64,000 nucleotides of DNA from Siphonodentalium dalli (Eukaryota > Mollusca > Scaphopoda > Gadilida > Siphonodentaliidae): contig CP136061.1 of the NCBI GenBank assembly GCA_032622095.1, positions 251,543,582-251,607,581 on the forward strand. The letters run 5' to 3'. The notes beneath the pieces were generated by a model, which was not told where the DNA came from, made no database searches, and saw only the letters and a list, made by a program, of their open reading frames with translations. Both the position numbers and the translations under genes were made by a program. This document shows, one piece after another, positions 1 to 64,000 of the stretch; position 1 is the stretch's first letter, and each line of letters begins with the position of its first letter.

Positions 1-764
1 ACGACAGCGGTGCAATTTGAATACAAATAAACAAGCAGGTATCACGTGAACGAGCAACTGTCGATAGTGAGTCACGTGCTTGCGGTTGGTGGCTATATGG
101 TCAATAAGTGCTGAGTATTACGACTAGCTATAGTGTGCTCGGTACAACGGCGCCCGTGCAATCGGTCTCAGTGACCGACAGCTCAGCAATCGGGCACTAG
201 TGTGCACCGGCCTTAACTGACCAATCGCGTTTGCACCGGCCTTAACTGATCAATCGCGTTACGGTAAACGAAGTTCAAGACCGATAATATCTAATCAAAG
301 AGGCTGGTCCATGTTGCATTTTCGAGCATTTTAAAACGCCTAACACAATATTAATTTAGCTTTTTCCGTGAGTTTTACAATGACTAGGTGTGCTTAAGGA
401 GCTTGTAACAATGACAGTCATTACATAAAAATGGAGCCAGATTTGAATGGTACACCAACAGTGAGTTTCTTGGCAATTTCCGAAGCCGAAATTTAACAAA
501 GAACGATGTTTATACGTTGGATCAAACTTTGTGTATAGAAGTCATGAATATCACATATTACATTATTGATCCCACTGGAAACAGGAAACCCTATTGTGTG
601 CCGATGTTATCTGGTCAATGAGAATGCACATCAGAGAATGTTATCTTTGACTACAACGTGTAAATATGTGTATTATTTATAATTTCCCTGTCTTCACAGG
701 ATATACAACACGATGGTTCATATAATGCAATAAGCAGATCAATCTCTTAAAGAGCAAACAAACC
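1..764. other. No gene seen; one short direct duplication
   Basis: I see no coding signal here. A 29-bp unit beginning GCACCGGCCTTAACTGA is directly duplicated at 204-232 and 233-261 with two differences. Towards 765 the sequence starts to match, on the other strand, the repeat found at 53183-53735. Confidence 0.6.
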
Positions 765-1860
765 AAACTCCATGCAAGGTTTATCTCTCTTGATGACTCG
801 GTAAAAGACTCTGCTATCGGCGACATTTTACTCACATTTGGTGGACTTCCGCGATATTAAGATATATATACTAAGCGACAGAGCAACATGCTGCCCTTCT
901 TTAGCACACAAAATATTGAACAACATTTGTGTAAATTTTGAACCTTAAGTTTGAAAACTCCCACTAAAACCGAAGAACTATATTTCGAAACAGTGTGATT
1001 CGGTTCTCCGATTATTTTATCAACACACAAATCTAAACGCACATGTACGATATTGTCACAACTCGCACGGCAAGTCAAACACAAGAGTTCTAATTTGCTG
1101 TAATTTTGACGAGTAGCTTGATTTTCCATTATGTCAGTATGTTTTGGTGCTGGAATTGTTCTCAAAGCACATAGAAAATTTGACTTTGGGGCGATCGGTT
1201 TTCGCCATTTTTTACTGGAACACCCCATGCTAAATATAGAAACACAGACTAGTGCCCAGCCGGTGACAGTCAGAAAGGAAGTATGACCGGTGCGCTCTGC
1301 ATGGTAGAGATTGCAACCAACATACTTCCTTTCTGACTGTCACCGACACGGTACTAGTATTTTCCATATTTAGCGCGGGGTTTTCACAGGGAAAATGGCG
1401 CACTGATCTCCTCAAATTCATAAGTTCTATATACTATTTTGTGTGTTTGAAAACAATTCCCTCACTGAAAGCTTATTGGCAGCTGCTCAGCAAAATTGCA
1501 GCCAATTAGAACTCTTGTGATTGAATTGACTGATGTGTGCATGTTATGCGTGTTGTTGTCCATGTGCGTTTAGATATTTGTGTTGTCCATGTGTATTTAG
1601 ACATTTGTGTTGTCCATGTGTATTTAGATATGTGTGTGGCCCATGTGTATTTATATATTTATGTGGTCCATGTGTATTTAGATATTTGTGTTGTCCATGT
1701 GTATTTAGATATGTGTGTTGTCCATGTGTATTTAGACATGTGTGTGGTCCATGTGTATTTAGATATGTGTGTTGTCCATTTAGATATGTGTGTTGTCCAT
1801 GTGTATTTATATATTTGTGTTGATAAAATAACCAGAGAACCAAAGCACTACAATACGTAA
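765..1860. mobile_element. Foldback-like element with long inverted arms
   Basis: The left arm (about 765-1310) reads on the minus strand as the same sequence that the right arm (about 1321-1860) starts to read on the plus strand, so the two face each other. At the centre a perfect 25-bp inverted repeat (1261-1285 and 1321-1345, starting CGGTGACAGTCAGAAAGG) encloses 35 bases. A third copy of one arm lies at 53183-53735, in the plus orientation. The arms share the segments around GATCGCCCCAAAGTC, TTAGAACTCTTGTGA and GATAAAATAA. The 123-codon minus-strand frame at 857-1228 lies inside the left arm and has no recognisable domain. No target-site duplication was identified. It could also be two solo copies inserted head to head. 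Confidence 0.6.
1553..1822. repeat. 27-bp minisatellite, about 10 copies
   Basis: Tandem units of the form TGTGTTGTCCATGTGTATTT plus 7 bases (AGATATG or AGACATT). One unit lacks 6 bases. Because 27 is a multiple of 3, frames stay open on both strands and give cysteine- or histidine-rich repeat peptides. These are by-products of the period, not evidence of a gene. The array lies inside the right arm of the foldback element. The left arm and the copy at 53.4 kb have only a single unit. Confidence 0.9.
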
Positions 1861-1894
1861 AACATAATTATTGACGAACAATTCCCTTATAAGC

Positions 1895-2050
1895 AAATTT
1901 AATTTTTGAGACAGTGCAAATTTTTTGGGGATTGGGTGGGATTCGAACCCCGGCCCATGACGTCAATACCACACGGCCACCGAAGCGCCTTGCGACTCAA
2001 AGTCCGACTAATACCACATGGCCACCGAAGTGACCCCCAAAAAAGAAAGC
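1895..2050 (-). mobile_element. tRNA-like SINE fragment
   Basis: On the minus strand the sequence contains GGTTCGAATCCC, an exact RNA polymerase III B-box, about 30 bases after GGTGGCCGTGTGG, which resembles an A-box. A second A-box-like copy (GGTGGCCATGTGG) lies further upstream on the minus strand, near 2030. After the B-box the sequence continues into a C-rich then T-rich stretch. The same 3' part occurs in plus orientation at 2150-2235, so two copies point away from each other. No complete cloverleaf can be drawn, so this is not a tRNA gene. Confidence 0.45.
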
Positions 2051-2149
2051 TTAAATGGCCGCTGTATTCCGACGTCGCACTTAGATCACTATTATGCACA
2101 TTTTAAGGTCTCTATAGTATATATATAGGAGATATAGCACAGTAGCATG

Positions 2150-2235
2150 TTATATTTATGGGCCGGGGTTCGAATCCCACCCAATCCCAAAAAAAAATCA
2201 AAAAATTACACTGTCTCAAAAATTATATTTGCTTC
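2150..2235 (+). mobile_element. tRNA-like SINE fragment, second copy
   Basis: The B-box GGTTCGAATCCCACCC and the 3' sequence around CACTGTCTCAAAAATTA match the minus-strand copy at 1895-2050. The A-box half is missing, so this copy is 5' truncated or the two copies form an inverted pair. Confidence 0.4.
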
Positions 2236-2479
2236 TAAAAATAGGCGCCTGGTGTGTTGTATATTCACAAGCATGTTCAAAGAGCAATGCTCGTCATGTG
2301 TCCGGAGGCATAAATATAACGCGATACTGTGCTATAATTCCCTTATAAACTTTGCAGATAGTCAGTTCAATATGTCCACCTTCTGTTAACTAATAAATAT
2401 TCCACTAATATTATTGAAAATTCAGAAAACACAATGTTAAACCCTCCCATTACTGGAGCTTGCTGAAATTTTGCGAAAA

Positions 2480-2632
2480 CCCTGTGCCAATGCATTCTCG
2501 TATTTGCGAGTCTCCTATGAGAAGCCTCGCATGTATACGATAATGCATTGGCCTAACAATATTTACACTGACCTTGTAAGCCATTGCATTCTCTTATATG
2601 AGGCATATATAAGAGAATGCACTGACACAGGG
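2480..2632. mobile_element. Diverged stand-alone copy of the two-hairpin cassette
   Basis: Starts CCCTGTGCCAATGCATTCTC and ends ...GACACAGGG. It holds two palindromic arms separated by about 27 bases, like the cassette at 6195-6423 but more diverged and with a short spacer. It is not surrounded by either of the two MITE families that carry the cassette elsewhere, which suggests the cassette can exist alone. Confidence 0.65.
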
Positions 2633-2639
2633 TCATTAA

Positions 2640-3546
2640 TTTTTATTCCGTATTAGTCTTTTTCTGATATGGTATAAATAAAGGGCGTTTGTTTCATTTC
2701 AATGCGAAAATTTTAAAACAGCTGGGAAATGGCTGTGACCATGGAGAGCATATTTATATGAAGCCGATATATCAATATTTCGTGTATTTGTCATACAACT
2801 TATCTCATACCTCCTTCCAAATTACGTACACAAAATTTGGAAGCTCGAATGAGCCAGGTCCGTTCTAGGCATGGGAAGATGCACGTATACCAGCTCGTAA
2901 ACTAGGAGAAATAGACACTTATCTCGCTACGCAATAGGTTGATGGCACGAGGCTCAAACCTATAGACATGATATAGAGAGAAGTCGTATAGAGTACACCA
3001 TATATCACGCAGCTGTCGACGTATCGTCGCGAATAAAGATTGAAACTTATCGAAAGACCAGTCAAGCATGACGAATGGGTTTCGGAACGTGAACAGCTAT
3101 GTAGAACTAGATATTAAATGGAAGATCGAAACGAACTTATCTTATATCATCATAAGAATGCATGTCGGATGAGACCAGACTTCGGTATTCCACGTCACAT
3201 TGTCCCGTGCCATTAGTTATCAGAATTTAATTCTCCGTCGAGACCGAGACACAGACTCAGAACTATAATTATTCATCACATCGCGTCAGAACTAAAGTGT
3301 TCCATCGCCATATTTTCATTTTTGTGGGAAATCGAGTTTAAAGGTTTGACACCCCCCCCCCGGTTCACATGTTCTCATTCTGTTTTGGAAGATAGTACAC
3401 AGCGGGTATGATAGCTGGTGTAAAAATACTATCATATACCGAGTTGTGAGACAAAACATATGATATCTTGGGCGTAATCACGAAAAAACACTTTGTTTAA
3501 AAATAAACGTGCAAAAATCCCAAATCACGTCATTTTATGTGTTATT
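2640..3546. other. No gene or repeat recognised
   Basis: A+T-rich sequence without a long frame. It contains a C-run at about 3351-3361 and nothing else I can name. Confidence 0.5.
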
Positions 3547-3913
3547 TTAAAGACATGTTATGGACTTGTTCGGGTGCGTGGAACTGATAAGTTAGTACTC
3601 AGGCGCTATGCCAACCGGGGGAATGTAGCATCCAGCTAGCATAGTCATTAAAAGAAATCGACCGTACCACTCTATAGAAAACATAGTCTGAACTACGCTC
3701 AACTGTAAATATTTACATCTCGATTCGGGACGCAACTATCAGCGATAAACTAAATGATTTTACCATCGAGAGTTTTTGCATTTAATTAATATATAATAAT
3801 GACTGTGTGTTGTCCATTTGGATTAATATTCATAAATATAACTACTTTGAGCAAGATTATTCTCCATTTCTATTTGATCACCCTACCGTATATAGTGTTT
3901 CACATCACTTTAA
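3547..3913 (+). mobile_element. Interspersed repeat 'AAAGACAT', copy 1
   Basis: About 367 bp that starts at TTAA (TTAAAGACATGTTATGG) and ends at TTAA (GTTTCACATCACTTTAA). Copies lie at 5563-5832 (with an internal deletion) and 45757-46131. Shared blocks include GAACTACGCTCAA, TGTAAATATTTAC and CTCCATTTCTATTTGATCA. The ends are TTAAAG and CTTTAA but the inverted repeat is short. The TTAA at both ends fits a TTAA-target non-autonomous DNA transposon. That class assignment is inference. Confidence 0.6.
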
Positions 3914-3931
3914 CCAATTATTATCCTAGAA

Positions 3932-4582
3932 ATAAGATATGCATACCTAGGAGTGATATAAGATATTCATACCTAGGAGTGATATAAGATATTCATACCT
4001 AGGAGTGATATAAGATATTCACACATAGGAGTGATATAAGATATTCATACCTAGGAGTGATATAAGATATTCATACCTAGGAGTGATATAAGATATTCAT
4101 ACCTAGGAGTGATATAAGATATTCATACCTAGGAGTGATATAAGATATTAATACCTAGGAGTGATATAAGATATTCATACCTAGGAGTGATATAAGATAT
4201 TCATACCTAGGAGTGATATAAGATATTCATACCTAGGAGTGATATAAGATATTCATACCTAGGAGTGATATAAGATATTCATACCTAGGAGTGATATAAG
4301 ATATTCATACCTAGGAGTGATATAAGATATTCATACCTAGGAGTGATATAAGATATTCATACCTAGGAGTGATATAAGATATTCATACCTAGGAGTGATA
4401 TAAGATATTCATACCTAGGAGTGATATAAGATATTCATACCTAGGAGTGATATAAGATATTCATACCTAGGAGTGATATAAGATATTCATACCTAGGAGT
4501 GATATAAGATATTCATACCTAGGAGTGATATAAGATATTCATACCTAGGAGTGATATAAGTTATTCATACCTAGGAGTGATA
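3932..4582. repeat. 26-bp satellite, about 25 copies
   Basis: Highly uniform tandem units ATACCTAGGAGTGATATAAG plus ATATTC. Each contains the palindrome CCTAGG. Only a few single-base variants are visible (for example CACACATAGG near 4020 and TTATTC near 4561). The array begins within 20 bp of the end of the interspersed repeat at 3547-3913. Confidence 0.95.
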
Positions 4583-5274
4583 AAGCATTATTTCCAACTA
4601 GTGACTTCGCAGTCACTCTGCTGAGTTTGGGTTATATTGAAGATCAGAAATACAACATTGCAACTGATAATGATCTTATTGGCCTTTTCTCTTTTCCTTC
4701 TCTGGTGATTTCATTTATAAATTATAAATTTTAGGGTTTTCGTTTCTGGACTTAGAAAACTTCCGACGCCTCTCCCGAACACCCGGGCGGGTGCCCAGGC
4801 TTTCCGGACTTTGTGTGTGTGTGTGTGTGTGTGTGTGAATATTTCTCGTGCGCCTTCTCTCCCGTTTAATAATTGAGATATTTTGGTGCGTATACGTTCG
4901 AAATTATTTTCCAAATTTTGTAAAACCGCTTCGGGCCACTGCTCTCCGAACTAAATTCATGACAAGTGAACGAGGAATCAAATATCTGCAAAAATTGGGA
5001 CACTGTCCCATTATTTCCCCCTATGTTCATATGCTTTGTAGATTATCTCTTCTTTCTCTTGTCATCCATACATTGGTACCAACTTCACTTTGCGATAAAA
5101 TGTTATATGACTAAACGTTGTTTCGGGCCATTTTTCTTTCAGCTTATCCTAATTTGACATATCAAAAAGCTTTCGAGCCGTCAGCCAGCATATCATTATG
5201 AATTTTTACTGTCATCGCGTGATGCTATATGTGTGACTTTCCCTAACCCTACATGCTATATTAAATGATATATG
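4583..5274. other. No gene; one GT microsatellite
   Basis: Holds a (GT)n run at 4812-4838. The small open frames across 4711-5157 show no domain or codon signal that I can recognise. Confidence 0.5.
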
Positions 5275-5481
5275 CTATATTAAGTGATTCAGAGTTATAT
5301 TTCTAAACTTGGAAAGTTTATTAAAGAGTTCGGAGCGATGCTCGTCGTATAAGGGGCATGCGAAGATAAAGTGGTGCTCATCTTCAGTGCCATAGCCATA
5401 TTCACATATTGCGCGCGGGGATAAATTATTTCTCAATTTATCCCAGTTCAAATCACTACACCCACATGCACCTGCTTCTAC
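5275..5481 (-). pseudogene. Relic of a non-LTR retrotransposon reverse-transcriptase C-terminus
   Basis: Read on the minus strand, about 68 codons form the familiar C-terminal tail of LINE-type ORF2 proteins. In order they show a Ser-Pro-Arg segment, a Cys followed by GYGTEDEHHFIFACPLY, then an Arg before a Leu-Phe and a terminal stop. This matches the pattern in which a glycine/acidic stretch precedes HxFxxCPxY near the end of such proteins. Upstream the frame is closed by a stop, so only the tail survives. It is a 5'-truncated fossil. It is not the same family as the LINE at 47.6-50.4 kb, whose tail reads GDDLHYLLECNHF. The exact clade is not assigned. The 3' side shows a short duplication of ATGCTATATTAA (around 5253-5284). 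Confidence 0.6.
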
Positions 5482-5562
5482 GTTGTATCATGTTCAGCGA
5501 TACGGTTCAGACATATGGTTAGGCAATCAACACTTGGGTGTGGTGTTTCAGAATAAAGCTGG

Positions 5563-5832
5563 TTAAAGACATATTAAGGACTTGTTCGGGTGCGTAGCAT
5601 TTTACTAACATCGGCGAAAATCTCAAACAAATCGACCGTAGTACTTCATAGAAAACATCGTCTGAACTACGCTCAATTGTAAATATTTACTTCTCGAATC
5701 GGGACGCAAATGTCTTCGATAAAGTAACAAAAGTGTTGTCAATTGGATATAATATTAATAAAAAATAACTACGTTGGGCAAGATTATTGTCCATTTCTAT
5801 TTTATCAACCTACCGGAGTGTTTCACACCACA
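5563..5832 (+). mobile_element. Interspersed repeat 'AAAGACAT', copy 2 (deleted)
   Basis: Starts TTAAAGACATATTAAGGACT and keeps the blocks GAACTACGCTCAATTG, TGTAAATATTTAC and GGAGTGTTTCACA. It lacks about 45 bp after the first 30 and more in the middle relative to copies 1 and 3. Confidence 0.6.
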
Positions 5833-6047
5833 AGTATGTGTAACACCAGGTGTATCTCATAGGTGTGTGTTTGGGAACAGCAGAGCTAAGATGCATTCAT
5901 AACGAGTTTTCTAAAAATTTGCTGCTATATACGCTCGTGTCTACCGTCTCTTATTATGTGCCAAAATATAACCATCAATTCACAGCCTTCCTATAAATCA
6001 AAAGTACATGTGTACCAACAGTAACCGGTTGTCCTATTACACTCGAA

Positions 6048-6447
6048 TTAACCCTTTACCCAACAAACCGGCCAAAACCGGCCAAATAAAGCTTCAACAG
6101 CCTAAAATATCTTCGGTCTGTCTCAATAGAACCATACAAATATGGATATCATTGGAACCGGCTCCTTGACCACATTGTGATAGTTACAGTTATACCCTGT
6201 GCCAATGCATTCTCTTATATATGCGAGTCGACCATAGGTCGCCTCGCATATATAAAAGAATGCATTGGCCTAAAAAAAATATTTTTTTAACACTTTTTAC
6301 CATTTTTTCTTACATTCTTTAACAATTTTATAATTTTTAATGTGTTAAGCCAATGCATTCTCTTATATATGCGAGGCGACCTATGGTCGACTCGCATATA
6401 TAAGAGAATGCATTGGCACAGGGCCGTTCTGTTGGGTAAAGGGTTAA
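6048..6447 (+). mobile_element. TTAA-flanked piggyBac-like MITE, copy 1
   Basis: A 392-bp element (6052-6443) is flanked on both sides by TTAA. Its terminal inverted repeat is CCCTTTACCCAACA. A TTAA target and a terminal CCC are typical of piggyBac-type elements. There is no transposase frame, so it is non-autonomous. Next to the left end are tandem GGCCAAAACC motifs. The rest is the two-hairpin cassette (6195-6423). Copies of nearly identical length lie at 19700-20096 (inverted) and 46351-46750 (inverted). The family assignment is inference from ends and target. Confidence 0.8.
6195..6423. repeat. Two-hairpin cassette (inside the TTAA MITE)
   Basis: Bounded by CCCTGTG and CACAGGG. Each hairpin has a 27-bp outer stem starting GCCAATGCATTCTC, one mismatch, five more pairs (CGACC/GGTCG) and a 3-base loop: 69 nt in all. 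The two hairpins are reverse complements of each other and are separated by an A+T-rich spacer. The whole can therefore fold as two hairpins or as one long foldback. Near-identical copies: 19724-19949, 21497-21865, 46375-46604 and 53894-54236. Partial copies: 2480-2632, 38521-38604, 47180-47254 and 63687-64000. Confidence 0.9.
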
Positions 6448-7435
6448 CTATATGATTTCCATCACTAAATTACCAATAGGGCTGTGAGTAGCGGTCTGGC
6501 GTGGATAGATCAACTCAACAGTACATCTCCTTGTGATAATACACTAGGTTGACTTTCAGTTATTGGGGTCACGTGAGGCCAGACTTGACAAACGGAAGGG
6601 TGTAATCACTCGTTGATTTGTCCGTCTGGTTTCCAATTTTCTTGATCGGAGTTTCGTGATCTCTCGGAAACAATCAATTCCAATTTTCTCGGTCAGTTCA
6701 CGCCGACAGGTAGTTTATTACTATAAGCACACAGGGGTGGCGTCAAACATTTTTTACAGACACTAAGCCGGTGGTGGTTGTAGTTCAAGTTTCCTCCGGC
6801 GTAAACCATTTAGTGAAATCGGTAATATACACGTTTATGTCGACGTACGGTGACCTTATTATTCTGTAGCAGACTTTACGTAGAGGGTGCCTTTAAACCG
6901 TTGTTCAAACCGTCAGTCCAAGCCGATTTTACTGGTTTTTATTAAGTGCAAGTTATCTCGATATTAAACGCGGATATCGAAATATTATATATGTAAACCA
7001 CTCGATATTAATGAGATATTGCGCGTGAAAATAGTGCAATTAATAGACCACTTCTTCTGACTGGTACTGTGTCGCAAGCTGACTTTTAAATAAACAATAT
7101 TTTTTTATTTTCATATTTTTCATTCCAGTCCTGTTTTATAACTTCAAGCAGATTTTTTCTGATTGGACACTGTGCTTTCACAATACCGCCACGTATGTAC
7201 AGACCACACACTGATTGGTCGCAAAACACAACTTAAGTACTTAATGGCTTGATGCCGGCTCCTCCAGATATTGGTGGTCGTGTTATTCTAGTATTCATTA
7301 AACTGACCTTATATAAAGGTCAAACTTAAATTACACTCTGTGATTGTAATTAACACGGGACAGGGGCCTCAAACCAAAGTTATATGGAAGTTATATGGAG
7401 TAAAATGGAACAAAATAATCTGGATATCAATGTGC
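6448..7435. other. No gene or repeat recognised
   Basis: A+T-rich with no long frame. I see only short homopolymers and no structured element. Confidence 0.5.
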
Positions 7436-7565
7436 AACTACGCTACGGCCACCGGTAATTAACTAGCCCCGGTCCTATACATGCGGCTACCGGTTATTAA
7501 CTAGTCCTAGTCCTATACATACCTGTCACGGTTACCGGAAATTAACAAGCCCTACTCCTACACCT
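7436..7565. repeat. Degenerate tandem repeat, 3 copies of about 40-45 bp
   Basis: Units contain CGGCYACCGGTWATTAACTA followed by a CCTATACAT-like segment. Each has an ACCGG motif and AATTAAC. Confidence 0.7.
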
Positions 7566-7639
7566 CTACCCACATCGAATTTTTAATATCACTCATTCAT
7601 ATTTTAAAAAATCATTTCCGGAGAAGTCCAGGATACAGG

Positions 7640-7796
7640 TAACACCATGCTGACCCACCTCAGTTATAACACCATGCTGACCCACCTCAGTTAACACCAT
7701 GCTGACCCACCTCAGTTATAACACCATGCTGACCAACCTCAGTTAACACCATGCTGACCCACCTCAGTTAACACCATGCTGACCCACCTCAGTTGA
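7640..7796. repeat. 25/27-bp minisatellite, 6 copies
   Basis: Units TAACACCATGCTGACCCACC plus TCAGT. Two junctions carry two extra bases (TTATAAC instead of TTAAC). One unit has CCAACC for CCCACC. Confidence 0.9.
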
Positions 7797-8018
7797 CGTA
7801 TAGTGGCACGTGACCAATCATTGAAATTTCAAAAGAGGCCAGGCATACAAATAAATTAGCCGAACAATGGACGCTCTATGGATAACCTTATTGTACCAGT
7901 ATGTTCTCGGGTGTATATTAGAGCACAATCCCATTGTTGCAATCGTTCCCTGATTTTTGGTAAAGCACACCAATTCCCAAGGCTGGCGAAGGAATAGTCA
8001 GTGATTATCCCATTGTTA

Positions 8019-9711
8019 GGGTCTATTCATATTGCACACGCGCTGGCGATTAAGCGCCGCGTCTTTTAAGGTGCGTGTTAACACAACGCATATCTATTAG
8101 TGACCAATTATCTTCCTCAAACAACCCCGTCCTATTCGTGACCAATCATCTTCTGCAATCAACCTCGTCATCGAGATAGCCGTTACAGAGAATGGCATGG
8201 TTCACTTGGCCAGCATATAGTACCCGGGTACAGTCATTCTCATAACTGATGGGTGACAAAATAATAAATGAAGTCCGGAAACGAAATGGCTTCGGACGAA
8301 GTTTCCAACGTATAGCTGGCATCAGTGGTAATTTTTATAGAATTCAATCGAATTATATTACCTGTCAGACTGTCAGTGTCAGTCTCGCGCAAAACTGGTA
8401 CCAACAATTTCCAACTGTTTGGAAATATTTAGATCCTGTAATCCATATGGTCGGAATATTTACAACTAATAGACAATTATGCCGGGATTTTTTTTTGTGG
8501 ACAAATCGGATGAACCCAAAATCTTCTTTAGCTCAAAGCACGATTGTGTGCCATTCCTGCCAACCACAAGGCAATTAATTTCCGCTTTATTCGACTGCAG
8601 ATAACACCGACTGGCCGGCATTTTGCAACTGAATCAACTATTACTGGAAGAACATTCACATAGTAGGTCAAATATTTGGCATTTTTCAACTGAATCAACT
8701 ATTACTGGTAGAACATTCACACAATAGATCGAATATTTGGCCACGATTGATAGTCGTGTGTCGTTTGACGATAAGCCGCCAATGACGATCAAATTGAAAT
8801 CAATCGCTCATGCGAACAGCGTACTGGCGACATAATTCGACCTGAAACGACGCGTGTGTGACTCTTAAGGTCGAATTCTGAGTCCCATCACTTATTCTAT
8901 TTGAATGGTGGTTCATCAATTCTAGTGCCGCATTGTCATTGTTGCTACCGGCTATATAAATTGGCACTCGATGGTGGGGGAGGGGGTCTGAAAAAAATAA
9001 TCGTTCATACACATGCAGGGTTGAACATAAAATTCCCTCCCAACCATGGGTCCACCATCCTCCCTACATGCAAATCTATTTTGTTTCCTCCAACAGATTG
9101 GCTCCCATCCCATCTTTCCCAATAATTTTTACTGGATATCATATGTTTGAGTGTAAATGAGCGTTATACAGAAAGACGATTTTTGTCAGACCTGGCTAAC
9201 TATAAGTAAGTAAAAGTTTGAAAGATCTGATCGAACCACTTGAATCGTACACTTTTGATCATTTTGAGTGATAATAACAAATTATGTACATAAAACTCCT
9301 GTAATCTGGGTTGTGATTGTACTATATAGTGGTATCTACGTTTCAAGTTGGAATAAAATATGCATATTTATGCTCATCTGCATGGAATTGAACTCCCTAT
9401 TACTAATTATAATTTGCTAATTATAAATTGTTCCCTCAAAACTTATGTCATTGTGATGGCATGACTCGAGGTACTCAACATATACCTGAGTATAGACTTG
9501 ATGCCTCAGTTCAATCTAACTGAGGAAAATTAAAATTATTGTGTCAGCATATATATATATCGTCACCCCAACCAAAAGTACTTTATCATCCACCCACCCT
9601 AGCGCTATGTATGACTGTTTTCGTCAGACTCCCACCCCTGGGGGACTGCTAGTAGTGGGATGAAGGAATGCAATCGAATGCACCTAGAGCCGATCGACCT
9701 TTAAAAAACGC
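8019..9711 (+). repeat. Direct tandem duplication, copy A
   Basis: About 1.69 kb that matches 9712-11644 collinearly. Both copies start GGGTCTA..TCATATTGCAC and both end with a block around CGACCTTTAAAAAAC or CGACCTTAAAAAAAC. Copy A has a private ~62-bp internal duplication (about 8617-8745, the AACTGAATCAACTATTACTG unit). A TATA-like CTATATAAAT at about 8951 is kept in both copies, but no gene follows. The short frames are not conserved between the copies. Confidence 0.85.
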
Positions 9712-11644
9712 GGGTCTAGTCATATTGCACACGCGCGTTCGATTAATCGCCGCGTTTTTTAAGGTACGTGTTAACACAACGCAGATCTATTCGTGACCAA
9801 TTATTACCTTCCTCAAACAACCACGTCCTATTCGTGACCAATCATCATCTGCAATCAATCTCGTCATCTAGATTAGTCGTTACAGAGAATTGCATGGTTC
9901 ACTCGGCCAGCATATACTATCCGGGTACAGTCATTCTCATAACTGAGGGTTAACCCCCCCCCCCCCCCAACACTCCCTATATATATATCATAACTGATGG
10001 GCGACAAAATAATAAATGAAGTACGGAAATGAAATGGCTTGGAACGAAGTTTCCAACGTATAACGTATAGCTGGCATCAGTTGTGATTTTTGTAGAATTC
10101 AATCGAATTATATTACCTGTCAGTCTCGCGCAAAACTGTTTGGAATGTCCATATTCACCACTCCCTAATTGGAACCCGAAATTCCACAATGCGTGAATCT
10201 TTATTCACCACATGCATTGCCTTGCATGGGTTGACATTTTTCGCTTGGGTTATTTTTGAAACCACTTTAAATGCTATTCACCCAATCCCCTTATATATGT
10301 TGCCATTTTCCTATAACTGGTACCAACAATGTCGAACTGTTGGAAATATTAAGATCCTGCAATCCATATGGTCCGAATATTTAGAACTGATAGACAATTC
10401 AGCCGGGAATGTTTTTTTGGACAAATCGAATGAACCCAGAATCTTATTTGGCTCAAAGCACATTTGTGTGCTATTCCTACCAACCACAAGACAATTAATT
10501 TCCGCTTTTTCGACTGCAGATAACTCCGACTGGCCGGCATTTTACAACTGAATCAACTATTACTAATAGAACATTCTTCACATTATAGGTAAAATATCTG
10601 GCCAAGATTTATTGGCGTGTGCCGTTTAGCATGTGCGATCACAGACGATAAGCTGTCAATGATGATCAAATTGAAATCAATCGCTCATGTGAACAGCGTC
10701 CTTGTGACATAATTCGACCTTAAACGACGCGTGTGTGACTGTTGAGGTCGAATTCTGAGTCCCATCACTTATTATCATTTGTACTTATTTGACTCGTGGT
10801 GGTTCATCAATTCTAGTGCCACTCTGTCATTGTTGCCACCGGCTATATAATTGAGCAATCGATGATTGAGGGGGGGGGGTAAAAGGAAAACAATTGTCGT
10901 ACACAGGGTTGAAAATAAAACTCCCTCTCAACCATGGGGCCACCATTCTCCCTACATGCAAAACTAATGTTTCCTCCAACACATTGGGGGGGGGGGGGGG
11001 GTCCCATCCCCTCTTTCCCCATAATTTTTACTGGATATCATATGTTTAAAAGAGTCCTATATAGGAAGACGATGTGTGTCAGACTCAGCTAACAAGAAGT
11101 AAAAGTTTGAAAGTTCTGATCGAACCACTTGAATCGTACACTTTTGACGAGTTTGAGTGATATATAGCAACAATTATGTACATAAAACTCCGGTTGCCTG
11201 CATTGTGATCGTACTATATTGTGTTTTATGCGTTTCATGTTGGAATCAAATGTGCATATTTATTCCCATCTGCATGGAATTGAACCCCCTATTTCTATGA
11301 CAGTCCTATAGTAAATATTTATCCAGCTAATTATAAATTGTTCCCCCAAATCTGCTGCCATTGTGATGGCATGGCTCGTGGTACTCACCGTACCCGAGTG
11401 GACTTAATACCTCAGTTCAATCTAACCGAGGAAATTTAAGTTGATGTGTCAACATATATGTGATCAGCCCCTACCTAAAATACTTTATCACCCACCCACC
11501 CTAGCCCTGTGTATGATTTTTTTTTCGTAAGACCCCTACCCCTATATTGGGGAGGAAAAAAAACTGTACTGGGAGGAAGGAATGCAATGGAACGCATGCG
11601 GATGTAGAGCCGCTCGACCTTAAAAAAACCTTAAAAATAGACCC
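9712..11644 (+). repeat. Direct tandem duplication, copy B
   Basis: About 1.93 kb. It differs from copy A by an extra ~170-bp insertion after CTCGCGCAAAACTG (about 10139-10310), by G- and C-runs (9955-9968, 10869-10879, 10987-11000) and by many substitutions. At the far right end AATAGACCCT mirrors the AGGGTCTATT at the left end of copy A, so the whole 3.6 kb could be one element with short terminal inverted repeats. Confidence 0.85.
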
Positions 11645-11782
11645 TTATATAGGCACACGCAACTCATAACAGACAAATCGCACGGGCGCTTCAAAGTGGG
11701 ACCAGTCTGTGTTGTTTGGGACATATCTATTCACATTACACGGCGACCAGTTCATGTAAATCACGTTGCTGAACGTGGCTAA

Positions 11783-12553
11783 CCCGCTATTGTGTCCAAT
11801 CGCGGCCAGTGCACGGACAGTAACGCCAAGACCCGCCGCACAGTGAAGAAGGGGCATCCCAAGAGGAAGACACCATCGCAGAAAAGAAGAGACGCTGCCA
11901 GACGGGCGAAATGAAAGAAGAAGATGGGGGCGACTGTTGATCGGCCAGTCGCCCCTCCCCGTGTGGTTTAGCCGTCTAGAGTCACAGCCGGCAGGCCGGA
12001 GTTGTCTGAGAGACGCCCAGACGACCCGACCTGCATGGAGACGGACGACATTGTACCAGCTAGCAGGGACTCCGTTGATCTGCCGGAGGTCCCTGCTGTC
12101 GTCACCGAAGCGAGCGGAGACAGGGACGTGGACACCACCCCAGATGTTCCTGCCGCCAGCTTTGAGGTGGAGTTGGACAGCTTGCCACCACGGACACCGG
12201 AATTTCATCTTATCCCGGTGTCCCCCAGCTCTACTACCACCAGCAACAACACCAGTATAGCCACCACCCGTTCTGTGGAAGAGAACGTCGCTGATTTCGA
12301 AAGAATCATGGCATAAATAAGGGCTGACAACTTAGAGTCCCAACGGCGGATGACAGAACGGGAAGAAGCACAAGCCACAGAACGGGAAGAAGCACAAGCC
12401 ATTCGTGACGCAGCAGCGGAGTCTGCGATTCAACAACATCAACAACAACAACAACAAACAGAACTCCAACACAGGAAAAAAAAGAAAGCAAAGAAAAGAA
12501 AAAGAAATAATATGCCTAGATCATTTTCATTCACCTTCACCATCTCATGTTAA
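11783..12553 (+). pseudogene. Broken low-complexity frame, probably a transposon accessory ORF relic
   Basis: A single plus-strand frame of about 257 codons with three in-frame stops (TGA 11912-11914, TAG 11969-11971, TAA 12314-12316). The intact part at 12002-12316 gives 104 codons from an ATG. Visible features in order: a basic segment containing KRKTPSQKRRDAARRA just before the first stop, an acidic Pro/Asp/Thr-rich middle, a Ser/Thr/Asn stretch, a duplicated TEREEAQA unit, a glutamine run and a lysine/arginine-rich tail. The local G+C content is clearly higher than that of the surroundings, which supports a coding past. Basic PSQxRRD motifs occur in accessory proteins of invertebrate mobile elements, but I cannot name the family. 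The overlapping 187-codon minus-strand frame (11645-12208) has no recognisable domain and is less likely to be real. Confidence 0.4.
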
Positions 12554-12854
12554 TATAATACCATTACATGTTCGTATTAAATTTCAAAAGTGGGTTGTAG
12601 GAAAGGGGTGCCGCCCCTTTCAAATCCTCCCGGGTCAAATCCCAAACCCCCCATAGTAGTAGTAGCACGGATTGTGCGTCGTGGTCAAAATACGCTCAAC
12701 AGCACATTTCAGTTGATTGCATTGTGTGGGATCAATTGTGCTCTAAGTCGGTCAGAGCACGCGAATAGTTTTTTTACCAGAATAAATCTCGTCTTCGACT
12801 AGATTGATTCTGGTATAAAAGAACAATTATTGTGCTCTAACCTTTATTTATAGG

Positions 12855-13420
12855 CAGGGTTCGCGCTGCCACTTGCCAAATTTGCCAATGGCAAAAATAA
12901 TTCACATTTCACAAAAAATATTTTCATTTGGCAAAAGTTTTGGCAAGTCACTTTTTAATTCCTCAATAAAGTTGAAAAATATCGGTCAATCAATACCATT
13001 AATTTTAGACAACTGTTACAATATAATTATATTAGTGGTGTTTTAATGGTTTCGGAAAATTTAACACCTCCGTTAAGATTCAGTTAATCTGGTAACATTA
13101 TTATCGATGGGTGGATGGATTACCAGTATTTAGTATTGTGGTGGTGTTTACATAGCTGATCCTCTTGTGATGTTCCCTTCTGTTCGGTGATTGGTTTATT
13201 GTTGTACGATAAACCACAACAGATATGCGAGTATAATTATTAACTAACTGCTTTCCTATCGATATCAAACGTCGTTCAAACCGCGAGTGTCGAAATATAA
13301 AACTCAATCAAGGTTGCAGAAAATGATACTATCAGGGATAAGATTTGGCAAATTCTAATTGGTTTTGGCAAAAAATATTTTCATTTGGCAAAAGTAAATT
13401 TCGGTCCTGCGCGGACCCTG
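12855..13420 (+). mobile_element. hAT-like MITE, copy 1
   Basis: A 566-bp element with ends CAGGGTTCGCG and CGCGGACCCTG. It is flanked by TTTATAGG (12847-12854) and CTTATAAG (13421-13428), which match at 6 of 8 positions. The interior near each end repeats TTTGCCAA/TTGGCAAA motifs. CAGGG ends plus 8-bp target duplications are the hAT pattern. There is no transposase. A second copy in opposite orientation lies at 17057-17570. Confidence 0.65.
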
Positions 13421-14934
13421 CTTATAAGATGGTGGGCCCTTTAAACTAATTAAACTATTTCTGCAGATGCCTTGTTTCCAAGCAACCGTAAGCTCCTCCC
13501 AATAATGAATATGTGTGGAAACCTCAATTGTTTGGGTAATACATTCCCCAAGGCTTGCACGGCCGGTACATTTTCTTGAGAAAAGCTTGTCTATTCGTGC
13601 AGGAGGTGTGTTTATGTGTGGTTTGATAAGCTCTGTGTCGTCTCTGTTGTTGTTGGCATCAAATTTCGCCAAATGTTATTAGAACCGGATATCATCCATA
13701 TATACAACCGCGGCTATGGATAGTAGAAGGCTGCCTCACGTGACCAATGAATTATCCGCTCGTTGTTTTAAATAGAGATGTGTCACAAAAACACGCGGGT
13801 AGAATTACGAATGCGTTTAGCGTACTACATGTATACGTCATCAAATTATGTGCAAGTCATCATAAAAGTATGCGCGCGTTCTAACTGTAGTCATGATATA
13901 TAACATTTTCGGTTTGTACAAAGCACTTCATATAAATATACATACATTCAGTCAATTAGTTTTGTTATGTCATACAGCCATGGCCACTTTTGGACAACAA
14001 ACCTCAATTGGCCAATTGAATAAAAGACTATTGCGTGCGTTGTGCTTGTCACTTATTAATCTGGTAGATATAGTGCAAAGCGAATATCTCACTATGCATG
14101 ATTATCTATGTGTAGTAGAGCTGATTTCCGGGTTGTAGATTTTCAAGAAGACAGAGATCAGAGTCGGGGAATTAGTCATTTTAATGTGTACATGGATCAA
14201 CAGATGTAACAGCAGCAACACTATATATATACATATACAATCCGTCTAGCTTAACAAACGTATATCAGTATCTAAATGGAGACCCCGCCGAACCGCATAG
14301 CATGCAGCCCGACGGGTAAACTTGTCATACAGCAATAACTTCCAAATTCGAATTCTCCCTATCGAAAATTACCGTAGCTTTTTATCCATGTGTATTTGAG
14401 AGTTTCCAAGTTACAAACAATGCTAGAGGCACGATTGAACTCGATTTGCGTGATTAGCGTAACTATATACACAGTATAATTGAATAGGACTGTAATTAAT
14501 GACGCAATAAGTAACCATGCGGATATATTTGACAATGGTATATATTAGTAATAATCGGCCCATTGTACACGGGATTATACTTCGACGTGTATTGGGGGAA
14601 GTCTGGTTTATAGCGGATAAGTTTGTTCAATGAAATAATTGTCCCACTGAAAATACCATACACAAATAGTGAGAAATATCACAATATCATATATGCATTG
14701 CCGTAGCTAAATTCTAATCGTCGTTATTTTTTTTCGAAACGAATTCTTTGGCCCCACATGAACGTTGCGACTACGAATAACTAACTGTAGTCGTAACTGT
14801 GTGTCTGGTTACGAAACGTCTCTATTGGAGCAACATGTCTATTATGCGTGGATTTACCGAATTTACAAGAATCTTGTATACAGTTGAGAGTTAAATCATT
14901 GCTCATTGTCGGATGGTAACGCTGTGAGAGCTTT
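13421..14934. other. No gene or repeat recognised
   Basis: Small frames exist (13355-13672 on -, 13893-14138 on +) but show no domain, and the first overlaps the MITE end. I see no repeat structure. Confidence 0.45.
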
Positions 14935-15255
14935 ACTATCATGCTGCTATGTATTTGATTTTCGTTGCTCTCGCTCCCTGACATTGTGGCTGGAAGATCT
15001 TGAGTATCATGTTGCTAATGTATTTGGCTTTCGTTGCTATATATAGCTCACTGACACGGAGGTCGTCCGCTGTCAGATATCGGAACTTGGATGGCTGACA
15101 TGGTGGAAGTTCGCTGTGAAATAGCATCGCTTGGAGAGCTCACATGGTGGTCGTCGCCTGTGAGATATCGACACTGGGTGGGCTAACATGGTGGTAGTCA
15201 GCTGTGGTAGCGACGCTGGGAGAGCTGGCATGGCGGTAGTCCGTTGTAAGCGCTT
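14935..15255. repeat. Two adjacent degenerate tandem repeats
   Basis: At 14935-15055 a ~65-bp unit containing ATCATGYTGCTA..GTATTTG and TTTCGTTGCT occurs twice. At 15050-15255 a ~45-bp unit built on ACATGGTGGTAGTC and a GAGAGCT-like end occurs four to five times. Small minus-strand frames here only reflect the repeats. Confidence 0.7.
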
Positions 15256-15544
15256 CCGCATCTGAGCAGATTTAGAGGATCATCAGGAAACACAGAGCTA
15301 AATAATTATCCGCTTGAGAGTAAGTGATCGAATTTTGAATGGGATTTAACATGTTGCGCTCGTTTCCGGTATAGTGATCTTGTGAGTCAAAGAACACAGA
15401 CTAACATCATTGATAGGCTATTTCCGATAACGATTTGCTAGACGATAACTCACGCTTTTACGGTAAATTGGTTTGTTTGACGGTAATGTCCCAACGATCA
15501 ATCTCCGTAATCAACTAAAAGAGTCGAGAAGAATCCAATACAAT

Positions 15545-15650
15545 CATACTCTCTTCTGGAGGGTGACTCAAAATGTACCTGCAGGCCGCCGCGTTCATGC
15601 AATGAAACGTTTGCCTATTATTTTCGTCATAGAATACCATTATTATCCAA
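15545..15650 (+). repeat. Interspersed direct repeat, left copy
   Basis: The block containing CGTTTGCCTATTATTTTCGT and ACCATTATTAT recurs at about 16550-16665. The two copies bracket the foldback element at 15788-16263. The 77- and 93-codon frames over these copies share only this segment. Confidence 0.5.
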
Positions 15651-15787
15651 TCGAATCACGAAGTCTTTATCGCCCCTGGTCACGTGCTCTTGATAATGTG
15701 TTATGATGCTGGTGGATGCTGCTGAATTTTCGCGGTGATCAGATAACCTGAACATATCCAAGAAATGCCATTACAATTTACATCATG

Positions 15788-16263
15788 GCTGATGGGGTCA
15801 TTGTCACACGGTATCGATCATATTCGTAGCCAGCTTTTTAAATCGATCACAAATGTAGCCAGCTTTTCTATGGCGATCACATTTTTAGCCAGCTTTTCAT
15901 ATTCAGGCGAGCCTCAATGAACACGATCAGGTTAATGTCATTTTTCTGAGTTGATGGATGAACAACAACTTGAATTTTATTTTCCTATTAGTTCATCTAA
16001 TAACCTGAGGTTTCCGACCAATGTCGTTGGAATGCTCGAATTATATTCCAATATAAGTTGATAAACGAAGTCAGTTTTGGAGCATGACGTCGACATTTTA
16101 GTCACGAACGTGATGACGTCATATTTCGCGCCATATAAAGCATGGAATTACAAAAGCTGGCTACGAATGTGATCGCCGGTGAAAAAAGCTGGCTACATTT
16201 GTGATCGATTTAAAAAGCTGGCTACGAATGTGATCGATGCCTTGTGACAATGACCCAATCAGC
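15788..16263. mobile_element. Foldback element with TAGCCAGCTTTT modules
   Basis: The left end GCTGATGGGGTCATTGTCAC mirrors the right end GTGACAATGACCCAATCAGC. Each arm carries three iterations of a module that pairs AGCCAGCTTTT with a GATCACA-like segment, inverted in the right arm. The centre (about 15920-16120) is unique. There is no coding frame and no clear target duplication. It is a MITE or foldback of about 476 bp. Confidence 0.75.
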
Positions 16264-16549
16264 GCCATTATCGCGAAATATTTTTATTCTTGTTGTAAGT
16301 TGACTATAATCAATATGGCTATTCAAGTCGTTTTGCAAACACCATTGTTTAAAAAAAATGAAAATATATATGTTCTTGAATGTTTCATACAGACTCGGGT
16401 TATATATAGCTCAACACGGCGAAAATGACAACTTTAGAAAAAATAACGGTACTTTTTCGTAACGGCATCAGTTTTCCATACCAGCATCATAGCAATTCAG
16501 CAGGACCACCAACATCACAGCAGACTAGCAGGACCACTTGACCAGGGTG

Positions 16550-16665
16550 GTTATAGTATCTGGATGGTACAAGACTCAGAATATAAATGTAGGTCGCGTT
16601 GACACCGTGCAACGTTTGCCTGGTATTTTCGTCATAGAAAACCATTATTATGGTGCCATAAATAT
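16550..16665 (+). repeat. Interspersed direct repeat, right copy
   Basis: Matches 15545-15650 around CGTTTGCCTGGTATTTTCGT. The two copies could mark a duplication or an older element split by the foldback insertion. Confidence 0.45.
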
Positions 16666-16669
16666 GAAC

Positions 16670-17056
16670 GTCCCAACCACCGATTCCTTTAGTCAGAAGA
16701 CTATGTGTTCTACTATAATTAACGATGAAGCCATCGAATATGAGAGTCCCTTCTTACTGGATTATCCAACATATTTTCATATCCGGAATGAACTCATTAA
16801 AATTATGTGTATAAAATGAATATTTACCAAAGCTAACGATATTAGAAGTAACATTGATGTGGTTCCCCGTGTAACAGTGCTACTGAAATTCACCTTCAAA
16901 TGCCTATATGATTGATTTTTGCGAGATAATTGAATCTACATGTAGTTACAGAAAACTTCGGTAGCATCGCTACAGGTGGAACTACAAATCCATATTTAGT
17001 TTACATATCACGTAGTTAGCTGTGATATAGATGCATTTCGTTTATATGCTGGCACC
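16670..17056. other. No gene or repeat recognised
   Basis: A+T-rich. The end of a 93-codon frame runs to 16819 without a recognisable domain. Confidence 0.4.
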
Positions 17057-17570
17057 CAGGGTCCGCGCTGGACCAAAATTAACTTTTGCCAAATAATGTG
17101 CTAAATGAAAATATTTTTTGCCAAAGAATTTTTTAGAGAATTTGCCAAATGCTATCCCTGATAGTATAATTTTCTGCAACATTGAGTCTTATTTTGTGGT
17201 TTATCGTACAACAATAAACCAATAACCGAACAATAAAATTGTAGAAGGGTTAATTCGTCAGAAGGGCACAGTACAAGAGGATTCGCTATGTAAACACCAC
17301 CACACCAAAGACGGGTAAGCCCTCACCAGTCGATACTAATGCTATAATATTTACTACATCTTAATAAAGGTGTTAACTTTTCATATATAAAGCATGTATA
17401 AAACACCACTAATATAACATTGTAAGAGTTCCTGAAATGAATGGTATTGATTGACCAATATCTTTCAACTGTCTTGATGAATTAAAAAGTGACTTGCCAA
17501 AACTTTTGCCAAATGAAAATATTTTTTGCCCAATGTGAATTATTTTTGCCATTGGCAAATTTGGCAAAAT
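17057..17570 (-). mobile_element. hAT-like MITE, copy 2 (damaged end)
   Basis: Reverse-complement copy of 12855-13420. The end CAGGGTCCGCGCTGG is at 17057, and the TTTGCCAA motifs and the block around TGTAAACACCACCAC are present. The other terminus is degraded: the TTTGCCATTGGCAAATTTGG segment is present near 17545, but the CAGGG end cannot be placed. Confidence 0.65.
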
Positions 17571-17601
17571 AATGTGCAAACTTGTGAGTGTATTATTTAT
17601 T

Positions 17602-17725
17602 AGTTACCCTGCATCTGTTCACGTAGTACGGGTGTTCACATACCGAAGCCAGCCGTATCCCATAGTTACCCTGTATCTGTTCACGTAGTACGGGTTTTCA
17701 CCTACCGAAGTCAGCCGTATCCCAT
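17602..17725. repeat. 62-bp tandem duplication
   Basis: Two copies of a unit starting AGTTACCCTGYATCTGTTCA and containing CACGTAGTACGGG. The second is followed by the palindromic GGCCGAAGGCC at about 17727. Confidence 0.85.
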
Positions 17726-17943
17726 GAGGCCGAAGGCCGAATATATATGGGATATATACGGATGGTTTATGCTAAGCAAAACCCCGTACTAAGTAGATAT
17801 TATAGTTTATAATTCCTGGATAGGAAGAAAATATGAAAATACTAAACATTAGTGGATACAACCCTCCACTTCAGGTTTGTTCTTTCTGGAATTGGGAATT
17901 GGACAGCTCCAGCCAAAACTTGACCAAATTCGTTACTTGCATA

Positions 17944-18430
17944 CAGGCTTGGGGCAATTACTTGTGAATGTAATTAATTACAATTACAATTACTTCACCA
18001 TTTTTCAATTACAATTACAATTCCCATTACATCTAAACAAGCCTTCTACCTCAAAGGTTAACCAATGCTTAAGCAAACAAACAGGAGGTGTCAACAGAAT
18101 TCACCATTGAGACACAGTGGATAAAAACTCAGTGTTGTGACAACATAGTGATAGCCAGTCACCAGTCTAACACTTTGAAATTTGGAAAAAAACATTTGAA
18201 GAAACCATTGGATGAATCATAAAAGAGAACTTTGAGAAGAAACAAGTACCTGTGATTTTGAAGTAATTGAAATTAGACCCTAATTACAATTACAATTACA
18301 TCCTAACCAATTACAATTGCAATTACATGTAATTGAGAATAAACTCAATTACCAATTACGTGCAATTACTTGAAAAATTTTAATTAATTACAATCAATTA
18401 CAATTACAAATTACAATTACCCCATCCCTG
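17944..18430 (+). mobile_element. hAT-like MITE with perfect 8-bp target duplication
   Basis: A 487-bp element. The ends are CAGGCTTGGGG and CCCCATCCCTG. The flanks are identical: CTTGCATA at 17936-17943 and at 18431-18438. Both subterminal regions are dense in AATTAC repeats (orientation ATTACAATTAC). The 8-bp duplication plus CAGG ends place it in the hAT superfamily. The interior has no transposase. Confidence 0.85.
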
Positions 18431-18637
18431 CTTGCATATACACACATAAGTCTGTCACGGAATAGCAATAGCGGCATTATTAATGTTGTTTGATACAACT
18501 GTTCCATTCGCTAAACAACACAATTTTATCCCGGCCCAAATAAACCGGAAAGTGAGTCATAACGACTCAGGTCGCAAGCGCAGAGCTCATTAGGCTTTTA
18601 AGCCTATAATTGTAAAATATAATCTATAAACAACCAT

Positions 18638-18733
18638 ACAGCTGTTGTACATCCCATCGATTTAAGATAATATAGACACACCCCTACAGCTGTTGTACAT
18701 CCCACCGATTTAAGATAATATAGACACACCCCT
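18638..18733. repeat. 48-bp tandem duplication
   Basis: Two near-identical copies of a unit starting ACAGCTGTTGTACATCCCA and ending in CACACCCCT. Confidence 0.9.
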
Positions 18734-18738
18734 ATATA

Positions 18739-19699
18739 ATAACAGTGTATGTCCACCATAAAGATGGCACACATCGCTTCAAACTTTGTTAAACAACTCT
18801 AAAGTGTGTTTGATTAACTTGTTGTTCCCCAAAATGGTTTCTATTCATTTATTGTTCGACCACATTTAGTTACCTCTTCAGGAGATAATAAATCACTTTT
18901 GCTGTCTGTGATGTCATTTATTTCAGTTGTACTGTCATGAGATGTCATTTTGACAATTAGATCGCTACTTTGCGCACACTATACACACTCTCAGTGGCGA
19001 CCATTTCCTTCAGACAAGTGCAACCGATTTCATGTGAACAAATACAATTAAATTGGCGCGGTCGTTTGATATTTGCGGTGAATAACGATCCATTCATGGA
19101 ATAGACGTGTGTTGGAAACCTTATAGGGTGTCTTCAAACACACATTTTGCAAATGTGCGCGTCAATTCGTCGCACTCAGACGGCAACAGTGGGCTATGAT
19201 ATGAACGCCAAACTACTTGTACAATTCGGTATATTTTCATAAATTATTAACCCACTGATAGTTGGCAGTCATTAGCTTTAAACTACCAACAAGAGTCAAT
19301 CATGCAATCACTCGTGGCAATTCATGGCAATAATAAGCAATATAAAATCGAAGGTATATATTGCATGTATGTAATTCATAAATTGATCACTCACATATGT
19401 ATACGATAGATAACCATTTGACAATTTGTGAAGACATGCATGAATATTTATCAGGAAATTTGGTCAGCGCCGCTGATTTACCAACATGATCACACAGCTG
19501 ACTCAGCGGCGTTAGAATAACCTTAGGGTGCGTTTACATGTTGGCAAATTTGTCGTAGAGGAGTGGAGTGAGTGTGCTGCTAGGATATATGAATGCCAAA
19601 CTACTCATATACGGTGAACATATACGGTGAACATATATACGGTGAACATAACCAACACTTTACCATACATGCGCAATGAGAGATATGCAATGCATTAAT
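18739..19699. other. No gene; a possible lone transposon end
   Basis: At about 19527 the motif AGGGTGCGTTTACATG resembles the ends seen at 57562 and 60664 (AGGGTGCATTTACATTGC). At 19610-19650 ATACGGTGAACAT is repeated three times. I see nothing else. Confidence 0.4.
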
Positions 19700-20096
19700 T
19701 TAACCCTTTACCCAACAGAAGGGCCCTGTGCCAATGCATTCTCTTATATATGCGAGTCGACCATATGTCGCCTCGCATATATAAGAGAATGCATTGGCTT
19801 AACACATTAAAAATTATAAAATTGTTAAAGAATGTAAGACAAAATGGTAAAAAGTGTTAAAATGTTTTTTTTAGGCCAATGCATTCTCTTATATATGCGA
19901 GGCGACCTATGGTCGACTCGCATATATAAGAGAATGCATTGGCACAGGGCATAACTGTAACTATCACAATGTGGTCAAAGAGCCGGTTCCAATGATATCC
20001 ATATTTGTATGGTTCTATTGAGACAGACCGAAGATATTTTAGGCTGTTGCAGCTTTATTTGGCCGGTTTTGGCCGGTTTGTTGGGTAAAGGGTTAA
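19700..20096 (-). mobile_element. TTAA-flanked piggyBac-like MITE, copy 2
   Basis: A 389-bp element (19704-20092) between TTAA repeats with the CCCTTTACCCAACA terminal inverted repeat, inverted relative to copy 1. It carries the two-hairpin cassette at 19724-19949. Its right-hand TTAA is also the start of the 68-bp satellite array. Confidence 0.8.
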
Positions 20097-20430
20097 CCTT
20101 TTCTATGCTAAAGCCTCATTGACGAGTAGTTATCCCATAGGAAATGTTCAGATAATAAGTTTAACCCTTTCTATTCTAAAGCATCATTGATGAGTAGTTA
20201 TCCCATAGGACATGTTCAGATAATAAGTTTAACCCTTTCTATACCAAAGCATCACTGATGAGTAGTTATCCCATAGGACATGTTCAGATAATAAGTTTAA
20301 CCCTTTCTATACTAAAGCATCATTGATGAGTAGTTATCCCATTGGAATGTTCAGATAATAAGTTTAACCCTTTCTATACCCAAGCATCATTGATGAGTAG
20401 TTATACCATAGGACATATATTCAGTATAAT
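20093..20430 (+). repeat. 68-bp satellite, short array (5 copies)
   Basis: Units start TTAACCCTTTCTATACTAAA and contain GTAGTTATCCCATAGGA and TTCAGATAATAAG. The period is 68 bp (20161 to 20229). The same satellite is amplified to about 31 copies at 54697-57116 in the opposite orientation. Confidence 0.9.
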
Positions 20431-20640
20431 AAGTTCAACAATTTTGAACTATTATCTAAACTATTCCCTCAATAAATAGGGTTCATTCTGCACTTTTATT
20501 TATCTGTCGTCTGCTTTTACCACATTAACATTCCTCCAAATGCATAATAGACCATTCCGATGCACACGTGTTAACTGACTGGGAGAATCCATTTAGTATA
20601 GAACGGGGTAAGTTGCAGAGTATCTAACAAGAATCAACCA
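20430..20640 (+). mobile_element. Flank of the 68-bp satellite: body of its parent element
   Basis: About 200 bp that match, reverse-complemented, 54515-54710. Shared blocks are TGTCGTCTGCTTTTACCAC (with changes), AATAATAGACCATTCC-like sequence and a terminal TTTAGTATAGAA. The same satellite-plus-flank arrangement at both loci shows that array and flank belong to one element. A fragment also lies at about 46835-46910. Confidence 0.6.
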
Positions 20641-21477
20641 TGCAACAACTCGTGGCATTCCATCCATATAATTAGACAGAAAGGGCCAGGTTTTACTACT
20701 GACGGGCGAGTCTCTTGTCAACCAATCCGCGCCACCGTAACAGAAATTTAATTTTTTTTTATTTGATCCCTGTCAGACCTGTCTTTACTAAAGCAGAAAG
20801 GGTCAGCTTATTACGTTTTCAACTTATCGATGAACAAAGATAAGGACCAGTCTATCGCACGAAATTCGACAACAATTAACTCTCTAAATTACTAGTTCAT
20901 GGAAGTAAAAGTTAATTTTAATGAATGATTTTCGTCTTAAGGTTGTTGACATAACTGCTTAGTGAATGAAAAATTGCTTTGGGTTACACTGGTGTAAATG
21001 TTTTCCATAGGCATCAGTGCTAACGTTTTAGCGTATATTGTTGGCAATATAAATGTTGGGTCCAAATTTTTCTTTAAATCTGAAAAATTGACATTTTGGG
21101 AAACTTTTTACACAAAAAAGTCATGTCTGTCTAGCAGGGAATACGCCTTTAAATCTTGTGTTTTCGTAACTAGTGTCAGAACCGCATAAAAAAATACTGT
21201 CATATTTTAGACCACACCAAAAACAAATCAAACTTCACTAGAAAGGGTTAATTCCTGTGCCAATTGTTATTTTATCTATGGGAAATCATAGGCAAGAGGT
21301 GATTTTTTTAAGTGAAAAGCACACAAGGCTATTAACCAATCAGGGCCCAGTGTCTATTTTAATCTCTCCTATATATATATTCCTCCCGCATCCGCTAGAT
21401 GTCACTCCGAACACTATTTACACCAGTGTAACCTTTGCGCGCACTCACTGTCTCTTGTTGAATAGACTGGTTCCTGT
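20641..21477. other. No gene recognised
   Basis: Two open frames (20998-21189 and 21257-21598, both +) have no recognisable domain. The second runs into the hairpin cassette and is therefore unlikely to be real. Confidence 0.4.
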
Positions 21478-21875
21478 CGGAAGTCGGGATTTTTTACCCT
21501 GTACCAATGCATTCTCTTATATATGCGAGTCGACCATAGGTCGCCTCGCATATATAAGAGAATGCATTGGCCGAACAATTTTTTATCATTTTTTTTAAAT
21601 AAATGTTTCTTACAATTTTTAGGACATAAAATAAAAAACATCCATTACCCTGCAGGGAGCCCCACACATATATAGAAGCATATAGAAGAGTGTCGTCTGC
21701 TCATGTTTGTCTGGGGCTCTGTATGGGTTAAATTATAAAATTGTTAAAGAATACAAGGAAAAATTTATTAAAATTGTAAAAAATTGTTAGGCCAATGCAT
21801 TCTCTTATATATGCGAGGCGACCTATGGTCGACTCGCATATATAAGAGAATGCATTGGCACAGGGTAAAAAAAGC
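21478..21875. mobile_element. TGTGACCC-family MITE, copy 1 (outer ends lost)
   Basis: Holds the two-hairpin cassette (21497-21865) with a long spacer that includes CTGTATGGGT and CATAAAATAAAAAACATCC. The same spacer is found at 53849-54282 and 63642-64000. The left flank keeps AAGTCGGGATTTTTTACC, but the outer TGTGACCCGCC ends seen in copy 2 are missing. Confidence 0.7.
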
Positions 21876-22029
21876 TGTAATATTCTAAAAACGTAGTAAC
21901 TTGACCTCTAGAGCTATATATATATATAGAATACACCCACAGTATAGCCGAGAATACCAAATTTTCATCACGAGTGGACTTGTGGTTTTAACCACGAGCC
22001 TTTTGGCGAGACGAGTGGGGAAAATTTTG

Positions 22030-22165
22030 TACTCTCGGCTACTATATGGGTGTATTTTATATGTACTCTCGGCTACTATATGGGTGTATTTTATATGTAC
22101 TCTCGGCTACTATATGGGTGTATTTTATATGTACTCTCGGCTACTATATGGGTGTATTTTATATA
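22030..22165. repeat. 34-bp tandem repeat, 4 copies
   Basis: Units of TACTCTCGGCTACTATATGG plus GTGTATTTTATATG. About 100 bp upstream the inverted form (ACACCCACAGTATAGCCGAG) appears at about 21935, so this may be one arm of an inverted structure. Confidence 0.85.
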
Positions 22166-22166
22166 T

Positions 22167-22595
22167 GCCATAATTAATTGTTAATCAACTAATCCGCTGT
22201 TTACTTTTAATGTGTATCCTCGACGAGACTTACGAGAGACACAAACACGACGCTATAAGGAATGTGAATACAATTAATTCATGACGTCAGCCTGTTTCTG
22301 AGCCATCACTCACTTGATATTACCATTCATATGTTTCCTAGTTTATATAACACTAGAATGCTACATTTGATTGGTATGCAAGCAATTTTCCTCATATATA
22401 ATTGATATCATGACAATCTCCGATTTTAAATGAATGTAACATAAGAACTATTTAGCTAACTACGATGTATAGATATACTAAGTGTATAAACGTTTAACAC
22501 ACGAAATCACGTTTGAAAATTTACACCACAGTAGAAATTTATACCCACAGTAGAAAGCTGTATACCCACAGTTGTGTGTAAAAATGAAATATACA
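22167..22595. other. No gene recognised
   Basis: A+T-rich. Imperfect TATACCCACAGTAGAAA motifs occur near 22538-22572, just before the next tandem array. Confidence 0.45.
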
Positions 22596-22775
22596 AAATA
22601 AGTATTATACACACAATAGAATAGGCAATTGTGGTATAAAATAAGTGTTATACACATACAATAGAATAGGCAATTGTGGTATAAAATAAGTGTTATACAC
22701 ACAATAGAATAGGCAATTATGGTATAAAATAAGTGTTATACACACAATAGAATAGGCAATTATGGTATAAAATAA
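22596..22775. repeat. 43-bp tandem repeat, 4 copies plus partial
   Basis: Units begin AAAATAAGTGTTATACACAC and contain AATAGAATAGGCAATTRTGG. Minus-strand frames across it encode the repeated YNTYF-type peptide and are only a by-product. Confidence 0.85.
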
Positions 22776-22831
22776 GTGATACAACACGCGAAGACCCATA
22801 CTTTGTATGCACAGTTCTCATTCGTAACCGA

Positions 22832-25800
22832 TAGATAACAGCAGTATGTGGATGATATAATGTCGCCGAGATAACAACAGTATGTGGGTGATATAATGTC
22901 GCCCAGATAACAACAGTATGTGGGTGATATAATGTCGCCGAGATAACAACAGTATGTGGGTGATATAATGTCGCCCATATAACAACAGTATGTGGGTGAT
23001 ATAATGTCGCCCGGATAACAACAGTATGTGGGTGATATAATGTCGCCGAGATAACAACAGTATGTGGGTGATATAATGTCGCCCAGATAACAGCAGTATG
23101 TGGATGATATAATGTCGCCCAGATAACAACAGTATGTGGATGATATAATGTCGCCCAGATAACAACAGTATGTGGATGATATAATGTCGCCCAGATAACA
23201 ACAGTATGTGGGTGATATAATGTCGCCGAGATAACAACAGTATGTGGATGATATAATGTCGCCCAGATAACAACAGTATGTGGGTGATATAATGTCGCCC
23301 AGATAACAACAGTATGTGGATGATATAATGTCGCCGAGATAACAACAGTATGTGGATGATATAATGTCGCCGAGATAACAACAGTATGTGGATGATATAA
23401 TGTCGCCGAGATAACAACAGTATGTGGATGATATAATGTCGCCGAGATAACAACAGTATGTGGATGATATAATGTCGCCGAGATAACAACAGTATGTGGA
23501 TGATATAATGTCGCCCAGATAACAACAGTATGTGGATGATATAATGTCGCCGAGATAACAACAGTATGTGGATGATATAATGTCGCCCAGATAACAACAG
23601 TATGTGGATGATATAATGTCGCCGAGATAACAACAGTATGTGGATGATATAATGTCGCCCAGATAACAACAGTATGTGGATGATATAATGTCGCCCAGAT
23701 AACAACAGTATGTGGATGATATAATGTCGCCCAGATAACAACAGTATGTGGATGAAATAATGTCGCCGAGATAACAACAGTATATGGATGATATAATGTC
23801 GCCCAGATAACAACAGTATGTGGATGATATAATGTCGCCCAGATAACAACAGTATGTGGATGATATAATGTCGCCCAGATAACAACAGTATGTGGATGAT
23901 ATAATGTCGCCGAGATAACAACAGTATGTGGATGATATAATGTCGCCGAGATAACAACAGTATGTGGATGATATAATGTCGCCGAGATAACAACAGTATG
24001 TGGATGATATAATGTCGCCCAGATATCAACAGTATGTGGATGATATAATGTCGCCGAGATAACAACAGTATGTGGATGATATAATGTCGCCCAGATAACA
24101 ACAGTATGTGGGTGATATAATGTCGCCCAGATAACAACAGTATGTGGATGATATAATGTCGCCGAGATAACAACAGTATGTGGATGATATAATGTCGCCG
24201 AGATAACAACAGTATGTGGGTGATATAATGTCGCCGAGATAACAACAGTATGTGGATGATATAATGTCGCCCAGATAACAACAGTATGTGGATGATATAA
24301 TGTCGCCCAGATAACAACAGAATGTGGATGATATAATGTCGCCGAGATAACAACAGTATGTGGATGATATAATGTCGCCCAGATAACAACAGTATGTGGA
24401 TGATATAATGTCGCCCAGATAACAACAGTATGTGGATGATATAATGTCGCCGAGATAACAACAGTATGTGGATGATATAATGTCGCCCAGATAACAACAG
24501 TATGTGGGTGATATAATGTCGCCGAGATAACAACAGTATGTGGATGATATAATGTCGCCGAGATAACAACAGTATGTGGATGATATAATGTCGCCGAGAT
24601 AACAACAGTATGTGGATGATATAATGTCGCCCAGATAACAACAGTATGTGGATGATATAATGTTGCCGAGATAACAACAGTATGTGGATCATATAATGTC
24701 GCCGAGATAACAACAGTATGTGGATGATATAATGTCGCCGAGATAACAACAGTATGTGGATGATATAATGTCGCCGAGATAACAACAGTATGTGGGTGAT
24801 ATAATGTCGCCGAGATAACAACAGTATGTGGGTGATATAATGTCGCCCAGATAACAACAGTATGTGGATGATATAATGTCGCCCAGATAACAACAGTATG
24901 TGGGTGATATAATGTCGCCGAGATAACAACAGTATGTGGATGATATAATGTCGCCGAGATAACAACAGTATGTGGATGATATAATGTCGCCCAGATAACA
25001 ACAGTATGTGGATGATATAATGTCGCCGAGATAACAACAGTATGTGGATGATATAATGTCGCCGAGATAACAACAGTATGTGGATGATATAATGTCGCCG
25101 AGATAACAACAGTATGTGGGTGATATAATGTCGCCGAGATAATAACAGTATGTGGATGATATCATGTCGCCCAAATAACAACAGTATGTGGGTGATATAA
25201 TGTCGCCCAGATAACAACAGTATGTGGATGATATAATGTCGCCGAGATAACAACAGTATGTGGATGATATAATGTCGCCGAGATAACAACAGTATGTGGG
25301 TGATATAATGTCGCCGAGATAACAACAGTATGTGGGTGATATAATGTCGCCGAGATAACAACAGTATGTGGATGATATAATGTCGCCCAGATAACAACAG
25401 TATGTGGATGATATAATGTCGCCCAGATAACAACAGTATGTGGGTGATATAATGTCGCCGAGATAACAACAGTATGTGGATGATATAATGTCGCCCAGAT
25501 AACAACAGTATGTGGATGATATAATGTCGCCCAGATAACAACAGTATGTGGATGATATAATGTCGCCGAGATAACAACAGTATGTGGATGATATAATGTC
25601 GCCCAGATAACAACAGTATGTGGATGATATAATGTCGCCCAGATAACAACAGTATGTGGATGAAATAATGTCGCCGAGATAACAACAGTATATGGATGAT
25701 ATAATGTCGCCCAGATAACAACAGTATGTGGATGATATAATGTCGCCCAGATAACAACAGTATGTGGATGATATAATGTCGCCCAGATAACAACAGTATG

Positions 25801-28800
25801 TGGATGATATAATGTCGCCGAGATAACAACAGTATGTGGATGATATAATGTCGCCGAGATAACAACAGTATGTGGATGATATAATGTCGCCGAGATAACA
25901 ACAGTATGTGGATGATATAATGTCGCCCAGATATCAACAGTATGTGGATGATATAATGTCGCCGAGATAACAACAGTATGTGGATGATATAATGTCGCCC
26001 AGATAACAACAGTATGTGGGTGATATAATGTCGCCCAGATAACAACAGTATGTGGATGATATAATGTCGCCGAGATAACAACAGTATGTGGATGATATAA
26101 TGTCGCCCAGATAACAACAGTATGTGGGTGATATAATGTCGCCGAGATAACAACAGTATGTGGATGATATAATGTCGCCCAGATAACAAAAGTATGTGGA
26201 TGATATAATGTCGCCCAGATAACAACAGTATGTGGATGATATAATGTCGCCGAGATAACAACAGTATGTGGATGATATAATGTCGCCCAGATAACAACAG
26301 TATGTGGATGATATAATGTCGCCCAGATAACAACAGTATGTGGATGATATAATGTCGCCGAGATAACAACAGTATGTGGATGATATAATGTCGCCCAGAT
26401 AACAACAGTATGTGGGTGATATAATGTCGCCGAGATAACAACAGTATGTGGATGATATAATGTCGCCGAGATAACAACAGTATGTGGATGATATAATGTC
26501 GCCGAGATAACAACAGTATGTGGATGATATAATGTCGCCCAGATAACAACAGTATGTGGATGATATAATGTTGCCGAGATAACAACAGTATGTGGATGAT
26601 ATAATGTCGCCGAGATAACAACAGTATGTGGATGATATAATGTCGCCGAGATAACAACAGTATGTGGATGATATAATGTCGCCGAGATAACAACAGTATG
26701 TGGGTGATATAATGTCGCCGAGATAACAACAGTATGTGGGTGATATAATGTCGCCCAGATAACAACAGTATGTGGATGATATAATGTCGCCCAGATAACA
26801 ACAGTATGTGGGTGATATAATGTCGCCGAGATAACAACAGTATGTGGATGATATAATGTCGCCGAGATAACAACAGTATGTGGATGATATAATGTCGCCC
26901 AGATAACAACAGTATGTGGATGATATAATGTCGCCGAGATAACAACAGTATGTGGATGATATAATGTCGCCGAGATAACAACAGTATGTGGATGATATAA
27001 TGTCGCCGAGATAACAACAGTATGTGGGTGATATAATGTCGCCGAGATAATAACAGTATGTGGATGATATCATGTCGCCCAGATAACAACAGTATGTGGG
27101 TGATATAATGTCGCCCAGATAACAACGGTATGTGGATGATATAATGTCGCCGAGATAACAACAGTATGTGGATGATATAATGTCGCCGAGATAACAACAG
27201 TATGTGGGTGATATAATGTCGCCGAGATAACAACAGTATGTGGGTGATATAATGTCGCCGAGATAACAACAGTATGTGGATGATATAATGTCGCCCAGAT
27301 AACAACAGTATGTGGATGATATAATGTCGCCCAGATAACAACAGTATGTGGATGATATAATGTCGCCCAGATAACAACAGTATGTGGATGATATAATGTC
27401 GCCGAGATAACAACAGTATGTGGATGATATAATGTCGCCCAGATAACAACAGTATGTGGATGATATAATGTCGCCGAGATAACAACAGTATGTGGATGAT
27501 ATAATGTCGCCCAGATAACAACAGTATGTGGATGATATAATGTCGCCGAGATAACAACAGTATGTGGGTGATATAATGTCGCCCAGATAACAACAGTATG
27601 TGGATGATATAATGTCGCCCAGTTAACAACAGTATGTGGATGATATAATGTCGCCGAGATAACAACAGTATGTGGATGATATAATGTCGCCCAGATAACA
27701 ACAGTATGTGGATGATATAATGTCGCCGAGATAACAACAGTATGTGGATGATATAATGTCGCCGAGATAACAACAGTATGTGGATGATATAATGTCGCCG
27801 AGATAACAACAGTATGTGGGTGATATAATGTCGCCGAGATAATAACAGTATGTGGATGATATCATGTCGCCCAGATAACAACAGTATGTGGGTGATATAA
27901 TGTCGCCCAGATAACAACAGTATGTGGATGATATAATGTCGCCGAGATAACAACAGTATGTGGGTGATATAATGTCGCCGAGATAATAACAGTATGTGGA
28001 TGATATCATGTCGCCCAGATAACAACAGTATGTGGGTGATATAATGTCGCCCAGATAACAACAGTATGTGGATGATATAATGTCGCCGAGATAACAACAG
28101 TATGTGGATGATATAATGTCGCCGAGATAACAACAGTATGTGGGTGATATAATGTCGCCGAGATAACAACAGTATGTGGATGATATAATGTCGCCCAGAT
28201 AACAACAGTATGTGGGTGATATAATGTCGCCCAGATAACAACAGTATGTGGATGATATAATGTCGCCGAGATAACAACAGTATGTGGATGATATAATGTC
28301 GCCCAGATAACAACAGTATGTGGGTGATATAATGTCGCCGAGATAACAACAGTATGTGGATGATATAATGTCGCCCAGATAACAAAAGTATGTGGATGAT
28401 ATAATGTCGCCCAGATAACAACAGTAAGTGGATGATATAATGTCGCCGAGATAACAACAGTATGTGGATGATATAATGTCGCCCAGATAACAACAGTATG
28501 TGGATGATATAATGTCGCCCAGATAACAACAGTATGTGGATGATATAATGTCGCCGAGATAACAACAGTATGTGGATGATATAATGTCGCCCAGATAACA
28601 ACAGTATGTGGGTGATATAATGTCGCCGAGATAACAACAGTATGTGGATGATATAATGTCGCCGAGATAACAACAGTATGTGGATGATATAATGTCGCCG
28701 AGATAACAACAGTATGTGGATGATATAATGTCGCCCAGATAACAACAGTATGTGGATGATATAATGTTGCCGAGATAACAACAGTATGTGGATGATATAA

Positions 28801-30896
28801 TGTCGCCGAGATAACAACAGTATGTGGATGATATAATGTCGCCGAGATAACAACAGTATGTGGATGATATAATGTCGCCGAGATAACAACAGTATGTGGG
28901 TGATATAATGTCGCCGAGATAACAACAGTATGTGGGTGATATAATGTCGCCCAGATAACAACAGTATGTGGATGATATAATGTCGCCCAGATAACAACAG
29001 TATGTGGGTGATATAATGTCGCCGAGATAACAACAGTATGTGGATGATATAATGTCGCCGAGATAACAACAGTATGTGGATGATATAATGTCGCCCAGAT
29101 AACAACAGTATGTGGATGATATAATGTCGCCGAGATAACAACAGTATGTGGATGATATAATGTCGCCGAGATAACAACAGTATGTGGATGATATAATGTC
29201 GCCGAGATAACAACAGTATGTGGGTGATATAATGTCGCCGAGATAATAACAGTATGTGGATGATATCATGTCGCCCAGATAACAACAGTATGTGGGTGAT
29301 ATAATGTCGCCCAGATAACAACAGTATGTGGATGATATAATGTCGCCGAGATAACAACAGTATGTGGATGATATAATGTCGCCGAGATAACAACAGTATG
29401 TGGGTGATATAATGTCGCCGAGATAACAACAGTATGTGGGTGATATAATGTCGCCGAGATAACAACAGTATGTGGATGATATAATGTCGCCCAGATAACA
29501 ACAGTATGTGGATGATATAATGTCGCCCAGATAACAACAGTATGTGGATGATATAATGTCGCCCAGATAACAACAGTATGTGGATGATATAATGTCGCCG
29601 AGATAACAACAGTATGTGGATGATATAATGTCGCCCAGATAACAACAGTATGTGGATGATATCATGTCGCCGAGATAACAACAGTATGTGGATGATATAA
29701 TGTCGCCCAGATAACAACAGTATGTGGATGATATAATGTCGCCGAGATAACAACAGTATGTGGGTGATATAATGTCGCCCAGATAACAACAGTATGTGGA
29801 TGATATAATGTCGCCCAGTTAACAACAGTATGTGGATGATATAATGTCGCCGAGATAACAACAGTATGTGGGTGATATAATGTCGCCGAGATAACAACAG
29901 TATGTGGATGATATAATGTCGCCCAGATAACAACAGTATGTGGATGATATAATGTCGCCGAGATAACAACAGTATGTGGATGATATAATGTCGCCCAGAT
30001 AACAACAGTATGTGGATGATATAATGTCGCCGAGATAACAACAGTATGTGGGTGATATAATGTCGCCGAGATAACAACAGTATGTGGATGATATAATGTC
30101 GCCGAGATAACAACAGTATGTGGATGATATAATGTCGCCCAGATAACAACAGTATGTGGATGATATAATGTCGCCCAGATAACAACAGTATGTGGAGGAT
30201 ATAATGTCGCCCAGATAACAACAGTATGTGGATGATATAATGTCGCCGAGATAACAACAGTATGTGGATGATATAATGTCGCCGAGATAACAACAGTATG
30301 TGGGTGATATAATGTCGCCCAGTTAACAACAGTATGTGGATGATATAATGTCGCCGAGATAACAACAGTATGTGGGTGATATAATGTCGCCCAGTTAACA
30401 ACAGTATGTGGATGATATAATGTCGCCCAGATAACAACAGTATGTGGATGATATAATGTCGCCGAGATAACAACAGTATGTGGATGATATAATGTCGCCC
30501 AGTTAACAACAGTATGTGGATGATATAATGTCGCCCAGATAACAACAGTATGTGGATGATATAATGTCGCCCAGATAACAACAGTATGTGGGTGATATAA
30601 TGTCGCCGAGATAACAACAGTATGTGGGTGATATAATGTCGCCCAGTTAACAACAGTATGTGGATGATATAATGTCGCCCAGATAACAACAGTATGTGGG
30701 TGATATAATGTCGCCCAGATAACAACAGTATGTGGATGATATAATGTCGCCGAGATAACAACAGTATGTGGATGATATAATGTCGCCCAGATAACAACAG
30801 TATGTGGATGATATAATGTCGCCGAGATAGCAACAGTATGTGGATGATATAATGTCGCCTAGATAACAACAGTATGTGGATGATATAATGTCGCCG
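22832..30896. repeat. 36-bp satellite, about 224 monomers, with higher-order repeats
   Basis: Monomer: AGATAACAACAGTATGTGGA plus TGATATAATGTCGCCC. Three sites vary often: CCCAG or CCGAG, TGGATG or TGGGTG, and AGATAAC or AGTTAAC. Rare private variants recur at fixed spacing. GATGAAATAA is at 23751 and 25659, AGATATCAAC at 24021 and 25929, and ATGTTGCC near 24660, 26568 and 28764. The spacings are 1908 bp (53 monomers) and then 2196 bp (61 monomers). The period is a multiple of 3, so one minus-strand frame stays open for 2683 codons (30869-22818). I do not regard it as a gene: the common variants all change the amino acid, and a second frame is also largely open. Confidence 0.97.
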
Positions 30897-30945
30897 ACTA
30901 GAGCGTTAACCGACCTAACGAGTTACTGATTTAAGGTTTCTAATC

Positions 30946-31130
30946 CAGGGCCATGTTTCATGAAGGCAACTTATGACATAGTTGGGACTTAAGATGGTCA
31001 TAAGTTCAAACTTCAGTCATAAGTGCGTTTCACGAACAAAGTCTTAACCTAAGATGGTCTTAACTTTGGTCTTAACTTTAAGACTGGTGTGAGGTGTCAT
31101 AAGATAATCTTAAAGTTAAGACCTACGTTG
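30946..31130 (+). mobile_element. Left terminus of a CCAGGGCC-ended element
   Basis: Starts CCAGGGCCATGTTTCATGAA and continues with imperfect CTTAAGATGGTCATAA-type subrepeats. It matches the inverted terminus at 33780-33932. It is either one end of a ~3-kb element or a solo MITE fragment. Confidence 0.55.
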
Positions 31131-31618
31131 TGATCCGCAGTTGGTCCGAAATGTGGATGGGATCTAGCTCATGTATATATTATTATAAACACATTTAACT
31201 GAATAACACCTTGCTAGCACGGAGGGATGTTTCAGAAATGGTAGTAATTAATAACCAACTGGTAAGCTATAGCAGTGACGTGGCCAGTGGTTGCAAGATT
31301 TGCGGGGTGTCCGCTACTAACTGTAAACCGCCAAGACCGGACTATATATACATTTCTAATTGCTGTAACCAAAAATCACCCAATCGCACTGTAGGCAATA
31401 ATCATGTTGAGACAATTAGTCCGAACATTTTCACATCGAGGATAATAGTGAATGATTTATACTCAGTTTTTTTTATAAATGCTTATGTCAGCTATTATTA
31501 TTATTTACTTGCCTTTATATATTATTATGTTATAATTTGATTGTAAAATGTATTGTATATGTACCCCGTATATATATCGGCAAGATAATAATACATAATA
31601 TGTGTTTTTTTATTATTA

Positions 31619-32050
31619 TTGTCCCCCGACGTTTCCGTCGGAGGACTATAGAAATGACCCTCGTCCGTCCGCCCGTGTGTCGGTCCGTGCGTCCGTGCGT
31701 CCGAGATTGGGTACCTTCATGGTGTAATCAACTCCTCCTACAGTTTTAAACGTAGAGATTTGAAACTCTGGGATATTGTTCCTAACATGTTGGTGATTTG
31801 CAACATCTATATAGCTAATCAAAAAAAAAAAAAATCCATATTTTTGGGGGGTTTTTGACATAGAATATTTGGAACATTTTTGCCTTTTGGATGAGATTGG
31901 GTACCTTCATGGTGTAATTAACTCCTCCTACAGTTTTAAATGTAGAGATTTGAAACTCTGGTTTAATTTCTTTAACAAAGCGGCCATCGACATTTTTTTT
32001 AATTTCTTTAACAAAGCGGCCATCGACTTGCCACGTTGTCGGGGGACACT
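31619..32050 (+). mobile_element. Interspersed repeat with TGTCCCCCGAC ends and internal duplications
   Basis: The left end TTGTCCCCCGACGTTTCCG mirrors the right end ACGTTGTCGGGGGACA. Inside, a segment starting GATTGGGTACCTTCATGG is duplicated with a period of about 183 bp (31707 and 31890), and TTTCTTTAACAAAGCGGCCA occurs twice in tandem (31969 and 32003). A CCGTCCG-rich stretch follows the left end. No transposase frame. Confidence 0.6.
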
Positions 32051-32090
32051 GTGGTCGGCCGACCTTTTATTATTATTAATATTATTATTA

Positions 32091-32718
32091 TCTCATATAT
32101 ATTTTGAAGACCTCTGTCTGTTTGTCTGTCTGTCTGTATGTTTGTCATTAATACAAATCTACGATTCTCGACCGATCGGGACGAAACTTGGTACGTGTGT
32201 GTAGTTTGACCAGACGGTGGTCGTTGTCGTATTGGCGAGCCCGTGCGACGCCCGTGCAACGCATGCGCAGAAGAGATCTCGGAAACGGGTGGAGCTATCG
32301 ACTTGAAATTTGGTATGTGAATGTATCTTGCCCAGATTACGAATTTCATCAGGTCGTCGAGCCCGTGCGACGCCATCTTCGCGCATGCGCAGACGAGATC
32401 TCCGAAACGGGTGGAGCTATCAACTTGAAATTTGGTATGTGAATGTATCTTGCCCCGGATACGAATTTTATCGGGTCGCCGAGCCCGTGCGACGCCAGCT
32501 TCGCGCATGCGCAGACGAGATCTCGGAAACGGGTGGAGCTATCGACTTGAAATTTGCTATGTGAATGTATCTTGCCCCGGATACGAATTTTATCGGGTCG
32601 CCGAGCCCGTGCGACGCCAGCTTCGCGCATGCGCAGACCAGATCTCGGAAACGGGTGAAGCTATCGACTTGAAATTTGGTTTTTGAATAGCCCGGACAAC
32701 GTCGGGCTCATCGGCTAG
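32091..32718 (+). mobile_element. Non-autonomous Helitron with internal tandem repeats
   Basis: The 5' end is TC (TCTCATATATATTTTGAAGA). The 3' end is a GC hairpin (GCCCGGACAACGTCGGGC, about 32691-32708) followed a few bases later by CTAG (32715-32718). The element sits exactly between a host A (32090) and a host T (32719). TC start, hairpin and CTRR end with A/T insertion are the Helitron signature. Inside are GTCTGT-type repeats and a 122-bp tandem array. There is no Rep/helicase frame, and the many small overlapping open frames are produced by the array. Confidence 0.8.
32200..32685. repeat. 122-bp tandem repeat inside the Helitron, about 4 copies
   Basis: GCATGCGCAG recurs at 32261, 32384, 32506 and 32628 (spacing 123, 122, 122). 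Each unit also has GAGATCTCGGAAACGGGTG and GACTTGAAATTTGGTATGTG. Copies are about 95% alike, apart from the first, which is more diverged. Confidence 0.9.
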
Positions 32719-32830
32719 TTATGTATATTATCATAATCTATTAACTATGAAATAAAAAGATATATAGCATGTTTATAGTATACGGACCGCGCGGGCACAC
32801 CGGGATCCGCGAAAGAACATATAATATCAC

Positions 32831-32946
32831 TGTGAACCGGCCCACAGACCCCTGGGGGAATTACTAAAATACCAATATAGAATATACCAGTGGTATAGTC
32901 TATATTGGTATTTTAGTAATTTTCCCCAGGGGCCTGTGAACCGGCC
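32831..32946. mobile_element. Small hairpin element with 12-bp direct flanks
   Basis: Near-perfect inverted arms of about 38 bp (left from CACAGACCCCTGGGGG, inner end ACCAATATA) around a loop of about 20 bases. The direct repeat TGTGAACCGGCC lies on both sides (32831-32842 and 32935-32946). The right copy partly overlaps the arm. It looks like a minimal palindromic insertion, or a palindrome formed by repair. Confidence 0.65.
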
Positions 32947-33147
32947 GTCTGTTCACGTGTTGTTAATTATAAACGCTCTTTATTAGAAGTCGCTGATTTG
33001 GTTTTTATTAAAACATATATGCAGAATGTCGTTCAACGTAACGTACTTTCGAAGTGCATACGCAGTTTGTTAATTATAACAGGCGTTTAGCACATTTGTC
33101 AACAGAACCAGAGCAAATGGCATTAACATCATTTATATATGGCTTCT

Positions 33148-33779
33148 ACAAATATGTCTCAGATTGGAAATAAGTCTATTTGGAGCACGATATGAAGTCC
33201 TATTCACATTATAGCAATATAAATAAAGAGCGTTTTGTGTTAGTATTCCGTGAATGTTGGCAATCAATAAAGAGCGTTTAGCTCAGTGCTTCCATTGTGG
33301 TGTATTGTTTGTGTATGCCGTCGTGGCGACATATTCGGTTTCCTGGTATTATAGATGATTCAAAGACGTATAATGTATTAGAACCTAATATCAGCATTGA
33401 AAGGAGCGAACATATGTCTCGCGTCGCCTTAATAGCATGTTATATGGGTGAAGATTCACATTCTGAGTTACGATGTATAAGTTCCTTTAATAACTGAAAT
33501 AATATATACGTTTGTATAAAATAGGCATTGGAAGCATGCAGCTATGTGTGGATGGGGTCTGACGCTAAAACACAGTTAAAAAGCGCGCTCGTGCAGTTAA
33601 GTATGCACCAGTCATTAAACTGAGTATCGCCCTTGCATTAAAATATCATAATTATTCTTAGACACGCCTATAGTGTCTGTCACCAGACACTGTACCTAGG
33701 CATATAACATAAACAGAACCAACATTTTCTGTGCATAGCTGTAATAAATTGTCGAGAGCCAGTCTAAAAGCGCGCGAAC
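33148..33779. other. No gene; AATAAAGAGCGTTT motifs
   Basis: AATAAAGAGCGTTT occurs at about 33223 and 33268, and inverted (AAACGCTCTTTATT) at about 32971. A 66-codon plus-strand frame (33297-33497) has no recognisable domain. Confidence 0.45.
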
Positions 33780-33932
33780 TTAAATTACTACTTAAGTAGG
33801 ACTTAATCTTGTTTTGTGAAACGCGTTCTTGAAACGGAAAAGTTACATCATAAGATCCACCTTAGATCTTAGATTAAGTCCATCTTAAGATCATCTTATG
33901 ACAATGCTTCATGAAACAGGCCCCTGGCCCAT
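33780..33932 (-). mobile_element. Right terminus of a CCAGGGCC-ended element
   Basis: On the minus strand it starts CCAGGGGCCTGTTTCATGAA, close to the left terminus at 30946. It then has CTTAAGAT-type subrepeats. Together the two could bound a ~2.99-kb element that now contains the Helitron and the hairpin element. Confidence 0.55.
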
Positions 33933-34937
33933 AGCGAAGACAACATATGAATTGAAACGGTATGTTTTATTCATTGGATAACATAGTAATTAGCTGTGTA
34001 ACACATGAAGACACTGAGTTTCTGAGTGACTTGAATGCGAAAGTGACGGGGGTAGAATATATAAAATATCGTGGTTAGTAACGGAACATTATCTATATAA
34101 ATATTGCCCGCCGTCTGTGTGTGTGAGGGTGTGTGTGTGCGTGCGTGAGGGGGGGGGGGGTGCGTGTGTGTGTGTCACTCGGTCACGCAATGGCGCGATT
34201 ATAACTGTTCAATGATGCATCAAATGTAGCCCAAAATTGGACCAAGGTTTCTATTTTGTCCTAAAAGATGACACACAAAATTTCAAACAGATTGGTCAAA
34301 GAAAATCAGAGATCTAACATGGTCCCCAAATGCAGTATTTGCACTCAAGTAGACCCTATTTCTTTGACGTTTGTCCAAATGACGTCGTACACAAACTCTC
34401 ACTTGCATTGATATTGTATTGACGAAATTTCCATACGCTCAAACAAGGCGTTTTTGGAAATGGGTGCTATAAATTAATATATTTACATACTAAGTGTGAT
34501 CATCACTAAATCCAGCATTATGATTGGTCGGCGCCCACGTGGCTAGTTGCAATTATTTCTAGGTGAACGCGCAACAGCTCATAACTGCAGCCTCATAATT
34601 ACATTGACGCGTCATAGGTTTGTGAAAGACGAACGCGTAATGTTTTGGGCGCATTTGGACTCGCGCAGGATTGACTTAATAAATCATCGGGTTTCAATAT
34701 AAAGAGAAATTGTTCCTGTTAACTTTTGCCAAGGGTGCTATGGAATATTTTGGGCTGGTTTTATCACGATACACTTTTCGATTTAAATACATTTACAAAA
34801 GTGGCTTTTTCGCTAAATGTATATAAGTTGTGCATTGAGTGTGGAATCGAAGGAGTATATATCCGGAAGATATCAAGATGGGCGCAAAGTGCGCAAATGG
34901 ACCGCAGTGCAGGGCCCCGTGCATGGCTCTATATATA
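33933..34937. other. No gene; one GT/G microsatellite
   Basis: GT-rich and G-run simple sequence at about 34116-34175. The frame 34726-35001 runs into the next MITE and has no recognisable domain. Confidence 0.45.
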
Positions 34938-35343
34938 TGAGGGTATCACCCCCTTCCCCCTGAATCCCGAATACCAGTTAATTTTTGGGGGTGAATCCTG
35001 AATACCAGTTAATTTTGGGGGGTGAATCCTGAATACATGTTAAGAAATAATATGCGATAAATGACATACAAATTGACGCCGGTCATGTTATGGGCGTTAT
35101 GAGGCCGTTATGATACGATTAATGATACTTTATGATGGCATAGTGCCCAAAGAAGCTATTCTACCCACTCATTCATACAGATAACTAGCACAAAAATATT
35201 ATTTTGCGCCATCAAAACCTGCGTCCAAGATGTTTTGCTTGAACTTGAATACCAGTTAATTCGGGGGTATGAATCCCGCGTACGGCTTCAAAACACCCTG
35301 AATCCCGCGTACCGAAAGGGGGGGGGGGGGTGATACCCTCATA
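34936..35343 (+). mobile_element. TA-flanked MITE with TGAGGGTATCACCCCC ends
   Basis: A 404-bp element (34938-35341) with a 16-bp perfect terminal inverted repeat TGAGGGTATCACCCCC, flanked by TA on both sides. The interior repeats CCTGAATACCAGTTAAT three times and has a 12-G run near the right end. A TA target and short ends suggest Tc1/mariner-type mobilisation (inference). Confidence 0.75.
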
Positions 35344-35499
35344 TTTACCCGGTGAATAAAAGCTAGTTCAAGATCATAATACATGTGAGCGATGCGCACT
35401 GAGGGCTGCATGCCACGCCGTCGCTGAATAAAGGCTCTGTTTCAGTGACTGTAGTATATATAGTAATAAAGTAATATATGTTGATTTTGTTGCATTCCA

Positions 35500-36302
35500 T
35501 ACACTCTCAAATACAGCAATTGATTTAGGTACCCCATAGAACCAAAAGCCGCGATAGTACCAGACAGTTTGGTACTATAAGCCTTTAGAGCCTGTTTAGC
35601 GTTATAGAACCCAGATGGGTTGGTACTCCACAGAGGGCCAATCGTTGGCTCCAAGCTGATTGCATGGGTGAGACCGTGGGTGTGTCAATATCGAGTGCCG
35701 TGTGCAAACGATCAAACTAAAGTGAAAAGATGGCCGCCCGCCGACCCGCGGTCATAGATCTGTCGGATTATTTCATTTCGCACTATGCAATGGAGTCTTT
35801 GTGGTTTTGTACTTAATTCGATGTTTAAACGCGGCGGCATCATTTGGAATCTAACTTGCCACATTGTTAAATTTGCCGGTATCTGGGCTGTTTTGTTCTC
35901 TGGAGTACCAAATTTAATTGCTGGAGCTATGCGTAGTACCTTAATACTTCAGAGTACCTGTCTTGATATTTTGGTACTTCAGATAATATATAGGGCGTAT
36001 CATGAAAGCATCTATTTCTTGGCACTTCATATCGTGTGCGTCGTGGCTTCGGTGACATAAATGCGGGGTGGCTATTATATGCATAAAGCCCGGATACATA
36101 TAGGTACTCCACATAACCTAAATATAGGTACTGCAGAGAACCTAAATATATAGGTACTCCAAAGAACCAAAATATATAGGTACTCCAGAGTACCTAAATA
36201 TTTATTAGGTACTCTAGAGTACCAACAAATTGGTACTCCCCCCTGGGACAAAGTTTAGTACCTACGTAGGTACGCCAGAGTACCTATTGTTTTAAGAGTG
36301 TA
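35500..36302 (+). mobile_element. TA-flanked element built of GGTACTCCAGAGTACC palindromes
   Basis: A 799-bp element (35502-36300) with ends CACTCTCAAATACA and TTGTTTTAAGAGTG, flanked by TA. The right third is packed with GGTACTCYAGAGTACC-like palindromes, about ten GGTACT/AGTACC sites in 250 bp. A related copy of the flanking sequence at 36436-36520 lacks the insertion, which supports the boundaries. No transposase. The 91-codon frame at 35785-36060 has no recognisable domain. Confidence 0.75.
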
Positions 36303-36760
36303 TATGCGCATGCATACATGTGGGTCTTGGTAGAAAATACAGGTGTTAGTGAAATATAAAGCGTTCCCAAGCCATAGGCTCGTAGCACGCAAATGGACTA
36401 CAGCCCCTCCACCCCGCTGAATAAACGCTCCCAAATGGAGTCTGTTTCAGTTAGTAAATATAGTAATATAGTAATATGTCGATTTTGTTGAGTTCCATGA
36501 GTGCATGCATATATGTCGGGTAGGTGGGAGTGCAACAGTACAGTTTTCGTTCAATAAAGTGTTCCAGCGCGCCTCAGTGAAAGATGTCGGGGATTAGATA
36601 CGCCCCTGTATATATCGAACGGTCAACTATGGTAACGACCACATGTGGCTGAGTGATCAACATACAATGCATGTGATAACGCATGAGCTATTATATGCGC
36701 GTGAGTGAACTGTGAATGTGACTGTGTGCGCTTGTGACATTGGTGTCAGATTGTGATAAG
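36303..36760. repeat. Diverged copy of the region flanking the TA elements
   Basis: Segments GCAAATGGAC..CAG, GCTGAATAAA and CTGTTTCAGT..TAGTAATATAG repeat material from 34890-35500, without the two MITEs. This copy serves as the uninserted form of the neighbouring locus. Confidence 0.55.
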
Positions 36761-36775
36761 CCTTTTTACTGGTTC

Positions 36776-37335
36776 GCGATTTTCAAGATGGCCGATGGTT
36801 CCATATGGTCCGATTCCTAGCTTTTTGTCCAACCCACCGGTAAAAGCCGGTAAAAGGTCAAAGTTGAGAAGTAGCATCCATTTCGACCATTTGAGAACAT
36901 TCGACAGCTGAGTGCGATAATTTTTTATCAACATTTTATGGCTTAATTTCATTTATTCTGAGTGCAACTACGTGTTTAAGAATTGTTTTGTGGCCATGTC
37001 ATCTATAGAGTTAGGATCTGGTGACGATGCAGACATTCAGACGCCATTTTTGTCAACGAACTTCCCATAAGTTACTGATAAATAGCGAGTTCTTGAGTTA
37101 AAAAAATAACTCAAAAACATACGTGATACTTCCAATCCATCTACTGTGCGAAACCTACGTATTGTATGTATCCAGGGTGAGTGTTTAATTAGTTTTATGA
37201 AGTTCTCGCACTTGCGATTCGATAACGACCTGTTGCCATTTTATTTTGGGAATTCCCAGGCTGGAGTCATATGCTAAAAATAGATGCTACTTGTTAACTT
37301 TGACCTCCGGAGACCAAATGGCGGATTCGCCGCGA
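36776..37335. mobile_element. Possible degraded foldback
   Basis: An inverted pair (36859-36890 and 37275-37303) shares GATGCTACTT..TAACTTTGACC. The centre has TTGAGTTA..TAACTCAA near 37092-37114. The outermost AAGATGGCCGA and AAATGGCGGA are weaker mirror images. An ATG in good context at 37319, followed after six codons by GTAAGT, lies inside the right arm. I therefore do not call an exon. Confidence 0.35.
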
Positions 37336-37569
37336 GTAAGTGATATCACTTATTATGTAGTTCAGAGTAAAGGTGTGTTATATGCTGCACTTCGCTTGTC
37401 CGACTTCGATTTCCCCGATATTTATCCGTACTTCCCGACAAAAGAGAAGCTTGACCAATCCATTGCTAATATAGAAATGAGAATGTGTTCATGACCGCGG
37501 AGACCAGAAAGTAACGAACAACATTTATATACCTGTCATTTTGACGCGCAATCCCAGCTGTATATATCG

Positions 37570-37972
37570 TGTCATTTGCAGAATGAAGTCTCCAGAGGGT
37601 GACTTTAGTGACGCTATCCCGCATAGCGGGCTAGCATCACTAAATTCAGCCTCTGGGGACCTCATTCTCCTTAGGCTTCATCTTCTCTTGAAAGTTTCTT
37701 TGTTATCAAATTTCTATAGAAACATCTTCACATATATTATATTTATTTTTTAGTTTAATTTCTCTATATCCCCAAATTGGCATAATCTAGGTTCCCAATG
37801 GTTGTACATCACAATATTCACCATTTGGGAACTTCAGTCTATGTCTATGTCTCCCATAGTAGATAAGGCCTAAACAGAATGAGGTCCATAGAGGGTTAAT
37901 TTGGTGAAGCTAGTCCGCTGTGTGGGATGGCGTCACTAATGACCCTACGTGGACCTCATTCTGCAAATGACA
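37570..37972. mobile_element. Nested-hairpin MITE, copy 1
   Basis: Ends TGTCATTTGCAGAATGA and TCATTCTGCAAATGACA. Each ~100-bp terminal region is itself a hairpin: AGGGTGACTTTAGTGACGCT pairs with a later AGCATCACTAAATTCAGCCT in the left one. The right one has the same design. A ~170-bp unique spacer lies between. The second copy is at 40458-40907. Confidence 0.75.
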
Positions 37973-38249
37973 GGAGCACTAAACTCAGGACTCATATAGG
38001 TCGTGTAATATTTGTCCGCTGACAACGGAGCCCATCTCTAATTAAGTTGGAATGTGCAGGAAGCCGTTAAATAAGATGGAGTCGCCAGGCCGCTTGAAAT
38101 AATTGCGTGCACGTTAACCCAATGCATATATGGTGGAGCGAATGGACGTTCTGTTCAAATCATTAGCAGTCTTCTTTCCAGGACCTGGTCTCTTGATATT
38201 TAAACATATTTTAGACAATAGTCATGTATGTGTCGCTTCTGATTGTCAC

Positions 38250-38517
38250 AAGTGACGTGTTCCTGAACGCCTGAAGCGACGGTGTATATATTACATTATA
38301 GTGACGTAGGTTCCTGAATGTTTGAAGTACCAGTTTAGATATTACATTAGTGACGTAGGTTCCTGGACGTCTGAAGCGACGGTTTAGATAGCAGATTAGT
38401 GACGTATGTTTCTGAAGCGACGGTTTAGAGACGTAGCTTCCTGGACGTCTGAAGCGACGGTTTAGATATTACATAAGTGACGTAGGTTTCTGAACGTCTG
38501 AAGCGACGGTTTAGATA
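38250..38517. repeat. 49-bp degenerate tandem repeat, about 6 copies
   Basis: Units have TGACGTAGGTTCCTG, GACGTCTGAAGCGACGG and TTTAGATATTACAT. One copy is internally deleted near 38400. The part AAACCGTCGCTTCAGAC reappears, inverted, next to the array at 53069-53135. Confidence 0.8.
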
Positions 38518-38520
38518 TGC

Positions 38521-38604
38521 CTGACAATATTTACCTTGACCTTGATATGCAAGCCAGTGAATTATCCATATGGGAGACTCGCATATATAACAGAATGCAT
38601 TGGC
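38521..38604. mobile_element. Partial two-hairpin cassette
   Basis: Contains TGACAATATTTACCTTGACC and ends with CTCGCATATATAACAGAATG plus CATTGGC. This is the spacer plus right hairpin half of the variant at 2480-2632. Confidence 0.5.
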
Positions 38605-38735
38605 AACATATGTTTCATGGGTGAATAACCGCGTGTTCGTGCAATAAAGATAGTATAAATGCAGCTTATAAGACATGGGTAAACAGTACTAAACACTCAG
38701 ACGGTAACGATTGATCAGTTTATTGTGTCGATAAT
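38605..38735 (+). repeat. Interspersed repeat 'GGTGAATAACCGC', copy 1
   Basis: Shares CATATGTTTCATGGGTGAAT, GCAATAAAGATA and GGTAACGATTGATC with 38978-39098 and 40284-40404, all in the same orientation. Confidence 0.7.
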
Positions 38736-38977
38736 AGTTATTTAAAACATTTCACACGATTTGTCTGTCGTATCCTGCTATTTTCACCTTTTTTCATCAA
38801 ACTTTGGGGTTAGGTCCCCAATTGTCCTTGGAAAAAAACTTGTGTTGAAAAGGTGGGCACATGTCCAAACAAAATTTCAACCTTGGACCCTGGATTTGTT
38901 TCCTGATCCCCCACCCCGCCCCACAAATTATGATGATAATTTAGCAAATGTGTCATCGATATGACAGAGAAAGTTAG

Positions 38978-39098
38978 TTTCATAGGTGAACCGCGTTTCG
39001 CGCAATGAAGATACTTTTAATGCTGCTCATGAGACACGGGGTAAACACTCGCACGGTAACGATTGATCGATTTGCTGTATCGATCGGCTACGGATTGG
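38978..39098 (+). repeat. Interspersed repeat 'GGTGAATAACCGC', copy 2
   Basis: Diverged copy with GTTTCATAGGTGAACCGCG, GCAATGAAGATAC and GGTAACGATTGATCGATTTG. The overlapping 100-codon frame (39005-39307) is not conserved in the other copies. Confidence 0.65.
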
Positions 39099-39794
39099 TG
39101 TTTAAAGTGCTGAAAAACGATGGTACGTTGCTTAAACGCTCCATTACCGGGTACAGAACTGACGACGGTATACCAGTGAAATTCCATATATATTATTACA
39201 GACATATACACTATTACTTACAAATCTACACCTGCTTACTCGTGTACTTAACTCTAAATTTCAAAATTAACCCTTTTGATACTTCGCGTCCTACGCATAC
39301 GTTCTGAATTTTAAAAATGTTAAAACCAAACTATGTACACTGTATCACGGTCCCATCTTTATATGACAATCATGATACTGATGCTTATTAAGTTTTATGA
39401 CGCACATATATTTAGCAATGATGGTGCACGATTCTACGATACTGGTACGCATATATATACGATTGTCATATAGTATGCTCTTATTTCTAAAATTTTAAAA
39501 CATCAGTTTGACTTCTAAATTGTTCATGTGGCGCTTCGGAATGTGTACCTAGATTTATTAACGCCACCGGTGTATACTGTTCTACAAATTTTAGAAATCT
39601 GTGGTCCTATTTTATAAATAGATAATTGTTTTTTCCGGTTATTTTGGGACGCGTTAAAGTTCTACTGCGACCCCGAGTCGGTAAAAGCTGTATATATATA
39701 TATTTGGAATGTCCAAGTTGGCGAAAGTTCTATTGACTGTGCCGATGATTTGAGAGGCTTTATTGTTTTAGGATATTGTAGGAAGGCTAATCTG

Positions 39795-40205
39795 GCCGTG
39801 TCAAATTGAGCTATAGCGATGGGATATCTCGCAGGACAACACATTTCGGGTTTTCGTGGGGTGTGTATTCGCTGGATGTCTTATAGTTGCAGTATGTAAC
39901 TATTATGACCGCGTTAATTGCGTTCGATGTTTAGGTATGAACAATGGCTGGGCCAAGCACACTTGAAGATTTTATGGCGGGAACACAATTTTTGATCCGC
40001 ATTTAGAAGCTTTTTGGTTTGGTGAATGAAAAACCTGCAGTAATAAGCCGTAGTTTTTTGTAATAATTTGAAGGATTAGTTGTTGTAACGGAATTCTGAG
40101 GCGGTGCATTCATGTAACCAATATATTTTATATTATAATTTGTATTTATGGCTAATAATATGATATTGGGGGATTTACCATTTCTGACAATGGTTTTCTT
40201 GTTAC
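39795..40205 (+). repeat. Interspersed ~430-bp repeat, copy 1
   Basis: Matches 63140-63578 in the same orientation. Shared blocks are GGGATATCTCGCAGGACAAC-like sequence, GGTATGAACAATGGCTGGGC, TTTGAAGGATTAGTTGTT and ATTTTATATTAT. No terminal inverted repeats seen. Confidence 0.75.
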
Positions 40206-40283
40206 ACGTGTTTTCCATGTTACCGAAGACAGAGTTATCCCTGTATTATGCGGTGTTCCCAGCCCCTGGATCTCAATATCTTA

Positions 40284-40404
40284 CAACATATGTTTCATGG
40301 GTGAATAACCGCTTTTCGTGCAATAAAGATACTATTAATGCAGGTTATAAGACATGAGTAAACACTCTGGCGTTAACGATTGATCGATTTGTTATGTCGA
40401 TAAT
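40284..40404 (+). repeat. Interspersed repeat 'GGTGAATAACCGC', copy 3
   Basis: Close to copy 1: CATATGTTTCATGGGTGAAT, GCAATAAAGATACTATTAAT and CGATTGATCGATTTG. Confidence 0.7.
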
Positions 40405-40449
40405 CCAGGACGGATCGGCCGCGAATTGTCCGAGACATTTCTTCAATAC

Positions 40450-40915
40450 ACGTCACACAAGCCTGCAAATAGTGTGTCTGTCATTTTCATAATGAGGCCC
40501 AGAGCGTGAATTTAGTGACGCTATCCCACACGGCGTGCTATAGCGTCAACAAATTCACCCTCCGTGGACCTCATTCTTCTTTTAGGCCTCAACTTCTATG
40601 GGAGGCCTAGAATCAGATTGAATTTCCCCAGTTGAAGTTGGTGATGTTCACCCATTAGTCACCTCGACTATTCATTTTATCATCTGCAAATGAACGGATA
40701 CAGAAACTTCCCAGAATGGAAATAGTTACTGAAAACAATCTTAATATGAGACTCTAGATACTTCCTTGAAGATGAGGACTAAGCAGAATGAGGTCCCGAG
40801 AGGGTGCATTTTGATGATGCTAGCCCGCTGTGTGGAATAGCATCTCTAAATCCACCGTCTGGGGGCATCATTCTGCAAACGACAGACACACTATATATGC
40901 AGGCTTGACGTCACA
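40450..40915. mobile_element. Nested-hairpin MITE, copy 2, with 8-bp target duplication
   Basis: A 450-bp element (40458-40907) with ends CAAGCCTGCA and TGCAGGCTTG, flanked by ACGTCACA on both sides (40450-40457 and 40908-40915). Inside the ends are two ~100-nt hairpins of the same type as in copy 1 (GAATTTAGTGACGCTATCCC pairs with GCGTCAACAAATTC). Copy 1 seems to lack the outer CAAGCCTGCA segment. An 8-bp duplication fits hAT-type integration, although the ends do not start with CAGG. Confidence 0.8.
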
Positions 40916-41565
40916 CGATTCTATCACCACAAGGTATCAATATACCACTCCCGTCCCCGCGTGCTGATTATATGGCAGACATTTGCGCCGAAGTTTATCA
41001 TCTTGCTAATATCGAACTATTGGAATAAGAATTATTTAAATTCCCCAATTCGATTCGATGGAATAGATTGATGGCGTTTTGTGTCGTTTGCAGCGCACAG
41101 ATAGCTATGTCAACTGATTTTTTATGTTAATTCCAAGATATCACCCAAATGTGCAGAGAAACCACTGGTTTCTAATCCGGTATATGTGTATGTGCCATTC
41201 CCAAATCACGATGCGCAATTTTGATATTGCGCGTGCCTGCTGTGCGCGACATGGTGAAGCGAACATGCGCAGAAGAGTTTCCGTATGTAATGACTCGAAT
41301 CAGACTCCATAGTTACATCTGCTTACTTTCACGAACTTTACGCATAGTGCCAGTGTCACAAAATATGAAATGATGTTGTGCCATTTTCATATATTAAACT
41401 GTTTAAAACTGATTAAATACTGTTCATATCATGTCATAGAAATTAAGCTTAATGAACCTCCTTCGTAATCTGAGTTATCTCACTAACGCTGTCATAAAAT
41501 CATCGGATTTTTATCGCCATTTTTGCTCGTACCCCCTGATCGGTATCGCTTATCTACTAAAGTGT
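40916..41565. other. No gene or repeat recognised
   Basis: A 62-codon frame at 41124-41312 has no recognisable domain. No repeat structure seen. Confidence 0.45.
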
Positions 41566-41569
41566 TTGA

Positions 41570-41748
41570 AAAAGATTCGATTCGAGATTCGATTCGATTT
41601 CGAATCATTATCATGATTCGATTCGAGATTCTAATCGATGTTGAAATTGCCGATTCGTCGGGCCCTACTGTTATATATTATATATATGTTATGTATAATG
41701 TATCTGTTATGTATAATGTATCTGTTATTTATAATGTATTTGTATTTA
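41570..41748. repeat. GATTCGA simple repeat and 18-bp repeat
   Basis: GATTCGATTCGAGATTCGAT-type low-complexity sequence at 41573-41660, followed by CGGGCCCTA at about 41659. Then three units of ATGTATAATGTATCTGTT at about 41690-41745. GATTC-rich arms next to GGGCCCTA resemble the end of a hAT-type element, but I could not find the partner end. Confidence 0.55.
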
Positions 41749-42099
41749 TTATTTTTTTGTTGGAATAAAGTAAGTTTAAACTAAAATAAAGTAGCATGTT
41801 CACACACTGGGATTTCGCCTGAGATTTATTGCAGTAATTTGGTCATATAAAATAAAAAAAATAAAAATATGAAAGGCACTCTGTATATATGAAACTGTCA
41901 TTGACACTGTAGCTCAACTTGAAGAGGGGATAAATTCATGTGTTTACGGTCAATGAAGCGATTAGGAATGCAGAAAGTTGAAATGTCAAAGTAATAATAA
42001 ATGTCAACATTAAGATATATATATAAAGTAAAATCCAAGATGACAAAATTAAGAAACATTTGATGTCTCCAATCGATGTGGATGTATGGTGTATGTAGG

Positions 42100-42690
42100 G
42101 TGCGTCGGTGGCTCATGCAAATAGTCAAATCCAAGATGGCCTCTGGCGGCCATGTTTTCCATTGAAATTTTTAAGCTTTGACAGCTCCCATCTAGTTGTC
42201 ATCCCGAAAATCCATATAAAATTTGGTGACAATCGGATGAGGGATGTGTTCTGTATTGTGTGCCAAATGATCTAGTCATGGAAAGAGTAAAATCCAAGAT
42301 GGCCACTGGTCGCTATATTTTTCAACGAAATTCGAGAAAACAAATTGACGGATCCCATACAGTGGTCACCCAAAAGATCAATATGAAGTTTTGTGGCGGT
42401 CGGATGAGGGGTGTGTTCCAAATTTAGTTATGCAAAGAGTGAACTCCATGATGGCAGCCAGTGGCCATGACTATCGAAAAAATTTCAAATTCGACAGCTC
42501 ACATCTGGAGGTGATCCTAAACACGCCTGTAAATTTTCAAAACAATTCTCCAACAAATGCGGGTATGGCTGCTAGCGGCCATGTTTTCAAAAAAAAATCG
42601 GAAAAGTCACCCCGAAGATCAATATAAAGATTGGTGATGATCGGATGAGAGATATGACCTGTAGTGTGTGCTAACAAAAATTGTTGACGG
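42100..42690 (+). repeat. Degenerate ~165-bp tandem repeat with CAAGATGGC motifs
   Basis: About four diverged units. Each has AAATCCAAGATGGC or a variant, a GACAGCTC segment, GATCAATATAAA-like text and GGTCGGATGAGGG. The array ends with GACGGACGGGCGGAC. A 78-codon frame across it (42391-42627) follows the repeat and is not conserved between units. Confidence 0.6.
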
Positions 42691-42779
42691 ACGGGCGGAC
42701 GCAAACACTCACGCCCATACATTTGGTCTTTAAGCACTTAGTCAGCGGAAGAAGGGATAAATGGTAACTGTATGTCGTG

Positions 42780-42880
42780 GGCGGACATCGTGGCGGTAAA
42801 GGTTGGTTATGAACGGACACCACGCTGGTAAAAGATATTAGCTCTCTTTCGGTCGCTTCGCGGGGATCTATATTACATTA
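42780..42880 (+). repeat. Short interspersed repeat around CGCTTCGCGG
   Basis: GGACATCGTGGCGGTAAAGG and TCGCTTCGCGGGGATCTATA recur in altered form at about 45105-45180 (GGACATGATGGTGGTAA, CCGCTTCGCGGGGGTATATT), the latter directly before the SINE. Confidence 0.45.
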
Positions 42881-42889
42881 ATCAAAGAC

Positions 42890-43560
42890 GTGTGAATTTG
42901 GTAAAACCACAGAGAGGACAAGGTCGCAAATTCATCACTGTCGGGAAGAGGTCAATGCCCGAGCAAACGAACACTTCCAATAATCATACACTTGATTTTA
43001 ATTTCAGTATGCCAAATAGTCGAGGACAGCCACACAGAAAGCCATACTACCACCCACATCGACCTCCATCCCATCTTATTGTTTCTCCCTTAGCTTTTAC
43101 ACAAGACAACAGGGCATTTACATCCTGGTTTAAACTCATAATATTTATAAACTTGGCCACCTTTTACTGATAATATAAATAAACTCTATATACACTGATA
43201 TATATAGGATATTAGGAATTTAATTAGAAGACGAATTTCATTTCGTTTTTAAATGACAAAAACTCACGGGCATTCGACAAAAATATGTCAAGAAATCTTT
43301 TACACGTGCAAGACTAAATGCTCTTAAACTGAACGCCCTATTCAACTGCAAACACCGGAATACTCTGATATACCTCTCCCGCTTTATACGAGAATTCTCA
43401 GACCGCACTGAGACTCCCTCCCCCTCCTGGGGCTTGGACATTATCAACTACAGTATGAAACATACCCCTCCTTTTGAAATTACCTTTCCCGTTATGACTA
43501 CTATACCACCACCACCCCAATCCACTAACAGGAACATTTCACCCCGTGCATAATTTGTAT
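42890..43560. other. No gene recognised
   Basis: A 92-codon plus frame at 42892-43170 and a 69-codon minus frame at 43238-43447 are open, but I see no known motif. A plus-strand reading of 43310-43550 has a basic RLNALKLNALF stretch broken by stops. It may be an old element fragment. Confidence 0.3.
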
Positions 43561-43572
43561 TGACATATAATG

Positions 43573-43975
43573 TTAAAGGTATTCAATCTGATTCGATGAT
43601 CCCCGATATCATCAGATTCCAACAACAACATCTTTTGAAATGCCGCTTCAGTTATCAGAATCGATTAATTGCCCAAACATAATGCTAACCACATGCAGTG
43701 AACTATAGTATAAAATTGCCCAAAACCTGTTATTTATCAACATTTTGTTCAACAAAATTTTGCCGGTTTGTCACATATCTGACACCAAAAAAAACCACTT
43801 GATTTCAGAGTTATCCATCTTCATCCGCAATTTGGTCCGAGACCGTCTTCTCATCGACTTTTTATTGGTCCACAAAAAAATAATGTCGGTGGTGACCAAT
43901 AATAGATTTCAAAAATCGATATATGATCACTCTTGAGCTTTGATGGATGGTTTCATCGACTCGAATCAAATATGT
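43573..43975 (+). mobile_element. TTAA-AGGTACTC element, copy 1
   Basis: Left end TTAA followed by AGGTATTCAATCTG. Near 43950-43980 comes the mirror block GACTCGAATCAAATATG..CCCCAAAGCC. The right terminal AGGT end is not found, so this copy is damaged. Related to 57696-58172 and 51083-51420. Confidence 0.55.
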
Positions 43976-44631
43976 TTACCCCCAAAGCCAAGGAAATAGT
44001 CATTTGCGAGCGTTAATTCGAATTATGCATATTCTGTATGATTATATTTAAAGTGTTGAGAATAAAGAATCCCCTGATCTTGAAAACGATGCTAGATAAT
44101 GTCTTTGGCATCTAATTTCTGCAACTTTTGTTCCTTTCTATCCAGTCGTGGTCTTCCACGTTGAACAGCGTACTTAAAGTTTTGATAATATTAAAGTGTT
44201 CAAGCCGAAGTGATCAAATGTTGAAATTTTGGTGGCGCCCGACACTCAAGTGGGTATAGTTTTGGGGACACACACACGCTCCAGCATTCAAGTCTGGATA
44301 CGTCCAAGATCCAATTCAAGTTCAATATATCATTTTTTCTTTTTTTATTTTTCTTTACGATAATCCCGTTTAAGTGACTGTAAATGGGCTGAGGAGCAGA
44401 TAAAGTCTGAACACAATTGCGTGCAACGTCTTTAATTTGGTAGTGAATAAATGGAAATAAATACAATTGTACCTCATTGAGAATATTGTAATATTTTTAC
44501 AGAAGCTATTGAGTTACAGTCAATAACACCAAAACTTCCGAAATAGAAGTTTACAGAGTTGATTCACACTCTCACGACATTTCTTTTTGAAAACAAAGGT
44601 ATACATGTACATATGTATTTGACCCCCAGAT

Positions 44632-44875
44632 TAAACATGTGAGTAGACAGAAGAGATACGCCGTCTGAGCCACCATACCCCACATTAAACATGTTAGTAG
44701 CCAGAAGAAATACGCCGTCTGAGCCACCATACCCCATGCATATTACGCATATGAGTAGCCAGAAGAAACACGCCGATTGAGCCACCAGACACCTGATTAA
44801 ACAGGTGAGTAGCCAGAAGAAACACGCCACCATACCCCCTGATTAAACATGTGAGTAGCCAGAAGAAAAAGGCCG
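44632..44875. repeat. 46-58-bp tandem repeat, 5 copies
   Basis: Units contain ATTAAACATGTGAGTAGCCA, GAAGAAACACGCC and GAGCCACCATACCCC. Unit length varies through deletions. Two minus-strand frames of 89-98 codons read through as aromatic-rich repeats and are by-products. Confidence 0.85.
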
Positions 44876-45184
44876 TCTTGATATCCACTGTTTTCATTTG
44901 CCCGGAATTTGTTTTCCTGCAATAACAAGGATAATATACGCCGAAGGTCAAGCGACTTATGTTATTTGCTTTCATCCTCGTGAATACCAACCGGACATTG
45001 GAAACACGATCCGGAATCGAACTTCATTTCCTTACTAATGTTAACACCCATATCGTATGTAAATTTCTGTTTACGGGACGCGCTTAATCTCCGCAAGATG
45101 AGATAACGGTAAAGGTCGTAGACGGACATGATGGTGGTAAGATATTCACTCGCTCATCATCCGCTTCGCGGGGGTATATTTTGA

Positions 45185-45628
45185 GGTGGAGCTCCGTGGT
45201 CCAGTGGTTAGCGCGTTGGACTTGTCTTCGCTGTCAACACAGCGAGGCGAGTTCGCGGCTGGCTGGTGGTCTGTTATGAGTTTCCACACAGCAGTGGCTT
45301 GGCCGACTTGAGCGATGTGCAATGGTTGGATTGTACACTGTTTGAATCTCGCGCCAAGTTGTGACCCTTGAGCAAGGTCGCTCGTACTGTGTCTGCTTTG
45401 CACCACCCATGCATTACAAGGGTACCTGATAATGAGCAGTGAAAGATCTTGTCAGTATGCTAGCCATATGGTATCCTCGCATACTCCCGGCTGTACATCC
45501 CCCTGTCCCCGGGGAGCAGTAGATGGTTACTGAATGTTCAGGCTCATCAGGGTAATAATTGTAAAACTTTGAGCGCTTTGGGCCTCATGGGAAAGGCGCT
45601 TTACAAATGCTATACATTATTATTATAG
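45185..45628 (+). mobile_element. tRNA-derived SINE with (ATT)n tail
   Basis: The head starts GAGCTCCGTGGTCCAGTGGT. TGGTCCAGTGG is a good A-box, and GAGTTCGCGGC about 35 bases later is a degraded B-box. The body of about 330 bp includes CCCTGTCCCCGGGGAGCAGT. The 3' part GCGCTTTGGGCCTCATGGG, GGCGCTTTACAAATGC ends in ATTATTATTAT, a tail common in animal SINEs that use a LINE partner. A minus-strand frame (45146-45406) is only its shadow. Confidence 0.75.
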
Positions 45629-45756
45629 GATATTACTTGGTATGTTTGATATCAGGCCCGATATATACGTAAGAGCATTTGGACCATCATAAACACCACC
45701 GCACCCCCAAATTTACAAATACATAACTCGTTATAACGACTTCCAATCGCGTGTTG

Positions 45757-46131
45757 TTAAAGACATATTATGTACTTGTTCGGTGCGTGAAACTGATAAG
45801 TTAGTATTCAGGCACTATGCCAACTGGCGGAATGTAACATTCTACTAACATCACCGAAAATCTCAAGCAGATCGACCGTACCACTCCATAGAAAACATCA
45901 TCTGAACTACGCTAAATTGTAAATATTTACTACTGGAATCGGGACGCTTCTATCGGCGATAAACTAACGAAAACGATTTCACCATTGGCAGTCACTGCAT
46001 TTAATTAATATATTAGAATGACGGTGTGTGTTGTCAAATTAGATATAATATGTGTAAAAATAACTACTTTGAACCATATTATTCTCCATTTCTATTTGAT
46101 CACCCTACCGGAGTGTTTCACATCACTTTAA
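45757..46131 (+). mobile_element. Interspersed repeat 'AAAGACAT', copy 3
   Basis: Full-length copy of about 375 bp bounded by TTAA at 45757-45760 and 46128-46131. Same internal blocks as copy 1 (GAACTGATAAGTTAGTA, TGTAAATATTTAC, CTCCATTTCTATTTGATCA). Confidence 0.65.
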
Positions 46132-46321
46132 AAGTTCACCAGAATTGCATTGAAGCCAGTTATTTTTGTCGATCATTTGATCGTTACTAAGTGATTGGTG
46201 CAGCGGTCGCAACTCTTATTATCGAAATCTCTATTCTATTTCCACACAACAAACTAAATGTCGGCTATCGACAGTGCGTGATAGCAGAAACATAGATATA
46301 TCATTTTGTGTGTGATTGGTG

Positions 46322-46804
46322 AATACGGCGCTATTGTCGTTGGAGCACATTTAACCCTTTACCCAACAGAAGGGCCCTGTGCCAATGCATTCTCTTATAT
46401 ATGCGAGTCGACCATAGGTCGCCTCGCATATATAAGAGAATGCATTGGCTTAACACATTAAAAATTATAAAATTGTTAAAGAATGTAAGAAAAAATGGTA
46501 AAAAAGTGTTAAAAAAAGATTTTGTTTAGGCCAATGCATTCTCTTATATATGCGAGGCGACCTATGGTCGACTCGCATATATAAGAGAATGCATTGGCAC
46601 AGGGCTAACTGTAACTATCACAATGTGGTCAAGGAGCCGGTTCCAATGATATCCATATTTGTATGGTTCTATTGAGACAGACCGAAGATATTTTAGGCTG
46701 TTGAAGCTTTATTTGGCCGGTTTTGGCCGGTTTGTTGGGTAAAGGGTTAATGTAAACTGCTACGCGGTTTACTTAATGTGCTCCAGCGACCATAGTGCCG
46801 TATC
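46322..46804. repeat. Older palindrome interrupted by the TTAA MITE
   Basis: The left arm (46322-46352, containing GTTGGAGCACATT) and right arm (46775-46804, AATGTGCTCCAGC) are imperfect inverted repeats of about 31 bp. A small hairpin GTAAACTGCTACGCGGTTTA plus C lies beside the right arm. The MITE at 46351-46750 sits between them, so it inserted in or next to the loop of an existing palindrome. Confidence 0.55.
46351..46750 (-). mobile_element. TTAA-flanked piggyBac-like MITE, copy 3
   Basis: A 392-bp element (46355-46746), TTAA on both sides, ends CCCTTTACCCAACA. Contains the two-hairpin cassette (46375-46604) and the GGCCGGTTTTGGCCGGTTTG segment near the right end. Same orientation as copy 2 and nearly identical to it. 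Confidence 0.8.
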
Positions 46805-47137
46805 CTTCAATAACACACACGCCACTACGTTCATTTCTTAAATGAATAATAGACCATTCCTATTTACTCTTTTCAACTGACTGTGAGAATACATTTAATA
46901 TAGAAAGGATTACCGTACATGCTGCCAATTTGTGACGCAGGAGTTGGTCGTAAATTTTTAATAAGTTTTCAATTTTATCTTTCCTTGGTTTTGGAAAGCA
47001 TGCTATTAACAAATTAAAAACTTGGCATGTTCTTGGAGTTCAATAAATATTGCATGTTATCTATCATGTCGAATGATTTATATAACTCAGTGTTATACAT
47101 ATGAAAGCATTTTGATTTGTCATTCTACATGCGTTTA

Positions 47138-47340
47138 ACCCTTTCAGTGCCAGGTACGATTTTTGTATCAATCCATATACCCTGTGCCAATGCATTCTCT
47201 TATATATGCGAGTCGACCATAGGTCGCCTCGCATATATAAGAGAATGCATTGGCCTAACAATTTTTCATCATTTGTTATTATTTTTTACAATTTTTTACA
47301 ATTTTAATAATTTTTTCTTATATTCTTTAACAGACTTATT
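47138..47340. mobile_element. Half two-hairpin cassette behind a TTAACCC end
   Basis: TTAACCCTTTCAGTGCCAGG (47136) looks like another TTAA-CCC terminus. It is followed by one full hairpin (47180-47254) and the A+T-rich spacer. The second hairpin is missing. GTGCCAGGGAATCTTACG near 47352 echoes the left end. Confidence 0.5.
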
Positions 47341-47647
47341 TTATAGGTTTAGTGCCAGGGAATCTTACGTTTTTCATGGGCATCAAAATTATTACTATGA
47401 ATACTTGGTGATAGTTTTGAGTTATAATATGCCCCTAAGGTTTTATCCAGTTTGTTTTTAAATTCGCTATAGCATGCTTAAGCATACCCCAAAAAAAAAT
47501 AAAAAAATTATTTGTTATTTATTTAGGGGCGATTTTACAGACCGTAAATTAGTGCCGATGAGATCGGCCCCTGGTACTTTCGGGCAATTTCGGGCAACAA
47601 TCGCTATCAGTTTTTAGATTGAATGATTTATTGATTTTTAACGGGGG

Positions 47648-50442
47648 TTGCGCGATGATAAAGAAATAGGATCATTAACTTGTCGCGACGCCTCAGTTGT
47701 TGACTATATGATCTGCTCGTTTCCAGCTTTGACCATGGTCGCCAGTTTTACGATTTGTGAACAAAATAAATTATTCTCAGATGTTCATAAAGCCATCACA
47801 ACTGAATTAGCGATTGGTTTGGATAATGAAAGTGAAATTTGTACCGATAAACTCAACTCGGAAATATTAACACGTAAGTGGGACCCGACTAGAACAACCG
47901 AATTTATATGGAACCTAGACCCAATTGAGATTGCCGAACTAAAGCACATGCTAAATGACTACCAAACTCTTAAGCTTGATTTTACTAAAGTGGAAATTAT
48001 CGAAGTAGTGGGAAAGATATCCAACATACTTAACAACGCGGCATCTGAAACTTTTGGAACTTATAGTAAGAAACAGAGAAAGCAAAGACAAAAACGAAAT
48101 ACCAAACCGTTGTTTAACTCAGCTTGTTGGAAAGCCCGAACAACATATCGCAAAGCAGAGCGACAAACTAAGCAACACCCCAGTGGGTTATCAAGGCAGT
48201 ATATGAGGGAAATGTCCAGGCAATATAAACGTGAGATGAATGGGGCTATGGAACTGCACAGATAATAATACATGGGTCGCGAAATGTCAGAGTTGAAAAA
48301 GCGAAACACAAAGAAGTTTTTGTCAAACCTGAACAAACGTGACAAAGATATGACTAGTTCCATACAACTTGATACACTAGAAACATATTTTAGAGATTTG
48401 AACGCGATATCATACGCCGATTACCCTGAACTGAAATGCGAAGATGGACACTCGGACAATTTAAGCACGCTAAACCAGCCAATTTCAGTCGATTTCAGGC
48501 AATTAATGGCCTTAGAAATAACAAATCGTCCGGTGACGACAAGCTCTTTAACGAATATATAAAATGTTCTTGTGATACATTAATTGATATCTACTGCAAA
48601 GTTTTTAACCTAGTTTTTGAGTCTGGTTGCGTCCCAGACTCATGGGGGATAGGAACGATTATCCCACTGTACAAAAACAAAGGTAACATGAATAACCCCA
48701 AGAATTACAGGCCCATCACTCTCTTGATTTGCTTCGGAAAACCGTTTACGAAAATTCTTTCGAATCGTTTGTATTCATATGTTGAATGTGATAAACTTTT
48801 ATGCGAATACCAATCTGGATTCCGGAAAGGTTATTCGACGACTGACAATATTTTCACCTTGCATATTTTGAGCGAAATGACTCGATGCTTGAAACGGAAC
48901 TTATACTGTGCATTTATCGATTTTGAAAAAGCTTTCGATAAGATATGGAGGCAGGGACTCTGGCATAAATTGTTAGCCATCGATATAAATGGAAAAATCT
49001 ACAGAATAATACGTAATATATACTCAGATATTAAGTCAAAAGTAAAATTTGGAAACTGTTTGTCAAATTCTTTCCCCTGCGTATCAGGGGGTTAGGCAAG
49101 GTGATGACCTTTCTGCCCTCTTATTTGCAATATATCCCAACGATTTGGAAGATTTTCTTAAAGAAGAAGGGGTAGATGGTTTGTCAAAAACAACAGATGA
49201 CTTGAAAAATAACTTTGATGTCTATGTGAGACTTTTTGTTATACTATATGCGGATGACACGGTTCTGTTCGCCGAAACACCCATGAAACTTCAGAATGCT
49301 CTCAATGCTTTTCAAAGATATTCCCAAAAGTGGAAACTGACAGTTAATGTCGAAAAAACTTAGATTATGCTGATTTCAAAACGCAGTCTACCGAAAGGTA
49401 TGAAATTCTATTATGACGGAATAGAAATTGAATATGTGAAATACTTTAACTACCTTGGAATCATACACACTAATTCAGGCTCATTCTCTTTGGCTAAAAA
49501 GACTCTAGCGGATAAGGCCACGAGAGCAATGTACTCGATAATATCAAAGTCTAGAACTCACTGTCTCTCAGTTAAAAATCAATTTGATTTGTTTGATGCC
49601 CAAGTTACTCCTATACTGACGTACTGTTGTGAGGTGTGTGGATATGGAAATAACGATATTTTTGAAAATATACACAAAAAGTTCTTGAAATATGTACTTC
49701 ATTTGAAAACATCTACTCCAGATTACATGATATATGGTGAAAGTGGCCGTTTCCCCCTTAATATCACTATATATTTGCGTATTATCAAGTATTGGCTGAA
49801 AGTGAGGAACATGACCGACACTAGATACTGTAAGATTATGTACTTGTTGGAATTGCAGCTCAGTGAAAATACATCCGCGAAGTTCGAATGGATTGAGAAA
49901 GTGAAGACAGTGCTAACCCACTTTGGCCAAGGCCATCTTCTTTACACCGACACACGTTTACGTTCGGAAGAAATAATCACATATGTTAAATGCAGTCTCA
50001 TTAATCAATATAGGGCCGTTTGGAAGTCAGCTATAGACCAATCCAGTAGAGGTAATATATACAAGATTTTTAAACACAATATCTGTTTCGAAATGAATTT
50101 GGACTGCCTTGACAACAAAAACAGAAGAACATTGTGCCAATTCCGAACATGTAATCATAGACTGCCCATAGAGAGAGGAAGATGGAATGACACTAATGTA
50201 ATGGAACGAACATGTCCCTTGTGTAATAATTATAAACTTGGCGATGACCTTCATTACTTGCTCGAATGCAACCACTTTATAGATGTTAGAAATCGTTTCT
50301 CCCGGCTAAATATATCAGAAAGAGACACGTGACCATCGATATTCTTGACGACTTATTTAATATGACCGATATATCATCCCTCCGCCGACTATGTTCGCCG
50401 ACATTAGGGAAATTAACCGTTATTTTTAGCTTTATATATTGA
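47648..50442 (+). pseudogene. 5'-truncated, broken non-LTR retrotransposon ORF2 (endonuclease tail, reverse transcriptase)
   Basis: About 930 codons remain. First the tail of an APE-type endonuclease (about 47680-47805): ASVVDYM is normal, but the expected terminal SDH motif reads SDVHKA, so the catalytic His is displaced. Next comes a basic linker and the reverse-transcriptase domain, with AFIDFEKAFD (about 48910-48939), GVRQGDDLSALLF (about 49093-49131), the catalytic YADD (49247-49258) and FNYLGI. The C-terminus carries a CX2CX10HX4C finger (about 50210-50270). Breaks: two stops in a row at 48263-48268, a frameshift near 48500, another near 49080, TAG at 49361-49363, and a shift near 50310, after which the frame runs on to a stop at 50440-50442. 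The family is probably in the Jockey/CR1-like group, but the clade is not settled. It is inactive. Confidence 0.9.
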
Positions 50443-50459
50443 CAATTACGTTAGGTAAT

Positions 50460-50720
50460 GATGACTATATATAACTGTTGTTGTTGTTGTGGTTATTGTT
50501 GCTGAGAAATTATAAGACGATGGCAAACATGACGATGATTGCGATAATGTTGATTATAATGATGACGAGTTATATATGACGATGACACTGGTGGATGTTT
50601 TTGTTAATGATAATGTTCGCGATGACGATGTCGATGCACATAATGATAGTCTTGACGATGATGATGATGATGTTGACGTCGAGGTATAATGTTGTTGATG
50701 TTGATAATGTGATGATGCAC
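50460..50720. repeat. GTT and GAT microsatellites after the LINE
   Basis: TTGTTGTTGTTGTGG at about 50478 and degenerate GATGATGACGATG repeats over 50510-50720. These may include the LINE tail. The overlapping minus frames are serine- or isoleucine-rich by-products. Confidence 0.7.
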
Positions 50721-51082
50721 GAATAGATGCAGAGCAGGAGGTCGCTGAGCATATCATGTACATAAAATTACCTTCCTTCTATCATTCTTTTGTATATACA
50801 CTATTTTTCTCAATATCCTGTAATGTGTGTATGGATCAGAGAAATAAAGCATATAAAGTACTGAACGGGTTAAAGGGGTCCAGTGCCTTCGTATCGGGGT
50901 CAATTGTAAGAACATAACAGTATATAAAACAACTATCATCAACAAGTGCATGAAAAAAAAGATTGACTTAGTTCCATTATTAATAACTCTCCAATCAAGT
51001 GATTTCGCAAGACCGTTGGTATGAACACATTACTGTTACAGTTACCGATATTTGTCCAATTAGTCCAATAAGATACCAAAGC

Positions 51083-51420
51083 TTAAAGGTACTCAATCCG
51101 ATCAGACGCTCCTAAATTACTATTTATTTGGCTTCGGGGGTAAACAATATTTGATTCGAGTCGAGGAACCCACCCATCAAAGCTCAGAGTGATTAGATAT
51201 CTATGTTTGAAGTTGGCTGTTTCTATTGTCTGTGGACCTGATCTTTTCCATGAATTCGTGCTCAAACGGACAAATTGCGGTTGTAAGTTGGATAACTCTA
51301 AAATCAATTGGTTATTATTGTTAATAGTAACCACGTGATTTTCGAGATTAATATCGAACACCGTAGTTGCATGATTAATCACATTCAGCGGTTCTCGTGA
51401 ATGCCCGAGCTGCACGTGTA
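51083..51420 (+). mobile_element. TTAA-AGGTACTC element, copy 2 (one end)
   Basis: Starts TTAAAGGTACTCAATCCGAT and keeps GGCTTCGGGGGTAAACAATA, GATTCGAGTCGAGGAACCC and the internal GGATAACTCTAAAATCAA. The right terminus is lost. Confidence 0.65.
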
Positions 51421-51702
51421 AATGTATTACGTCATTTCAATTAATTTTTTATTTTTTATTTTTATTTTCATGACCTATTTATAATACATAGGTATCGAGA
51501 TAACATTTGTACACTATTTACATATAACATGGTACATATATAAACATATTATGCACATTAATGTAAATTTCAATGAAAGTCTGTTATAGAAGAGTAACGG
51601 GACGGTACTCTATCCATAGCAGCATCAACCCAACCGATACACCAAGCTGTTATTACGCGAGAAGACTTCGTCAACTGGGAACGTACACGGATTGCTTGGG
51701 AT

Positions 51703-51915
51703 GGAGAGGGGGTAATATATATCATGACTGTGAGATGGGGAGGGGGTACTGTACATCATAACTGTGAGATGGGGAGGGGAGATTGTACGTCATAACCATA
51801 TATTTAGGAATTTACAAACAGTACTCATCCAATGTACTACGATAACCTTTAACTATATTTGTGAGGAACTATACTCATCCAATGTACTGCGATAACCTTT
51901 ATCTCTATTTGTGTA
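51703..51915. repeat. Two small tandem repeats
   Basis: At 51703-51800 a ~43-bp unit of GAGATGGGGAGGGG and CATAACTGT occurs about three times. At 51822-51915 a ~50-bp unit containing ACTCATCCAATGTACTRCGA occurs twice. Confidence 0.8.
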
Positions 51916-52613
51916 ACTACATGGGTGTGTAACTACTCTGTATACTTAATAGATACATGTATATGCCTTATACTGTTATCGCGTGATTAAAAATTTACAT
52001 AACCGATGAATAATCAACCGTCCTACTATCCTAACCATTTTTGTTGACTTCTAGATAGCCGTGGGTTCACACCTTCAGGTTATCAGTCGACCCATCACGC
52101 TGGGTTGATCTGCCTGCTCGGTGTGTCGGTGTGGTGCCTGTGGACATTGCCCTAAGTTATCAGGTCTGACATCCTCTTTGCCATATTGGCATAAACCATA
52201 AAACAGCTTGTTAGGATAGAACTACCCGTGCAGATAGAATGCAAACTACCCATGGCAAATATTTTCACTGATGATTCGCTAAATATCTAGTTTCGCATGC
52301 AGACGATAAATTTTAAATGCCACGGCTCCCGAACTGCCCATTCAATCTATTGACACAAGGGCATAACCCAACGCTCGAGCCCGTCTTCTATTGTCATCCC
52401 AACTCTCGTTTCCAAAATCGATCCATGCAACCATTGTTCCTGACCCTCTACACTAACACTTCGACGTCACGATGGTCGATATGCTGGGCTCAATGACACT
52501 CAACTTTTCCCCATTAACAGTTTAACGTCTGCGTCAGGGATTTGACTTTTTAGAACCTACAACTGATCGAAGAGGTCTCAAAGGACCGTATGTCATGCAC
52601 CATAAGTAATCTC
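51916..52613. other. No gene or repeat recognised
   Basis: Unique-looking sequence with no frame above 60 codons and no structured element. Confidence 0.45.
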
Positions 52614-53072
52614 TAAAGGTTACAGTGAAGTAATTCGATTGGTAGCGCCCTCCAACGGATTTTGGACCAAGATGCAGGAGAGAATTAAAAAAATTCTGGG
52701 CTCTGGTTGGTTAATAGTAGTTTCGATATTTAAACATATAAAATACATGCAATCACTCCTCTTGAAATTTCAGACTCCAAACAAAACATTGGCACATTGT
52801 AAAGCACGTGGTTCCTAGATTTAATTTTTTTGGTGTGAGGTAAAAAATGTCAATATTTTGTTCATGCAATTCTGACTCTCGATTATAAATCCCAAATTTA
52901 AAGGTACATTCCATGCTCGACGATATGATTTTTTTCATGCAGAAACTTTGCGCAGATGCCAATTCCGATGACCGTGTACTCATTTATCACAATTTTTGGA
53001 TAGTCAGGGCTGCAGGCCATTATATGTTAACACTGAGGCCTATGGGAAATAATTACTTCACTGTAACCTAAA
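52614..53072. mobile_element. MITE with GGTTACAGTGAAGTAATT ends, TAAA duplication
   Basis: A 451-bp element (52618-53068) with an 18-bp terminal inverted repeat GGTTACAGTGAAGTAATT. TAAA flanks it on both sides. It sits inside a 29-bp tandem array: the array phrase GTAATCTCTAAACCGTCGC is interrupted exactly at TAAA, so the uninserted site can be read in the next units. The superfamily is not assigned. The 76-codon minus frame at 52753-52983 is internal and has no recognisable domain. Confidence 0.8.
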
Positions 53073-53135
53073 CCGTCGCTCACCATAAAGTAATCTCTAA
53101 ACCATCGCTCACCATAAAGTAATCTCTAAACCGTC
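53069..53135. repeat. 29-bp tandem array carrying the MITE
   Basis: TAAACCGTCGCTCACCATAA plus AGTAATCTC occurs twice plus a partial third. A fragment of another unit lies left of the MITE (52597-52617). Its TAAACCGTCGCTTCAGAC edge resembles the 49-bp repeat at 38250-38517 on the other strand. Confidence 0.75.
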
Positions 53136-53182
53136 GCTTCAGACTTTCGGATAGCTGCTATCATTCTGGCAATCTCTACCAG

Positions 53183-53735
53183 AGCGCACCAGTCATACTT
53201 CCTTTCTGACTCTGTCACCAACTGGGTACCGGTCTGCCGTTTAGCGCGGGGTTTTCCAAATAAAATGAGGAAAACCGATCGCCCCAAAGTCATATTTCCT
53301 ATGTGCTTTGTGAACAATATTCCCGCACTAAAAACTTAATGACAGAATGGAGGAACAGGGCGGTAGTTTTGTTGACGATTTTCGCAAGCAACTCATCAAA
53401 ATTGGAGCAAATTAGAACTCTTGTGACCGACTTGTCATGCGTGTTGTCGGGACATTGTCGTCCATGTGCGTTTAGACTTTTGTGGTGATAAAATAATCGG
53501 AGAACCAAATCACACCGTTTTGAAATATAGTTCTTTGGTTCTGGTGGGACTTTCCAAACTTAAGATACGAAACCACACAAATATTGTTGGATATTTTGTG
53601 TGCTTAATAAGGGCAGCATTTTGCTCTGCTCGCTTAATAGATATATTAATTTCGCGGAAGTCCACCAAATGTGGGGAAAATGTCGCCGGTAGCAGCGGTC
53701 TTACCGAGTCAACAAGGGAGGTAAACCCTGCATGG
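53183..53735 (+). mobile_element. Single-arm copy of the foldback family at 765-1860
   Basis: Collinear with the reverse complement of 765-1310. Shared blocks are CATACTTCCTTTCTGACT, AAAACCGATCGCCCCAAAGT, CCATGTGCGTTTAGA, GATAAAATAATCGGAGAACC and GCGGAAGTCCACCAAATGTG. No minisatellite expansion here. The 100-codon frame at 53466-53768 corresponds to the 123-codon frame in the other copy only in part. Confidence 0.75.
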
Positions 53736-53848
53736 AGTTTGGCTATCTGGAACGCATGCAGTGACTGAGCTATATGTATCTCTCTTTCGGGGGTTATTGT
53801 ATTAACGACTGAAAAGGGTTATGTGTATTATTACGAACATCTATTAAA

Positions 53849-54282
53849 TGTGACCCGCCATATCAAATCCAGTCGTAAGTCGGGATTTTTTTACCCTGTG
53901 CCAATGCATTCTCTTATATATGCGAGTCGGCCATAGGTCGCCTCGCATATATAAGAGAATGCATTGGCCCTAACAATTTTTTATCATTTTTTTTAAATAA
54001 ATGTTTCTTACAATTTTTAGGACATAAAATAAAAAACATCCATTACCCTGCATATAGAAGAGTGTCGTCTGCTCATGTTTGTCTGGGGCTCTGTATGGGT
54101 GAAATTATAAAATTGTTAAAGAATACAAGAAAAAATTATTAAAATTGTAAAAAATTGTTAGGCCAATGCATTCTCTTATATATGCGAGGCGACCTATGGT
54201 CGACTCGCATATATCAGAGAATGCATTGGCACAGGGTAAAAAAAATCCCGACTTACGACTGGATTTGATATGGCGGATCACA
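53849..54282 (+). mobile_element. TGTGACCC-family MITE, copy 2 (complete)
   Basis: A 434-bp element with a long terminal inverted repeat: TGTGACCCGCCATATCAAAT on the left and ATTTGATATGGCGGATCACA on the right. It continues inward through GTCGTAAGTCGGGAT to the two-hairpin cassette (53894-54236). The spacer has GCTCATGTTTGTCTGGGGCT. No clear target duplication. Frames over it are shadows. Confidence 0.8.
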
Positions 54283-54514
54283 CAAATGGTGTTTTTGATG
54301 TTCAAAATCGATACCTACAGTAATGCCCTAAATAATCGACTCCTTAACCACAGCAGAATTGTGGGTAACTTTTCAGGATTTAGTCGGAAATATGGCTTGT
54401 TGCCATTCATTGGCAAACGAAACAGTGATGTGCAAATGGGTTGGAGTGTTGTTAAATGTGAGATAGGATTGCCAATGTATATACCTTTGATTATTTGATA
54501 ATAAAGCATTATAC

Positions 54515-57116
54515 TGATAAACCCTTTCTATACTAAATGGACACTCCCAATGCATTAAAAAATGTGTACATCAAATGGTATATTATTGATTTGAAGAGAT
54601 ATTAATGGAATAAAAGCAGACGACAGATAAAAAAAAAGTGCAGAAGGGGCTCTATTTTTTTAGGGATAGGTTTAGGTAATAAGTTCAATAGACTGCTGAA
54701 CTTATTATCTGAACATTTCCTATGAGATAACCACTGAACAATGATGCTTTAGTATAGAAAGGGTTAAACTTATTATCTGAACATTTCCTATGGGATAACC
54801 ACTTAACAATGATGATTTAGTATAGAAAGGATCAAACTTATTATCTGAACATTTCCTATGGGATAACCACTCAACATTGATGTTTTAGTATATAAACGGT
54901 TAAACTTATTATCTGAACATTTCCTATGGGATAACCACTTAACAATGATGATTTAGTATAGAAAGGATCAAACTTATTATCTGAACATTTCCTATGGGAT
55001 AACCACTCAACATTGATGTTTTAGTATAGAAACGGTTAAACTTATTATCTGAACATTTCCTATGGGATAACCACTTAACAATGATGATTTAGTATAGAAA
55101 GGATCAAACTTATTATCTGAACATTTCCTATGGGATAACCACTCAACATTGATGTTTTAGTATAGAAACGGTTAAACTTATTATCTGAACATTTCCTATG
55201 GGATAACCACTTAACAATGATGATTTAGTATAGAAAGGGTTAAACTTATTATCTGAACATTTCATATGGGATAACCACTTAACAATGATGATTTAGTATA
55301 GAAAGGATCAAACTTATTATCTGAACATTTCATATGGGATAACCACTTAACAATGATGATTTAGTATAGAAAGGATCAAATTTATTATCTGAACATTTCC
55401 TATGGGATAACCACTTAACAATGATGATTTAGTATAGAAAGGATCAAACTTATTATCTGAACATTTCCTATGGGATAACCACTTAACAATGATGATTTAG
55501 TATAGAAAGGATCAAACTTATTATCTGAACATTTCCTATGGGATAACCACTTAACAATGATGATTTAGTATAGAAAGGATCAAACTTATTATCTGAACAT
55601 TTCCTATGGGATAACCACTTAACAATGATGATTTAGTATAGAAAGGGTTAAACTTATTAGCTGAACATTTCCTATGGGATAACCACTTAACAATGATGAT
55701 TTAGTATAGAAAGGATCAAACTTATTATCTGAACATTTCCTATGGGATAACCACTCAACATTGATGTTTTAGTATAGAAACGGTTAAACTTATTATCTGA
55801 ACATTTCATATGGGATAACCACTTAACAATGATGATTTAGTATAGAAAGGATCAAACTTATTATCTGAACATTTCCTATGGGATAACCACTTAACAATGA
55901 TGATTTAGTATAGAAAGGATCAAACTTATTATCTGAACATTTCCTATGGGATAACCACTTAACAATGATGATTTAGTATAGAAAGGATCAAACTTATTAT
56001 CTGAACATTTCCTATGGGATAACCACTTAACAATGATGATTTAGTATAGAAAGGATCAAACTTATTATCTGAACATTTCCTATGGGATAACCACTTAACA
56101 ATGATGATTTAGTATAGAAAGGGTCAAATTTATTATCTGAACATTTCCTATGGGATAACCACTCAACATTGATGCTTTAGTATAGAAAGGGTTAAACTTA
56201 TTATCTGAACATTTCCTATGGGATAACCACTTAACAATGATGATTTAGTATAGAAAGGGTTAAACTTATTATCTGAACATTTCCTATGGGATAACCACTT
56301 AACAATGATGATTTAGTATATAAAGGATCAAATTTATTATCTGAACATTTCCTATGGGATAACCACTCAACATTGATGCTTTAGTATAGAAAGGGTTAAA
56401 CTTATTATCTGAACATTTCCTATGGGATAACCACTTAACAATGATGATTTAGTATATAAAGGATCAAATTTATTATCTGAAGTTAGCTACTCACCAATGA
56501 TGCTTTAGTATAGAAAGGGTTAAGCCGCTTTCACACATGTCCGTTTCTCGGATGCGTTTCCTTGCGTTTCTAATATTTTAACGCATCCGGAAAACGCATC
56601 GGTCGAAATAGTGAAGCTAGCCACACATGCTTGTGTATGCTTTTTTAGAATCGCAGGCGAAACGCAGAATTTCAAGTCCGAGACATGAAAAAAAGAAACG
56701 CATCCGGCAAACGCACATGTGTGAAAGACCCAGTGATATTATCACTGTTTTGACCGATGCGTTTTCCGGATGCGTTAACATATTAGAAACGCAAGGAAAC
56801 GCATCGGAGAAACGGACATGTGTGAAATCGGCTTTAAACTTATTATCTGAGCATTTCCTACGTGATAACTAACTACTCATCAATGATGCTTTAGTATAGA
56901 AAGGGTTAAACTTATTATCTGAAATTCCCTATGGGATAACTACTCAAACATGATGTTTTAGCATAGAAAGGTTAAACTTATTGTCTGAACAATTCCTCTG
57001 CGATAACTACTCATCAATGATGCTTTAGTATAGAAATGGTTTAACTTATTATCTGAGCATTTCCTATGGGATAACTAATCAATTATGCTTTAGTACAGAA
57101 AGGGTTAAACTTATTA
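54515..57116 (-). repeat. 68-bp satellite, about 31 copies, with its parent-element flank
   Basis: The flank at 54515-54697 (AACCCTTTCTATACTAAATG, GCAGACGACAGATAAA) leads into tandem units AACTTATTATCTGAACATTT plus CCTATGGGATAACCAC plus a TTAACAATGATGATTTAGTA segment and TAGAAAGGATCA. Each unit ends in TTTAGTATAGAAAGGGTTAA or a variant, which is the inverse of the element end. GGATCAAACT recurs every 68 bp (55441, 55509). Two variant classes (AACAATGATGATTT and AACATTGATGTTTT) alternate on the left side. A MITE interrupts the array at 56523-56833. Confidence 0.92.
56520..56836. mobile_element. MITE nested in the satellite, TTA duplication
   Basis: A 311-bp element (56523-56833) with ends AGCCG..TTTCACACATGTCCG and CGGACATGTGTGAAATCGGCT. 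Long, nearly full inverted arms carry GCGTTTCCTTGCGTTTCTAA and GCATCCGGAAAACGCATCGG. TTA is on both sides, and the uninserted sequence GGGTTAAACTTATTATC can be read in the satellite. A 3-bp TTA target fits PIF/Harbinger. TTAA cannot be fully excluded. A small open frame inside (56627-56872) is not a gene. Confidence 0.85.
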
Positions 57117-57560
57117 TAGATCACGCTTGCGTAACAGACATGTTTTCCTATAAGACAGAGATATATTTAACAGATAATGGATCATATGTGACCATTGGGA
57201 TAGAGTGATTGTCGTACCAGACACAGGTCGCTACAGGTTACCACTGTTTGTAGACGGGTGTATATATATAAATAATTAGATGCCAGTGACGCCATTAATA
57301 GTGCAACATATCCTCGTGCAAATAGGTTCACATTGGAACTAAATATTCACATATGTTCATATCGGACAGTATTTGATTCTAAAATAAGCCCATGGTTGAT
57401 TTTATACCCAGCGTGTATGGCCCTATAGAGCGTGTTTGAGATTTTTCAAATAGTACCAATATGAGCTTATTTCGCGCAATAATAAATAAGATCATTTTCA
57501 CGAGAACAGGCTGCATACTATGTTCTGATGGTCAAACATCGACTTTCCAAATGGATTGTT
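57117..57560. other. No gene or repeat recognised
   Basis: A+T-rich, no frame of note. Confidence 0.45.
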
Positions 57561-57695
57561 TTAGGGTGCATTTACATTGCTATAGAAATGTATACAGATC
57601 TGTATGAAGTCACGTGTCGCGCATTACTGTGATCACAACATGATTACTAATAGTGAACGCGCGCTCATCAGTACTCTGGTAATTGACAATTCACT

Positions 57696-58172
57696 TTAAA
57701 GGTACTCAACCCGTAAAGAGGGTCCCCATCTCAACAGATTCCAACAACAACAATCCGATCAGAGGGTCCTATATTACTATTTCTTTGGCTTTGGGGGTAA
57801 AAAGTGTTTGATTCGAGTCGAGGAACCCATCAAACAAGGCTCAGAGTTGTTAGATGTTGATTTTTCAAATTTGTTATGTTCTCGAGATGAGTACCAATAA
57901 CTGCCGTAATCTGCTCTGGATGTGTACTCCAAATCTATTCAAACAGAGAAGGATGAATAACTCTAAAATCAAGTGGTAATTTTAACGCAATTTTGACTGA
58001 GTTCTGGGCCAGATAGTATTCCCGATAATGAAAAATAATAGATTTCTAAAATCGATGTCTAACAGGTCTGAGCTTTGATGGGTGACTTCCTCGACTCGAA
58101 TCAAATGTTTTTGGCCCCCGAAGCCATTGAGATAGTAATTGAGAGGAGTTTTATCGGGTTGAGTACCTTTAA
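57696..58172. mobile_element. TTAA-AGGTACTC element, complete copy
   Basis: A 469-bp element (57700-58168) flanked by TTAA on both sides, with terminal inverted repeat AGGTACTCAACCCG. Longer subterminal inverted blocks are GGCTTTGGGGGTAAAAAGTG, GATTCGAGTCGAGGAA and TCAGAGTTGTTAGAT. The centre is unique. Other copies: 43573 and 51083. Confidence 0.8.
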
Positions 58173-60600
58173 GATGTTACAATTTACATCTGACACTTAA
58201 ATGAGACAGCCAATTCCAATGATTTTGATGTACCGCACTTTCCATGTAGGTACCGGTATTAAACATCATAAATATCATAAATTCAGATGGACAGCTGTCA
58301 GCAGCTCCTAAGTAGCAAAAGGCTAACCAATAACCATGTAACTATGTAGATAAAACGTGTACCATTAATTAGTTGCTGAGAATGGTGGAACAGAGTGAGA
58401 GGTGTTAAACGAAGTTCCTTGACACTTGGGCTGAAATTGTATTTAATGGCCGATTGTGCCATTTGTGGATGAGTTAGGTATATTCCAGTGTAATCTATAA
58501 TATAATTTATTATTTAAAATTAAGGAATCTGCATATACTTTTGTGAATAAATCATTAACAGGTGTCTGGAAACTGTAGAGCATACTTGTAAACCGTACCA
58601 CTAATATCAAGTGGACTATACTCACCCTTTGAGCAGCATAGATATTAGTCCTTCAATCTATCATGAATTCCCTTGTGACTAATTGCCATTAAAAAGCACT
58701 GCGGTGTGAACTGAGCTGAATCTGACACAATGTATCAATACTACCATGTTTCAATATATATCCGAATGTGCGAACATATTGAATTTAATACCGGTAACAA
58801 TTGAATTTGATTTATTATTATTGACGGAACTTCGGAAGTAAAATATAAGTTGAACGTTCTCCGTATAGCAATTAACACAAATGTCGAGTTTCCACAGCAT
58901 AAATCCACATTGGATGATAGGAAATAAAATCCTGATGAAAAACTAAACATTCCGACCACTTTTGTCGCACTGGTAAAGATAATCACTAGGTCACTGAAGC
59001 GACTCGCCCAGACACCGCATTCCATTTATAAGCAGGTCAGCACGTGCTGACCTAATTACACGACCTTGACACAAGTGAGGCTAACTACCCGGTATGCCCA
59101 AAGACCAATAAAGAGGGACATGAGTTAAATTGCCACTGATCTGGTGGTCCGATGACCCGAATATATTTATATAATTTAAAATATACCATGCCAAATCGTA
59201 ATTATCACAGATATATTGCTGACCAAAAATATTATTGCATGCCCTATTATATGACCTATATGCCGTATATGGACCATTACATTATATGAAATGATTGCTT
59301 CTAAAAGTTAGTTGAAACCTGTAAAACACGTAAAAATTTAAGCTTAATGTAATATGTTCTCCTATGAATGAGAGGTGTAAGGCGAGTAAGACAGTGAGTA
59401 ACACCACACACCACCCTATTACAGATACATGTACGAATACACCCTTTCAATGATAGGCTTAATTAACTAAGATAATCCGTACAAATTCAAAATATGATAA
59501 TATGTATCTATAGAGCAATAATTGTAATCCGTATTCAATTAATGTATTTAAAAATGAATTGCTAGTGGTGGTGGGTGGTTTTAAGTACGCATGTGATGGC
59601 ACTGGGCCCTACCTGATTATCAGCTGCCATGTGTCGCAACACGACACTGGAAGGGATAGTCAGTGGGGGCCCAGATCATTTTTTGGAAAGTCAGGATGCG
59701 TGGTGTGATCGTTATGGTGGCGCGTGCGTGATGTATATTGTATTTTGATTTTGTATTTTGTATTTTGTCTTGTATGTCATATATTTTCTTGACGAAGGCA
59801 ATAAAACTATTGAAGACTGCGAGTCGTGTCAGTTTAGGCCAGACATAAAAATGTATCAACTATCAACAGATAACAGCGTTTTGGTATGTGCCGCAGGTAT
59901 TTAAAGTGTATCCTTATACCACTTGATAATGGTTCGAAGAAAGAATGAAAATCATGCAGTTACCCTACAACACCCTTTATTTGACCAAATGTAGTAAAAT
60001 TTTCAACTGATAACAATTCCAATGACAATGTTGACCAGTGTAGGACAATATTGTTTTCTTAAATTACATGCAGTTTTTATATATAGCTGTTAGACAATAA
60101 ATATGATGATAATGACTGGCCACGGGGAGGGACCAGGTCACAATCTTTACAAGTGTTGGACATTTCCAACATTACACCCGCCCCTATGATAAGGTTGGAA
60201 AATTTCCAGCTGATGGCCATTCCAGCCCAAAATTTTGATAAAAAGTAGGAAATTATGCAAATATTGGTCCGAAAACGATACCCCCCCCCCCAAATAAAAT
60301 GTTTGAAAATCAAACTACAAGATCATTTTCAATCTATTGTTGGTTTGGAAATTACAACTAATGTTGTGTCAGGTATGAAATATCCAACCGTTGAACAAGT
60401 TGCCACGTCCCTATCCGTGTTCAATATTCGAAATACACGGGTTGAAATGACAACGAAAACATTCGCCAAGCCCGAGTAACAATTAATCAAAACTGATTTG
60501 CATGTCGCAATGCTTCGGCGTTGACCGTGACGTATAGCGGACACGATTTTTGCTCACACGAACTAATACCGTTTTCTTTCTGTGTGCATTTCTATATCAA
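58173..60600. other. No gene recognised; one perfect palindrome
   Basis: The longest frames (58741-59025 on -, 59620-59859 on -, 60077-60313 on -) have no known motif. At 59034-59053 there is a perfect 20-bp palindrome AGGTCAGCACGTGCTGACCT. TATTTTG-type simple repeats lie at 59735-59775, and a C-run at about 60282. Confidence 0.45.
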
Positions 60601-60724
60601 CCCGTTTACACTAGTCTGCGTGTAGATCTATGTACATGTATATAGCAATGTAAATGCACCCTTAACCCGTTTTGAATTTGTGCCAGGTTCAGTCAGCCAC
60701 GTTTAAAAACAATCTAATCATTGT

Positions 60725-60860
60725 CTCTAATAAAGAGCGTTCATACTTTCGTTTCCCAGAAACATAATAAAGAGCGTTCTCAATTATGATCGCATGTAGT
60801 CGTTTTCGATGTAAAACTGAGGGACTAATTTGGCGCCAAATCAGGTCTTTAAAGAGCGGT
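60725..60860 (+). repeat. Cluster of AATAAAGAGCG motifs
   Basis: TAATAAAGAGCGTTC occurs at about 60729 and 60766, and TTTAAAGAGCGGTT at about 60848. Related copies lie near 32971, 33223, 33268, 36409 and 61596. The motif is too regular for chance A+T drift, but its source is unknown. Confidence 0.5.
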
Positions 60861-61789
60861 TAGCAACCCAATGCTTGCGTTCTCACGGTAGTGAAAGTGA
60901 TTTCCACAAAGCCAGATTTATTGTTGACAAATGAACCATGAAATATAGTTCCGGAAATCGAGTTCATTGTCTCATATTTGTACGCGTCATTTGCTCCATT
61001 TAATTAACGCAAATGTGTTCGTGCAAAAGAACACATTTTCCACGAGTTTAATATGTGACGCCTGTGGGTTTACGCGGACTTGTAATTAACATCTAATAGA
61101 AATAGTATGGTTCCGTGTCATTGTTACAATATTCCGTTGCGTGATATGCAGGGTGGCAATCAGGAGGATGTGATGTCGCATCATATTGGCCTCAAGGTCC
61201 TGACAAAATGCAATTCACTGCGGAACTACGATGGAAATATGAACATATATAATGATGAGAATACCCGTACTTTACTATCGCTATACCCCACCTACACCAA
61301 TGTCCACGCGGTAGTAACGGAAGTCAGTAGACCGGACGCCAACTCTATGCCGTTACGGAGTAGATGCACAGAGTTGGCGTCCGGGCTAAACAATTTAGCG
61401 AGAAATACCGTAATAGATATAATTATGCAGGTTGAAGGGGGTGTACACTAAAAGATAACGAAAATATAACGAAATGCTCATGTGGAGACTATATTATATG
61501 TAAAGATCTAGAGAGGTGATAGGGAGTGATATTAGCTTTTCTTAAGTTTCGACGCGGACGCTCTCCATTTTTTACCCAATCAAAACAATCAGAAACGCTC
61601 TTTATTGTTAGGTAAAATGGAATCCCCCATCGTACAACAATTACTTTGACTGTCACCCAATATGCCACATAACGCAGCAATTCTAAGTAGGAACATGTGT
61701 GCCCAAACCTATTTGTAAACTTGGCAAAACACACTTGACAATGAAACTAAGCATAATATTGTTTTTTTTGCTGCTGGCAGGGCAGTTGA
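60861..61789. other. No confirmed gene; 15-bp stem hairpin
   Basis: A plus frame of 114 codons (61107-61451) is open, but it crosses a perfect hairpin (CCGGACGCCAACTCT at 61332-61346, mirrored at 61370-61384, 23-base loop). It has no domain I know. I leave it uncalled. Confidence 0.4.
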
Positions 61790-62310
61790 AAAATGGCAAT
61801 TTCACGCTGGGGAATCACGTGGTTTCGAGGTTGGTGAGTACCACGCATTCAAAATGTGCAAACGCACAAAATCATAATGTACGAGAAACTGACACAAAAC
61901 TTAGCAGTTTGACTGTTACGCGCATATGCTAGTTTATATTTGAAACAAGTTGATGCCTTATTTGTTCATAAATACTTAGTGGTTTTCTATAACATTCTGA
62001 CCAAAGTTGCCAGTCGGAGGTGCGTGGCATACACCAGTCCATACATCTTGGAGAACCCTTCGACTGACAACTTTGGTCAGAATGTTAGAGCAAACAAATG
62101 TGAATTTGGACATAAATGAGGTATCAGCTTGTTTGAAAAATAGTATAGCATCTGCTCGTAGCTGTCAAAATACTATGTAATATGTCATATCTTAGTTTAT
62201 TACCTTTTTTCCTCGCTTCTTGTCGCGTTTTAGATCGCCTCGGCCATTTTGAATGCGTGATACTCATCAACTAGAAACCACGTGATTCCCCACGGTGAAT
62301 TTGATAACAG
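61790..62310. mobile_element. Foldback element, arms about 230 bp
   Basis: Inverted blocks in order from outside to inside: GGGGAATCACGTGGTTTC with CACGCATTCAAAATG (61815-61858 and 62245-62297), AAACAAGTTGATGCCTTATT (about 61943 and the mirror near 62120), and AACATTCTGACCAAAGTTG (61991-62009, mirror 62070-62090). The centre is about 50 unique bases. The blocks between are diverged. No target duplication or coding frame found. Confidence 0.7.
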
Positions 62311-62435
62311 AAGCACGACAGATATTAATAAATAAATGAGAATTAGAAAAAAAAGTTCAATAATTACCTTCACAATTAACAATTAACAATGGCCGAATAT
62401 GTGTCTTATATCTAGCGTAATCACCGAAGATACTT

Positions 62436-62684
62436 TATATATCATTGTCCAGATAGTGTGGATTTAGGTATCACGTTATATATCATTGTCCAGATAGTGA
62501 GGATTTAGGTATCACGTTATATATCATTGTCCAGAAAGTGTGGATTTGGGTATCACGTTATATATCATTGTCCAGATAGTGTGGATTTAGGTATCACGTT
62601 ATATATCATTGTACAGATAGTGTGGATTTAGGTATCACGTTATATATCATTGTACAGATAGTGTGGATTAAGGTATCACGTATG
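62436..62684. repeat. 41-bp tandem repeat, 6 copies
   Basis: Units ATATATCATTGTCCAGATAG plus TGTGGATTTAGGTATCACGTT. Few differences (GTACAG for GTCCAG in the last two). Confidence 0.92.
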
Positions 62685-63139
62685 CATGAGTTTATACATC
62701 ACTGTTCATCCTTGTTTAATGAGACGACATTTGGCACAAAACTGTTGTTGGTTAAATTCGGTAAAAAATCATTTCCTATTGTGTATTATTTATAAGTAGG
62801 TTATATCATGGTGATAATCGTTTACTCGAAATAGCAACTCAAAGACTCTTGGATATGTATCGTATACGATTCTCAGCATGATACAACCTGTACTTATTTC
62901 CTGCCTCAATCAAGCACTCTATGGGACAAAGGGCACGCGCCGTACAGCCCGAGAACGCAGAAGTCATCGCATTGTTTTGTCGTTGTAAATGATATTGTTA
63001 TTACGCCCTAGACTATGGGTGTTTACTGCTACTGATCTGGCGGTGCCAATGGAACGATGTGGATATTTGGCAGGACAACACATTTCGGGTTTCACGCAAT
63101 ACGACTTATTTTAGGAAATTTCAGTAAGGCTGATCTCGC
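62685..63139. other. No gene; a short internal echo of the next repeat
   Basis: GATATTTGGCAGGACAACAC at about 63060 resembles GATATATCGCAGGACAACAC at about 63167, an internal duplication around the start of the repeat. No other structure seen. Confidence 0.4.
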
Positions 63140-63578
63140 CGTGTCAATGGAGCTACAGCTATGGGGATATATCGCAGGACAACACTATCTCATTGTTGCA
63201 GTATGTAACTTTTATGATCGCGTTGATGGCTTCCGATGTTTAGGAATGAACAATGGCTGGGCCACTGTTGAAGATTTTATTGCGGGAACACGATGCATAA
63301 TATAACAGCTAATAAAGATCGCATTGCGAAGTATCGGGCGTGTATTATATCCGATTAGTATATTTTGGTCCACATTTAGAGGCTTTCTGGTGTGGCGAAT
63401 GAGAAATCTACAGTACTAAGCCGTAATTTTTGTAATAATTTGAAGGATTAGTTGTTTTAAACGAATTCTGAGGTGGTGCATTCATGAAATCAATATATTT
63501 TATATTATACTTTATATATATGCCTAATAATATGATCTTGGGGCGTTACCATTTCTGACTATGGTTTTCTTGTTGGAT
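63140..63578 (+). repeat. Interspersed ~430-bp repeat, copy 2
   Basis: Collinear with 39795-40205 but with an extra ~60 bp after GCGGGAACAC that contains TAATAAAGATCGC. The 82-codon frame at 63057-63305 covers its left part. The corresponding reading in copy 1 keeps about 23 residues (VAVCNYYDRV..RCLGMNNGWA) before a stop. Confidence 0.7.
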
Positions 63579-63641
63579 ATTTAGAGAGATTCTGCTTGTA
63601 GTTATTGTGCATGTGCGGGTAGCCCTAACGTCATGCACATA

Positions 63642-64000
63642 TGTGACCCGCCATATCAAATCCAGTCGTAAGTCGGGATTTGTTTACCCTGTGCCAATGC
63701 ATTCTCTTATATAAGAGAATTCATTGGCCTAACAATTTTTTATCATGTTTTTTAAATAAATGATTCTTACAATTTTTAGGACATAAAATAAAAAACATCC
63801 ATTACCCTGCAGGGAGCCCCACACATATCATATATAGAAGCATATAGAAGAGTGTCGGCTGCTCATGTTTGTCTGGGGCTCTGTATGGGTGGAATTATAA
63901 AATTGTTAAAGAATACAAGAACAAATTATTAAAATTGTAAAAAATTGTTAAGCCAATGCATTCTCTTATATATGCGAGGCGACCTATGGTCGACTCGCAT
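63642..64000 (+). mobile_element. TGTGACCC-family MITE, copy 3 (cut by window edge)
   Basis: Starts TGTGACCCGCCATATCAAAT, as in copy 2. The left hairpin of the cassette is reduced to a short stem (TTCTCTTATATAAGAGAA, 63702-63719), so most of the inner stem and loop has been deleted. The spacer and the beginning of the right hairpin are intact up to the end of the window. Confidence 0.8.

Follow-up and report, generated by a model that had tools for sequence, protein, structure and literature searches.

A palindromic two-hairpin cassette present in at least four MITE carriers of the TTAA and AWWT target types

Elements of the piggyBac type typically have ends starting with CCC, and how cut-and-paste MITEs attain tens of thousands of copies is, to our knowledge, unsettled. 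Sola2 elements have AWWT target duplications, according to the accessible part of one report (PMC3627910). Two other described systems resemble the cassette analyzed here, which we found in the genome of the scaphopod Siphonodentalium dalli. Galileo and Foldback have in common with it internally repetitive inverted repeats and chimeric copies, which the available portion of PMC3573991 proposes to originate from exchange among copies. Pack-TIR elements arising by FoSTeST capture, as presented in the accessible sections of PMC8277862, have in common with it a sequence that is captured in a TIR element and then multiplied. The comparisons described below suggest that different kinds of jumping genes can share one working part, in tens of thousands of copies in one large genome.

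In the window, that is, the whole 64-kb stretch of DNA analyzed, the initial annotation had pointed to two hairpins that are reverse complements of each other and are bounded by CCCTGTG and CACAGGG, and this architecture was borne out (Table 1). The CCCTGTG motif lies outside both hairpins and pairs the opposite ends of the cassette, like a terminal inverted repeat. Folded as DNA, hairpin 2 forms 26 pairs and, beyond one mismatch, 5 more that close a 3-nt loop (-36.3 kcal/mol, z -15.4); folded as RNA, the complete cassette pairs end to end with itself (-144.8 kcal/mol, z -23.5). The 18-nt cassette end, with at most 2 mismatches allowed, matches 14 times in the window vs 0 times in 100 shuffles.

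Table 1. The cassette, its carriers, and their remnants in the 64-kb window
Feature	Positions	Strand	Remarks
Carrier A copy, TTAA to TTAA	6048..6447	+	
Cassette, CCCTGTG to CACAGGG	6195..6423	+	within the A carrier; 18-nt-end matching and direct reading
Hairpin 1, 67 nt	6202..6268	+	
AT-rich spacer, 81 nt	6269..6349	not assigned	
Hairpin 2, reverse complement of hairpin 1, 67 nt	6350..6416	-	DNA folding
Carrier A copy	19700..20096	-	cassette 19724-19949
Carrier A copy	46351..46750	-	cassette 46375-46604
Carrier B copy, both termini present	53849..54282	+	cassette 53894-54236
B-type cassette, B sequence on the left side only	21478..21865	+	cassette 21497-21865
Carrier B copy ending at the window edge	63642..64000	+	cassette from 63687; hairpin 1 internally deleted, hairpin 2 cut
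Carrier C left end, half cassette	47135..47266	+	single hairpin 47187-47253
Decayed carrier D, start TTAAACCC at about 2437, inner end GCTGAAATTTTGCGAAAA	2437..2632	+	cassette 2480-2632
Half-hairpin remnant, possibly from a D copy	38569..38605	not assigned	

Reading of the individual copies supported the presence of the cassette within a TTAA-flanked family (carrier A) at 6048, 19700, and 46351. Its assignment to a second family with TGTGACCCGCC ends (carrier B) holds at 53849 and 63642, but not fully at 21478, where B sequence is present on one side only. The copy noted behind a TTAACCC end at 47138 does belong to another carrier, C, but contains one hairpin rather than two. Two cassettes that had been described as nearly alone turned out to be something else: the one at 2480 lies in a decayed copy of D, the fourth family, and the one at 38521 is just a half-hairpin remnant. 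Several other features of the window were observed alongside these copies. About five 68-bp tandem units (20093-20439; consensus start TTAACCCTTT) run onward from the TTAA end of the A copy at 20096; an RVT_1 reverse-transcriptase fragment (48430-49095, E 1.4e-17), probably of a non-LTR element, lies ~1 kb past the C copy; and a 36-bp tandem array of about 224 copies, with 96% matches and long minus-strand open reading frames, occupies positions 22833-30897.

Exact matches to the 33-nt cassette end number 123,995 in the genome (62,106 plus 61,889; 2.23 Gb in 9 contigs), and the control yielded 0. The targeted loci came from the first 54 Mb of contig C1 and from the window; among ten 8-kb pieces taken at round positions of contigs C2-C9, hairpin motifs, mainly of the D type, were detected in 3. 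The cassette is present in at least four MITE carriers, which differ in the way they accommodate it. In carrier A (TTAACCCTTTACCCAACA), it adjoins one terminus and is separated by ~147 bp from the opposite one, whereas in carrier B it is central and its spacer encompasses an extra TTAA-like module. This module, present in the B-type cassette at 21497-21865 and in B copies generally, has ACCCATACAGAGCCCC-like ends; given that a TTAACCCATAGAGAGCCCC-like sequence adjoins the B copies at loci L014 and L070, it looks like a nested TTAA MITE. Carrier C (TTAACCCTTTSAGTGCCAGG) has a single hairpin: the examined C copies resemble the one at 47138, and none of the C ends is matched by a second hairpin end belonging to it. 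Copies of carrier D (TTAACCCTTYCATGACKGGAGC) are either short, with an older loop, or long (L021, L030, L091), with an A/B/C-like loop and arrays of an AT-rich unit that is found also in the spacers of A, B, and C. These last three carriers have one and the same hairpin consensus, and their AT-rich spacer arms show 75-90% identity at aligned positions, a figure inflated by the AT-richness. Exact junction counts on both strands were 38,678 for the A right end, 18,296 for B, 11,745 for C, and 4,638 for the D left end; these counts are based on different words and cannot be added to the 33-nt count. The outer sequences, initially taken to be unrelated, are so when B is compared with A, C, and D; the latter three have common TTAACCC termini and hence are not demonstrably unrelated to one another. 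Two regions of contig C1 (735735-779403 and 820017-920823) contain cassette ends spaced ~14,558 bp and ~11,175 bp apart, respectively, and look like long-period tandem arrays with A or C copies. One A copy, L060, is flanked left and right by one and the same outer end, a structure that exchange through the palindromic cassette would be expected to produce.

The flanks of the carriers fall into two types. TTAA is present on both sides of A in 92 of the 100 strand-wise matches (that is, in 46 of the 50 elements read on both strands), of C in 38 of 48 (24 elements), and of D, the oldest carrier, in 12 of 21; 13 duplicate loci are left out of these counts. Identical 4-bp flanks of B (ATAT, AAAT, or ATTT; AWWT) were observed in 19 of 23 rows, which take in one locus twice (L076, L077) as well as the cassette-less L169. 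Judged by their flanks, carriers A, C, and D appear to be ‘piggyBac-like,’ resembling piggyBac-type MITEs in the TTAA on both sides of most copies and in inverted ends starting with CCC but differing in that their interior module also occurs in a family of another target type. At the 8 loci read among the 128 PF13843 matches listed, no autonomous piggyBac partner for A, C, and D was found, these loci having other TTAACC sites or none. Carrier B can be likened to Sola2-type MITEs by its duplications alone, its interior being the common cassette: ATAT, AAAT, and ATTT are the same as those printed for Sola2 in the accessible part of PMC3627910.

The edges of the cassette are sharply defined. Its boundary is CCCTGTG at the left and right ends of the cassette in A, in B, at the left ends in C and D, and in one context outside the four carriers (E), and the D right-end consensus has T in place of the first C, followed by CCTGTG. 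The boundary falls on one base in about seven junctions, which are counted as independent because their flanks differ, the two sides of B making up one junction because B is symmetrical. The cassette has its own terminal inverted repeat with constant ends, except for the first base of the D right-end consensus. No clear target duplication was detected directly outside CCCTGTG/CACAGGG, and none was detected in A or D; TA/TA is found there only in B and at L015 and, being palindromic in B, is ambiguous as a target duplication.

Carriers without the cassette are practically absent from the samples. Among the loci chosen by outer sequence, a cassette start, be it intact, truncated, or decayed, is located at the junction in 39 of the 40 loci for A, all 20 for B, 38 of the 40 for C, and all 20 for D; the exceptions are L109, which retains just CCCTGT, and L050 and L111, which show no cassette start. 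Part of these loci (12 of the 40 for A, L049-L060; 10 of the 40 for C, L109-L118; and all 20 for D) were chosen for a junction absent from the exact lists, a choice that enriches decayed or empty carriers and hence works against the stem result reported below. The genome-wide pattern for empty carriers, which covered B, occurs in 6 places; of the 2 that were fetched, one is not B and the other, L169, is a B element without the cassette that also lacks part of one arm and is probably a deletion. In the samples, and genome-wide for empty B, we did not find the combination of cassette copies at many unrelated sites with empty carrier sites. Because nearly all sampled carriers hold the cassette, its acquisition seems to have been a single event in each carrier, after which it was passed on with that carrier.

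Mutations private to one copy and variants shared by copies show different distributions in the hairpins. In A (34 copies), private mutations hit the stems (21 of 3,468 sites) as often as the spacer (7 of 1,132) and not significantly less often than the outer left part before the probe (19 of 1,744; p 0.065); in C, they were found at 34 of 1,991 stem sites vs 53 of 3,056 interior sites in all 39 copies, and at 11 of 1,113 vs 30 of 1,804 in the 22 long copies (p 0.15). Variants shared by copies of A number 6 in the 3,468 stem sites vs 43 in the 1,132 spacer sites. Columns with a variant in at least 2 copies account for 5 of 260 in the stems vs 44 of 497 elsewhere (loops left out; Fisher p 1.3e-4), a test that lessens but does not remove the non-independence of shared variants within a subfamily. 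By family, the shared-variant columns in stems vs others are 3/104 vs 19/126 in A and 0/52 vs 19/157 in long C; in B, at 2/104 vs 6/214, no stem constraint was seen. The A set consists of 40 fetched loci minus 9 dropped (L050, L053, L054, L060, and 5 duplicates) plus 3 window copies; for C, 45 loci were tried and L109, L111, L120, and 3 duplicates were dropped, and the column test used the 22 of the 39 copies with long interiors. The 20 B copies comprise 14 of the 20 B loci of one sample, 5 from another, and 1 window copy. Positions inside or beside homopolymer runs were excluded from the divergence counts. Thus, in A and C, inserted copies decay and source copies keep the stem, which points to constraint on the multiplying copies rather than to correction after insertion; the constancy of the stem among source copies is a sign of constraint in these two families. 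Private mutations are somewhat fewer in the stems too, albeit not significantly, which leaves room for a weaker effect on copies already inserted. The D hairpins differ from those of A, B, and C by compensatory changes in both arms, chiefly at pairs 28/38, 29/37, and 3/63. Among 154 gapless hairpins, the T side of the T.C mismatch is unchanged in 154 and the C side in 151. Arm-to-arm correction of inserted copies was looked for and not detected: the same 154 hairpins contain 135 single-arm, 26 both-arm compensatory, and 3 both-arm non-compensatory changes, and all 26 compensatory ones are in hairpins of D copies and therefore represent mostly inherited differences between families.

We consider it somewhat probable that at least four MITE lineages each captured, a single time, a palindromic unit with defined ends, which has since been copied essentially only with its carriers. 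The data show that the carriers differ, that the boundary falls on one base, that empty carriers are nearly missing from the samples, and that, in A and C, the stem is constant among source copies while single copies mutate. An old palindromic unit, consisting of two reverse-complement hairpins, an AT-rich spacer, and CCCTGTG/CACAGGG, would have existed already in D; the families that captured it, once each and presumably by insertion of a discrete unit, would be three with TTAA and one with AWWT (Sola2-type) duplications. The oldest carrier, D, in its long-spacer form, might have been the donor, an assignment that rests on few copies. Copying afterwards would be performed by whichever transposases recognise the carriers' own ends, and the hairpin would stay intact in multiplying copies, probably since it aids the multiplication or survival of the carriers. 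The lack of a clear target duplication at the edges and of stem constraint in B speaks against this reading, as does our failure to find any autonomous element bearing the cassette ends.

One alternative is template switching, by which every carrier would have gained its cassette as a copy made from some other element in the course of repair, a model proposed for animal TIR elements in the accessible part of PMC8277862. Palindromes do rearrange within families, as in a single-hairpin A copy (L008), the left-left A copy L060, and two B copies (L076, L078), and certain B-type cassettes end at A/T or G runs beyond the ends (21478, L015, L026, L074). Template switching at cruciforms, which the initial annotation invoked, would not on its own, however, put about seven independent carrier junctions at one base, given that microhomology junctions should vary. 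Among 109 two-ended cassettes (duplicates included), both ends could be classed in 99, at least one end remaining unclassed in the other 10, and only 1 of the 99, L136, is of mixed families, being a C inserted into a D. The shared boundary base and the pairing of the ends through CCCTGTG fit the capture of one discrete unit better than random template switching, which we regard as a tentative and rather unlikely possibility. Another proposal of the initial annotation, that the cassette is an independent mobile hairpin parasite of MITEs, appears very unlikely for the present-day cassette. Of 100 exact ends among the matches listed, 94 belong to the four carriers (43 A, 19 B, 28 C, and 4 D, the A and C tallies taking in tandem-array copies); 87 of these 100 classifications come from position lists and 13 from reading loci L015, L018, L021, and L023-L031. 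The other 6, namely E (L023, L024), F (L026, L028), and both ends of L015 (flanks ATTTTTTA and TAAAAATATT), represent three contexts beyond A-D and would be compatible with independent movement; counted by locus, these are 5 of about 78. However, L026 and L028 share both flanks, as do L023 and L024, and so are repeats or duplications rather than separate insertions, L015 and L026 keep a B-type interior and may derive from B, target duplications are not consistent, and the sampled carriers do not fall into filled and empty versions. What holds is that one cassette occurs in families with unlike ends, whose two outer types differ in termini and target duplications and have nothing visibly common outside CCCTGTG, but not that it currently moves by itself.

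All outer types could also descend from a single ancestral element by divergence or deletion, a scenario under which there would be no separate cassette. The termini of A, C, and D, which all begin with TTAACCCTT, may be distantly related; B, however, has other termini and its own 4-bp duplications, and the sequences directly beside the cassette in the four carriers (their inner flanks) share nothing visible despite the identity of the hairpin consensus in A, B, and C, so that common descent of the whole elements is highly improbable. The hairpin could also owe its retention to transcription, supplying a small-RNA pathway or helping to evade one. The near-perfect stems, the end-to-end RNA fold, and the compensatory changes between D and A/B/C are in line with such a role; however, a scan of the window against Rfam matched no family at the gathering score, and roles at the DNA level predict the same pattern, so we deem this explanation improbable. 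More speculatively, the cassette might be a portable cis-acting amplifier that raises the copy number of any carrier MITE, whichever the transposase, e.g., via replication stalling or repair favoring a second copy. Were this doubtful idea true, the spread across target types would mean that selection acting among selfish elements had favored an accessory module common to them.

A single module whose ends are the same and whose stem consensus is unchanged in carriers of different target specificities constitutes a natural experiment on MITE copy number. Our literature search recognised no description of such a module, and exact scans of viral and prokaryotic collections, which are silent on other eukaryotes, produced 0 matches. 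Nested MITEs provide a partial parallel: a C inserted at TTAA within D (L040, L136) is a MITE inside a MITE seen directly, whereas the cassette is a fixed part of several families, with the same ends in each. The chimeras of Galileo, as described in the available portion of PMC3573991, join subfamilies of one element, whereas here one module is fixed across families with different target duplications. Likewise, Pack-TIR elements, according to the accessible sections of PMC8277862, capture non-TE sequence with varied breakpoints, whereas in the present case several families contain a single palindromic module whose ends are constant.
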